Assembly: GCA_016844605.1 (NCBI GenBank) | Contig: JAENJD010000002.1 | Coordinates: forward strand, 1 to 46,810 | From: Steroidobacteraceae bacterium | GTDB taxonomy: Bacteria > Pseudomonadota > Gammaproteobacteria > Steroidobacterales > Steroidobacteraceae | DNA length: 46,810 nucleotides | Direction of reading: 5' to 3' | Shown here: piece by piece, positions 1 through 46,810 of the stretch | Layout of the letters: every line of letters starts with the position of its first letter | Numbering within the stretch: position 1 is the stretch's first letter | Notes under the pieces: generated by a model | The model's input: only the letters and a program-made list of their open reading frames with translations | Told to the model about the DNA's origin: nothing | Database searches by the model: none | Program-made: the position numbers and the translations under genes

Positions 1-89
1 ATGAGGCCGATCGCCAGATAGCCGGTCCAGCCGGACGCGAATGGCTCGCGCGGCGCTTCAATCAGGGTCGGTACCTGGCCCGTAGACAT
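1..89 (-). CDS. Partial gene, N-terminus only, possible membrane protein
   Basis: An open frame runs off the left edge. It starts at an ATG (minus strand, 89-87) and gives 29 residues without a stop: a polar start (MSTGQVPTLIEAPREPF) followed by a more hydrophobic stretch (WTGYLAIGL) that could open a membrane segment. A weak purine-rich site (ACAGG) lies about nine bases upstream. The gene would be divergent from the DUF2339 gene. I do not recognise a family from this fragment, and a chance frame of this length is possible. Confidence 0.4.
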   Translation of the reverse strand, partial: MSTGQVPTLIEAPREPFASGWTGYLAIGL

Positions 90-326
90 TTAGATGCGTG
101 CCTGTTCCCAAGCGGTGACCCTGCCACCATGACAGGCAGTCGGCCGCGTTATATGTAACCTCAGGGGGTCCCGTGGTAACTGTGACCCAGATCAGGAATT
201 CGGCCCTATTGGCCCGGATGGGGGCCCGTAATTGGCCAGTTCGTGAGTTTGGCCGGACGTGGCCCGGCGGATCGGTCCGCGGGCCATCCTGTTAGAGTGG
301 CCGCCAGGGACAGGGGAGACTTGGCA

Positions 327-2984
327 ATGGCCATAGGCCTTGCTCTTGTCGGCGCATTGCTCGGGCTTTATGTGGCGTCCGTCGCCTCCGAGTTCCTCGG
401 CCTTGTGCTCGGTGCCGGACTGGGCATCGTGTACGCAAGGGTCATCCAGCTCGGGCGCCGAATCAGCGATCTCGAGAACGAGGCCCGCGAAAGGTCGGCC
501 CCGCAGCCCCCGTCAGCCCCACCGAAAGAAACTGCACCGGCTTGGACTGAGTGGGAACCCACGGCCGCTCGACCAGTGCCGATGCGATTCCCGTCTGCGC
601 CATCCGAGCCGCCTGTCTCACCGATTCCGGCCACCGCGACCATCGCGGATCCTGTCGGCGCCTCGTTCAACCGGCTCGAAGTTGCAATTCGCTTCGCCCG
701 CCAATGGCTGACCACCGGCAATGTACCGGTCAAGCTCGGTGTGGTCGTCTCATTTTTCGGCGTCGCATTCCTGCTCAAGTACGCCGTCGATCATCGGCTG
801 TTTGCCTTCCCGATTGAGTTGCGCCTGCTCACGGTTGCCGGCGCTGCGGTGGTTCTCCTCGCGATCGGCTGGCGTCTGCGCGAGCGCACGCGGGTCTATG
901 CCCTCAGCCTGCAAGGCGGGGGCCTGGGAATTCTGTATCTGACGACATTTGCTGCATACCGACTATATGAGCTGGTTCCCTCGGTATTTGCATTCGCATT
1001 GCTGGTTGCCTTGACGATCGGCGGCGGGGCACTCGCGGTGCTGCAGAATGCACGCGGCCTTGCCACACTCGGCGTAGTCGGAGGATTCCTCGCTCCGGTT
1101 CTCGTCTCGACTGATACCGGCAACCATGTGGTGTTGTTCTCTTATTACCTGGTGCTGAACGCCATGATCCTCGGCGTCGCCTGGTACCGGCCCTGGCGCG
1201 AACTGAACCTGATCGGCTTCCTGTTTACATTCGTGATCGGCGGCATGTGGGCGTGGCAACGCTACGAACCCGCGAATTACGCAAGCACGCAACCCTTTGT
1301 CGTCCTTTTCTTCCTGTTCTACCAGGGGGTTGCGATTCTCTTCACGCGGCGCACGGCGTTGACGATGCGCGGCATTGTGGATGGCACATTGGTATTCGGC
1401 ACGCCGGTGCTGGTTTTCGCCATGCAGGCGGTGATGCTGCGTCAAACTGAATTTGGCCTCGCCTACAGCGCCCTGGCTGCCGCAATCTTCTATGTAACGA
1501 CTGCGACCCTGCTGAATCGAGTCAAGACGCCGAACCTGCGATTGCTGATTGATTCATACGTCGCACTCGCCGTGGCATTCGCCACACTCGCAGTTCCCCT
1601 GGCACTGGACGCGCGCTGGACATCCGCCAGTTGGGCGCTCGAGGGCGCGGCACTCGTCTGGATCGGCCGGCAACAGGACCGTGCGCTGGCGCGCGCTGCT
1701 GGTGTCCTGCTTGTGGTGTTCTCCACGGTCGCCTTTTCGGACAACGGTTGGCAGCCTCTGCAAGGGCCGCCGGTGCTCAATGGCAACCTGCTGGGCGGCC
1801 TGCTGATTTCGATGGCGGCGTTTTTCTCCGCCCGATTGCTGGAACGTGCAGCAGGTCGCTGGGTCGAGCTCGAAATCTGGATTGCGCGCGCACTCATCGT
1901 CCTGGGCGTGGCGTGGTGGGTCGGATCCGGTGTGCGTGAGATTGCCGAGCGCACTTCAGCTGGAGGTCATCCGGCGGCAATGGCCGCCCATTTCTCGCTC
2001 AGCGCGTTGCTGATGGCACTTGTCGCGCGTCGGCTGGACTGGCAGTTGGGGCGGATCGCGGCCCTTGTATCGCTCCCATTGCTCGTGATCCTGTTTGCCA
2101 CCTACCCGTTGAGCAGTCACCACCCGTTCTCTGAATTCGGCTGGGTCGCCTGGCCGATCGCAATCTCGGTCCAGTTGTGGATGCTTCGGTTGCATGCCGC
2201 GGCGCTGCCCGGCACGACGGAAGTTGCGCATGCCGTGACAGCAGTTCTGGTCGCCCTGTTGCTGGTTGTCGAGATCTTCTGGCAGCTCGGGCAGCAGGCG
2301 CCTGGTGCAGTCTGGCCAGGTTCCGCATCCTCGCTTGTGCCGGGCCTGATGTTGCTTGGCGCATTCTGGTTGCGCACGAAGGATGCGTGGCCGGTTTCCG
2401 AGTTCCCAAGGGCGTACACAATCTGGACCAGTCTGGCGTTGCTGGCCCTGCAGTGGATCTTCGTCGGCTATGTCAATCTGTCCACGAGTGGTGATCCCGC
2501 GCCATTGCCGTACCTGCCGATTGTCAATCCTGTGGATCTCGCGACCATATTTGCGCTGCTATGCACCTGGTACTGGTTGCGCGCCGCCGGCGATATGACG
2601 GGCAATGCCTACATCTGGTTGGGCGGTGTTGCATTTTTCGCTTCAACGCTTGCATTGCTGCGAGCAGTGCATCACCTGGGCGACGTGCCATGGCGCATCG
2701 ACCCGATGTTTGACTCCGTGCTCTTGCAGGCCGCGCTATCCGTCTATTGGGGGACGCTGGCGTTCATTGCAATGGTCTTCGGAGCGCGACGTGCGCACCG
2801 TTGGTTCTGGATGACTGGCGCCGGCCTGATGGGCGTTGTCGTGGCCAAGCTCTTCCTGGTTGAACTCGGCAACACCGGCACGGTTGCCAGGATTGTTTCA
2901 TTCATTGCGATCGGCGGCCTGCTGCTCGTGGTCGGTTACTTGGCGCCTGCACCACCGCGGCGTAGCGAGGCGGCAGATGCGTGA
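327..2984 (+). CDS. DUF2339 family polytopic membrane protein
   Basis: A protein of 885 residues, inner-membrane and of unknown function. I chose the ATG at 327 because AGGGGAGA lies about seven bases upstream and the protein then opens with a membrane segment (MAIGLALVGALLGLYVASV); the GTG at 243 would add 28 polar residues with no site. After the first segment come a short charged helix (RRISDLENEARERS) and a long proline-rich linker, then roughly two dozen hydrophobic segments to the C-terminus. This layout is typical of DUF2339. Its stop overlaps the start of the DUF3999 gene by eight bases, so the two are probably translationally coupled. In this pair the DUF3999 partner is exported and this protein is the membrane part. 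A role in the cell envelope or in glycan handling is only a guess. Confidence 0.85.
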   Translation: MAIGLALVGALLGLYVASVASEFLGLVLGAGLGIVYARVIQLGRRISDLENEARERSAPQPPSAPPKETAPAWTEWEPTAARPVPMRFPSAPSEPPVSPIPATATIADPVGASFNRLEVAIRFARQWLTTGNVPVKLGVVVSFFGVAFLLKYAVDHRLFAFPIELRLLTVAGAAVVLLAIGWRLRERTRVYALSLQGGGLGILYLTTFAAYRLYELVPSVFAFALLVALTIGGGALAVLQNARGLATLGVVGGFLAPVLVSTDTGNHVVLFSYYLVLNAMILGVAWYRPWRELNLIGFLFTFVIGGMWAWQRYEPANYASTQPFVVLFFLFYQGVAILFTRRTALTMRGIVDGTLVFGTPVLVFAMQAVMLRQTEFGLAYSALAAAIFYVTTATLLNRVKTPNLRLLIDSYVALAVAFATLAVPLALDARWTSASWALEGAALVWIGRQQDRALARAAGVLLVVFSTVAFSDNGWQPLQGPPVLNGNLLGGLLISMAAFFSARLLERAAGRWVELEIWIARALIVLGVAWWVGSGVREIAERTSAGGHPAAMAAHFSLSALLMALVARRLDWQLGRIAALVSLPLLVILFATYPLSSHHPFSEFGWVAWPIAISVQLWMLRLHAAALPGTTEVAHAVTAVLVALLLVVEIFWQLGQQAPGAVWPGSASSLVPGLMLLGAFWLRTKDAWPVSEFPRAYTIWTSLALLALQWIFVGYVNLSTSGDPAPLPYLPIVNPVDLATIFALLCTWYWLRAAGDMTGNAYIWLGGVAFFASTLALLRAVHHLGDVPWRIDPMFDSVLLQAALSVYWGTLAFIAMVFGARRAHRWFWMTGAGLMGVVVAKLFLVELGNTGTVARIVSFIAIGGLLLVVGYLAPAPPRRSEAADA

Positions 2985-4383
2985 TCGAGCGTATTCAATG
3001 CTGGTGATCGCGCTTGCAGCTTTTCTGGCAACGATCACTGCCGTTGCAGCGACGCCAGCCGATGACCAAGTGCCGGCTGCGGAAGACTACGCCTATGGCT
3101 GGCCGATCAAAGCGGAAAAGGCAGCCGACTTCTATGAGCTCGAACTGTCACTCGACGTCTATCGCTCCGTTACGGATCCCAGGCTGCGCGACATCGGCGT
3201 CTATAACCCGCGCGGCGAACCCGTGCCGAGATTGATCAGCCCGCAAGCAGAGCCGGAGACTGCACCCGAAAAATCGATCGAGATCGCCGCGCTGCCGGTT
3301 TATGCGCCACCGAATACGCCGGTGGGGGAATTGCGCCTTGCCCTTGAGCGAAGCGACGGTGCCACCACCGTCCGGATCGAAAGCGACGCGTCTGTCGTCG
3401 ACGCGGAGCCAAAAATTCTTGTTGCCTACATCGCCGATCTTGGCAAGCCCGCGGACGACTTGCGCGCAGTCGAACTTGAATGGCCGCGTGAAATCGAGCC
3501 GTTGATCACGCAACTCACCGTTGAAGGCAGCCTTGACCTTGGCGAGTGGTTCGCGCTCGGTAGCGGAACCATCGCGGGGCTCAGCCAGGACGACGCGAAC
3601 ATCGAGCGTCACCGCGTCGCGCTGGGCGAGCGTGCTGCCCGTTACCTGCGCCTCAGCTGGCGCGGGGTACCGGAGGGCTGGCGCATTACGCGACTCCTTG
3701 TCTATCAATCGCAGGCGGCGCCGCAAGCCGTGCGTGGTTGGCTGACGCTATCGCCGACCGGCCGCGACAAGGCGGACGGCGGTTACCTGTACGACACGGG
3801 CGGATGGGCGTCGATCGATCGCGTGGCGCTCGCGTTGCCCGAGGACAACAGCCTCGTCCGTGCCAGCATCTATTCCTGGGATCCAGTCGCAAAACGCTGG
3901 CAGCGGGTGCACAACGGGCTTTTCTATCATCTGCGTCGCGATGGAAATGCGCTGGCGAGTGAACCCGTCGCGCATTCTCCCCAGCGTTCCGCGCGCTGGA
4001 AAGTGATTGTCGAACGTGGCGCCGCTGAATTGCAGGTTGGGCTCACACTGGGCTGGCGGCCAGACCGGTTGCTCTTCATTGCCCAGGGTGAATCGCCCTG
4101 GCGGCTGGTGGCAGGCAATGCGGACGATGCCCGAAATGATTTTCCACAGGAGAGGCGCTTCTCTGATCCGGAGATGCGAAAGCTCCTGGAGGATGCCGGG
4201 CCCGTCGGTGCCGCAACCCTGGGTGATCGTGTAGAGCTTGGCGGACCGATGCGCCTCGAACCGGCACGTTCGCCATCCTGGCGACGGTGGATGCTGTGGC
4301 TTGGACTTGTGGCCGGCGTGATGCTCGTGGGTGGCATGGCCTGGCGCCTGATGCGCCAGCCTGTGAAACACCCGGGCCAGTGA
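2977..4383 (+). CDS. DUF3999 family exported, membrane-anchored protein
   Basis: A protein of 468 residues, start ATG 2977 inside the end of the DUF2339 gene, with GCGAGG six bases upstream. It has an N-terminal signal sequence (MLVIALAAFLATITAVAAT), a large beta-rich periplasmic region, and one C-terminal membrane segment (WMLWLGLVAGVMLVGGMAW) followed by a short basic tail. DUF3999 proteins are often encoded next to DUF2339 and have a discoidin-like, possibly carbohydrate-binding fold; that is family knowledge, not something visible in the motifs here. The expected topology is a periplasmic domain tethered at its C-terminus. It converges on the dipeptidase gene, with eight bases between the stops. 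Confidence 0.82.
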   Translation: MRDRAYSMLVIALAAFLATITAVAATPADDQVPAAEDYAYGWPIKAEKAADFYELELSLDVYRSVTDPRLRDIGVYNPRGEPVPRLISPQAEPETAPEKSIEIAALPVYAPPNTPVGELRLALERSDGATTVRIESDASVVDAEPKILVAYIADLGKPADDLRAVELEWPREIEPLITQLTVEGSLDLGEWFALGSGTIAGLSQDDANIERHRVALGERAARYLRLSWRGVPEGWRITRLLVYQSQAAPQAVRGWLTLSPTGRDKADGGYLYDTGGWASIDRVALALPEDNSLVRASIYSWDPVAKRWQRVHNGLFYHLRRDGNALASEPVAHSPQRSARWKVIVERGAAELQVGLTLGWRPDRLLFIAQGESPWRLVAGNADDARNDFPQERRFSDPEMRKLLEDAGPVGAATLGDRVELGGPMRLEPARSPSWRRWMLWLGLVAGVMLVGGMAWRLMRQPVKHPGQ

Positions 4384-4391
4384 GTTGAAGG

Positions 4392-5357
4392 CTATTTCCA
4401 GATGGCATACGCGACGCGCATCAGGTTCTCCCCCAGGATCCCGCTGATGGCGGCGGGCGGATAGCCCAGTCGGCCGAGTCCTTCGGCGATTTCCGGGATT
4501 GCCTCGGGCCCGAGGAAACCCATGCCGGCGCGGTAGCCCCATTCCGCTGGCCACAACTCGCGGCTCTTGCGGCCCGGTTCTTCGACACCCGAGCCCTTGA
4601 ACATGTAATCGAGGCCGAGACTGACGTGCTCCGCGCCGATCAGTTGGGCGACGTAATCGATGTGCCGGACGACGGCATCCGCTGTCGGGTCGCTGTCACC
4701 GAGGAACAGGCCCACGCCATTGATGCCGACGACGCCACCGGTGGCCGCGCAGGCCTTGATCAATTCGTCCGGGATATTGCGCGGATGATCGCGTAGCTTG
4801 CGCGGATTGGAATGCGAGAAAATCACCGGCCTGTCGGAGAGGTCGAGAATCTCGTGTGCCGTGCGATAGCCGGTGTGCGAACAGCACTTCAACATGCCGA
4901 CGCGATCCATCTCACGCAGGAAGCTGCGCCCGAGATCCGTGAGGCCTTCATCTTCCGCGTCATGACAGCCGCTGCCGGCGAGATTCCGTCGGTTGTAGAC
5001 CAGGAGCATCCAGCGCACGCCGATCTGGTACAGGAATTCGACCAGGCTCAACTGATTGCCCAGCGCGTAGACACCCTCGACGTCAAGGCATACGGCGAGC
5101 CGCCCCGAGGCCTTGGCCGCGCGAATGTCGCCGGTCGTCAGTCCGAGCACATACCGGTCGGGGTACTGCTGGACGTAGTGCCGGATGCTTGCGGCCGTGC
5201 GGATCAGCACCTCGAGCGGCACATGACTGTCGCCGATGTTGATCGTGACTGCGTCGACGCCGGCCTTTCGGTAACGCTCAATGCCCGGCAGCCACCGCTC
5301 CGTGTCGTTGAAGGGCAGGCAGGCATGGTTGTCCCAGACGATTCCGGAAGCGCTCAT
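4392..5357 (-). CDS. M19 (renal dipeptidase-like) metallopeptidase family protein
   Basis: A protein of 321 residues, close to the family length. M19 enzymes are TIM-barrel binuclear zinc dipeptidases. The bridging glutamate is visible in LDVEGVYAL, two later histidines in CCSHTG and FSHSNPRKL, and the barrel-end aspartate in SLGLDYMF. The N-terminal ligand motif, normally D-x-H-x-D, reads DNHAC here: His11 is kept but cysteine 13 replaces the second aspartate. No signal peptide is seen, so the protein is probably cytoplasmic. It is divergent from the DUF1993 gene with only 18 bases between start codons and has no Shine-Dalgarno site. The substrate is unknown; the altered metal site makes ordinary dipeptidase activity uncertain. 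Confidence 0.82.
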   Translation of the reverse strand: MSASGIVWDNHACLPFNDTERWLPGIERYRKAGVDAVTINIGDSHVPLEVLIRTAASIRHYVQQYPDRYVLGLTTGDIRAAKASGRLAVCLDVEGVYALGNQLSLVEFLYQIGVRWMLLVYNRRNLAGSGCHDAEDEGLTDLGRSFLREMDRVGMLKCCSHTGYRTAHEILDLSDRPVIFSHSNPRKLRDHPRNIPDELIKACAATGGVVGINGVGLFLGDSDPTADAVVRHIDYVAQLIGAEHVSLGLDYMFKGSGVEEPGRKSRELWPAEWGYRAGMGFLGPEAIPEIAEGLGRLGYPPAAISGILGENLMRVAYAIWK

Positions 5358-5375
5358 TGTGCTAGCATTCTAGCG
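5358..5375. promoter_or_regulatory. Palindromic divergent start region, possible two-way leaderless promoter
   Basis: These 18 bases are all that separate two divergent ATG codons. They contain the inverted repeat GCTAG-CATT-CTAGC (5361-5374). On the plus strand TGCTAGCAT (5360-5368) resembles an extended -10 element, placed so that transcription would begin at or next to the ATG at 5376. On the minus strand TAGAAT (5372-5367) matches five of six -10 positions and sits nine bases before the other ATG. Neither gene has a Shine-Dalgarno sequence here. Leaderless transcription in both directions fits the layout but is inference. Confidence 0.4.
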
Positions 5376-5882
5376 ATGAAAATCTCCATGTACGACGCCT
5401 GCGTGCCGCCCGGAATCCGCATGATGACGAGCCTCGCGGCCATCCTCGGGAAAGCCGCAGCGCATGCCGAAGCGAAGAAAATAGACCCTGCGGTCCTGGT
5501 CAATGCGCGTCTGTACCCGGACATGTTCCCGCTGCTGCGGCAGGTGCAGATCGCCTCGGATTCGGCCAAGGCTGGTGCATCGAGACTGATTGGCCTCGAG
5601 CCGCCGTCCTGGGAAGACAATGAAAAGACGCTGCCCGAGCTGATTGCGCGCGCGAAAAAGACAGTTTCCTTCCTCGAGTCCCTGAAGCCGGCGCAATTCG
5701 AGGGTTCCGAGGACCGCACGATCAACTGGAAGACCCGGACGACCGAGCGGACCATGCAGGGTCAGCCGTATCTCGTGCACCAGGTGCTGCCGAACATCTA
5801 TTTCCACGTGACCACGGCCTACAACATCCTGCGCCACAACGGCCTCGAGCTCGGCAAGATGGACTTTCTCGGCGGCGGCTAG
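5376..5882 (+). CDS. DUF1993 domain-containing protein
   Basis: A protein of 168 residues beginning MKISMYDACVPPGIRMM. The length and the sequence (tyrosine-rich start, FPLLRQVQIASDSAK, LPNIYFHVTTAYNILRHNG near the end) fit DUF1993, a DinB-like four-helix family of unknown biochemical role. In the C-terminal helix, the histidines HVTTAYNILRHNG are where DinB-like proteins usually carry metal-binding residues. A longer upstream reading of this frame lies entirely over the opposite dipeptidase gene, so I reject it. No ribosome-binding site precedes the ATG. The gene converges on the pirin genes with two bases between the stops, so the 3' ends of the transcripts must overlap. Confidence 0.85.
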   Translation: MKISMYDACVPPGIRMMTSLAAILGKAAAHAEAKKIDPAVLVNARLYPDMFPLLRQVQIASDSAKAGASRLIGLEPPSWEDNEKTLPELIARAKKTVSFLESLKPAQFEGSEDRTINWKTRTTERTMQGQPYLVHQVLPNIYFHVTTAYNILRHNGLELGKMDFLGGG

Positions 5883-5884
5883 AG

Positions 5885-6763
5885 TCAGCCGGAAGCCGGC
5901 AGACTGCCGAATCGCCCGCTCTGGTAGTCGCGGATAGCCTGCGCGATCTCTCGATCGCTGGTCATCACGAAGGGCCCGTAGCCAACCACGGGTTCGTTGA
6001 GAGGCTGACCACTCAACACCAGCAGGGTCGCATCGGTGTCCACGCCGATCGTGAATTCACCGCCGCTGCGCTCGAGGATCGCCAGTTGGGCCTCGCCGGC
6101 CGCCTGCGTGCCATTGATCAAGGCGCGTCCATGCATCGGAATGATCGCGGTCGTGTGGCCCTCAGGCGTCGAAAGCGTCGCTGTTCTTCCAGCATTCAGC
6201 CGCAGGTCCCAGACATTCAGCGGCGTGAATGTCTTCGCAGGGCCCTTGTGCCCGCCGAATTCGCCGGCAATCACGCGCAGCCGCCCCGCGCCGTCGGTTA
6301 ACGAAACTGATGGTATTTCGTTTTCGAGCAGCGTCTGGTACCGCGGCGGGGACATCTTGTCCTTAGCCGGCAGGTTGACCCAGAGCTGCATCATTTCCAT
6401 CTTTCCACCCGCCCGGGTGAATTTCTCCGAATGGAATTCCTCGTGGATGATCCCGGAAGCGGCCGTCATCCATTGCACATCGCCCGCGCCGATGCGCCCG
6501 CCGTTGCCGGCCGAATCACGGTGCTCGAGCTCGCCCTGGTAGACGATCGTGACCGTCTCGAAGCCGCGATGCGGGTGCTCACCGACGCCGCGGCGCCGCG
6601 TGGCGGGCTCGAAATTCCGCGGTGCGGCGTAATCGAGCATCAGGAACGGGCTCAATTGCTCCCGACCGAGATTGTCGTAGCTGAATATCGACCGTACGGG
6701 GAATCCGTCACCGACCCAGTGCGGCGGCCTCGGGTCGTGTATTGCCAGAACCTTGCGACTCAT
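5885..6763 (-). CDS. Pirin family protein (second gene of pair)
   Basis: A bicupin pirin of 292 residues. The N-terminal cupin has the iron ligands in GVGEHPHRGFET (two histidines) and GIIHEEF (histidine and glutamate), as in pirins with quercetin 2,3-dioxygenase-like chemistry. The C-terminal cupin follows (pirin_C: FTPLNVWDLRLNAG onward). I chose ATG at 6763 because AAGGGAG lies just upstream and MSRKVLAIHDPRPPHWVGDGF is a standard pirin start; the longer frame reads back over the neighbour. The ATG overlaps the stop of the upstream pirin gene as ATGA, implying coupled translation. The natural substrate is unknown; pirins are also proposed redox-sensing cofactors. Confidence 0.9.
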   Translation of the reverse strand: MSRKVLAIHDPRPPHWVGDGFPVRSIFSYDNLGREQLSPFLMLDYAAPRNFEPATRRRGVGEHPHRGFETVTIVYQGELEHRDSAGNGGRIGAGDVQWMTAASGIIHEEFHSEKFTRAGGKMEMMQLWVNLPAKDKMSPPRYQTLLENEIPSVSLTDGAGRLRVIAGEFGGHKGPAKTFTPLNVWDLRLNAGRTATLSTPEGHTTAIIPMHGRALINGTQAAGEAQLAILERSGGEFTIGVDTDATLLVLSGQPLNEPVVGYGPFVMTSDREIAQAIRDYQSGRFGSLPASG

Positions 6764-7668
6764 GTGCGCGCTCCCTTGAGACGCAGAACCCCGGGATCTG
6801 GCGCAACCAGCGGCTTGCCTCGGGCGCCATGGACCTTGCCAAAGTGCTGCCCATCGACCCAGTCGCGAACTGCTGCCTCCATTTCGGCAGGCGTGCGTGC
6901 GACGAAGTTCCACCACAGCAATATTTCCTCGCCAAATGGCGTACCACCGATCAGCAGCATCCGCGACGCCGCGAGTGAGCCAAGTTCAACAAAGCTGCGA
7001 CCTGTACCCAGGTAGAGCAGGGTTCCCGGCTCGAGGATTTCGCCATTCAAGGCCGGCGCGCCCTCGAGCGTCAGCACTGCATGCTCGAAGGAAGGCTCGA
7101 GCGGCAATTCGAACCGAGATCGCCCACGTGTCGATAGATCGAGTCCGACAATCGGCGTGTAGACTTTTGCGGGCGACCGTTCGCCTTCACAAGCGCCTGC
7201 GAGCACCGTGATCCGGAATCCGCCCCGGTCAATGACCGGCAGGTTCGGATAGTGTCGAAAGTCTGGCTCGCGATGACGTTCGGCATCCGGCAGCGCAATC
7301 CAGAGTTGCGCGGCATGAAATCGCCCCGCGCGGCCCGTCGGTGATTCCTCGGAATGCGAGATGCCCTTGCCCGCGGTCATCAAGTTGACTTGCCCGGGAT
7401 GAATCAGCTGTTCGCAGCCGAGGCTGTCGCGGTGCAGCACTTCGCCCTCGATCATCCACGTGAATGTCTGCAGGCCGATGTGCGGGTGCGGGCCGATACT
7501 GAGGCCCTGACCCGGTTCGTAATCCACGGGACCCGCATGATCGAGGAAGCACCAGGCGCCGACCATGCGGCGATGGCGGTTCGGTACCGCACGGCGAATC
7601 TGGAACCCATCGCCGATCACGGCGCGATGCGCCTCGAGGCGCTCGTACTGCTCTCCGACATTGCTCAT
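6760..7668 (-). CDS. Pirin family protein (first gene of pair)
   Basis: A pirin of 302 residues, only distantly like its neighbour. Metal ligands appear in SIGPHPHIGLQTF and GISHSEES. The C-terminal cupin contains KVYTPIVGLDLSTRG, and the tail carries FGEEILLWWNFVARTP, which is typical of the pirin subfamily that includes YhaK-like and longer pirins. Start ATG 7668 is preceded by AAGGAAG. The gene is first in a two-gene operon and ends in an ATGA overlap. It is divergent from the exported RidA-like gene with 114 bases between. The two proteins could form a pair with different substrates or a heteromer; nothing in the sequence decides. Confidence 0.9.
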   Translation of the reverse strand: MSNVGEQYERLEAHRAVIGDGFQIRRAVPNRHRRMVGAWCFLDHAGPVDYEPGQGLSIGPHPHIGLQTFTWMIEGEVLHRDSLGCEQLIHPGQVNLMTAGKGISHSEESPTGRAGRFHAAQLWIALPDAERHREPDFRHYPNLPVIDRGGFRITVLAGACEGERSPAKVYTPIVGLDLSTRGRSRFELPLEPSFEHAVLTLEGAPALNGEILEPGTLLYLGTGRSFVELGSLAASRMLLIGGTPFGEEILLWWNFVARTPAEMEAAVRDWVDGQHFGKVHGARGKPLVAPDPGVLRLKGART

Positions 7669-7782
7669 CCGGCACTTCCTTGTCGTCGATGACCGCAGGC
7701 CGTCATCATGCGGCGAGTTGGCAGCTGCTGACAATCGGGAGTAGGCTCGCGCCACCCCCACCCGGTCCAAAGAGTTGCAGCA

Positions 7783-8319
7783 ATGTCACAGATGCGCACT
7801 GTCATTCTGGCCGCCCTGCTGATTGCGGCCACCCAGGCGTTTGCAGACGAAAGATCGGAAACCCCCGAGGCGCGACTCGCGGCGGCCGGCCACATGCTTC
7901 CGGACGCGCCGAAGCCGGTCGCGACCTACGTCACCGCGGTTCGCACCGGCAATCTGCTGTTCCTGTCGGGTCACGGCGAATGCGGCGGGGCTTTGAAAAC
8001 GGGCAAGGTCGGCCGCGATCTCACGCTCGAAGAGGGCGTGCGTTCGGCCGAGCGCGTGGGTCTTTGCATGCTTGCGACCATCAAGGCGGCCGTGGGCGAC
8101 CTGTCGAAGGTCAAGCGCTTCGTGCGAATCCTCGGGATGATCCAGACGACCGAGGACTTCACGGATCACCCAAAGGTCATGAACGGATTCTCGGACCTCA
8201 TGGTCGTCGCATTCGGCGACAATGGGCGCGGTGCAAGGGCCGCGGTCGGCATGCAGTCGCTGCCGTCCAACATACCGGTCGAGATCGAGGCCATCGTCGA
8301 GCTCTACGACGGTCCCTAG
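7783..8319 (+). CDS. Exported RidA/YjgF-family protein
   Basis: A protein of 178 residues: a cleavable signal peptide (MRTVILAALLIAATQAFADE) followed by a complete Rid domain. Family signatures are FLSGHGECGG, the long helix with VGLCMLATIKAAVGDLSKV, and the C-terminal ARAAVGMQSLPSNIPVEIEAIV, which includes the arginine that binds the substrate carboxylate in enamine/imine deaminases. Cytosolic RidA is about 128 residues, so the extra length here is mostly the export signal and a short linker. The start could be ATG 7783 or 7792; neither has a strong ribosome-binding site. The hydrolase gene follows after 12 bases. The activity is not known for exported members. Confidence 0.85.
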   Translation: MSQMRTVILAALLIAATQAFADERSETPEARLAAAGHMLPDAPKPVATYVTAVRTGNLLFLSGHGECGGALKTGKVGRDLTLEEGVRSAERVGLCMLATIKAAVGDLSKVKRFVRILGMIQTTEDFTDHPKVMNGFSDLMVVAFGDNGRGARAAVGMQSLPSNIPVEIEAIVELYDGP

Positions 8320-8331
8320 CGGATTCCGCCA

Positions 8332-9102
8332 ATGCGATCCCTGCTGATCCTCGCGCTCCTGGTCGCGACCGCGTATCTAAGTCTCTGCGCTTGGCTTTAC
8401 GTCACGCAGCGTTCACAGATCTACTTCGCGATCCAGGAGGCGAATCCGCCTGGAGCGCAGTCGATCCGACTGGCAAGCGGCGATTCGATACTGAAAATCT
8501 GGGTGGTCGAACGGCCGGGTCCACGCGTGCTGGTCTATTTCGGCGGCAATGCCGAAGACGTTTCCGCAAACCTGCCGACATTCGCCTCGGCGATACCCGA
8601 TCACTCCCTGTACCTTGTCAATTACCGCGGCTATGGCGGCAGCACAGGCACGCCGTCCGAATCCGCGCTGGTCGCCGATGCCTTTGCGGTCTACGATCAC
8701 TTGCACGCACGCTATCCGGATATTTCGGTCATGGGCCGCAGTCTCGGCACAGGTGTCGCTGTGCAGCTCGCAGCGGCCCGCGAAGTGCGCCGCCTCGTGC
8801 TGGTGACGCCATACGACAGTCTTGCCAATGTAGCAGGCGCCCACTTTCCGATGTTTCCGGTCGCATTCCTGATGCGCGACCGCTACGACTCCGCAAGTCA
8901 TGCGCGTGCCGTAGGCGCACCGGTGCTGGCCGTTATCGCCAGCGACGACGAAATCATCCCGCGCGCGAATTCGGAGGCGCTCGTGAATTCATTTCCTCAA
9001 TCGCAGGTTCGCGTGACATTGCTGGAAGGCGCCACGCACAATTCAATCGACCTGTACCCCGCCTACCTGCGCGATGTCGGGGACTTTCTGACCGCGGACT
9101 GA
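8332..9102 (+). CDS. Alpha/beta hydrolase, membrane-anchored
   Basis: A serine hydrolase of 256 residues with one N-terminal membrane segment (LLILALLVATAYLSLCAWLYV). The oxyanion-hole strand is followed by FGGNAEDV, then NYRGYGGSTG, the nucleophile elbow GRSLGTG (Ser137), an aspartate in IASDDEIIP, and the histidine in GATHNSID. This matches the BEM46/YfhR-like alpha/beta hydrolases, whose substrates are poorly known. It follows the RidA-like gene by 12 bases and precedes the TatT-like lipoprotein by 49, so it may be read with the TRAP genes. The catalytic domain probably faces the periplasm, but orientation is not certain. Confidence 0.85.
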   Translation: MRSLLILALLVATAYLSLCAWLYVTQRSQIYFAIQEANPPGAQSIRLASGDSILKIWVVERPGPRVLVYFGGNAEDVSANLPTFASAIPDHSLYLVNYRGYGGSTGTPSESALVADAFAVYDHLHARYPDISVMGRSLGTGVAVQLAAAREVRRLVLVTPYDSLANVAGAHFPMFPVAFLMRDRYDSASHARAVGAPVLAVIASDDEIIPRANSEALVNSFPQSQVRVTLLEGATHNSIDLYPAYLRDVGDFLTAD

Positions 9103-9151
9103 GTCATAGATGTGCGGGGGGGCCTGTCGTGCGATCATACGGGGAGTGCCG

Positions 9152-10123
9152 ATGATCATGCATTTGCTTTCCAGGAAATGGGCCGGTCTCGCCATGTTGG
9201 CAATCGCCATCCTGGCATCCGGCTGCTCGGTGCAGCGCTTCGCCGCCAACAAGATCGGGGACACGCTCGCTGCGTCAGGCACGACGTATTCCAGCGACGA
9301 TGATCCGGAGCTGATCGGTGCGGCGCTGCCATTCAGCCTGAAGCTGATGGAAAGCGTGCTGGCGTCTACGCCCGAGCACCGCGGGTTGCTCGCGGCGACT
9401 TCCGCAGGTTTCACGCAATACGCTTACGCTTTCGTGCAGCAGGAGGCCGATGCCATTGCGCTCGATGACACGGATCGGGCCTGGGTTGCGTGGAATCGTG
9501 CACGGCGGATGTATTTGCGCGCGCGCGACTACGGCCTGCGCGGTCTCGACGTGGCAGTGCCGGGATTCAGCGCGACGCTTCGAACGACCGCGGCTGCTGC
9601 CGTTGTGCAGGCCGGCGCCACCGAGGTTGATCTGCTTTACTGGACCGCCGCGTCCTGGGCCGCAGCAATCGCACTCGGCAAGGACGATCCGTCGCTGGTC
9701 GCCGACCTGCCGCTGGTTTCGGCCTTGATCGACCGCGCTCTCGCCGTGGACGCCGATTGGGACCGCGGCGCCATTCATTCCTTCCTCGTGACTTACGAGA
9801 TGGCGCGGCCTGATGCCATTGGCAGCTTCGATGATCGGGTCGGCATTGCGCGGACACATTTTGATCGCGCCGTCGCATTGTCGCAGGGCGAGGCCGCGGG
9901 ACCCTATGTCTCCTGGGCCGAGTCCGTCTGCCTGCCGAAGGAGGATCGCGCCTGTTTCGAGGAGATGCTCCAGGCGGCGATGAAGATCAATCCCGATGAA
10001 CATCCCGCAACGCGAGTGGCCAACACAATATTCCAGCGCCGCGCTGTGTGGCTCCTGGCCAATGTGGAGCGCTGGATCCTTCCGCCGCTCGACGATGCCG
10101 AAGGTCAAGAGGAACGACCATGA
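9152..10123 (+). CDS. TRAP transporter TatT component family lipoprotein
   Basis: A lipoprotein of 323 residues. The signal ends in a lipobox (LAILASGC). The rest is helical with repeated alanine-rich hairpins, matching the TatT (TRAP-associated TPR lipoprotein, TP0956-like) family. TatT trimers are thought to hold DctP-type binding proteins and pass ligand to them from the outer membrane side. I chose ATG 9152 because GGGGAG is five bases upstream; an upstream ATG at 9110 would place polar residues before the signal. The stop overlaps the dctP start as ATGA. Gene order TatT-DctP-DctQM supports the assignment. Confidence 0.85.
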   Translation: MIMHLLSRKWAGLAMLAIAILASGCSVQRFAANKIGDTLAASGTTYSSDDDPELIGAALPFSLKLMESVLASTPEHRGLLAATSAGFTQYAYAFVQQEADAIALDDTDRAWVAWNRARRMYLRARDYGLRGLDVAVPGFSATLRTTAAAAVVQAGATEVDLLYWTAASWAAAIALGKDDPSLVADLPLVSALIDRALAVDADWDRGAIHSFLVTYEMARPDAIGSFDDRVGIARTHFDRAVALSQGEAAGPYVSWAESVCLPKEDRACFEEMLQAAMKINPDEHPATRVANTIFQRRAVWLLANVERWILPPLDDAEGQEERP

Positions 10124-11133
10124 TCAATTGCCTGCGTTTTTCCTTGCGCCTCGCAGCGCTGACGCTGGCTGCCACGACCTGCAGCCTTGCAGCGGCCGCA
10201 GGCACCGAACTTCGCATCGCGACCGTCGCGCCGGCCGGTTCTTCCTTCCATAAGCGCCTGCAGACGCTCGGTAACGAATGGTCCCGTGGCGCCGGCGGCG
10301 TTTCGATGAACATCTATGCGGGCACACAGGGCGGTGAGTTGCAGATTGTCCGGCGCATGCGTGTCGGGCAGATTCAGGGCGCGATGCTGACCGCGGTTGG
10401 CCTCGCCCAGATTGAACGCTCGGTAACCGCGCTCCAGTACATGCCGATGATGTTCCATGACTGGGACGACGTGGACGCGGTGCGTGAGAAGCTGCGTCCT
10501 GATCTCGAGCGCCGCCTGAGCGACGCGGGCTATGTCGTGATGTTCTGGGCGGACGCCGGCTGGGTGCGTTATTTCTCCAACAAGCCGATACAACGGCTGC
10601 AGGACCTGAAGTCGCTGCGCGTTTACGCGAGCTCCGGCGATCCGGAAAGTGTCGAGCTGATGAAGGCCTACTACACGCCCGTCGTCCTGGAGCCGGAACA
10701 GATACTGCTCGGACTTCGCAATGGCATGATCGATGCGCTGCCGGTGCCGGCATTTCTGGCCAACTTCAGCCAGGTTCCGGCCTATGCGCCGTACATGCTC
10801 GACCTGCGCTGGGCGCCGATCACCGGTGCGCTGGTCCTCACCAAGCGTGCCTGGGACAAGTTAGATCCGGCGGCACAGGCGTGGCTGCGCGAGACTTCCG
10901 AACGCGCCGGCCATGAAATGCGCCGCGCCAGTCGCGCCGAGGATGAACAGGCGGTACAGGCGATGAAGGACAAGATGGGCCTCAAGGTCGTGCCAATGAC
11001 GGCAGAGGCCGAGCGCGAATGGCGAGCCGAGGTCGCACGCATCTATCCGCGCATCCGCGGCACGCTCGTTCCCGCGCCGATGTTCGATGCGACCGTCGAG
11101 ACGCTCAAGGCCAGGCACGCAGCCGGATCGTGA
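10120..11133 (+). CDS. TRAP transporter substrate-binding protein DctP
   Basis: A periplasmic solute receptor of 337 residues with a signal peptide (LRLAALTLAATTCSLAAAA). Family features are the opening LRIATVAPAGSSFHKRL, an alternating strand-helix pattern, and LQDLKSLRVYASSGDPE, which carries the conserved arginine that usually salt-bridges an organic-acid carboxylate. The ligand cannot be named from this. Start ATG 10120 lies in an ATGA overlap with the TatT gene and has AAGAGGA upstream. The last codon overlaps a GTG start for the permease as GTGA. The protein should deliver ligand to the fused DctQM permease. Confidence 0.9.
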   Translation: MINCLRFSLRLAALTLAATTCSLAAAAGTELRIATVAPAGSSFHKRLQTLGNEWSRGAGGVSMNIYAGTQGGELQIVRRMRVGQIQGAMLTAVGLAQIERSVTALQYMPMMFHDWDDVDAVREKLRPDLERRLSDAGYVVMFWADAGWVRYFSNKPIQRLQDLKSLRVYASSGDPESVELMKAYYTPVVLEPEQILLGLRNGMIDALPVPAFLANFSQVPAYAPYMLDLRWAPITGALVLTKRAWDKLDPAAQAWLRETSERAGHEMRRASRAEDEQAVQAMKDKMGLKVVPMTAEAEREWRAEVARIYPRIRGTLVPAPMFDATVETLKARHAAGS

Positions 11134-12905
11134 TTGCACTCGTCCATCGGGTCGAAAATCTGCTGCTCGCGGCAACTCTTGCCGTTCTAGTGCTGCTGGG
11201 CGTGGCAAGTGCCAGCAGGACATTTTCCAATACCGACGAGCTGATCCGTCACCTGACGCTCCTGGTCGGCATGCTGGGCGGCATGGCGGCCGCGCGCGAG
11301 GGCCGGCTGCTGTCGATGGGCACGATCGCGCATGCGATGCCGCAGCGATGGAGACCCGGTATTGAAGCCTTCACAGGCCTGGTAGGCACGACGGTGACCG
11401 CCATCCTGACGCTTGCGGCCTGGCAATTCGTGTCGGGGGAGGCCGGGTCGTCGAGCTCGCTCGCATTCGGTGTGCCGCGCATCGTGTTGCAGGCGGTGAT
11501 GCCGATTGGATTTGCCTTCATCACGTTGCGTCTGGCCCGTCACGCGGGCAGCAGCAATGCCGTGCGCGCAGCTGTACTCGTTGTGGCCGTGGCCCTGACG
11601 ATCATCGTGTCGCAACTCGACGGCGGTATCGGGCCCCTACGCACCCCACTGCTGGTTGCGCTCGCTGTTGCCATCCTGTTCGGTGCTCCGCTCTTTGTCG
11701 GTCTCGCCGGCATTGCGCTGATCTTTTTCATCAGCGTGGGTGATCCGATCGCATCGGTGCCACTCGATCACTACGACCAGGTCACCAATCCGCTGCTCGC
11801 GACGCTGCCGCTATTCACGCTGGCCGGCTACATCGTGACTTCAACCGGCGCGGCAAAGCGCCTGGTGCGCCTGCTACAGGCCTGGACCGGGCATCTGCGC
11901 GGCGGTCCGGCAGTTGTCACGGTATTTGCCTGCGCATTCTTCACGGCTTTCACGGGCGGTTCCGGCATCACGATACTGGCGCTCGGCGGCCTGTTGATGC
12001 CGATACTGATGTCGTCGCGCTACGATGAGCGCAATGCGCTCGGGCTGGTGACCGGCGCAGGATCGCTCGGCGTGCTGTTCGCACCCTGCCTGCCGCTGAT
12101 TCTCTATTCAATCGTCGCCCAGGTTTCCATCGAGGAGATGTTCCTGGGCGGGGCAATACCGGGACTGCTGATGGTCATTCTGGCCTGCGCCTGGGGTATC
12201 GCAATGTCGCCCCGCGTGAAAGTGCGTCCGCGATTCAGCCGGCGGCGTGTCATCGTCACGACCTGGCGCGCGAAGTGGGACCTGCTGCTGCCGGTCGTGC
12301 CGCTGGTGCTGATCTTCGGCGGTTTCGTGCTGCCGGTGCCCGCTGCCGCGATAACGGCTGCCTACGCGATCCTGGTCGCCGCCTTCATCAATCGCGACCT
12401 GCCACGCGGCGAAAAGCTTGTCGCGGTCATGTGCGAGTGCGGACTGCTCGTCGGCGGTGTGCTGCTGATCCTCGGCACGGCGATGGGCCTGACCAACTTG
12501 TTGATCACCGAACATGTGCCGGACCGGCTGACCGTCTGGGTCGGCCAGGCCATCGAGTCACCCTGGCTATTCCTGGTGATGCTGAACCTGATCATGATCG
12601 TGCTCGGCTGCCTGATCGAGATTTTCTCGGCGATCATCGTGGTTGCGCCGCTCATTGTGCCGGTGGCGGCCGCATTCGGCGTCGATCCCGTGCACCTCGG
12701 CGTCATCATGCTTGCGAGTCTGGAGCTCGGCTACCTGATGCCACCCATCGGGCTCAACCTCCTGATGTCGGCAACACGCTTCCGGCGCCCGATGCTCGAG
12801 GTTGCCTGGGCGACGCTGCCGATGATGCTGGTGCTCGCGATCGGCGTGGCGCTCATCACCGCCTTCCCGCAGCTGACGCTGGCGCTGCCACGATGGGTCC
12901 TGTAG
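11130..12905 (+). CDS. Fused TRAP permease DctQM
   Basis: A membrane protein of 591 residues. Residues 1 to about 165 are the small DctQ subunit, with four membrane helices and the usual polar loop (NTDELIRHLTLLVGMLGG); the rest is the large DctM subunit (FVGLAGIALIFFISVG, FTLAGYIVTSTGAAKRL, FTAFTGGSGITILALGG, LGYLMPPIGLNLL). It uses the sodium or proton gradient to import the ligand that DctP delivers. The start is most likely the GTG at 11130, which overlaps the dctP stop by four bases; a longer frame runs inside dctP. Such DctQ-DctM fusions are known. The gene converges on the exported protein gene with no clear terminator between. Confidence 0.9.
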   Translation: MIALVHRVENLLLAATLAVLVLLGVASASRTFSNTDELIRHLTLLVGMLGGMAAAREGRLLSMGTIAHAMPQRWRPGIEAFTGLVGTTVTAILTLAAWQFVSGEAGSSSSLAFGVPRIVLQAVMPIGFAFITLRLARHAGSSNAVRAAVLVVAVALTIIVSQLDGGIGPLRTPLLVALAVAILFGAPLFVGLAGIALIFFISVGDPIASVPLDHYDQVTNPLLATLPLFTLAGYIVTSTGAAKRLVRLLQAWTGHLRGGPAVVTVFACAFFTAFTGGSGITILALGGLLMPILMSSRYDERNALGLVTGAGSLGVLFAPCLPLILYSIVAQVSIEEMFLGGAIPGLLMVILACAWGIAMSPRVKVRPRFSRRRVIVTTWRAKWDLLLPVVPLVLIFGGFVLPVPAAAITAAYAILVAAFINRDLPRGEKLVAVMCECGLLVGGVLLILGTAMGLTNLLITEHVPDRLTVWVGQAIESPWLFLVMLNLIMIVLGCLIEIFSAIIVVAPLIVPVAAAFGVDPVHLGVIMLASLELGYLMPPIGLNLLMSATRFRRPMLEVAWATLPMMLVLAIGVALITAFPQLTLALPRWVL

Positions 12906-12938
12906 CCAGCGGTCCGCAGCGAGGCGTGATCGGCTTTT

Positions 12939-13526
12939 CTATCGCTGGTCCAGGCCAGTGTCCCTGTGCACCGCAGCCTTCAGCATCGTGAAGGCCTTCT
13001 CGACGACGGCGTCCTGGCCTTCGTTGGTCAGGATCGTGAACGTCACGGTCAGGTCGCCGACCTCCAGCGCACCCTGGTTCATGTACCTGAACTCCTCCGG
13101 TTGCGGTGCGTGGTCCGCCGCGACGAAATAAAAGCCGACACCGCTTGTACCCTGCAGACGGCGGATTTCCAGGGTTCCCTCGACCGGCTTTTCGCCGCGA
13201 GGCAGGTCGCGAATTCGCTCCGCCTCGCCCCGCACCGTCTCGCGCAGCGTTTCCGGGTCGGGGACGGCTTCATCCGGTGCATTCGGCCAGTCCGGAGTGA
13301 TGTAGATCTCGAAGGCCGCACCTTCCCGAGGCCGAAACTGGATGGTTGGGGGCCCGCCATCGACTGGCTGGTCGACGGTCTCGTCCCAGGCCGGCGGTAC
13401 CACGAGTTCGAGGCTGTCCAGGTTCGGCAACTCGTAGCGTCGAGCCGCGGTTTCCTGGGTCTGGCCAGGCGATTGCGCGGCCAGCAGGACCACGATCGGC
13501 GCGATGGCGCTCACCAGGGGGTTCAT
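12939..13526 (-). CDS. Hypothetical exported protein
   Basis: A protein of 195 residues with a signal-like start (MNPLVSAIAPIVVLLAAQ) and an acidic, mixed alpha/beta body (LDSLELVVPPAWDETVDQP, FEIYITPDWPN, FYFVAADHAPQPEEF, FTILTNEGQDAVVEKAFTMLKAA). The body resembles secreted proteins of the PsbP/MOG1-like shape, where a fitness or stress role is usual, but I cannot assign a family. I chose ATG 13526 because GGAG lies upstream and the signal then begins properly. It lies just after the terminator of the exbD gene and is therefore probably transcribed separately. Confidence 0.7.
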   Translation of the reverse strand: MNPLVSAIAPIVVLLAAQSPGQTQETAARRYELPNLDSLELVVPPAWDETVDQPVDGGPPTIQFRPREGAAFEIYITPDWPNAPDEAVPDPETLRETVRGEAERIRDLPRGEKPVEGTLEIRRLQGTSGVGFYFVAADHAPQPEEFRYMNQGALEVGDLTVTFTILTNEGQDAVVEKAFTMLKAAVHRDTGLDQR

Positions 13527-13545
13527 GGACTGGATCTCCAGGAGC

Positions 13546-13569
13546 AAAAAGGGCCGGCAATGCCGGCCC
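13546..13569 (-). terminator. Rho-independent terminator of the exbD gene
   Basis: On the minus strand GGGCCGGC-ATT-GCCGGCCC forms a perfect eight-base GC stem with a three-base loop, followed at once by TTTTTG. It lies about 50 bases after the exbD stop and directly before the next minus-strand gene. It therefore separates transcription of the two genes. Confidence 0.82.
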
Positions 13570-13617
13570 CCTGTTCGGTATCACCCTGCCGGCCCGTGGC
13601 CGGACCCGGTCAGGATG

Positions 13618-14031
13618 CTAGCAACCTGATTCGCCGGAAACGAATCCAACCTTTTGCAGTCCGCCCCGTTGCAAGGTGAACAGGACATTGGCCACGTAAA
13701 CGTACTGGGTCCGCTTGTCCGCATCCACATGGATTTCCGGTTGTGGATCGTTGGCATTCTCGACCGCAACGTATTCCTGGAATGTGGCGTGATCGATTGG
13801 CGTGCAGTTCCAGAGGATCGTGCCGTCGAATTCGACATAGATCCTCATGACCACAGGTTCTATTGACGGCGGGTTCGGATTGTCCCGCGGCAGATCGATC
13901 TTGACTGCATGTGTCATCACCGGGATCGTGATGATGAATATGATGAGCAGCACGAGCATGATGTCCACGAGCGGAATGACATTCGGCTCGACCATCGGAT
14001 CTGCGCTGTCGCCCTTGACCGAAACTGCCAT
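13618..14031 (-). CDS. exbD: ExbD/TolR family biopolymer transport protein, orphan
   Basis: A protein of 137 residues: short cytoplasmic start, one membrane segment with the conserved proton-conducting aspartate (IPLVDIMLVLLIIFIITIPV), and a periplasmic domain ending in LQRGGLQKVGFVSGESG. GGGGGAA precedes the ATG. ExbD works with ExbB and TonB to energise outer membrane receptors. No exbB, tonB or receptor gene is within this window, and the terminator after the gene shows it ends a transcript. It is divergent from the EF-G-like gene. Whether it serves a Ton, Tol or other motor cannot be told. Confidence 0.9.
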   Translation of the reverse strand: MAVSVKGDSADPMVEPNVIPLVDIMLVLLIIFIITIPVMTHAVKIDLPRDNPNPPSIEPVVMRIYVEFDGTILWNCTPIDHATFQEYVAVENANDPQPEIHVDADKRTQYVYVANVLFTLQRGGLQKVGFVSGESGC

Positions 14032-14124
14032 GAAATTCCCCCGCCGGGCCTTTACCGTTGTCTAATGCCCTGTTGAGTCCGAGTTTGCCCTTCATCCCGG
14101 CAGGGCGCAAGTCGCGGGCATCGG

Positions 14125-14133
14125 TGCTATCCT
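14125..14133 (+). promoter_or_regulatory. Possible extended -10 promoter for the EF-G-like gene
   Basis: TGCTATCCT has the TGn extension plus four of six -10 matches, in the 144-base divergent gap. It lies about 43 bases before the ATG at 14176. No good -35 element is seen at the usual distance. Confidence 0.3.
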
Positions 14134-14175
14134 TTTCGAAAAATGCGCCCGGAGCGCGTATCTGCGGGGGAATAG

Positions 14176-16224
14176 ATGACCAGTGCGACCGACGACATTC
14201 GTAATATTGCCCTGGTGGGTCACGCCGGGGCGGGCAAGACCCTGCTGGCGGAGGCGCTCCTGTTCGGCGCAGGCAGCATCCGCGCCAAGGGCAGTCTGGT
14301 CCGCGGAACAACGGTTTGCGACCATGACCCGCAGGCTCGCCGCCTGCAGCATTCCATCGATGCGACGATCTGCTGGCTGGAAACCGGTGGGTCCCACGTC
14401 AATCTGATCGACACCCCCGGTTACCCTGATTTCATCGGCCGCACCCTGCCGGTACTGGAAGCGGTCGAGACCGCCGCCGTCGTCGTGAGCGCCGTCAATG
14501 GCGTCGAGGCGATGAGCCAGCGGATGATGGATGTCACGCGCGAGCGCGGTCTTTGCCGGATCATCATCGTCAACAAGATCGACGCGCGCGAGGCGAATAC
14601 CGAGGCCACGCTCGGGGAGATCCGCGACCAGTTCGGCAGGGAATGCCTGCCGGTCAACCTGCCTGCAGGCAAGGGCAGCAAGGTCATCGACTGTTTTTTC
14701 CATAACGACGGCGAGGCCACCGATTTCTCGTCGGCGCGTGCTGCCCACACCGAGATCATCGACCAGGTCGTCGAGGTGGATGACGATCTGATGGCCCTGT
14801 ACCTCGAACAGGGCGAGGAATTGCGGCCGGAGCAGCTCCACGACCCCTTTGAAAAGGCGTTGCGTGAGGGTCACCTGATCCCCGTGTGCTTCGTTTCGGC
14901 GGAGACCGGCGCCGGCATCCCGGAACTGCTCGAGGTCCTCGCGCGCCTGATGCCGAATCCGGCGGAGGGGAATCCGCCGCCATTCATGAAGGGCGAGGGC
15001 GACAGCGCCGAACGCGTGCAGGTCGCGCCGGATGCGGCGCGCCATGCGATCGCGCATGTATTCAAGATCATCATGGATCCGTTTATCGGCAAGCTGGGCC
15101 TGTTCCGGGTCCACCAGGGAACCATCAGGAGCGGCGCGCAGCTCCTTGTCGGTGACGCGAGGAAGCCCGTCAAGATCGCGCACCTGTTCCGGATGCAGGG
15201 CAAGGAACACGGCGACATGCAGTTTGCGGTACCGGGCGACATCTGCGCCGTGGCCAAGCTCGACGAACTGCATTTCGACGCCGTGCTGCACGACTCCCAT
15301 GATGAGGACCACTTCCACCTGAAGCCGATCGCCTATCCGCCGGCGATGCTGGGTCTCGCGATCGAGCCGGAACGGCGCGGCGACGAGCACAAGCTGGCCG
15401 AGGCGCTGCACAAGCTGACGATCGAGGATCCCTGCGTGCGCGTCGAGCATGCGAGCGGACTGAATGAAACCGTACTCTACGGCATGGGCGCCCTGCATCT
15501 GCGCGTGATGAATGAACGCATGACCGAGCGCTACGGTGTCGCGATCAAGACCCGCCCGCCCAGCATTCCGTATCGCGAGACCATTACGCGGCCGGCCGAG
15601 GGGCATCATCGCCACAAGAAGCAGACCGGCGGTGCCGGGCAATTCGGCGAGGTTTACCTGAGGATCGAGCCGCTGGCGCGCGGCACCGGATTCGAATTCG
15701 TCGATGACGTGGTCGGCGGCACGATTCCGAACCAGTTCATACCGGCCGTCGAGAAGGGCATCCGTCATGCACTGATCGAGGGCGCGGTCGCGGGCTTTCC
15801 GATGCAGGACATCCGCGTGTCCGTCTATGACGGCAAGTATCATACGGTGGACTCGAAGGAAGTCGCGTTCGTCTCCGCGGGCCGCAAGGCCTTCCTGGAC
15901 GCCGTCAGCAAGGCCGGACCGACGGTGCTGGAACCCATCGTGCACGTGGAGATCAACGCACCGGGCACGGTGATGGGCGACATCACTGCCGATCTCGCGA
16001 CACGGCGGGCGCGTATCGACGGCAATGAGGCGCGCGCGCGCGGTCGCATCGTGGTATCAGCATACGTGCCGCTGGCGGAAGTCACCGATTACCAGACCCG
16101 GCTCAAGGCGCTGACCGGCGGCGAGGGCAGCTTCACGCTGGCACTCAGCCATTACGACCCGGTGCCGCCGCGCAAACAGCAGGAACTGGCCTCAGCCTGG
16201 AAACCCGCTGCCGGAGAGGAATAA
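14176..16224 (+). CDS. Elongation factor G-like protein (EF-G type II)
   Basis: A translational GTPase of 682 residues. The G1 loop is GHAGAGKT, G3 is DTPGYPDF and G4 is NKID; domains II to V follow, with the domain IV segment around KQTGGAGQFGEVYLRIEP and the EF-G C-terminal domain around residues 600-670. Two features separate it from the housekeeping FusA: the RGIT switch I motif is replaced (ARRLQHSID), and the catalytic histidine after DTPG is a tyrosine. Both are typical of the second EF-G class, whose role in the cell is less clear than translocation. The ATG has GGGGGAA upstream. The NYN-LOTUS gene follows after six bases. Confidence 0.88.
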   Translation: MTSATDDIRNIALVGHAGAGKTLLAEALLFGAGSIRAKGSLVRGTTVCDHDPQARRLQHSIDATICWLETGGSHVNLIDTPGYPDFIGRTLPVLEAVETAAVVVSAVNGVEAMSQRMMDVTRERGLCRIIIVNKIDAREANTEATLGEIRDQFGRECLPVNLPAGKGSKVIDCFFHNDGEATDFSSARAAHTEIIDQVVEVDDDLMALYLEQGEELRPEQLHDPFEKALREGHLIPVCFVSAETGAGIPELLEVLARLMPNPAEGNPPPFMKGEGDSAERVQVAPDAARHAIAHVFKIIMDPFIGKLGLFRVHQGTIRSGAQLLVGDARKPVKIAHLFRMQGKEHGDMQFAVPGDICAVAKLDELHFDAVLHDSHDEDHFHLKPIAYPPAMLGLAIEPERRGDEHKLAEALHKLTIEDPCVRVEHASGLNETVLYGMGALHLRVMNERMTERYGVAIKTRPPSIPYRETITRPAEGHHRHKKQTGGAGQFGEVYLRIEPLARGTGFEFVDDVVGGTIPNQFIPAVEKGIRHALIEGAVAGFPMQDIRVSVYDGKYHTVDSKEVAFVSAGRKAFLDAVSKAGPTVLEPIVHVEINAPGTVMGDITADLATRRARIDGNEARARGRIVVSAYVPLAEVTDYQTRLKALTGGEGSFTLALSHYDPVPPRKQQELASAWKPAAGEE

Positions 16225-16230
16225 GCCGCA

Positions 16231-17037
16231 ATGGAAACCCGATCGGATACCCGCATCATGGCCGTCTTCTGCGACTTCGAGAATGTCGCGCTCGGCGTGC
16301 GCGACGCGAAGATTCCCTCTTTCGACATCCGCAAGATTCTCGAGCGCCTGCTGCTGAAGGGCAAAATCGTCGTCAAGAAAGCCTACTGCAACTGGGAACG
16401 CTATAAAGACTTCAAGGGCGAGATGCACGAAGCCGCCTTCGAGCTGATCGAAATTCCGCATGTGCGGATGTCCGGCAAGAACTCCGCGGACATCCGGATG
16501 GTCGTCGATGCACTCGACCTCTGCTACACGAAATCCCACGTCGACACTTTCGTGGTCATCAGCGGAGATTCAGATTTCTCGCCGCTGGTGAGCAAGCTGC
16601 GCGAAAACGACAAGGTCGTTGTCGGGGTCGGTGTCAAGAATTCGACTTCCGACCTGCTGATCAGCGCTTGCGACGAGTTCATCTACTACGATGACCTGGT
16701 GCGTGGCGAGAATCGCGGGCGCGGTGCGCGGCGCGAGAAGACTGCGAAGACCGCGAGCAAGGCGTCCAGCTCGCCGGATGACCGCCGCCAGGAAGGCATC
16801 GACCTCGCCGTCGAGACAGCCGAGGACCTGTTTGCCGAGCGCGACGCCGAAGACAAGGTCTGGGGTTCAATGGTCAAGCAGGCCATCAAGCGGCGCAAGC
16901 CAGGCTTCAACGAAAGCTATTACGGATTCAAGAACTTCGGGAAGCTCCTCGAAGAGGCACGCGACCGCAAGCTGATCGACCTCGATTTCGACACGAAATC
17001 GGGTGGCTACATCATTACGCGCATCGCAGCGGGCTGA
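16231..17037 (+). CDS. NYN domain and OST-HTH/LOTUS RNA-binding protein (LabA-like)
   Basis: A protein of 268 residues. Residues 10-150 are a NYN (PIN-like) nuclease domain: FCDFENVALG has the first acidic residue, KNSADIRMVVDALDL the second, and VVISGDSDFSPLVSKLRE the third, which together would bind a metal ion. A basic, low-complexity linker follows (about 153-185). The C-terminal part (DKVWGSMVKQAIKRRKPGFNESYYGFKNFGKLLEEA) is a LOTUS-type winged helix that can bind structured or G-rich RNA. The start is ATG 16231, with GAGAGGA upstream, six bases after the EF-G-like gene. The likely activity is RNA cleavage or binding, not shown for this protein. Confidence 0.88.
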   Translation: METRSDTRIMAVFCDFENVALGVRDAKIPSFDIRKILERLLLKGKIVVKKAYCNWERYKDFKGEMHEAAFELIEIPHVRMSGKNSADIRMVVDALDLCYTKSHVDTFVVISGDSDFSPLVSKLRENDKVVVGVGVKNSTSDLLISACDEFIYYDDLVRGENRGRGARREKTAKTASKASSSPDDRRQEGIDLAVETAEDLFAERDAEDKVWGSMVKQAIKRRKPGFNESYYGFKNFGKLLEEARDRKLIDLDFDTKSGGYIITRIAAG

Positions 17038-17038
17038 G

Positions 17039-17386
17039 GTGGGCAGGCATGTCGTCTGCAGTGCCGATGACCTGCCGGCCGGCAGCATGAAGTCATTCAT
17101 GGCGGGGGAAACGCGTGTCGTCGTGTATCACCTCGACAAGGGCTTCTTCGCGACCCAGGCACTGTGCACGCACACCTTCGGGCCGCTTGCACGGGGCGAG
17201 ATCGTGAAGGGATGCCAGGTGCAGTGCCCGTTGCATCGCGCGCGCTTCGATATTGCAACCGGTGCCGTCGTGCGCTGGGCCAATTTCCCGCCTGGCATCC
17301 AGCTCTTGAATGCCGTGCGCGGCGAAAAGGCGCTGCAGACTTTTCCGGTTGCGGTCAGGGATGGCAAGGTGGAGGTGACGGCATGA
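17039..17386 (+). CDS. Rieske [2Fe-2S] ferredoxin-like protein
   Basis: A protein of 115 residues carrying both Rieske ligand pairs: CTHTFGPLARG and CPLHRARFDI. The layout (GRHVVCSADDLPAGSMKSF at the start, no oxygenase domain) fits small Rieske ferredoxins that pass electrons to oxygenases or sit in sugar or aromatic pathways. The start is uncertain: GTG 17039 follows the stop of the NYN gene directly; GTG 17003 in the same frame would overlap that gene by 35 bases. Neither has a good ribosome-binding site. The stop overlaps the start of the sugar dehydrogenase gene as ATGA, suggesting coupled translation. Confidence 0.82.
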   Translation: MGRHVVCSADDLPAGSMKSFMAGETRVVVYHLDKGFFATQALCTHTFGPLARGEIVKGCQVQCPLHRARFDIATGAVVRWANFPPGIQLLNAVRGEKALQTFPVAVRDGKVEVTA

Positions 17387-18519
17387 CGCGGCGCACGACG
17401 ATGACGCGATGGGCCGCAGCCATGCTGATGGTCGCAGCCGCGGGTGCCTGCCAGGGGCAGGCCGGATTACCGCCCACCGTGAATGACCGGGTGCAGTTGA
17501 CAACGATTGCGAGCGGACTCGAGCATCCCTGGAGTCTCGCCTTCCTGCCGGATGGACGCATGCTGGTGACCGAGCGTCCCGGGCGGCTGCGCTATGTCAC
17601 CATGAAGGGCGAGATTTCGGGACCCATCGCCGGTGTGCCGACCGTGTTTGCCGCGGGACAGGGCGGTCTGCTCGATGTTGTGCTGGATCCGGACTTCAGC
17701 GCCAATTCCACGATCTACCTGTCTTACGCCGAGCCCGGTGATGGAGACCTGAACGGCACGGCCGTCGCCCGCGCGACGCTCGACGGCGCGCAGCTGACCG
17801 ACCTTCAGGTCATTTTCCGCCAGATGCCGAAGGTGGCCAGCAAGCAGCACTTCGGCTCCCGGCTCGTCTTCGCCCGCGACGGCAACCTGTTTGTCGCTTT
17901 GGGCGAGCGTAATAGCGAGCGGGACAGCGCCCAGGATCTTGGCACCCACCTCGGCAAGATTGTGCGCATTACGAAGGACGGTATGGTGCCGGCGGATAAC
18001 CCCTTTGTAGGCCGCAAGGGTGCGCTGCCCGAGATCTGGTCGTTCGGGCATCGAAACGTGCAGGGCGCGACGCTCGACCCCGCGACCGGCCGCCTCTGGG
18101 CGGTTGAGCATGGCCCGCGTGGCGGCGACGAAATCAACCTGCCCGAAGCAGGCCGCAATTACGGCTGGCCGGTTATCACGTATGGCAGGGAATACAGCGG
18201 ACCCGCAATCGGTGAGGGTACGGCGAAGGCAGGCATGGAACAGCCGCTGTATTACTGGGTGCCGTCGATCGCGACGTCGGGGATGACATTTTACTCGAGC
18301 AATACCTACCCGGAATGGAAGGGCAATCTCTTCGTCGGCGCGCTTGCGGCAAGTCTGGTCGCGCGCCTCGAAATCGGCGCCGACGGCAAGGTGAAGGCGG
18401 AGGAGCGTTTCCCGGTCGGCGAGCGCGTTCGCGACATCCGCCAGGGTCCGGACGGCGCTCTTTACCTGGTGACCGACGAAGATGCCGGCCGGCTGCTGCG
18501 CCTGACGCCCGCGAAGTAA
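17383..18519 (+). CDS. PQQ-dependent aldose sugar dehydrogenase family protein
   Basis: A protein of 378 residues with an N-terminal export signal; AAGAC could act as an atypical lipobox. The body is a six-bladed propeller of the soluble glucose/sorbosone dehydrogenase family (YliI/Asd type): PWSLAFLPDGRMLVTERPGRLR opens it, KQHFGSRLVFARDG holds the probable catalytic histidine, and EHGPRGGDEINLPEAGRNYGWP is the cofactor-binding stretch. It would oxidise sugars in the periplasm using PQQ, but no PQQ genes occur here. GGAGGTGA precedes ATG 17383. The WYL regulator gene begins four bases after its stop. Confidence 0.88.
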   Translation: MTRRTTMTRWAAAMLMVAAAGACQGQAGLPPTVNDRVQLTTIASGLEHPWSLAFLPDGRMLVTERPGRLRYVTMKGEISGPIAGVPTVFAAGQGGLLDVVLDPDFSANSTIYLSYAEPGDGDLNGTAVARATLDGAQLTDLQVIFRQMPKVASKQHFGSRLVFARDGNLFVALGERNSERDSAQDLGTHLGKIVRITKDGMVPADNPFVGRKGALPEIWSFGHRNVQGATLDPATGRLWAVEHGPRGGDEINLPEAGRNYGWPVITYGREYSGPAIGEGTAKAGMEQPLYYWVPSIATSGMTFYSSNTYPEWKGNLFVGALAASLVARLEIGADGKVKAEERFPVGERVRDIRQGPDGALYLVTDEDAGRLLRLTPAK

Positions 18520-18523
18520 TCGA

Positions 18524-19486
18524 GTGGACCGCACCGAGCGCTTCTACAAGATCCGCCGCCGGCTGATCGAGAAGGGCGCCCTGACGCGGCGCGAGGTCGA
18601 GGAAGAACTCGAGATCTCGCATGCAACTTTCAAGCGCGACATCGAATACATGCGCGACCGGCTCAATGTGCCGATCGTCTGGTCACGCGAGCGCGAGGCA
18701 TACTTGCTCGATCCGGGCGCCGATGTCGCCGAACTGCCCGGCATCTGGTTCAGTCCCGCAGAAATCTATGCGCTGCTCGAAATCGAGCATCTGCTTGAGC
18801 GCCTCCAGCCGGGCCTGCTGGGCCGGCAGCTCGATCCGTTGCGCACGCGGCTGCGGGCGTTACTCGAGCGCGGCGATCGCGGGCACCGCGAAATCCGCCG
18901 CCGCATCCGCGTTCTGGCGCTCGGAAGCCGCCGGGTCAATCGCGAAGTCTTCGAAGCGCTGTCGGTCGGGCTCCTGAGTCGCCGCCGAATCCGTATCCGC
19001 CACCTCAAGCGCGGCAGCGGCGAGTTCTCCGAGCGCGTGGTGTCGCCACAGCGCCTGGTCCACTACCGCTACAACTGGTATCTCGATGCCTGGTGCCATG
19101 TACGCAAGGACCTGCGCGTGTTCGCGGTCGATGCGATCAAGAGCGCCCTGGTCGTGGAAGAGCCTGCCCGCGAAGTTGCCGACGAGAATATGGATCGCGT
19201 ACTGGGCGCCGGTTATGGGATCTTCTCCGGCGCCGAGACGCAGACTGCGGTGCTGCGCTTCACCCCGGAACGCGCGCGCTGGGTGGCCGATGAAGTCTGG
19301 CATTCACGCCAGACTGGCCGCATCGAGGCTGACGGCAGCTACGTGCTCGAATTGCCCTACAGCCAGGAACCGGAACTCGTGATGGATCTCCTGCGCTATG
19401 GCGCAGGCGTCTGCGTGCTTGCGCCGGAGACACTGCGCGCCACGGTCGCGCGCGAGCTCGCGGCTGCGGCGCGCCAATACGCCTGA
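18524..19486 (+). CDS. WYL domain transcriptional regulator (YafY family)
   Basis: A protein of 320 residues. Residues 1-60 are a winged helix-turn-helix (GALTRREVEEELEISHATFKRDIEYM). The middle is a WYL domain (SPQRLVHYRYNWYLDAWCHVRKDLRVFAVDAI) thought to bind a ligand or nucleic acid, and the end is the WCX region. The start is a GTG at 18524, four bases after the sugar dehydrogenase stop, so the regulator is probably in the same transcript and may regulate it. The ligand is unknown; WYL proteins often control DNA damage or metabolic responses. Confidence 0.85.
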   Translation: MDRTERFYKIRRRLIEKGALTRREVEEELEISHATFKRDIEYMRDRLNVPIVWSREREAYLLDPGADVAELPGIWFSPAEIYALLEIEHLLERLQPGLLGRQLDPLRTRLRALLERGDRGHREIRRRIRVLALGSRRVNREVFEALSVGLLSRRRIRIRHLKRGSGEFSERVVSPQRLVHYRYNWYLDAWCHVRKDLRVFAVDAIKSALVVEEPAREVADENMDRVLGAGYGIFSGAETQTAVLRFTPERARWVADEVWHSRQTGRIEADGSYVLELPYSQEPELVMDLLRYGAGVCVLAPETLRATVARELAAAARQYA

Positions 19487-19512
19487 ACGCGGGGCTGGTG
19501 TACTGTAGGTTG

Positions 19513-20403
19513 ATGACAAATTCATTTGCACGCTGGCTGATCCCGGTGCTCGCGGCCACCTGGTTCGCCGGTTGCCCATCCGATCCCGGACCTCAGGCGC
19601 AGGCCCCAATCGCCGCAAGCCATAAGACGATCGTGGATCTCGAGGCAAGCTTTGCTTCCGCTTCCCGGGAGCACGGCGCCAAGGCGGCATTCCTCGAATT
19701 CCTCGACGAGGAATCGATCGTGCTGCAACCGGGTCCGACCTGGGGACGCGCGGCCTGGACAGTGAATGACGATCTGCCCGGTACGCTCGACTGGTCCCCG
19801 GATCGCGCCCAGATCTCGGCCGATGGTGATCTCGGTTTTGCATCGGGTCCCTGGATCCTCGAGCCGCGCGATCCGGAAGGCGGCCGGGTCGAAGGGCGCT
19901 ATGTCACCGTCTGGAAGAAGAGCGCCGCAGGCTGGCACGTGTGGTTCGACGGCGGATTCGGACGCAAGCCCGCCGGCGCCTGGGAAGCGCGCAGCAAGGA
20001 ACCGGCAACGGGGCCTTTCGCATGCGAGCGCGGCGCGGCCATGCCGCCGGGCGAATTGCAGCTCCTCGATCTCGCGATCTCGGGCATTCAGGACGGCGAG
20101 ACTCACCAGCAACGCGTACTCGCGCGGCTGGATGCCGATGCCTGGTTGTTCCATCGCCCGTCGGTCGAAGGTGTAGGCGTTGCGGCCGAACGCGACGCAG
20201 CACTGGCGGCATTGCCGGTGGCGCTGCAGTACTGGCCGATGGGCGCTGGAATCGCCTCATCCGGCGATCTCGGTTACAGCTATGGACTGGCCGCACCGGA
20301 GCCTGGTGCCAGCGCGGATGCCAGTTATGTCCACATCTGGTGCCGGCATGGCGCGGACTGGCGCCTTGCGCTGCAATTGCGCACCAACTTGCCGTCTGGG
20401 TGA
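19513..20403 (+). CDS. Lipoprotein with two NTF2-like (DUF4440) domains
   Basis: A protein of 296 residues with a signal and lipobox ending at FAGC. Two similar alpha/beta cone domains follow: one at about 40-160 (EESIVLQPGPTWGRAAW, ISADGDLGFASGPWILEP, YVTVWKKSAAGWHVWFDGG) and one at about 185-296 (ADAWLFHRPSVEGVG, IASSGDLGYSYGLAAPEP, YVHIWCRHGADWRLALQL). The shared GDLG-aromatic-S/A-G element suggests an internal duplication. DUF4440 folds bind small ligands or act as scaffold. I chose ATG 19513 over an upstream GTG at 19498 because it starts the signal properly. The histidine kinase gene follows, so it may have a sensory role. Confidence 0.8.
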   Translation: MTNSFARWLIPVLAATWFAGCPSDPGPQAQAPIAASHKTIVDLEASFASASREHGAKAAFLEFLDEESIVLQPGPTWGRAAWTVNDDLPGTLDWSPDRAQISADGDLGFASGPWILEPRDPEGGRVEGRYVTVWKKSAAGWHVWFDGGFGRKPAGAWEARSKEPATGPFACERGAAMPPGELQLLDLAISGIQDGETHQQRVLARLDADAWLFHRPSVEGVGVAAERDAALAALPVALQYWPMGAGIASSGDLGYSYGLAAPEPGASADASYVHIWCRHGADWRLALQLRTNLPSG

Positions 20404-20479
20404 ATCCGATTGCGACGGTGCGAGCCAATGACGGGCCAGGGCGTTGCGCGCGATTGCGCCGCATGAATATGGTGTGCGG

Positions 20480-21544
20480 ATGAATCTCGGCGCGCTGCAC
20501 GGCAATCGAAACATGCGGTTCTGGGGCCTGCATACCTTGGGCTGGGTTGCGTATGGGCTCGCCCTGTACGTCGGTTCCGCCATTTACGTCAAGGAAGCCG
20601 GCTACCAGAAAGTGATCGTGGTCGCCACGGTGTCCGGATGGCTGCTGTCGGTGCCGCTGCGGTACCTGTATCGGCGCCTGTGGGCCAAGGGGCCGCGGGC
20701 CGTCCTGATCGGAGCGATTGCGGCGAGCTGGCCGATCGCCCTGGTGAGGGCCGCGATCATCAACACGTACATCATGGAAATCCTGAAGCCGGTATGGGCG
20801 ATGGAAAACGAGCCCAGGTCGCTCGAGGTTTTCGCCAACACGATCTACTCGATGCTGCTGCTGCTGTGCTGGAGCGGGATTTATTTTGGCGTCAAGATCT
20901 ACGAACGCCTGCAGCTCGAGCGCGAGGCGACACTTGCAGCCTCCGCGCTCGCCCAGGAAGCGCAGCTCAAGATGCTGCGCTACCAGCTCAATCCGCATTT
21001 CCTGTTCAACACGCTGAACGCGATCTCGACCCTGGTGCTGGACGGCCAGAATCGCATTGCCAATCTCGCCGTCTCCCGGCTGTCGGAGTTCCTGAGGTAC
21101 ACGCTGGACCAGGATCCGATGAAGAAAGTGACGCTGCGCCAGGAACTCGACGCATTGAATCTCTATCTCGGCATCGAGAAGCTGCGTTTCGGCGATCGCC
21201 TGAAGCTGGAGTTCGACGTGGATGAACGCAGCGAAACTGCGCTCGTGCCGTCGCTGCTGTTGCAGCCGCTGGTTGAAAACGCGATGAAATACGCCGTCGC
21301 GCCGCGCGAAGAAGGCGGATCGGTGACCGTCATCGCCGGCATCGAGGGTAGCCTGCTCAGGCTCGCCGTCGTGGACGATGGGCCGGGCCTGCCGGTCGGG
21401 GGCACCGCCGGCAATGGCCGCGGGGTCGGCCTGCGCAATACGCGCGAGCGCCTGAAGGTGCTGTATGGCGACGCGCACCGCATCGAGGTCGCGGATGCAG
21501 GCCCGGGCCTGCGCGTGGAGATGCGTCTGCCGCTGGAAATCTGA
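20480..21544 (+). CDS. LytS/YehU-type sensor histidine kinase
   Basis: A membrane kinase of 354 residues. About four N-terminal membrane helices (for example LHTLGWVAYGLALYVGSAIY and MLLLLCWSGIYFGVKI) precede a coiled linker. The phosphoacceptor region is of the His_kinase (PF06580) type: LRYQLNPHFLFNTLNAIS. The ATPase domain has VENAMKYAVAP and DDGPGLPVG. The start is ambiguous: ATG 20480 and ATG 20513 are both possible, and an upstream TTG at 20444 is unlikely. It lies five bases before the response regulator gene. The signal sensed is unknown; there is no extracytoplasmic loop of size, so it may sense through the membrane. Confidence 0.88.
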   Translation: MNLGALHGNRNMRFWGLHTLGWVAYGLALYVGSAIYVKEAGYQKVIVVATVSGWLLSVPLRYLYRRLWAKGPRAVLIGAIAASWPIALVRAAIINTYIMEILKPVWAMENEPRSLEVFANTIYSMLLLLCWSGIYFGVKIYERLQLEREATLAASALAQEAQLKMLRYQLNPHFLFNTLNAISTLVLDGQNRIANLAVSRLSEFLRYTLDQDPMKKVTLRQELDALNLYLGIEKLRFGDRLKLEFDVDERSETALVPSLLLQPLVENAMKYAVAPREEGGSVTVIAGIEGSLLRLAVVDDGPGLPVGGTAGNGRGVGLRNTRERLKVLYGDAHRIEVADAGPGLRVEMRLPLEI

Positions 21545-21549
21545 GAGCG

Positions 21550-22371
21550 ATGGGAAACCGGATTCGCACAATCATCGTCGATGACGAGCCGCTGGCGCGC
21601 CGCGGGCTGGAACTGCGCCTGGCGTCTTTATCCGATATCGAAATCGTCGCGCAATGCGTCAATGGCCGCGAGGCGGTGGACGCGGTCGCGACTCACTCAC
21701 CTGACCTGATGTTCCTCGACATCGAAATGCCAGGTATCGACGGCTTCGAGGTGCTGCGCCGGATTCCACAGACCAGCATGCCGTTGGTCGTTTTCGTCAC
21801 GGCCTTCGACCGCTATGCGATCGAGGCATTTGATGCCCACGCCCTCGATTACCTGCTGAAACCGCTGATCGATGAGCGCCTCGACAGCGCCATTGCGCAT
21901 GTGCGCGATCAGTTTGCGCAGCGCCGCTCGATTCGTCATCGCGAGCAACTTGTTGCGCTGCTCGCGAGCATGACGGGTGAGGGCCAGCTCGACGCCGAGG
22001 AGTGGCTGGCCCGGGGCGCGGATGGCGTCGCGCGGCGCTGGCCCGACGTGCTGCCGATCCGCCTGGGCCGCGAAACGATCCGGCTGCAGGTCAACATGAT
22101 CGACTGGATCGACGCGGCGGGCGATTATATGTGCGTCCACGCCGAGGGACGCACCCATGTCGTGCGCGCAACAATGAAGCAGTTCGAGGAACGCCTGGAC
22201 CCGTCAAGCTTCCAGCGCGTGCACCGCTCGACGATCGTCAACATCCGGCGCATCCGCCGGCTGAAGCCGCATACGAATGGCGAATATTTCCTGACGCTCG
22301 AGGGCGGCCATGAGCTGAAGCTGAGCCGCAGCTACCGCGATCGGCTTGAGCGGATCCTGCAGGAACGATAA
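21550..22371 (+). CDS. LytTR family response regulator
   Basis: A protein of 273 residues. The receiver domain has the acidic pocket (VDDEP), the phosphoacceptor in DLMFLDIEMPG (Asp57), a threonine in VFVTAFD and a lysine in YLLKPL. A linker of about 45 residues leads to a C-terminal LytTR DNA-binding domain (LQVNMIDWIDAAGDYMCVHAEGR, FQRVHRSTIVNIRRIRRL). It begins five bases after the kinase gene, so the two are one operon. LytTR regulators usually control adjacent envelope, peptidase or virulence genes; no binding site near it is obvious. Confidence 0.9.
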   Translation: MGNRIRTIIVDDEPLARRGLELRLASLSDIEIVAQCVNGREAVDAVATHSPDLMFLDIEMPGIDGFEVLRRIPQTSMPLVVFVTAFDRYAIEAFDAHALDYLLKPLIDERLDSAIAHVRDQFAQRRSIRHREQLVALLASMTGEGQLDAEEWLARGADGVARRWPDVLPIRLGRETIRLQVNMIDWIDAAGDYMCVHAEGRTHVVRATMKQFEERLDPSSFQRVHRSTIVNIRRIRRLKPHTNGEYFLTLEGGHELKLSRSYRDRLERILQER

Positions 22372-22382
22372 GGGCTTGCGGC

Positions 22383-22496
22383 TCAGCGCTGGCTGAGGGC
22401 GCTATGCCCGGCGGGCGCCTGGGCGGGCTCGCCGCTGCCGCACCAGCCAAAAAACAACTGGTACAGCACGATCAACATTGCTGCCATGGATTCCAT
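22383..22496 (-). CDS. Possible 37-residue membrane miniprotein
   Basis: This small minus-strand frame lies in the 239-base gap between two convergent genes. It reads MESMAAMLIVLYQLFFGWCG then a small-residue tail with a TGA stop. A single hydrophobic helix near the N-terminus is plausible. No ribosome-binding site precedes the first ATG; GGA before the second (22485) is weak. It could be chance. The rest of the gap has a CTCAGC-GCTG-GCTGAG hairpin (22383-22398) with no T-run. Confidence 0.25.
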   Translation of the reverse strand: MESMAAMLIVLYQLFFGWCGSGEPAQAPAGHSALSQR

Positions 22497-22610
22497 GCTG
22501 CCGATTCTAGAGCCGCCCCGGTGTTCCGGGAGCTGCGCGGGCAGTCGCCGGTCGCGCCCCAGGGGCGTTTCGTCGCATCACGCAAGTATCTGTTTCATAA
22601 AAAAAATCAG

Positions 22611-24029
22611 CTACTGCGCGAGCACCCATTCGATCACTGCACCCTGGATCAGCTCGCCAACGCCATTCTGGGCACCCGGGTGGTTGACATCGACGACGAC
22701 GACGTAGTGCTTTCCCGACTTGCCCGTCACGTAGCCCGCAATCGTGCTGACGTTCTTGAGCGTGCCGGTTTTCATGCGGATGCGGCTTGGGTCATCCACG
22801 TTCTCGAAACGCTTGCGCAAGGTGCCGTCCAGGCCGCCGAGGGACAGCGACGCCAGGAACTCGGGCGCATAGCGGCTCTTCCAGGCGCTTGACAGGAGCC
22901 GTGCCATGCTGTCGCCGGAAATTCGTGCGTCGCGCGAAAGCCCCGATCCATTGCCAATAATGAGTTCCGGAAATTCGAGCCCGCGGCTTGCGAGCAATGC
23001 CTTGATGGATGCCTCGCCGGCGGAAGCAGTCGCAGGTGTTCCGCTGGTTTCGGCGGCCACGGTCAGCAGCAGGGAGCGCGCCATCATGTTGCTGGAATAC
23101 TTGTTGGTGATGCGCACGATCTCGGCCAGTGACTGGGACTCCTGGGTCAGCAGCAGGCGAGCCGTCGGCGGCGTGGGGGCGCGCAGCATGCCGCCGCGAA
23201 ACTCGCCGCCCGACTTGTGCCAAAGGGTGACGAAGGTGCCGTAGGCGTATTCCGCCGGCTGCATGACTGCGCGCCGGAATGTCTGCGCCCCGCAACTGGC
23301 CGACAACCGGCCGCTGACGTGGACCTGTTCCAGGCCATCGTCCGGACTCGTTATCAGGATCCGGCGGTTGCGGCCCGCGCAGCGACCCGCGGTCAGGGCC
23401 ACGCGATTCTCCACGACGAGACCCGCAGGAAACGGCTCGATTGCGACTTCGACGCTGTTGCCGTCATCTGCCGGCCGCACCACGAAATCCACCATCTGCA
23501 GATTGACCAGCAACGCATCGGGCAGCACGTTGTAGGTGCGCCAGGGCTTGCCGTCGAAGTCCTCCGCTCGTTCGTCCAGCGCAGCGAACCGTGTCTGGTC
23601 GATGACGATATCGCCCTCGATGACCCGCAACCCCGTCTGGCGCAGGTCCGACACGAATCGCCACCACCGCTCAATGGTCAGGAGCGGATCACCACCGCCC
23701 TGCAGGTACAGATTTCCGTTGAGGTCGCCCTTGACGACCGGCGCGTCGGACCAGGCCCGGGTCTTCCAGGAAAATGCAGGCCCCAGCAACTCCAGTGCCG
23801 CCCAGGTCGGCACCAGCTTCATTGTCGAAGCTGGTGGCCGCGGCATCGTGGCATTGAGCTCGATGAGACTTTCACCGCTCGCCAGGTCGCGGACGACGAC
23901 CGTGACCGCCGAGTCCGGCACCAATTGCTGGTTCAATACGGTGCGCGGGCGCTCGGGAAGGCTGTCGGCATGGGAAACATGCGCCGCAATCGTCAGGCAC
24001 GTGAGCAGGCTCAGGGTACGGCAGATCAT
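22611..24029 (-). CDS. dacB: D-alanyl-D-alanine carboxypeptidase/endopeptidase (PBP4, DacB)
   Basis: A protein of 472 residues, normal for peptidase family S13. A signal peptide (TLSLLTCLTIAAHVSHA) is followed by the catalytic SxxK (ASTMK, Ser68 and Lys71), the SxN box (KYSSNMM) and the KTG box (MKTGTLKNVSTIAGY), with the large inserted domain between the first two. It trims D-Ala from peptidoglycan stem peptides and cuts cross-links in the periplasm. The ATG at 24029 places the signal at the start but has no ribosome-binding site; an upstream ATG at 24092 is less likely. It is divergent from the DegP-like gene. Confidence 0.92.
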   Translation of the reverse strand: MICRTLSLLTCLTIAAHVSHADSLPERPRTVLNQQLVPDSAVTVVVRDLASGESLIELNATMPRPPASTMKLVPTWAALELLGPAFSWKTRAWSDAPVVKGDLNGNLYLQGGGDPLLTIERWWRFVSDLRQTGLRVIEGDIVIDQTRFAALDERAEDFDGKPWRTYNVLPDALLVNLQMVDFVVRPADDGNSVEVAIEPFPAGLVVENRVALTAGRCAGRNRRILITSPDDGLEQVHVSGRLSASCGAQTFRRAVMQPAEYAYGTFVTLWHKSGGEFRGGMLRAPTPPTARLLLTQESQSLAEIVRITNKYSSNMMARSLLLTVAAETSGTPATASAGEASIKALLASRGLEFPELIIGNGSGLSRDARISGDSMARLLSSAWKSRYAPEFLASLSLGGLDGTLRKRFENVDDPSRIRMKTGTLKNVSTIAGYVTGKSGKHYVVVVDVNHPGAQNGVGELIQGAVIEWVLAQ

Positions 24030-24115
24030 TTGGTGCAATACTAATGTGCGTGATTGCAACTTGCAGGATTCGCGACAGTCAGAGCGCTGCATCGGATGTC
24101 ATCCCCGGAGACTCA

Positions 24116-25585
24116 ATGACGAGACTCACGAAATTTCTGTGGCCGATAGCCCTGTCCATGGCCCTCGCGGCATGCGGCGCGAAAGCGCCGCCCGCCGCGG
24201 CAGTTGCCGAGGCGCCAGCGTCCACGGTGGCAGATATGGCGCCGCCGGTTGGTCAGGCTCCGGCCATCGTTACCGGCCTGCCCGATTTCAGCGGACTGGT
24301 TGCGGCCTATGGCTCGGCGGTCGTCAATGTGACGACTGTTGCGCAGAGCGAAATCAATGACGGGGGGGCGCCGGGCCTTTCCCCGAACGATCCGCTCTAC
24401 GATTTCTTCCGGCGCTTCGGCTTCGGGCCACCGCACGGCCAGCCGCCACCGCTTGCGCGCGGCGAGGGGTCTGGGTTCCTGATCAGCGCCGACGGTTATA
24501 TCCTGACCAACGCCCACGTCGTGGACCGGGCGCGCGAGGTGACCGTGAGGATGACTGACCGGCGCGAGTACAGCGCGAAAGTGGTCGGCGTGGATGTTCG
24601 CACCGATGTCGCGGTGCTGAAGATCAACGCCGACAAGCTGCCAGTTGTCCGTATCGGCAGTCCCGCGGCGCTCAAGGCCGGACAGTGGGTCGTCGCAATC
24701 GGCTCGCCGTTCGGCTTCGACAATTCCGTGACTGCCGGCATCATCAGCGCGACTGCGCGCTCCTTGCCGGGCGACGCCTACACCCCGTTCATTCAGACCG
24801 ATGTTGCCGTCAATCCCGGCAATTCCGGTGGGCCGCTATTCAACCTGCAGGGCGAGGTGGTCGGCATCAACTCGCAGATTTACAGCCGCACGGGCGGCTA
24901 TCAGGGCGTGTCATTCGCGATCCCGATCGACGTCGCGATGCATGTCAGGAGCCAGCTGGTCTCGACGGGACGGGTCGAGCGCGGGCGTATTGGCGTGACG
25001 ATCCAGGATGTCAACCAGGCGCTGGCTGATTCATTCCGGCTGCCGCGTCCGTATGGCGCCCTGGTCAGCCAGGTTGAGGACGGAGGACCTGCGGACAAGG
25101 CCGGACTGAAGGCGGGCGACGTGATTCTCACGGTCGATGGCCGCGCCGTCGAGCGCTCCGGCGAATTACCGGCCATCATCGCCGGCATCAAGCCCGGTGC
25201 CGAGGCCACGCTCGAGATCTGGCGTGACAAGGCGAAACGCAAGTTCCGGATCAAGGTTGGCGAGCTTGAAGATGACCCTGAGATAGCATCGCGGCAGCCG
25301 GCTGGGAACTCCGATACCGGCAAGCTCGGACTCGCAGTCCGGCCGCTTTCCGGCGACGAGCGTCAGCAACTGCACACCGTGGGTCGCCTCGTGGTCGAGC
25401 AGTCGGGCGGCCCGGCGGCGGAGGCGGGCGTAGAGCCGGGCGACGTGTTGCTTGCGGTTAATGGCGCACCGGTCACCTCGGTGGGCGAATTCCGCAACTC
25501 GGTGACCAAGGCGGGCGATACCGTGGCGCTGCTGATCCAGCGCGCAGGCGCCCAGATCTACATTCCCGTGAAAGTGGGGTCCTGA
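24116..25585 (+). CDS. DegP/DegQ-like trypsin-type protease, lipoprotein, two PDZ domains
   Basis: A protein of 489 residues. The lipobox is LAAC (Cys20), so the mature enzyme should be membrane-tethered, unlike soluble DegP. The catalytic triad is visible: His134 in TNAHVVD, Asp164 in VRTDVAVLKI and Ser237 in NPGNSGGPL. Two PDZ domains follow (about 300-390 and 405-489), with GALVSQVEDGGPADKAGLKAGD and GRLVVEQSGGPAAEAGVEPGD. GGAG precedes ATG 24116. A glycine/proline-rich loop (about 82-112) lies before the protease domain. Two SUMF1-fold genes follow in the same operon, each overlapping by one base (TGATG). A periplasmic quality-control role is likely. Confidence 0.92.
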   Translation: MTRLTKFLWPIALSMALAACGAKAPPAAAVAEAPASTVADMAPPVGQAPAIVTGLPDFSGLVAAYGSAVVNVTTVAQSEINDGGAPGLSPNDPLYDFFRRFGFGPPHGQPPPLARGEGSGFLISADGYILTNAHVVDRAREVTVRMTDRREYSAKVVGVDVRTDVAVLKINADKLPVVRIGSPAALKAGQWVVAIGSPFGFDNSVTAGIISATARSLPGDAYTPFIQTDVAVNPGNSGGPLFNLQGEVVGINSQIYSRTGGYQGVSFAIPIDVAMHVRSQLVSTGRVERGRIGVTIQDVNQALADSFRLPRPYGALVSQVEDGGPADKAGLKAGDVILTVDGRAVERSGELPAIIAGIKPGAEATLEIWRDKAKRKFRIKVGELEDDPEIASRQPAGNSDTGKLGLAVRPLSGDERQQLHTVGRLVVEQSGGPAAEAGVEPGDVLLAVNGAPVTSVGEFRNSVTKAGDTVALLIQRAGAQIYIPVKVGS

Positions 25586-26520
25586 TGCGACGCCGGGCGG
25601 CAATGGGTCTCCTGCTGCTGGGCGCTGCGACCGGTCTTCAGGCAGCGGACACGCCGCGCGCGCCTGGCACGGCATTTCGCGACTGCGAGACCTGTCCTGA
25701 GATGGTTGTCGTTCCGGCAGGCGGCTTCGTGATGGGCACGCCGGCCGAGACAGGATCGGTCGTGATCCACGTGCGGCACAAGTTCGCGCTGGGCCGCAAT
25801 GAAGTGACGCGCGCCGAGTTCGCGCGCTTCATCGCCGAAAGCGGCCACGAGCCGCGACCCGGCTGCCGCAACTGGGATCCGGTACTCGCGCGATTCAACG
25901 ACGACGCGCGGCGCAGCTGGCAGAATCCCGCGACACCCGTCGTGCCGGTGGACGAGCATCCGGTGACCTGCGTGACATTCACGGATGCCCGTGCCTACGT
26001 GGAATGGCTTGCTCGCCAGACCGGCGAGCGCTACCGGCTGCCATCCGAGGCGGAATGGGAATATGCGGCCCGCGGCGGCACGACGGCGCGCTACCCCTGG
26101 GGCGATGCGCCGGAAGATGGCTGTGAATCTGCGAATACCTATGACGTGACGGCGGACGCCGCTTATCGTCTCGGCTGGGCGCACGCGGGCTGCCGTGACG
26201 GTTTCGCGGACCTTGCCCCGGTCGGCCTCCTGCAGCCGAATTCCTTCAACCTGCACGACATGATCGGCAACGTCCGGGAATGGGTGCAGGACTGCGCGAC
26301 CGATAGCTTTGTCGGCCGGCCGCGCGATGCACGTGCCTGGGAATGGCTGGGCGGTTGCAAGCGCCGCATCCAGCGCGGTGGCAGCTGGTTAACGACTCCC
26401 GATGCCAGCCGCAGCGCCCACCGTGTTGCCGCGCCCGAGGGCGAACGCTCCGATGACACGGGGTTCAGGATCGCAAGGGATCTCGATCAGCGCGCCGCCG
26501 CGCGTGAAGAGGACCACTGA
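25585..26520 (+). CDS. Exported SUMF1/FGE-sulfatase domain protein lacking FGE cysteines
   Basis: A protein of 311 residues with a signal peptide (GLLLLGAATGLQAAD), then DCETCPEM and a full SUMF1 fold (MVVVPAGGFVMGTPA, LPSEAEWEYAARGG, DMIGNVREWVQDC, RGGSWLTTPDASR, DDTGFRIAR). In true formylglycine-generating enzymes two cysteines follow GGS[WY] and do the oxidation; here the positions read LTTPDAS, with no cysteine. It is therefore unlikely to be a sulfatase activator and may be a binding or scaffold protein. The ATG shares one base with the protease stop. It resembles the next gene closely, so the pair arose by duplication. Confidence 0.88.
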   Translation: MRRRAAMGLLLLGAATGLQAADTPRAPGTAFRDCETCPEMVVVPAGGFVMGTPAETGSVVIHVRHKFALGRNEVTRAEFARFIAESGHEPRPGCRNWDPVLARFNDDARRSWQNPATPVVPVDEHPVTCVTFTDARAYVEWLARQTGERYRLPSEAEWEYAARGGTTARYPWGDAPEDGCESANTYDVTADAAYRLGWAHAGCRDGFADLAPVGLLQPNSFNLHDMIGNVREWVQDCATDSFVGRPRDARAWEWLGGCKRRIQRGGSWLTTPDASRSAHRVAAPEGERSDDTGFRIARDLDQRAAAREEDH

Positions 26521-27464
26521 TGCGCCGGCTCATTGCCATGGTGCTGATCCTGGTCGCCCGCCCGGTATTCGCAGAGCCGGCGGAGCCGGTGCCGCCTTCT
26601 GGAAGCGCGGATTGCCCGGTCTGCCCGGATCTCGCGCTGGTCCCGCCCGGCAGGTTCCCGCTGGGCTCGGCGCCCGACTCGATCGAGCTCGATTCGGCCA
26701 CCGGCGAGTCGCCGGCGGTCGCGATATCGTTCATCAGGCCGTTTCATGTGGCCCGCCGCGAAGTCACGGTCGCGGAATTTCGCCGCTACGTCGAGGCGAC
26801 CGGCTCTGAACCGGCGCCCGGTTGTCGGGTATGGCTCGGGGGCCAATGGGTCCTCGAGCGTGATCGCAGCTGGCGCGATCCGGCATTTGCGCTGCCACCG
26901 CAGGACGCCGAGCCCGTGGTTTGCGTCAACTGGGACGATGCACGCGGCTACGCTGAATGGCTCTCCAGGGAGAGCGGCAAGCGCTACCGGCTGCCGTCGG
27001 AGGCGGAGTGGGAATACGTCGCGCGCGGCGGAACGTCATTCCCGCGCTTCTGGGGCGAGCACGATTCGCATGAAAGCGCAGTCTTGTCGCTCGCCTGCGA
27101 TTTCGCAAATGTCTACGACTCGTCCGCCGTCGATGCGTATCACTTTCCATGGCCCAATGCGCGCTGCAGCGACCACTTTGCTGCGCTCGCGCCGGTCGGG
27201 CAATACAAGCCGAATGCCTTCGGCGTGTTCGACATCATCGGCAATGTTCGCGAATGGGTCATGGACTGCTATACGGCGAGTTACGCGGGACGGCCCGAGG
27301 ACGCGCGTGCCTGGACCTGGCAGGGCGGTTGCGAGTTGAAGGGCGTGCGTGGCGGTTCCTGGGCGAGTCGGCCGCGCAATGCACGCGCGCCTGCGCGCGG
27401 CTCCGAACCAACCGCGCTTCGGCAATCCGACCTCGGCTTTCGAGTCGTCCGCGATTACGAGTAA
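26520..27464 (+). CDS. Second exported SUMF1 domain protein, paralog of its neighbour
   Basis: A protein of 314 residues with a signal (MVLILVARPVFAEP), DCPVCPDL and a full SUMF1 fold (LALVPPGRFPLGS, LPSEAEWEYVARGG, DIIGNVREWVMDC, VRGGSWASRPRNAR, LGFRVVRDYE). Again no cysteines follow GGSW, so formylglycine formation is unlikely. Shared unusual features with its neighbour are the early CxxCP, the GCR[NV]W segment and the ARAW[TE]W-GGC segment before the core RGGSW. The ATG overlaps the previous stop by one base. It is the last gene in the protease operon; no clear terminator follows. Confidence 0.88.
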   Translation: MRRLIAMVLILVARPVFAEPAEPVPPSGSADCPVCPDLALVPPGRFPLGSAPDSIELDSATGESPAVAISFIRPFHVARREVTVAEFRRYVEATGSEPAPGCRVWLGGQWVLERDRSWRDPAFALPPQDAEPVVCVNWDDARGYAEWLSRESGKRYRLPSEAEWEYVARGGTSFPRFWGEHDSHESAVLSLACDFANVYDSSAVDAYHFPWPNARCSDHFAALAPVGQYKPNAFGVFDIIGNVREWVMDCYTASYAGRPEDARAWTWQGGCELKGVRGGSWASRPRNARAPARGSEPTALRQSDLGFRVVRDYE

Positions 27465-27632
27465 CGCGTCACGCGAAATCACCATGGGCCCTGGATGCCG
27501 GGGCTTATGTCTGATCAGTACACCCGGCAAGGTGGAATTCGTCGCAAGCCCGCGACAGCGGACTGATGCTGGACGCTGGCGTTGCGACTAGGCTCGATCA
27601 AGCTCACGAGCCACGCTGCCGGGGTCATTGCA

Positions 27633-29186
27633 ATGCCAGCTTCGCGCAGTCGAACAATAGCGTCATTGCTGGCGCTGTTCGCCTTGGTTCTGACGGCGCA
27701 CGCGGAAACCGGCAGGCCCACTGAAGGCGCCGCTGCCCAGGGTCTCGAGCAGTACCTCGGCCCCCGATTCAAGCCTGGCAACGACTCGAACAGCATTCTC
27801 AGCCGCATCACTCCGGATCGCCGCAGCAATACCGCGATCGACACGCTGCGCTTCTGGAACGATGTCGCCGTGAATGCGAGTGGACTCGATCACACGCCAG
27901 TCGCGAGCGGCGAGGACCGGGTGTTTGGCGAGCAGCTCGGCCCGGGCCGCGCGAGCCGCGCAATGGCAATTGTCCATATCGCCATATTCGACGCGGCGAA
28001 TGCGATTCTCGGCGGTTATCACAGCTATACGGGAATGCGCCGCGTGCGATCGCCGGCTTCCGTCGATGCTGCCATTGCACAGGCGGCGCATGACACGCTG
28101 GCCGCGATGTATCCGTCCCAGAAAGCTGCCTTCGATGAATTGCTCGAGCGGGACCTGCGTCAATTACGCACGCGCGACCGGGGCGCCCGCGAACTGGGCA
28201 TCAGGGTCGGGCACCAGGCGGCCAACGCCATACTCGCGAGGCGAATCCGTGACGGAGGCGTACAGAAGGATCCCCTGATGGGATCGGAGTACGAGCCAGG
28301 CGATGAGCCCGGCGTCTGGCGGCAGGATCCGGTCAGCCGGGCGCCGATCGCATTGGGCAAGGACTGGGGCCGGGTCAGGCCGTTCGTGCTCCGGTCCGGC
28401 AGCCAGTTCCGGGTTCCGCCATCGCCGGCCATGGACAGCGCTGCATACACGAATGCATTCGACGAGGTGCAGCGGATCGGCGGCGATGGCACGCACACGC
28501 CGACTGAGCGCACTGCCGAACAGACCGAAATCGGCATCTACTGGGCCTACGACGGGACGCCGAGTCTCTGTGCGCCGCCGCGACTTTACAACCAGATCGC
28601 CAGGGAAGTGACCAGTCGCAGCAGCGACGTGATGAAGCTCGCGCGGGTGCTGGCGCTGGTGCACACGGCGATGGCCGATGCGGGCATAGCAATCTGGGAA
28701 TCAAAGTACTACTACAATTTCTGGCGACCGGTCACCGGCATCCGCGAAGCGGATGAAGGCACCGGGTCTTCGGGCGAGGGCGACGGCAATCCCGACACCC
28801 ATGGCGATCCCGGATTCTTCCCACTGGGCGCACCGGCGAGCAACCTGACCGGGCCGAATTTCACGCCGCCATTCCCGGCCTATCCTTCCGGCCACGCAGG
28901 ATTCGGCGGCGCACTGTTCCAGATACTGCGCAACGTCTATCGCAGCGACCGCGTGCCATTCACATTCACGTCCGATGAGCTCAATGGCATCACGACCGGC
29001 AATGACGGAGTGGCACGGCCACTGAAGCCGCGCAGCTTCAACACCTTCTCGCAGGCGGAGGAGGAAAACGGCCAGAGCCGCATCTACCTCGGCATCCACT
29101 GGTCCTTCGACAAGACCGCAGGCATTTCGCAGGGACGCCAGGTGGCGAACTACGTCTATCGCAATGCGTTCCAGCGGGAAAGGTGA
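27633..29186 (+). CDS. Vanadium-dependent haloperoxidase family protein (PAP2 superfamily)
   Basis: A protein of 517 residues with a signal peptide (IASLLALFALVLTAHA). The vanadate-binding residues are in order: KYYYNFWRP (lysine and arginine), YPSGHAGF (serine, glycine, catalytic histidine) and RIYLGIHWSFD (arginine and the covalent histidine). This is the full vanadate/phosphate pocket of the family, so it could be a haloperoxidase or an acid phosphatase; sequence alone does not decide. I chose ATG 27633 because the signal starts there and GGGG lies about nine bases upstream. It stands alone after the SUMF1 pair, with 168 bases of unassigned sequence before it, and converges on the MATE gene. 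Confidence 0.87.
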   Translation: MPASRSRTIASLLALFALVLTAHAETGRPTEGAAAQGLEQYLGPRFKPGNDSNSILSRITPDRRSNTAIDTLRFWNDVAVNASGLDHTPVASGEDRVFGEQLGPGRASRAMAIVHIAIFDAANAILGGYHSYTGMRRVRSPASVDAAIAQAAHDTLAAMYPSQKAAFDELLERDLRQLRTRDRGARELGIRVGHQAANAILARRIRDGGVQKDPLMGSEYEPGDEPGVWRQDPVSRAPIALGKDWGRVRPFVLRSGSQFRVPPSPAMDSAAYTNAFDEVQRIGGDGTHTPTERTAEQTEIGIYWAYDGTPSLCAPPRLYNQIAREVTSRSSDVMKLARVLALVHTAMADAGIAIWESKYYYNFWRPVTGIREADEGTGSSGEGDGNPDTHGDPGFFPLGAPASNLTGPNFTPPFPAYPSGHAGFGGALFQILRNVYRSDRVPFTFTSDELNGITTGNDGVARPLKPRSFNTFSQAEEENGQSRIYLGIHWSFDKTAGISQGRQVANYVYRNAFQRER

Positions 29187-29216
29187 GTGGCGCGGAACCC
29201 GCAGGTCGAATGACCG

Positions 29217-30638
29217 CTACAGCCGGATGCGGCGCCAGGCTCCGTGCCGCCAGCGCAGCCAGAGAGCAATTCCGATCGCCAGGACGTAGACCAGGAGCGC
29301 GGTCCAGCCGCCGACGGCGCCGTGGCCATAGCCCGGGGCATCCTCGATCCAGCCGCGGCCCGGCGAGAATGTCAGCAGATGCGCCAGCGGCAGGAACAAC
29401 AAGGTCGCGCACAAGAATACGATCAGCGCGGGCACGCGCGCGTCGCCGGCGCCGCGCAGGCAGAACGCGCTGGAAAAATTGACGCCGTCGAAGAACTGGT
29501 AAGCGGCGGCGATCCACAGCAGCGAGGAGCAGAGCGCGATCACATCGGCGGCGCGCGGATCGGCGGCGTTCACGAATAGCGGCATAAGCCATGGGCCGAT
29601 GAGCGCGATGACGATACCGAGACCGCCCATGAAACAGGCGGCTATCGCGATGACGCGATTGCCGAGGCGCTCAGCCCAGTCGCGATCGCCGGCGCCGATC
29701 GCCTGGCCAACGAGCGTTGTGCCGGCGAGCGCCAGCCCGATGCCCGGCATGTAGGCGAGCGACGTGAAGATCGTGACGATCTGGGTCGCCGCGCCATCCA
29801 CGATGCTCATGCGCACCTGCATCAGCTGGAACACGGCGGCGGCGCCAATATCGGCGGAGGCAGTCATCGCCATTGGCAGGCCGAGGGCGACGAGCGAAAT
29901 GATGCGGCCGACCCTCGGTCGCCAGGTCAGGTGCGCCTGGAAGCGCGCGGGCTCGACACGCAGGATCATCACGATCGCGAGCAGGACGCCCATAAGTTCC
30001 GCAAAAGTCGTCGCCCAGGCCGCGCCCGCAATTCCATATCCGAACCGGAAAATCAGCAGTTCATTCAGCACGACATTTGAGAGTGTGACGACCAGGCCGA
30101 CGATGAGGGGAATACGAGTGCGCCCGATCCCGTTGAAGTACGCGACGGCGGCCCACAGCGCCGCGGCAAGCGGCCCGCCGATCATGCGCGGCCCCCAGAA
30201 ATCGAGCACCAGCGCCTCCACATCGGCCGGCAGACCGAAGGCATGGAACATCCACGGCGCGATGATTATCGTCAGAGTGAAAGCGGGAATCGTCAGCACC
30301 GCGGCCCACAGGCCCATCCAGGCCATCTGGCTGGTGCGGCGGTAGCGGCCGGCGCCATAGGCCTGCGCGACCAGGGTCTGCACGCCCATCGCGACTCCCC
30401 CGATCAGGAATAACGCCAGCAGCGAAAGCCAGTGCGCGGCGGAGACCGCCGCAGTGGCCGCGGTGGACAGGCGTCCGATGAACCAGGTGTCGGTCAGGTT
30501 CAGCACGGCCTGCACCGTGCTGTTCAGCACCATCGGCAGCGCGAGCGCCGCGATGGCGCGCATGTCGATATGACGGGCGCCGTCGGCGCTGATGCGCATC
30601 GCTGGCAGGGCCGGTTTGCGGCTGACTGTGTGGGCCAT
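29217..30638 (-). CDS. MATE family multidrug/metabolite efflux protein
   Basis: A membrane protein of 473 residues with twelve predicted helices and the two MatE repeats: LALPMVLNSTVQAVLNLTDTWF in the first and LGLPMAMTASADIGAAAVFQLM in the second. MATE proteins export drugs or metabolites by proton or sodium exchange. The start is uncertain; ATG 30638 is preferred over ATG 30656, and a later methionine (MRISADGA) is also possible. None has a good ribosome-binding site. It is divergent from the ferredoxin reductase gene with 75 bases between, where TAGAAT (30661-30666) may be a -10 element for the opposite gene. Confidence 0.9.
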   Translation of the reverse strand: MAHTVSRKPALPAMRISADGARHIDMRAIAALALPMVLNSTVQAVLNLTDTWFIGRLSTAATAAVSAAHWLSLLALFLIGGVAMGVQTLVAQAYGAGRYRRTSQMAWMGLWAAVLTIPAFTLTIIIAPWMFHAFGLPADVEALVLDFWGPRMIGGPLAAALWAAVAYFNGIGRTRIPLIVGLVVTLSNVVLNELLIFRFGYGIAGAAWATTFAELMGVLLAIVMILRVEPARFQAHLTWRPRVGRIISLVALGLPMAMTASADIGAAAVFQLMQVRMSIVDGAATQIVTIFTSLAYMPGIGLALAGTTLVGQAIGAGDRDWAERLGNRVIAIAACFMGGLGIVIALIGPWLMPLFVNAADPRAADVIALCSSLLWIAAAYQFFDGVNFSSAFCLRGAGDARVPALIVFLCATLLFLPLAHLLTFSPGRGWIEDAPGYGHGAVGGWTALLVYVLAIGIALWLRWRHGAWRRIRL

Positions 30639-30713
30639 GAGGCGCAAGCCTATCATCGGCTAGAATGCCGGCCCCTGATGCGATAACGCGTTGGGCCGCG
30701 TGCGAGGAACCCC

Positions 30714-31766
30714 GTGAGTGAAGCCGTGAATCGCGACGTCATCAACACCGAATGCGTGATCATCGGCGCGGGCCCGGTTGGCCTTTTCGCGGTCTTCGAA
30801 CTCGGTCTGCTCGGCATCAAGTGCCAGGTCGTGGATACGCTCGCGCATCCGGGCGGTCAATGCACCGAGCTTTATCCGGACAAGCCGATCTATGACATTC
30901 CGGCGCTGCCGGTCTGCGGTGCGCAGGAACTGGTCGACCGGCTGCTGGAGCAGATCAAGCCCTTTAATGCGGGCATGCACCTGGGCCAGGAGGTCGCCGA
31001 ACTGGCGCGGCGCGCCGATGGGCGATTCGACTTGGTGACCGGCACCGGCACGCGTTTTGATGCGGGCGCCGTGATCATCGCGGCGGGGCTTGGTTCTTTC
31101 CAGGCGCGCAGACTGATGGTGCCGGAGGCGGATCGCTTCGAGGGAAAGCAGATTCATTATCGCGTGCGAAGCGCCGCGGAGTTTCATGGCCACGATCTGC
31201 TGATTGCGGGTGGCGGCGACAGCGCGCTCGACTGGACACTGGATTTCTGCGGCAAGGCACGCTCGGTTACGCTGGTGCACCGGCGCGCCGAATTTCGCGC
31301 CCAGCCTGCAAGCGTTGCGCGCATGAGGGATCTCGTGGCCGCCGGCCGGCTGCGGCAACACGAGGGCACGATCAACGCGCTGACCATCGACGGCGACCGG
31401 CTCGTCGGCGCGAAAGTGCTGGGCCCGGACAAGACATTGACCGAGGTCGGTTGTGAACATCTGCTGGCATTCTTCGGCCTGCATCCAAAGCTCGGCCCAG
31501 TCGCGAACTGGGCTCTGGCGCTCGAGAAGAAGGCGATTACAGTCGATACCGAGAAATTCCAGACCAGCGTGCCGGGTATCTTCGCAATCGGCGACATCAA
31601 CACCTATCCCGGCAAGAAAAAACTGATTGTGTCGGGCTTTCATGAAGCGGCGCTCGCGTCGTTCGGCGTCCAGCACCATGTCTATCCCGAGAAACGCCAG
31701 TTCCTGCAGTACACCACCACCAGCCCGATCATGCGGCAGCGACTTGGCGTCGCGCCGCCCGATTGA
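30714..31766 (+). CDS. Ferredoxin--NADP reductase, thioredoxin reductase-like
   Basis: A flavoprotein of 350 residues. The FAD-binding fold is at the start (VIIGAGPVGLFAVFELG), the NADP fold in the middle (LLIAGGGDSALDW), and the second FAD segment at the end (FAIGDINTYPGKKK). There is no redox-active CxxC, which separates it from thioredoxin reductase and fits the TrxR-like FNR family, as does the C-terminal tail ending near LGVAPPD. The start is a GTG at 30714 with GAGGA six bases upstream. It may supply electrons to ferredoxins or Rieske-type proteins; a link to the Rieske gene at 17 kb is only speculation. The tesB gene follows closely. Confidence 0.9.
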   Translation: MSEAVNRDVINTECVIIGAGPVGLFAVFELGLLGIKCQVVDTLAHPGGQCTELYPDKPIYDIPALPVCGAQELVDRLLEQIKPFNAGMHLGQEVAELARRADGRFDLVTGTGTRFDAGAVIIAAGLGSFQARRLMVPEADRFEGKQIHYRVRSAAEFHGHDLLIAGGGDSALDWTLDFCGKARSVTLVHRRAEFRAQPASVARMRDLVAAGRLRQHEGTINALTIDGDRLVGAKVLGPDKTLTEVGCEHLLAFFGLHPKLGPVANWALALEKKAITVDTEKFQTSVPGIFAIGDINTYPGKKKLIVSGFHEAALASFGVQHHVYPEKRQFLQYTTTSPIMRQRLGVAPPD

Positions 31767-31777
31767 ATAGCGCCGGA

Positions 31778-32659
31778 ATGGACAAGCGCCTGACGGAACT
31801 GCTGGGCCTGCTGGACCTCGAACGCCTGGAGGACAATCTGTTCCGCGGTCAAAGCCGCGACGTCGGCGCGCCCCAGGTTTTCGGCGGACAGGTGCTGGGT
31901 CAGGCCCTGGTGGCGGCGTCGCGGACCGTCGACGGACGCCTGGTGCATTCGCTGCACGCCTATTTCCTGCGCCGCGGCGACGTCAACGCACCGATCGTGT
32001 TCGAGGTGGATCGCAGTCGCGACGGCGGCAGTTTCACGAGCCGCCGTGTCGTCGCCATCCAGCACGGCCAGCCGATCCTGACGATGTCGGCGTCATTCCA
32101 GATCACGGAACCGGGCCTGGACCACCAGGTGCCGATGCCACAGGCGCCACCGCCCGAAGAACTGCGCGATCTCGGCGAGATCAATGCGGAGTTGCTGGAT
32201 CGCGTACCTGAAAAAGTGCGCAGCTTTTTCCAGCGCCAGCGCCCCTTCGAGTTCCGCCCGGTGAATCCACGGAACTACTTGGAGCCGGTGAAGACCGCGC
32301 CCGCGACGCAGGTCTGGTTTCGCGTTCTCGACCGGTTGCCGGATGACCAGCCGCTACACCGCTGCCTGCTGGCCTATGTCTCCGACTTTCACCTGCTCGA
32401 AACCGCGACGCTGCCGCACGGCGTATCGTTCATGCAGTTGCAGATGGCGAGCATCGATCACGCGATCTGGTTTCACCGTGACGTTCGCGTGGATGAGTGG
32501 CTGCTGTACGTGACCGACAGCCCGAGCGCCTCGGGTGCGCGGGGCTTCGGCCGTGGCGCGATCTACTCGCGCGAAGGCATGCTGGTCGCAAGCGTTGCCC
32601 AGGAAGGCCTGATCCGCCAGCACAGCGAATGGACGAGCCCGGCGGGCCAGCAGAAGTGA
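31778..32659 (+). CDS. tesB: Acyl-CoA thioesterase II
   Basis: A double hot-dog protein of 293 residues. The catalytic triad residues of TesB are seen as the aspartate in LLAYVSDFHLL, the serine (for threonine) in ASIDHAIWFHR, and the glutamine in SVAQEGLIR. It hydrolyses medium- and long-chain acyl-CoAs in the cytoplasm. The ATG at 31778 is favoured; a TTG at 31763 would overlap the upstream stop as TTGA. Neither has a clear ribosome-binding site, so translation may be coupled to the reductase gene. Its stop lies inside a 16-base palindrome. Confidence 0.92.
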   Translation: MDKRLTELLGLLDLERLEDNLFRGQSRDVGAPQVFGGQVLGQALVAASRTVDGRLVHSLHAYFLRRGDVNAPIVFEVDRSRDGGSFTSRRVVAIQHGQPILTMSASFQITEPGLDHQVPMPQAPPPEELRDLGEINAELLDRVPEKVRSFFQRQRPFEFRPVNPRNYLEPVKTAPATQVWFRVLDRLPDDQPLHRCLLAYVSDFHLLETATLPHGVSFMQLQMASIDHAIWFHRDVRVDEWLLYVTDSPSASGARGFGRGAIYSREGMLVASVAQEGLIRQHSEWTSPAGQQK

Positions 32660-32671
32660 CGCGCGCGCGTC
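32656..32671. repeat. Perfect 16-base palindrome across the tesB stop
   Basis: GTGACGCG-CGCGTCAC is a perfect palindrome containing the tesB TGA. It lies between convergent genes. No T-run follows, so it is not a standard terminator. Confidence 0.6.
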
Positions 32672-32721
32672 ACTGGTAGGCGGTCACTGACATGTACTTA
32701 CCTCGGCGAGCCGGGGTGGAC

Positions 32722-32754
32722 CGCGTGACAGCCAGGGGTCCAGTCCGTCACGCG
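32722..32754. repeat. Inverted repeat at the 3' end of the FAD oxidase gene
   Basis: CGCGTGAC (32722-32729) pairs with GTCACGCG (32747-32754) across a 17-base loop. The right arm contains the stop of the minus-strand oxidase gene. A transcript hairpin at the end of convergent genes is plausible, without a T-run. Confidence 0.5.
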
Positions 32755-34187
32755 CCCGGTTCGAGCACCTTGCCTGGATTCATGATGCCGAGCGGATCGA
32801 TCGTCTCCTTGATGCTGCGCATCAGGGCAAGCGCCACCGGATCCTCGTAGCGCTGCAACTCTGCGACCTTCAGCTGGCCGATGCCGTGCTCGGCGCTGAT
32901 GCTGCCGCCATATGCGGCCACCAGGTCGTGCACCGCGCGCTTGGCCTGGTCTGCGGCTGCCGCGAGTGAATGGTCTGCAGCACTGGCAGGACTCAGGTTG
33001 AAATGCAGATTGCCGTCACCCAGGTGCCCGTAAGCGACCAGTCGCGCTTGCGGCACGATTTGCGCGAGCAGCGCACGGCCCTCGTCGATGAATTGCGGGA
33101 GTCGCTGCGGCTCGACAGAGATATCGTGCTTGAGGCCGGTGCCTTCCTGGCGTTGTGCCTCGGGGATCGTCTCGCGCAGCCGCCACAGTGCCTCGCGCTG
33201 CGCCTCGGACGTGGCCGTCACGGCGTCAACTGCACGCCCAGTTGCGATCGCATCCGCCAGCGCCGTCTCGAAGCGATCGGCCAGGTCGGAGTCAGCCTGT
33301 GGCAGTGAAATTTCCGCCAGTACGTACCAGGGGAATTGCGCGCCGAACGGATCGCGCGTTCCGTCGATATGGCGGCAGACGAACTCGAGTGCAATGCGCG
33401 GCAGGATCTCGAATGTCGTGACAGCCGCGCCGAGCCCGCTTTTGAGAGCGGCCAGCAGGTCGAGTGCGGCGGCAGGCGATGCCAGCGCGATCATTGCGGT
33501 CGCCATGCCAGCAGGTCTCGGGAACAGCTTGATGCAGGCGGCGGTTACGATGCCGAGTGTCCCTTCTGCGCCGATGAACAGTTGCTTGACGTCATAGCCG
33601 GTATTGTCCTTGCGGAGCGCCCGCAGCTGGTCAAGCACGCGGCCATCGGGGAGGACGACCTCGAGGCCCAGCACGAGATCGCGCATCATGCCGTAGCGCA
33701 GCACCGCCGTTCCGCCGGCATTCGTGGAGATGATGCCGCCAAGCGTGCAGGAGCCCTCCGAACCCAGCGACATCGGCAGCAGCCGGTTCGCAGCCGCTGC
33801 CGCTTCCTGAAGCGTCGCGAGCACGCAGCCTGCGTCGGCAGTCAGCGAGTCATTCAATGCATCCATCGAGCGGATGCGATTCATGCGGCGCAGCGTCACC
33901 ACGATCTCGCTGTTGCCTGCGCGCGGCGTCGCTCCGCCGCAGTAACTCGTGTTGCCGCCCTGCGGTACGATTCCAATCTTGTGGTCCGCGCAGTAGCGCA
34001 CGAGTCGGACTACCTCGGCGGTGGACTGCGGCAGCGCAATCAATGGCGACTGTCCGCGATGAATCCCGCGAAAGTCGACTTCGAATGGGGCACGATCCGC
34101 CTCGGATTCGAGGCAACCCTGCGGTCCGAGCAGTTCCTTGATGGCCTGCAGGCAGGAGGAGGGAATTGCCTTCGCTGCGGAGTTCAA
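32748..34187 (-). CDS. FAD-binding oxidoreductase (GlcD/D-2-hydroxyacid dehydrogenase family)
   Basis: A protein of 479 residues. The FAD-binding (PCMH-type) domain shows PQGGNTSYCGGATPRAG, GSEGSCTLGGIISTNAGG and QLFIGAEGTLGIVT. The FAD-linked oxidase C-terminal domain shows the metal-linked HLGDGNLHFN and AEHGIGQLK and ends with DPLGIMNPGKVL. It should oxidise a D-2-hydroxyacid (D-lactate, glycolate or D-2-hydroxyglutarate); the substrate cannot be assigned. The ATG at 34187 lies 15 bases after the htpX stop, on the same strand, so both may be one transcript. The ribosome-binding site is weak. Confidence 0.88.
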   Translation of the reverse strand: MNSAAKAIPSSCLQAIKELLGPQGCLESEADRAPFEVDFRGIHRGQSPLIALPQSTAEVVRLVRYCADHKIGIVPQGGNTSYCGGATPRAGNSEIVVTLRRMNRIRSMDALNDSLTADAGCVLATLQEAAAAANRLLPMSLGSEGSCTLGGIISTNAGGTAVLRYGMMRDLVLGLEVVLPDGRVLDQLRALRKDNTGYDVKQLFIGAEGTLGIVTAACIKLFPRPAGMATAMIALASPAAALDLLAALKSGLGAAVTTFEILPRIALEFVCRHIDGTRDPFGAQFPWYVLAEISLPQADSDLADRFETALADAIATGRAVDAVTATSEAQREALWRLRETIPEAQRQEGTGLKHDISVEPQRLPQFIDEGRALLAQIVPQARLVAYGHLGDGNLHFNLSPASAADHSLAAAADQAKRAVHDLVAAYGGSISAEHGIGQLKVAELQRYEDPVALALMRSIKETIDPLGIMNPGKVLEPGA

Positions 34188-34202
34188 CGGCGGCGCCGGA
34201 TA

Positions 34203-35084
34203 TCAGGCCAGCGGCGCGGCGCGGAGCGCCGCGATGCGCTCATCCAGCGGCGGGTGGCTCATGAAGAGCTTCCTGAATCCCTGGCCCATGCCCCCGGCAA
34301 TCCCGAATGCCGCCATGCGGTCCGGCAGCGCGCCCGGTTGACTGCGCTTCAGCGCCTCGAGCGCGCCGATCATGTTGTTCCGGCCCGCGAGGCGCGCGCC
34401 GCCGGCGTCGGCGCGGAATTCGCGATGCCGCGAGAACCACATGACGATCATGGTCGCGAGGAAAGAGAGTACGAGTTGAGCGGCGATCGTCGAGATCCAG
34501 AATGCAGGCCCGTGGCCGCGCTCATTGCGGAATACGACCTTGTCCACGACATTGCCGATCACGCGCGATGCGACGAAAACAAAGGTATTCACCACACCCT
34601 GGATCAGCGTCAGCGTGACCATGTCGCCATTCGCGACGTGGCTTATCTCGTGCCCGAGCACGGCCTCGACCTCCTGGCGGTCCATCCGGTTCATCAAGCC
34701 GGTGCTGACGGCGACAAGCGCACTGTTGCGCCTGGGGCCGGTCGCAAATGCATTCGGTTCCGGCGAGTCGAAATAGCCGACTTCCGGCATGCCGATGCCG
34801 GCTAGTTGTGCGTGGCGGCGCACGGTCTCGAGCAGCCAGGTTTCGGGTTCGTTGCGCGGCTGCCCGATGACCTGCACGCGCATCATCTTCCTTGCCATCC
34901 ACTTCGAGATGGCAAGCGAGAAAAATGCGCCCCCGAAACCGACCAGCGCGCCGACCACGAGCAGCGAATTGAAATTGATGTCGTGCTGGTTCAGCCAGGG
35001 CTCGAGACCGAGCAGGCGAAGGCTGACGCTCGCGACCATCAGGATTGCGAAATTGGTGAGGACGAAAAGCAGGATTCTGTTCAT
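34203..35084 (-). CDS. htpX: Membrane zinc protease HtpX (M48)
   Basis: A protein of 293 residues, the normal HtpX length. Two N-terminal membrane helices ([18 protein letters not shown] and [19 protein letters not shown]) are followed by the zinc site [11 protein letters not shown] (His145, Glu146, His149) and the third ligand glutamate in REFRADAGG, with two further membrane segments between. It degrades damaged membrane proteins and acts with FtsH. A sigma-32-like element lies close upstream. GGGCAAG before the ATG could be the ribosome-binding site. Confidence 0.95.
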
Positions 35085-35093
35085 GACTTGCCC

Positions 35094-35122
35094 AGATGGA
35101 TGCGCCTGCCGGCCGATTCAAG
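35094..35122 (-). promoter_or_regulatory. Possible sigma-32 promoter for htpX
   Basis: On the minus strand CTTGAA (35122-35117) is followed after 15 bases by ATCCATCT (35101-35094), compared with the heat-shock pattern CTTGAA-N13-15-CCCCATNT. The -35 is perfect but the -10 is partial, and its distance to the ATG (nine bases) leaves almost no leader. A second possible start, TATGAT at 35156-35151, lies further upstream and would give a leader with a GCCGGCC/GGCCGGC hairpin. Confidence 0.4.
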
Positions 35123-35219
35123 TATTGGCCGGCGACCGCGTCAATTATCCATCATATTTCCGACCGCCATTGCGCGAAAACGCGATCGTAAACAGGTAGT
35201 TCCCGGCCCTGGCGGGTGG

Positions 35220-35642
35220 CTACTCGATGATCACCTTGCGCGGCTTTTTCACTTTCTTCTCCATCACCGCCGCGAGACGCTCATCCGTGAGTTTTTCCAG
35301 CCTCAATACCCGGCATCTCTCGATGCGCCCGAACTGCTGGTAGGCGATGTCGTCCCGCCCATAGCCGCAGATCCGCCCATTGCCGTCGCCGTCGATGGCG
35401 GCCAATTGGGACTGGTGGGAGAGGTCGAAGCAGCCAGGCGTGATTTCTGCCAGATAGGCGTGCTTGTTTCCGATGCCGTCATAGAGGATGACGCGACTGT
35501 CATCCAGCGCCTTGAAACCCGAGATCGACGAGTGAAAGACGCAGGCATCGGTCCTCGCAGTCCGCGGACCTTCTTCCTGCGGCGGTGTTGCAGCGCAAGC
35601 CGAAAGCAGGGCCATCGGGATGGCCAGCAGTGGGAGTCTCAT
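35220..35642 (-). CDS. Small lipoprotein, DUF6491-like
   Basis: A protein of 140 residues with a signal and lipobox ending in LLSAC. The mature part has three further cysteines (ACVFHSSISG, PGCFDLSHQ, RICGYGRDD), a DGDGNGRICGYGRDDIAY segment and a basic tail (MEKKVKKPRKVIIE). It resembles DUF6491 lipoproteins, which are of unknown role. I chose ATG 35642 because GGAGG lies six bases upstream; the in-frame ATG at 35648 has GGAGG directly touching it. It stands alone between the htpX leader and the acidic protein gene, both on the same strand. Confidence 0.8.
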   Translation of the reverse strand: MRLPLLAIPMALLSACAATPPQEEGPRTARTDACVFHSSISGFKALDDSRVILYDGIGNKHAYLAEITPGCFDLSHQSQLAAIDGDGNGRICGYGRDDIAYQQFGRIERCRVLRLEKLTDERLAAVMEKKVKKPRKVIIE

Positions 35643-35708
35643 AGGCATCCTCCAGCGAACTGATGCCCGTTGGACCGGCTGGATCAGTGCCGGTTCCGGC
35701 GGGGGCGC

Positions 35709-36014
35709 TCAGTAGTCGTCGCGACCGCCGTAATCCTCGTCGTCGTCGTCCTCATCATCGTCGTCGTCATCGTCATCGTCATCCTCATCATCGTCCTCGT
35801 CATCGTCGTCCGATCCCGACCAGCCCTCGGGTTCCTCAGTCAGGTCCAGATCGAGCTCCTGCCAGGTCTCGTAGTCAATCTCCTCGACATCACCGTCCTC
35901 GTACTGCAACTCGATGAGCTCGGCGTCCTCGTCGACCGAGAGGACCTGAAAGGTTTCCTCGTCCTCGAGGCTCTCGTACCACTGTCCGGGTACTGGGTTG
36001 TGATCGCGGCCCAT
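35709..36014 (-). CDS. DUF6763-like small protein with a poly-aspartate tail
   Basis: A protein of 101 residues. The N-terminal part (HNPVPGQWYESLEDEETFQVLSV and ELIELQYEDGDVEEIDYETW) is a compact beta fold of about 55 residues like the small gammaproteobacterial DUF6763 proteins. The C-terminal region is unusual: 26 acidic residues in a row (22 Asp, 4 Glu) encoded by 35733-35810, then DYGGRDDY-type ending. The ATG has GAGGA six bases upstream. Function unknown; the tail could mimic nucleic acid or bind cations. Confidence 0.8.
   Translation of the reverse strand: MGRDHNPVPGQWYESLEDEETFQVLSVDEDAELIELQYEDGDVEEIDYETWQELDLDLTEEPEGWSGSDDDDEDDDEDDDDDDDDDDEDDDDEDYGGRDDY
35733..35810. repeat. Trinucleotide repeat tract coding the acidic tail
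   Basis: On the plus strand the tract is 26 triplets of GTC, ATC or CTC, with runs of GTC and of GTC-ATC. It is entirely within the acidic protein gene and codes Asp and Glu on the minus strand. Triplet slippage would change tail length without shifting the frame. Confidence 0.8.
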
Positions 36015-36125
36015 CAGTCATCCTCGCTGCGGCTCACGAAGTGGCAATACGCTCGAATCGCCCCGATATTACGGTCGCGGGCCAATCCGAAGCAACGCCG
36101 GCAGCCGCTTCGGCATTGATTCCCG

Positions 36126-36153
36126 CTTGAGTTGGCCGTGGCAGCCCCCATGC
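36126..36153 (+). promoter_or_regulatory. Sigma-32 (heat-shock) promoter of the Hsp20 gene
   Basis: CTTGAG (36126-36131), 14 bases, then CCCCATGC (36146-36153). This closely matches the heat-shock pattern CTTGAA-N13-15-CCCCATNT. Transcription would start near 36160, giving a leader of about 33 bases with GGAGG at 36181. The match to a known heat-shock gene supports it. Confidence 0.72.
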
Positions 36154-36192
36154 AGGTACCCGACATCGCCACCTTTTCATGGAGGGATCAAA

Positions 36193-36648
36193 ATGACTCT
36201 TATCCGCTGGGAACCGTTCAGGGAACTGGACGATTTCATCACACGCTGCAACCCGTATTTCGGACGCCTGCCGGCGGGCCGGTCAGTTCCGGCGGAAGCC
36301 GGACAGCAGGCGGCGACTGCCTGGGCGCCTGCCGCCAACATTTCCGAGACCGAGGCCGAGTACCTGATCAAGGCGGAATTGCCCGAAGTCAGCAAGGAAG
36401 ACGTAAAAGTCACCGTGGACGACGGCGTGATTACGATCAGCGGGGAACGCCGCAACGAACTCGAGCACAAGGACGAGAAGCTGCACCGGATTGAAAGCTT
36501 CTACGGCAGCTTTTCACGCAGTTTCCGCCTGCCGGAAGATGCTGATGTCGGCGCTATCCAGGCCGAGAGCAAGAACGGCATCCTGAAGGTCCGCGTGCCA
36601 AAGCAGCCCGCAGCGCACCCAAGGACGGTCGAAGTACAGGTAAACTGA
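36193..36648 (+). CDS. Small heat shock protein, Hsp20 family
   Basis: A chaperone of 151 residues. The alpha-crystallin domain covers about residues 40-140: ANISETEAEYLIKAELPEVSKEDVKVTVDDG, ITISGERR, then SFSRSFRLP and NGILKVRVPK with the conserved GxL. The N-terminus (MTLIRWEPFRELDDF) is typical of bacterial Hsp20, which holds unfolding proteins in large oligomers. GGAGG lies seven bases before ATG 36193. A heat-shock promoter lies upstream. The DksA-like gene follows after 59 bases that hold a strong hairpin. Confidence 0.92.
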   Translation: MTLIRWEPFRELDDFITRCNPYFGRLPAGRSVPAEAGQQAATAWAPAANISETEAEYLIKAELPEVSKEDVKVTVDDGVITISGERRNELEHKDEKLHRIESFYGSFSRSFRLPEDADVGAIQAESKNGILKVRVPKQPAAHPRTVEVQVN

Positions 36649-36655
36649 AGGACCC

Positions 36656-36684
36656 CGGCGGCGGCGCCACGAGTGCCGCCGCCG
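36656..36684. other. GC-rich hairpin between the Hsp20 and DksA-like genes
   Basis: CGGCGGCGGC (starting 36656) can pair with GCCGCCGCCG (ending 36684), a 10-base stem with a nine-base loop. No T-run follows. It may protect the 3' end of the Hsp20 message or reduce read-through. Confidence 0.6.
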
Positions 36685-36707
36685 ACTGGCCGGTGCCAGG
36701 AGGTCCC

Positions 36708-37046
36708 ATGGCGATCGAGTTCGATGATATCCGGCGGAAGCTCCTGCAACAGAAGCAGGAGTTGCTGACGCGCGCCGCCAAGGTGCACGCTGATATCACG
36801 CGTTCGTCAGGCCCGCTGGACAAGGACTTCGCCGAGCAGGTCGTCCAGATGGAAAATGACGCGGTACTCGCCGGAATCGGCGAGGCGACCAAGCAGGAGC
36901 TTGCGCAGATCAACCGTGCGCTCGCGCAGCTCGACCAGGGTACCTATGGTCACTGCAGTTCCTGCGGCGAGCCGATCGGCCCGCGCCGCATGCAGGCCCT
37001 GCCACATTCCGACCTCTGCATTTCCTGCGCCGAAGCGGCAGGCTGA
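36708..37046 (+). CDS. TraR/DksA-type zinc finger protein
   Basis: A protein of 112 residues. A coiled-coil pair (about residues 5-75) precedes a four-cysteine zinc finger (CSSCGEPIGP ... CISC). It is like DksA-family proteins, which enter the RNA polymerase secondary channel, but shorter than DksA (151 residues). The coiled-coil tip (SGPLDKDFAEQ) has aspartates near the place of the DksA tip motif but does not match it, so the effect on transcription is open. AGGAGG precedes ATG 36708. Confidence 0.85.
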   Translation: MAIEFDDIRRKLLQQKQELLTRAAKVHADITRSSGPLDKDFAEQVVQMENDAVLAGIGEATKQELAQINRALAQLDQGTYGHCSSCGEPIGPRRMQALPHSDLCISCAEAAG

Positions 37047-37070
37047 TCCCGCTCAATCAGTCGCGCGCCC

Positions 37071-38864
37071 ATGCCCCAGTACAAGGTGCCCCTGCGTGAG
37101 TTCCGCTTCGTGCTCCACGAGGTGCTGCGCGCAGAACAGCATTACCGCGAGCTCGGTCGCGACGACGTCAACACCGAACTGATCGACAGCGTGCTCGACG
37201 AGTGCGCGCGATTCGCCGAGGACGTCGTCGCACCAACCAATGAATCCGGTGACCGCATCGGCGTCCGCCGCACCGACGACGGTCGCGTCCTGACACCTCC
37301 CGGCTTCATTGAGGCCTACCGGCAATTCGTCAACGACGGCTGGGCCGCGCTTTGTGGTCCAGCGGAATATGGCGGCCAGGGCCTGCCCGAGAGTTTTGGC
37401 GGCCCGATCGGCGAGATGCTTGTGTCGGCCAACATGGCCTGGAAGCTTTACAGCGGCTTGACCGACAGCGCGGTCCTCTGCGTGGAGAAGCACGCGAGCG
37501 AAGATCTGCGCCGCCTGTACCTGCCGAAGATGATCCGCGGCGTCTGGAGCGGCACGATGTGCCTGACTGAATCCCATGCCGGCACGGATCTCGGCATCAT
37601 GCGCACGCGCGCCGAGCCGGACAGTCAGGGTTCCTACCGGATCAACGGCACGAAGATCTTCATCACGAGCGGCGAGCACGACCTGGTCGAGAACATCGTG
37701 CACATGGTGCTGGCCAAGTTGCCCGATGCACCGGCGGGTTCGCGTGGCATCAGCCTGTTCCTGGTGCCAAAATTATTGCCGGACGCGGAAGGCAAGCCTG
37801 GCGCCGCCAATGGTGTCAGCTGCGCAAGCGTCGAGCACAAGCTCGGCATCCATGCGTCGGCAACCTGCGTGATGAACTTCGAAAATTCGCGCGGCTGGCT
37901 GATCGGCGAACTGAATGGCGGGCTCAAGTGCATGTTCACGATGATGAATCATGCGCGGCTCTGGGTCGGCCTGCAGGGGCTCGCGCAATGCGAACGCGCC
38001 TACCAGGTTGCACTCGCCTACGCACGCGAACGCCGGCAGGGTCGCAGCCCGGGCGGCGGCGGCAATGCCGGGGCGGATCCGATCATCGGTCACCCGGACG
38101 TACGCCGCATGCTGCTGACCCAGAAAGCGCTGATCGAAGGCGGCCGCTTACTGACCTATTTCGCCGGGATGCAGATGGACAAGGCGCTGCACGATCCCGA
38201 TCCCGCTGCCCGCGAACAGGCCGAGGGCCTGCTCGCGATCCTGACGCCGGTCGTCAAGGGCTTCGTGACGGACATGTCGCTCGAGTGCACGAACCTGGCG
38301 ATCCAGGTGCACGGTGGCCACGGCTATGTGCGGGAAACCGGTGTCGAGCAATACGCGCGCGACGCGCGCATTACCGCGATCTATGAAGGCACGAATGGCA
38401 TCCAGGCGCTGGACCTGCTCGGCCGCAAGGTGCTGGGCTCCGGTGGCGAGCTGGCGCGGCTGCTCGGCGGCGAAATCGGGAGTTTCTGCGAGCGTCATGC
38501 CAGCTCGGAGGTCATGGCCGAATTCGTCACGCGCCTGACCGGCCTGCTGAAGGAATGGAGCGAGGCGACCGAGAGCATTGCCAGGCGCGCAGCCCGTGAT
38601 CCCAACGAGATGGGCGCGGCCGCGATGGACTACCTGCAGCTCACGGGCTACCTGTGCCTCGCATGGTGCTGGGCCAGGAGCGCGGCGGTGTCGGCTGCGG
38701 CGCTGCACAAGGGCGTTGCCGATGCGGATTTCTACAAAGCGAAACTCGCGACCGCACGATTCTATTTCACGCGCCTGCTGCCGCGGGCCGAAGCGCATCT
38801 CGACGCGCTCAGCGCCGGTGCGAAATCATTGATGGATCTTCCGGAAGGCCAATTCGCCTTCTGA
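37071..38864 (+). CDS. Acyl-CoA dehydrogenase, long form (DmdC/FadE-like)
   Basis: A protein of 597 residues, the length of the DmdC-like group with an extra C-terminal domain. N-terminal helical part, then CLTESHAGTDLG and the substrate/FAD segment FITSGEHD, then QVHGGHGYVRETGVEQYARDARITAIYEGTNGIQ, where the catalytic glutamate lies in IYEGTN. The C-terminal domain (about 470-590) is that of the acyl-CoA dehydrogenase C-terminal family. It oxidises an acyl-CoA to the enoyl-CoA; chain length unknown. No ribosome-binding site is seen before the ATG at 37071, 24 bases after the zinc finger stop. It converges on the Moco operon with six bases between. Confidence 0.9.
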   Translation: MPQYKVPLREFRFVLHEVLRAEQHYRELGRDDVNTELIDSVLDECARFAEDVVAPTNESGDRIGVRRTDDGRVLTPPGFIEAYRQFVNDGWAALCGPAEYGGQGLPESFGGPIGEMLVSANMAWKLYSGLTDSAVLCVEKHASEDLRRLYLPKMIRGVWSGTMCLTESHAGTDLGIMRTRAEPDSQGSYRINGTKIFITSGEHDLVENIVHMVLAKLPDAPAGSRGISLFLVPKLLPDAEGKPGAANGVSCASVEHKLGIHASATCVMNFENSRGWLIGELNGGLKCMFTMMNHARLWVGLQGLAQCERAYQVALAYARERRQGRSPGGGGNAGADPIIGHPDVRRMLLTQKALIEGGRLLTYFAGMQMDKALHDPDPAAREQAEGLLAILTPVVKGFVTDMSLECTNLAIQVHGGHGYVRETGVEQYARDARITAIYEGTNGIQALDLLGRKVLGSGGELARLLGGEIGSFCERHASSEVMAEFVTRLTGLLKEWSEATESIARRAARDPNEMGAAAMDYLQLTGYLCLAWCWARSAAVSAAALHKGVADADFYKAKLATARFYFTRLLPRAEAHLDALSAGAKSLMDLPEGQFAF

Positions 38865-38871
38865 GCCCGTA

Positions 38872-40362
38872 TCAGCCCTGCCTCGCGAGCCCGCCCTGCA
38901 GGGACCAGACATTGCCACTCCCACCGGCGCGCAGCTGCTCCGCCGCCGCGCGGCTGCGGATGCCGTGCGCGCAGACCAGCAGGTAACGCAGTCGCGGGTC
39001 CAGGGTCGATGCGGCGTCCAGCAACCTGGGAAGCGGAATTGACTCATGCCCGCCGAGCGCCAATGGTGATTGAGCGCATTCCTCAGGGTTGCGGATGTCG
39101 ATGATGCGATAACCCTGTGCCGCGGCCTCGGCCAGCGGCAATGCGATTTCCAGTTCCGGGGTGGGCGCCGCTGCGTCAACTGACCTGATGCGCGCGCAGC
39201 GATCATTGCATTCACGGGCGCGCGGCGCGCTGAGCCGCCGCTGGCCAAGTTCCAGCAGATCGACGAGCAGTACTTCGTCCCGCAGCTGGCCCGGCAGGTC
39301 GAGCAGCAGCTTCAGCACCTCCATGGCCTGCAGGCTGCCAAGCACGGCCGGCACCGGGGGGAGCACGCCGCTTTCCGTGCAATTACCGACGAGCCCGTCG
39401 CGTGTGGCTTCTGGCCACTGGCAGCGCAGGCAGGAGCCGCGGGCATCGGCGCGCACGACCTGAAGCTGCCCCTCATATTGATAGACACTCGCGAGCACCG
39501 CAGGACGGCCGGATAGTACTGCTGCATCGTTGACCAGGAATTTGGTCGCGAAGTTGTCGCTGCAGTCGACGACGACATCACCCAGCACGACAATCTCTTT
39601 CGCATTGGCCGCGGTCAGGCGGACCGGCATCGGCCGCAGCCGGATCGTCGGGTTGTATGCAGCCAGGCGCGCCGCAGCGGCACCGGCTTTCTGGCGTCCG
39701 ACGTCATCCGGCGTGTATAGCGGCTGCCGATGCAGGTTTGCCGGATCGACTACATCATCATCGACGATGACGATCGTCCCGATGCCCGCGCCCGCAAGAC
39801 CGGAGAGCACGGCGCAACCAAGGCCACCGGCCCCGATCACGATCACGGTCGATTGCGCAAGGCGCTGCTGCCCGGCCGTGCCGATCTCCGGCAACACGAG
39901 CTGACGCGAGTAATCGAAGTCGGGAACACGCGCCGCCTCGGCGCAGTGCGTGCAATTCACCCAGCCGCTGTCGCCGTCGGCGAAATGCTCTTTCTTCCAG
40001 ATCGGCAGGCGATGCTTGATCTCGTCGATGATCTGCCGGCAGGCCGCGAACGCCTCTGCGCGATGGGCCGCCGCGACGCCGACCCAGACTGCGACTTCGC
40101 CGACCGCGAGCGCACCCAGCCGGTGCACGCAGCGGGCGCGCAAGGCGCCATGGCGGCGCAGGGCTTCGGCAACGATGCGTTCGCCCTCTCCCTGAGCGAG
40201 TTCTTCGAATGCCTCGTATTCCAGCCTGCTGACGACCCGGCCGTCATTCTGATTGCGGACCCGACCCTCGAAGGCCGCGAATCCGCCCGCGGCAGGATCG
40301 GCGAGAGCGGCGGAGAGCGCCGCAGGCTCGATCGGCTCATGGGTGAATTCGAATGCGTTCAT
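38872..40362 (-). CDS. MoaE-MoeB-rhodanese triple fusion for molybdopterin synthesis
   Basis: A protein of 496 residues with three parts. Residues 1-140 are MoaE: FAAFEGRVRNQNDGR, VAAAHRAEAFAACRQIIDEIKHRLPIWKKEHF with the active-site lysines, ending in SGWV. Residues 148-385 are MoeB/ThiF: SRQLVLPEIG, GAGGLGCAVLSG, VDDDVVDPANLHRQ, CSDNFATKFLVND, CLRCQWP for zinc and NCTESGVLPPV with the likely E1 cysteine. The second zinc pair reads CNDRC (C-x3-C), not the usual C-x2-C. Residues 400-496 are a rhodanese domain with the active loop CAHGIRSRAA. So this one chain can activate MoaD, supply its sulfur and build molybdopterin. It overlaps moaD as ATGA. Confidence 0.9.
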   Translation of the reverse strand: MNAFEFTHEPIEPAALSAALADPAAGGFAAFEGRVRNQNDGRVVSRLEYEAFEELAQGEGERIVAEALRRHGALRARCVHRLGALAVGEVAVWVGVAAAHRAEAFAACRQIIDEIKHRLPIWKKEHFADGDSGWVNCTHCAEAARVPDFDYSRQLVLPEIGTAGQQRLAQSTVIVIGAGGLGCAVLSGLAGAGIGTIVIVDDDVVDPANLHRQPLYTPDDVGRQKAGAAAARLAAYNPTIRLRPMPVRLTAANAKEIVVLGDVVVDCSDNFATKFLVNDAAVLSGRPAVLASVYQYEGQLQVVRADARGSCLRCQWPEATRDGLVGNCTESGVLPPVPAVLGSLQAMEVLKLLLDLPGQLRDEVLLVDLLELGQRRLSAPRARECNDRCARIRSVDAAAPTPELEIALPLAEAAAQGYRIIDIRNPEECAQSPLALGGHESIPLPRLLDAASTLDPRLRYLLVCAHGIRSRAAAEQLRAGGSGNVWSLQGGLARQG

Positions 40363-40601
40363 CCGCCGGCCACCGGTGGAATGAATACGACCTCATCTCC
40401 GTCAGCGAGCGCACATGTCCAGTCGGTGAAGGAGGCGTTGACGGCCACCTTGAGCTGGGATTGCGCCAGGCGGAAACCGTGCCGCGTCGCGAGTTCTGCG
40501 TACAGGGCTTCCGGCGTCTGCGCCGCCGTTTCGACCGTCTCAGCCTGGCGGCCCGCCTGTTCGCGCAGGAGCGCGTAGTAGCGAAGATGGACACGGGCCA
40601 T
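40359..40601 (-). CDS. moaD: Molybdopterin synthase sulfur carrier subunit
   Basis: A ubiquitin-fold protein of 80 residues ending in the diglycine FIPPVAGG, which is adenylated and then thiocarboxylated. The pattern (VHLRYYALLREQAG at the start, VAVNASFTDW in the middle) is standard MoaD. Its likely partner, the MoaE-MoeB-rhodanese fusion, starts inside its stop. Its own ATG shares one base with the mobA stop (TGATG). It would donate both sulfurs to precursor Z (cPMP). Confidence 0.93.
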   Translation of the reverse strand: MARVHLRYYALLREQAGRQAETVETAAQTPEALYAELATRHGFRLAQSQLKVAVNASFTDWTCALADGDEVVFIPPVAGG

Positions 40602-41197
40602 CAGGCTGACTCCAGCGCAGCGAGCGCCTGGCGAACAGCAGCGAGTTCTTCCGGCGTATTGGCATTGGCGAGTGCCGATGGACTCGCCGGCGGCAGCAGG
40701 GCGACATCGTGTCTGATCAGGAATTTCCTCGGGCAGGAAATGCCGGTCGCCACGAAATCGAGGATGGCCTCGCGACTCGCCGGCTCATAGATCGCGCACA
40801 GCGGCTCCGGCAGGCCATCGCCCGCACTCCGGAATGCGGTTGCGAGCCGGCTGCTGTCCCGCCCTGCAATCAATCCGGCAAGCGTTGTGGCATCCAGCAG
40901 CGGCAGGTCACAGGCAACGACCAGCCACGCGGCCTGTGGATGCGCGGCCTGCGCGGCGATGATGCCGGCAATCGGGCCCTCGGCCCCTGGACCATCGACG
41001 ATCTGTGGAAATGCGGCGCGTAGCGGATCACCGCGCTGGTCTTCGCGCACCGATACCCAGGCGCGCGAAACAAATGGCGCCAGCAGTTCGAAAGCCAGTT
41101 CGAGTTGCGGCCGCCGGCGATAGGTCAGCGCCGCCTTGTCCTCGTGCATCCTGCTCGAGCGTCCGCCGGCCAGCACCAGGCCGTATAGCGCATTCAT
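40601..41197 (-). CDS. mobA: Molybdenum cofactor guanylyltransferase
   Basis: A protein of 198 residues. The nucleotide-binding start LVLAGGRSSRMHEDKA and the metal-binding VACDLPLLDATTL are MobA signatures; later DGLPEPLCAIYEP is also typical. It joins GMP to molybdopterin to give the bis-MGD form used by DMSO reductase-type enzymes. ATG 41197 overlaps the moaC stop as ATGA; a longer frame reads through moaC in another frame and is rejected. MobA indicates that at least one bis-MGD enzyme exists elsewhere in the genome. Confidence 0.93.
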   Translation of the reverse strand: MNALYGLVLAGGRSSRMHEDKAALTYRRRPQLELAFELLAPFVSRAWVSVREDQRGDPLRAAFPQIVDGPGAEGPIAGIIAAQAAHPQAAWLVVACDLPLLDATTLAGLIAGRDSSRLATAFRSAGDGLPEPLCAIYEPASREAILDFVATGISCPRKFLIRHDVALLPPASPSALANANTPEELAAVRQALAALESA

Positions 41198-41691
41198 GAT
41201 TCCGCACTCGCGCGATAATTGCTCTTGCCGCCGCTCTTGCTGAGCAGCCGGGTCTCTTCGATGACGATATCGTGCGACAGCGCCTTGCACATGTCGTAAA
41301 TGGTCAACGCAGCGATCGTGGCGCCGGTCAGCGCCTCCATCTCGACGCCGGTGCGATGATGCACGGCGGTCGTACAACGGACTTCGAGGCCCGCTGCATC
41401 CGCTTCAATCGTTATTTCACAGCGCTCGAGTCCGAGCGAGTGGCAGAAAGGGATCAGATCGTGGGTCCGTTTCGCCGCCATGGTGCCGGCGACGATTGCC
41501 GTATTGAACACCGGACCCTTCGCAGTTTCGAAACCGCATGACTTGAGCTGTTCGAAGACCGCGGCAGGAAATCGCAGGCGAGCGATGGCAGTCGCGATGC
41601 GCAAGGTCTCGTACTTGGCCGTCACGTCGACCATCGCCGGTCTGCCGGCGTCATCCACGTGACTTAATGCCGGCAGTTTTTTATCCGCCAA
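41194..41691 (-). CDS. moaC: Cyclic pyranopterin monophosphate synthase
   Basis: A protein of 165 residues. MVDVTAKYETLRIATA, KGPVFNTAIVAG, KRTHDLIPFCHSLGLE (His77), GVEMEALTGATIAALTIYDMCKA (Asp133 and Lys136) are the MoaC signatures. It converts the MoaA product, 3',8-cyclo-GTP, into cPMP. It overlaps moaA by 11 bases and mobA by four, so the three are read as one operon. All catalytic residues are present. Confidence 0.96.
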   Translation of the reverse strand: MADKKLPALSHVDDAGRPAMVDVTAKYETLRIATAIARLRFPAAVFEQLKSCGFETAKGPVFNTAIVAGTMAAKRTHDLIPFCHSLGLERCEITIEADAAGLEVRCTTAVHHRTGVEMEALTGATIAALTIYDMCKALSHDIVIEETRLLSKSGGKSNYRASAES

Positions 41692-42739
41692 TGTAGTGCA
41701 TCTCGATCTTGCGCAAGGGCTGCCCGGTTGCCGGCATGCGCCTCAGTTCGCTGTAGCGATCGTCACGCCGCCGCCAACTGCCGCGTATCCGGTCCAGCAG
41801 TGCATCATCGCTCGCAGCTTCGCGCAGCGGCGTGCGCAGGTCCGTGCCATTGACCGCGAACAGGCAGGTGTAGAACACGCCGTCCGATGACAGGCGCGCA
41901 CGCGTGCAGTCGCCGCAGAATGGCTGGCTTATCGACGATATGAATCCGATTTCACCGGCGCCATCCGCATAGGCATAGCGCTCGGCCACTTCGCCGCGAT
42001 AATTGCCTGCGACAGGTGTGAGCGGATACTCGGCCACGATCGCATCCCGCAGTTCCCGCGAAGGCACGACGCCGCCCGGGTCCCAGTCATTGCGGTTGCC
42101 GACGTCCATGTACTCGATGAAGCGCAGGATCACGCCGCTGCCGCGGAAATGGCGGGCGAGGTCCAGCACCTGGCCGTCGTTGACACCTCGCTGGATCACT
42201 GCATTGACCTTCACGGGCGCCAGCCCCGCCTCGAGCGCCGCGCGGATGCCGTCCTGCACGCGTTCAAGTCCGTCAAATCCGCCGCTCATCCTGCGGAAGG
42301 TCTCGCGATCCAGCGTATCCAGGCTCACTGTGACGCGCCGCAGGCCGTTGGCGGCAAGCTCGGCGGCATGCTGTGCGAGCAACACGCCATTGGTGGTCAG
42401 GGCCAGATCCTCCACGCCGTCGATCGACGACAGTTCGCCGACCAGGTCCGCAAGACCGGAGCGCAGCAGCGGCTCGCCGCCGGTCAGGCGCAGCTTGCGC
42501 ACGCCCTCTGCGACAAAGAGCCGCGCAAGGCGCGAGATCTCGTCAAATGACAGGCGCTCGTTCGCGGCCAGGAAGCGATAGCGGTCATCGAAAGTCTCGC
42601 GCGGCATGCAATACGGGCAGCGGAAATTGCAGCGGTCCATCACCGAAATGCGCAAGTCCGAAAGCGGCCGCCCACGCGTGTCGGTCACCGCCTTCGGTGC
42701 GGAGAGTGCGATCAGCTTGCCGGTTTCGTTGTCGTGCAT
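41681..42739 (-). CDS. moaA: GTP 3',8-cyclase
   Basis: A radical SAM enzyme of 352 residues. The N-terminal cluster motif is CNFRCPYC (Cys37, 41, 44), the SAM-binding GGE is in LTGGEPLL, and the C-terminal cluster cysteines are in CGDCTRARLSSDG and the following FYTC. The protein ends in the conserved double glycine (HYIGG), which is needed for cyclase activity. It makes 3',8-cyclo-GTP from GTP. It lies three bases after moeA and overlaps moaC. Confidence 0.96.
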   Translation of the reverse strand: MHDNETGKLIALSAPKAVTDTRGRPLSDLRISVMDRCNFRCPYCMPRETFDDRYRFLAANERLSFDEISRLARLFVAEGVRKLRLTGGEPLLRSGLADLVGELSSIDGVEDLALTTNGVLLAQHAAELAANGLRRVTVSLDTLDRETFRRMSGGFDGLERVQDGIRAALEAGLAPVKVNAVIQRGVNDGQVLDLARHFRGSGVILRFIEYMDVGNRNDWDPGGVVPSRELRDAIVAEYPLTPVAGNYRGEVAERYAYADGAGEIGFISSISQPFCGDCTRARLSSDGVFYTCLFAVNGTDLRTPLREAASDDALLDRIRGSWRRRDDRYSELRRMPATGQPLRKIEMHYIGG

Positions 42740-42742
42740 TGG

Positions 42743-43942
42743 CTACCAGCTGTAGAAGGGAGTGACGAGACCGGCTGGATGGATCGCGGGTCCCTGCGGC
42801 AGTTCCACGAATCCGTCCGTGCCGGCGAGCGATATGAAGTCCCCGGAACCGCCGGTCGGCCTTGGTACGGCCAACGTCCGTCCCCCTGGATCGTACTCCA
42901 GCGACACCGGCAGGAAACAGGTCAGCGCGGCGCGGAACTCGAATTCCCGGGCCAGGGAGGCTGTCCGGCGCAAGCTTGCCCTTGCGCCGGCCGCTGCCAG
43001 CAGTGCCGGTATGACATAGCGTGCGAGGCAGACCAATACCGAGACCGGATTGCCGGGCAGGGCAAAGACCATGACTCCCCGGTCGTGCACGCCAAACCAC
43101 AGCGGCCTGCCCGGGCGCTGCGCCACCTGATGAAATACACGGCGTATGCCGATTTCAGCGAGGACCGCAGGCACGTAGTCATGGCGGCCTGCGGAAACCC
43201 CGCCGCTCAGTACCAGCACGTCATGTCGCTCGATTTCCGCGGTCAGCCTCTCGACCAGCAGCGGCCGCTGATCAGGCAGGTGCAGGTCGGTCGTCGGTGG
43301 AAAGCCTGCGAGTCTCAGTGATGCCGCGAGGCCATAGGAATTCGAACGGCGCACCTGGTGATCAAGAACCGGCATGCCGGGCTCGACCAACTCGTCACCC
43401 GTGGAGATCACGGCGATCCGCGGCAGTCGCGTGACCTTCAGCATCGATTGTCCCGCTGAGGCGGCGATCGCAAGCTCCGGTCCGCCGAGAAGCGTCCCGG
43501 CGCTGAGCAAGCGATCTCCGGTCCGGGCGTCGGCCGCGCGACGGTGCACATGCATCCAGCGTTCCGGCGCGTAGGCTGCTTCAATCGATGCGACACCGGC
43601 CGCGACGCCGATGCGTTCAACCGGCACGACGGTGTCGCAACCAGAAGGCAGAGATGCGCCGGTCATCACCTCGATGCAGTCGGTCGGCGATTCGAGTGAA
43701 GCAGGCGCCTGGCCCGCGGCCTGCATGGCCGCGACACGAAATTCACGCCGGCCGCTTTGGAATGCGGCAATTGCGATCGCGATGCCATCCATCGCCACGC
43801 GGTCGAATGGCGGCGCGTCGCGCTCGGCATGGATGTCCTGGCGCAGGACCCGGCCCGCACAGGCCGGCAGCGTCAGTACCTGTTCCGGAAACTGCGTGAG
43901 GTGGGCGGCGATTGCCGCATCAGCCTCGGCGGGAGTCAGCAT
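42743..43942 (-). CDS. moeA: Molybdopterin molybdenumtransferase
   Basis: A protein of 399 residues. The molybdate-insertion domain shows AVISTGDELVEPG, SNSYGLAASL, LVLSGGVSAGRHDYVP and FALPGNPVSVLVC; an N-terminal part has FDRVAMDGIAI with the conserved acidic residue. It inserts molybdate into adenylylated molybdopterin. The separate adenylylation enzyme (MogA or MoaB) is not in this window. The gene starts 12 bases after the exported small protein gene and ends three bases before moaA, on one transcript. Confidence 0.95.
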   Translation of the reverse strand: MLTPAEADAAIAAHLTQFPEQVLTLPACAGRVLRQDIHAERDAPPFDRVAMDGIAIAIAAFQSGRREFRVAAMQAAGQAPASLESPTDCIEVMTGASLPSGCDTVVPVERIGVAAGVASIEAAYAPERWMHVHRRAADARTGDRLLSAGTLLGGPELAIAASAGQSMLKVTRLPRIAVISTGDELVEPGMPVLDHQVRRSNSYGLAASLRLAGFPPTTDLHLPDQRPLLVERLTAEIERHDVLVLSGGVSAGRHDYVPAVLAEIGIRRVFHQVAQRPGRPLWFGVHDRGVMVFALPGNPVSVLVCLARYVIPALLAAAGARASLRRTASLAREFEFRAALTCFLPVSLEYDPGGRTLAVPRPTGGSGDFISLAGTDGFVELPQGPAIHPAGLVTPFYSW

Positions 43943-43954
43943 CAGGCCACACGG

Positions 43955-44323
43955 TCAGTCTTTCTTGTCGCGGGCCTTGAAGATACGCAGCTGCTCGTTG
44001 AACTGGTCGGCAACTGCCTGCACCTCGTCGACCGCCGCATTGTTCTTCTTGGCCTGCATGGCGCGTAGTTCCATGAGGCGATTCGCGTCGAATTGGCCGC
44101 TCTGCTCCAGCGACGCCATTTCCATGTCGAGGCAGACGTTGTAGGCGGTGACATCCTCATTGAACTGCTTCACGGCCTGCTGTGCGGTGACCATTTCATC
44201 GTAGATCGCAGTCTTGCCGTCCGGGATGTGCTCGGGTGCCCGTGGATAGATGCAGGTCGCCTGTGCGCTTCCCGCGGCCAGGCAGGCCAACAGGGCGGCG
44301 AACGCGATCGTTTTCCTCAACAT
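43955..44323 (-). CDS. Small exported protein, operon leader of the Moco genes
   Basis: A protein of 122 residues with a signal peptide (TIAFAALLACLAAGSAQA). The mature part starts with a cysteine-proline segment (TCIYPRAPEHIPDGKTA) and continues as charged helices (YDEMVTAQQAVKQFNEDVTAYNVCLDMEMASLEQSG, LRAMQAKKNNAAVDEVQAVADQFNEQL). The two cysteines could pair. GGAG lies eight bases before ATG 44323. It is followed by moeA after 12 bases, so it is cotranscribed with cofactor synthesis although its role there is unknown. I do not recognise a named family. Confidence 0.75.
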   Translation of the reverse strand: MLRKTIAFAALLACLAAGSAQATCIYPRAPEHIPDGKTAIYDEMVTAQQAVKQFNEDVTAYNVCLDMEMASLEQSGQFDANRLMELRAMQAKKNNAAVDEVQAVADQFNEQLRIFKARDKKD

Positions 44324-44370
44324 GGCTCGGTCTCCGTGGCGTACGGCGATTCTAACCTACCCGACAAAGA

Positions 44371-44402
44371 CCGTCGGTCCGGCAGGACAGTTCCACCGAC
44401 GG
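44371..44402 (-). terminator. Possible terminator of the Lrp/AsnC gene
   Basis: On the minus strand CCGTCGGT and ACCGACGG form a perfect eight-base stem with a 16-base loop, followed by TCTTTG. It lies just after the regulator stop (44411) and before the exported protein gene. The long loop and weak T-run make it uncertain. Confidence 0.4.
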
Positions 44403-44410
44403 GCCGCAAA

Positions 44411-44878
44411 TCACGGCACGATCGGCACGGGCGCGCTGGTTTTCAGGGTCTCGAGCACGAGGCTCGAACGCACGTCACGCACGCCGGGAAGCTTCAGAAG
44501 CTGGTGCAGCGTGAACCGCCCCAGGGCGTCGAGATCCGGCACGACGACGTGCAGCAGGAAGTCCATTTCGCCGGTCATTGCATGGGCCGCGACGACTTCC
44601 GGCCGCTCATCGAGCGTGCGCCGGAAACGCTCGATGACATCGTCGGTGTGGCGCTCGAGCTTGATCTGGATATAGGCGGCCACGTTCTGGCCCACACGCT
44701 TCGGATCGAGAACGGCGGCATAACCGCGGATGATCCCGGCCTGTTCAAGGCGCCGGACGCGGCGCGTGCAGGGAGTCGGCGAGAGCCCCACGCGCTCTGC
44801 GAGTTCGACGTGGCTCAAGCGGCCGTCGCGCTGCAACTGCTCGAGGATCTTCACATCCGTGCGGTCGATGGCGTTCAT
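44411..44878 (-). CDS. Lrp/AsnC family transcriptional regulator
   Basis: A regulator of 155 residues. The N-terminal helix-turn-helix is at about residues 20-42 (LSHVELAERVGLSPTPCTRRVRRLEQAGII), and the C-terminal RAM/AsnC ligand domain runs from about 65 (VAAYIQIKLERH, HAMTGEMDFLLHVVVPDLDAL). It is divergent from the fused E1 gene, the position of BkdR-type regulators that respond to branched-chain amino acids or oxoacids. That target is an inference from position. The ATG reads MNAIDRTDVKILEQL, the normal family start. Confidence 0.92.
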   Translation of the reverse strand: MNAIDRTDVKILEQLQRDGRLSHVELAERVGLSPTPCTRRVRRLEQAGIIRGYAAVLDPKRVGQNVAAYIQIKLERHTDDVIERFRRTLDERPEVVAAHAMTGEMDFLLHVVVPDLDALGRFTLHQLLKLPGVRDVRSSLVLETLKTSAPVPIVP

Positions 44879-44911
44879 TTGGTGATAAACACTTACAAAA
44901 TCTTAGGAATT

Positions 44912-44933
44912 AGAGACTATCACTAAAATCTCT
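44912..44933. promoter_or_regulatory. Possible operator between the Lrp regulator and E1 genes
   Basis: AGAGA and TCTCT flank a 12-base AT-rich core (44912-44933), within the unusually AT-rich 136-base divergent gap. TAAAAT (44924-44929) could be a -10 element for the E1 gene. Such AT-rich palindromes fit Lrp-type sites, but the match is loose. Confidence 0.3.
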
Positions 44934-45014
44934 GTACTCGCACAAGAAATTAGCCAAAAAACACCCCGCATGCATGAGTACGATGACGGGTCGCAGGGCC
45001 CGAAGGTATTCCCA

Positions 45015-46810
45015 ATGCCCGCCAGCGCAAGCAGGCCCGTTCAGACCGGATCCGCCGCGACCATCGACTGGCGCCGCGTGCTGCGCACCACATTCCTTTC
45101 GCGCGCCCTGGACCGCCTCGAAGAAACCCGGCTGGTGCCGGAGCGCAAAGTGCTCTACCAGTTCTCGGCACGCGGGCATGACGTGACCCAGGCCTTGCTC
45201 GGCATGCAGCTGACCGGCGCGCGCGACGCAGTCGCGCCGTATTACCGCTCACGGCCGCTTGCACTCGCACTGGGCCTGTCCGCAGAGGAAGCGCTCGCGT
45301 CCACGATGATGCGCACACAGGGCATGTCGGCCGGCCGGGACATCGGGGTCGTCATCAACCTGCCGAATCGCCAGGGTCCCTGCATGCTGCCGGCCTGCGG
45401 CGGCGTCGGTACGCAGTACACGCCCGCGACCGGTTGGGCGCAGGCGCTCGCCTACCGTGTGCGCGTGCTGGACGACCAGCAATGCGCGGGCAGCATCGCA
45501 GTCGTCCACGGTGGTGATGCGTCAACTGCGACCAATGGATTCTGGGCTTCGCTCAATATCGCGACGACCGGACGGCTGCCGCTTCTGTATTACATTGAGG
45601 ACAACGGCTACGGAATCTCGGTCAGGTCGGACCGCCAGACACCGGGCGGCGACATCGCCGCGAATCTGGCCTCGTTCCGCAACCTGATAATTTTCGATGG
45701 CGACGGCTCGGATCCCGGCGCTGCCGCGACCTTGATCGAGAAATCGATTGCCGCGGTGCGTGCGGGCGATGGACCGGTATTGCTGCGCCTGACGGTGCCG
45801 CGCCTGTCGGGGCATTCGGGACAGGACACGCAGGCCTACAAGTCATCCGAAGAAGTGGCGGCCGAGCAGGCACGCGATCCGCTGCTGCGGCTGCGTGCGC
45901 AAATCGTCCCGCGAATCGTGGTGGAGGCCGAGTGGAAGGCGTTGGAATTGGAAGCTCAGGCGGAAGTCGAGGCTGCACTGCTGCGCATCGAGGCGCGACC
46001 TGCGGCCGAAATGGACGCAGTGACACGCTATGCATTCACGGAATATCGCGATGACGGCTCGCTCGAATTGCAGCGGCAGGGCGGTCTTCTTGCTGAAGGC
46101 ATCCTGCCTGCTGCTGGCAGCGATGTCCCGCGGCCGGATGGCCCGCGCATCAATATGCTGACGGCGATCCGACGCACGCTGGAACACGAGCTCGAGGTCA
46201 ATCCGCGTGTGCTGGTTTTTGGCGAGGATGTCGGGCGCAAGGGCGGCGTGCACGCGGCGACCCTCGGTCTGCAGGAGCGATTCGGCGAGCAACGCGTCTT
46301 CGATACCAGCCTGTCAGAGGAGGGCATCATCGGCCGCGCAGTTGGCATGGCGCTGGCGGGGCTGATGCCAGTCCCCGAAATCCAGTTCCGCAAGTACGCC
46401 CCGAAATCCAGTTCCGCAAGTACGCAGAACCGGCCGCCGAGCAGCTGCATGACTGCGGTACAATGCGCTGGCGCACGGCCAACCGCTTTGCCGCACCGAT
46501 GGTCGTGCGGATGCCTGGCGGCTTCTTCAAGTGCGGCGACCCCTGGCACAGCCAGTGCAATGAAGTGGAATTCCTTCATGCAACCGGCTGGCGGCTTGCG
46601 ATGCCTTCCAATGCCGAAGACGCCGTGGGGCTTTTGCGCACGGCCATGCGCGGCAATGACCCGGTCGTCTTTTTCGAGCATCGTTCGCTGCTCGATGGCG
46701 CGGCGGCAAGGCGCCCTTATCCCGGCGACGATTTCATGCTGCCATTCGGCATCGCGCGCACGCTTCGCAGCGGCTCCGAGCTCACGGTCGTCAGCTGGGG
46801 CGCGATGGTC
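45015..46810 (+). pseudogene. Fused 2-oxoacid dehydrogenase E1 alpha/beta, frameshifted, partial
   Basis: The start is ATG 45015, with AAGGT seven bases upstream. The alpha part (about 1-330) shows MSAGRDIGVVINLPNRQG, the thiamine diphosphate motif HGGDASTATNGFWASLNIA (Gly-Gly-Asp at 166-168) and EDNGYGISVRSD. The beta part begins near residue 379 (INMLTAIRRTLEHELEVNPRVLVFGEDVG). At 46373 the frame is broken by a 26-base tandem duplication. If one copy is removed the frame reads on as EIQFRKYAEPAAEQLHDCG, MVVRMPGGFFKCGDPWHSQ and VVSWGAMV to the window end, a normal beta part. With both copies the shifted frame has no stop before the edge. E1 decarboxylates 2-oxoacids and acylates the E2 lipoyl group. 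Confidence 0.85.
46373..46424. repeat. Perfect 26-base tandem duplication inside the E1 gene
   Basis: Bases 46373-46398 and 46399-46424 are identical (each starts CCCCGAAATCC and ends GCAAGTACG). Twenty-six is not a multiple of three, so the second copy moves the downstream reading frame. Deleting one copy restores an uninterrupted E1 beta protein. Confidence 0.97.

Follow-up and report, generated by a model that had tools for sequence, protein, structure and literature searches.

The exact 26-base tandem copy that breaks a fused 2-oxoacid dehydrogenase E1 gene in this Steroidobacteraceae bacterium was probably created during assembly, at a contig end where strains are mixed, and the real gene would then carry the unit once. 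The window, i.e. the whole stretch of 46,810 nucleotides that was analysed, is an entire contig (C121) of a metagenome assembly (G000) that comprises 138 contigs and 2,094,862 bases and is 87.32% complete. The contig stops at position 46810, 386 bases past the end of the second copy. The features that bear on the finding are as follows.

44411 to 44878, reverse strand: divergent Lrp/AsnC-type regulator; its NCBIfam matches are below cut-off, and a relative of it is present in 64 of 80 orthologous loci.
44970 to 46398, forward strand: open frame of the fused 2-oxoacid dehydrogenase E1, comprising its alpha part (E1_dh) and the first half of the pyrimidine-binding domain in beta.
46301 to 46810, forward strand: dovetail in which the end of C121 overlaps that of contig C36 (12437-12920, reverse strand); 484 columns, 19 mismatches and one 26-base gap.
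46373 to 46398, forward strand: first copy of the 26 bases, which continues the frame of E1 alpha and early beta.
46399 to 46424, forward strand: second, exact 26-base copy, which shifts the frame; neither C36 nor any of the 97 orthologous loci has it.
46425 to 46810, forward strand: E1 beta domain continued in a different frame, which runs off the contig end.

The original prediction had placed an exact 26-base tandem duplication at 46373-46424, and both the coordinates and the 100% identity of the two units were confirmed. The run of identity is 27, that is, one extra base matches beyond the unit. No other perfect tandem pair with a unit between 14 and 300 bases exists in the window, and a search of the window for direct repeats of at least 16 bases lying within 200 bases of each other reported this one alone. 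A chance origin of such a pair is negligible. The contig contains no N at the copies, and the unit is a normal part of the conserved coding sequence rather than a dedicated repeat. A single base of microhomology is present where the units end, so that replication slippage between short flanking repeats is not suggested.

As 26 is not a multiple of three, the second copy breaks the fused E1 frame, as had been proposed. E1_dh and the first half of Transket_pyr are encoded in the frame before the pair, and the second half of Transket_pyr follows the pair in a different frame. The shifted frame meets no stop up to the end of C121 and stays open for 613 codons; the break is thus a frameshift with no immediate truncation. 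The remaining part of Transket_pyr and Transketolase_C are found on C36, and in relatives all of these domains lie in one open frame. The presence of E1_dh, Transket_pyr and Transketolase_C in one chain identifies the protein as a fused alpha-beta E1.

A search of the same assembly with positions 46300-46500 revealed a second place for this sequence, at the very end of C36. There the unit occurs once, and the 26-base alignment gap falls exactly at the duplication. It had been claimed that removal of one copy restores the beta frame, and C36 bears this out: with its single copy, the frame continues open through the site to the end of E1 (270 amino acids, with Transketolase_C). The first 99 bases of the overlap are identical, and the two contigs part at 46400, after a single base of copy 2; this base also comes next after the unit in C36. 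All 19 mismatches lie after the gap, in 412 columns. In the one-copy frame, 18 of them are at third codon positions and one is at a first position, and together they cause a single amino-acid change (M/I) and no stop. Ten of the 19 differences are crowded into the 40 bases right after the duplication (46426-46465), and the other nine are spread over the next 345. The tail of C121 and C36 are clearly different haplotypes. Since nearly all differences are silent, the one-copy frame appears to have been in use on both haplotypes until recently. Because C36 represents another haplotype, its single copy does not prove a single copy in the strain of C121 itself.

A tail acquired from another species was considered and rejected, as a block-wise comparison with the rows of 18 relatives (11 of them distinct) yielded no donor. 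Over the first 41-51 columns past the shared prefix, several relatives match C121 slightly better (up to 82.9% / 86.3%) than C36 (75.6% / 80.4%); in every later block, C36 is nearest to the C121 tail among these 18 rows. For L003, the closest relative among the matches listed, the rows can be compared up to about column 220 only, as an insertion sequence (IS)-like sequence starts there.

The artefact could have formed by a joining error. The upstream piece would end in the 26 (27) bases that are common to both haplotypes, the haplotype fragment that continues C121 would start with the same 26-27 bases, and the two pieces would be joined end to end with their overlap unmerged, which leaves a tandem copy. 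The copy would then be the product of the joining step and not of the organism. The 99-base common prefix would be the size of an assembly-graph overlap for reads of about 100 bases, and may reflect the k used. At the far end, however, the last 81 bases of the C36/C121 overlap are identical, not 99, so this graph picture is incomplete. As expected of an artefact of this kind, the extra copy is close to where the contig stops, a second assembled piece (of the other haplotype) has the unit once, and the copy is missing from all 97 loci of relatives described below.

The same observations were weighed against a real, very recent 26-base duplication in one strain, which would disable E1 there and leave strains of the C36 haplotype intact. 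We regard this as a tentative alternative, clearly behind the artefact. The copy is perfect in a contig stretch that is free of N, and the haplotypes otherwise show nearly only silent differences in the one-copy frame, a pattern that is equally expected if the mutation is very recent. However, the copy sits near the contig end and at the very branch point of C36 and C121, the unit ends share one base of microhomology only, and none of the 97 relatives' loci described below carries the copy.

The relatives comprised the best 80 of 372 confirmed matches together with the listed matches of a further search, and the statements on relatives apply to these. Ninety-seven of 109 loci were used, and 12 more distant E1 proteins (L101-L112, 28-36% identity) were left out. 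The 97 loci represent 90 distinct sequences, seven pairs being identical over the compared stretch. In all 97 the unit is single and in frame. The check on close relatives that had been proposed for the extra segment thus gave a uniform answer: 0 of 97 loci carry an extra copy. Past the unit, the frame remains open for at least 229 residues in 94 of the 97 loci, for 173 in L014, which has an N run there, and for 55 in L003 and in L084, which share one sequence. Tandem flags near the end of the compared stretch of L014 were disregarded because of this N run.

These counts also bear on a reversible on/off switch (phase variation), in which the 26-base repeat would expand and contract. Perfect repeats of about this length can recombine, and one-copy and two-copy forms do occur in the same genome bin. 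Yet each form belongs to a haplotype of its own, the repeated stretch is conserved coding sequence of an ordinary kind, and the variation in repeat number among relatives that a switch should leave is not seen in any of the 97 orthologous loci. The gene, which encodes a catabolic enzyme, is moreover no typical contingency locus. We consider a switch highly improbable.

The closest relative among the matches listed, L003 (Baikal-deep-G150), is 94% identical over residues 8-477 and has one copy of the unit; the G001 sequence does not differ from it in the part that was compared. At the end of contig C94 of G001 (L003 5524-5669), the E1 gene enters the multi-copy IS-like sequence 115 bases past the unit, at the contig end. 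This sequence is found at 10 places in G001, the E1 place included, and has no match in G000. Its reverse strand resembles the final part of an integrase-type transposase (rve_3, E 4.5e-5, 23.6 bits, below the cut-off of 26.5). A search of G001, which is listed as 75% complete, for the rest of E1 gave no high-identity match: a 96% match spans residues 1-72 of 270, and the next best is at 43%. It is possible that E1 was independently damaged in this sister species, or that the contig merely ends in a repeat present in one strain. The former would mean that the gene may be dispensable in the lineage, which would speak for a real mutation in C121 and renders real gene loss in the lineage conceivable, against the artefact. 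A broader reading, in which intact one-copy and broken two-copy forms of an E1 supplying phenylacetate catabolism coexist in the population and the sister species lost E1 separately to an insertion element, would imply repeated loss or a reversible switch of a catabolic step in a small-genome lineage; we consider it improbable.

A further possibility is that C36 carries a paralogue, so that C36 and C121 are different loci. The 19 differences in the 412 columns after the gap could be read in this way, but the start of C36 falls in the gene itself, in the terminal 510 bases of C121. In relative L005, a single contig carries MoeA, orf122, Lrp, E1, E2 and PaaA in this order, and thereby joins the C121 side (MoeA, orf122, Lrp) to the C36 side (E2, PaaA) in one run. 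A query with the alpha part gave three matches in G000, and those listed include the window and, on C120, a match at 31%. We reject the paralogue on the synteny in L005 and give it the least weight of all the readings.

Similar neighbours were found around the other orthologous genes. Within flanks of up to 4 kb per locus, some contigs being shorter, E2 is present in 77 of the 80 loci (best 80 of 372 matches), the Lrp relative in 64, PaaA in 20, and MoeA and orf122 in 4. PaaA lies on the same strand after E2 in 18 of the 20 loci that bear it (again among the best 80 of 372). On C36 (L113 9793-12920), the fused E1, E2 and PaaA lie in a row on the same strand. E2, which has lipoyl, E3-binding and catalytic domains, comes after E1 and is followed by PaaA. 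Further on, on the same strand, C36 encodes a PaaD zinc-ribbon protein, a flavin/2Fe-2S reductase (PaaE-like), an enoyl-CoA hydratase, a thiolase, a 3-hydroxyacyl-CoA dehydrogenase with a hydratase domain, and an aldehyde dehydrogenase/MaoC protein (PaaZ-like). The PaaE-like and PaaZ-like proteins are presumed to be such from their domain make-up, and a further reading frame lies between PaaA and PaaD.

An element of about 270 bases that resembles a miniature inverted-repeat transposable element (MITE), with terminal inverted repeats of about 31-37 bases, lies between the PaaD-like and PaaE-like genes (L113 7935-8213). Its copies are 84-92% alike, and 12 places in G000, its own included, cover at least 220 of the 277 query bases; the element also lies in L150, L160, L167, L169, L130, L117 and others. 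Fragments or more distant copies were found in four of six other genomes of the genus. At the gathering score, Rfam gave no match in the C36 and L150 copies of the element.

The E1 resembles those of the alpha2beta2 type in its E1_dh, Transket_pyr and Transketolase_C domains and in the E2 with lipoyl, E3-binding and catalytic domains that follows it; its alpha and beta parts are fused in one frame in 80 loci (best 80 of 372 matches). It differs from them in that it reaches no NCBIfam cut-off and in that its neighbourhood is one of phenylacetate catabolism. None of the NCBIfam models matched by E1 attains its cut-off: the alpha part in the window scores 126.3 bits against TIGR03181 (pyruvate dehydrogenase E1; cut-off 411.35), and the relative L005 scores 209.9 bits against NF008854 (pyruvate dehydrogenase E1; cut-off 454). 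With the intact L005 protein as query, the best solved relatives by sequence are the beta subunits of pyruvate and 2-oxoisovalerate dehydrogenases. A branched-chain or related oxoacid had been put forward as the substrate; a branched-chain one is not supported, as E1-E2 on C36 adjoins a phenylacetyl-CoA epoxidase gene. The position of E1-E2 directly before this gene suggests a substrate such as phenylpyruvate and phenylacetyl-CoA as the product. A narrow search of the open-access literature on such a phenylpyruvate/phenylacetyl-CoA link gave no match with all terms, which does not show its absence from print.

Other perfect tandem copies were found in the assembly. A G000 sample of 522,526 bases (the window included; 5,234 N) contains perfect tandem units of 26, 24 (a low-complexity tail), 60, 17 and 17 bases, and 705,313 bases of the relatives' loci contain one, of 18 bases; for the repeat BLAST, pairs of at least 60 bases were considered. 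The excess of tandem copies in G000 over the control loci is suggestive, with too few events to decide. The 60-base unit is a perfect, in-frame tandem copy in the middle of contig C130 (L132 5984-6103), in a gene resembling a PLP-dependent aminotransferase. It is absent from all three relatives of the genus with a match (11 searched), and may be natural or artefactual. As a copy private to this assembly it favours the artefact at the E1 site; being mid-contig and in frame, it can as well be natural, a second event of the kind that a real mutation in E1 would represent. One N run in the sampled stretch of G000 has flanks that do not overlap. An Rfam scan of the window and two stretches gave no match in the window, and a glycine riboswitch aptamer (RF00504, 68.6 bits) was detected on contig C4 (L150 5239-5326).

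Errors of this kind are known. In the published assembly of Vibrio fischeri ES114, sequence that is present once had been doubled, which Mandel, Stabb and Ruby (2008, PMC2330054) attribute to imperfect contig ends that were misassembled in tandem and not overlapped. Those expansions, like the E1 copy as we read it, are single in the organism, and they came to light when another strain was compared. They differ in that they are 318-1264 bases long and highly similar, come from a genome sequenced in about 2001 and were disproved by PCR; the copy in G000 is of 26 bases, exact, in a metagenome assembly, and known from the assembled sequence. Strain-level variation is named in the abstract of PMC7945042 as a cause of fragmented genomes. 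Contig breaks at strain variation in short-read metagenome assemblies resemble ours, in which the ends of C36 and C121, both from one bin, overlap but carry different haplotype variants; the 26-base duplication at the branch point sets G000 apart.

Taken together, the evidence favours the artefact: the site is at a contig end, C36 has a single copy, the contigs part one base into copy 2, the differences between them are nearly all silent, and 97 of 97 orthologous loci are single-copy. The synteny in L005, the single base of microhomology, the private copy on C130 and the printed precedent (PMC2330054) point the same way; against this, the copy could be real in one strain. Of the three readings that the original prediction had offered, assembly error is thus the best supported (contig end, single-copy C36, 97 of 97 loci), and the reversible switch finds almost no support, with extra copies in 0 of 97 loci and the two forms on different haplotypes. 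We rank the artefact as the probable explanation, a fresh private mutation second as a possible but less likely one, and a switch far below both.

Should the copy be real, one strain would carry a new loss-of-function mutation of an ordinary kind. Close to where a contig stops, an exact tandem copy that breaks a frame can mimic a switch or a pseudogene, and here a single search of the assembly itself was enough to find the overlapping contig with its one copy. As a by-product, the link between C121 and C36 places the fused E1 and E2 genes directly before the paa genes.
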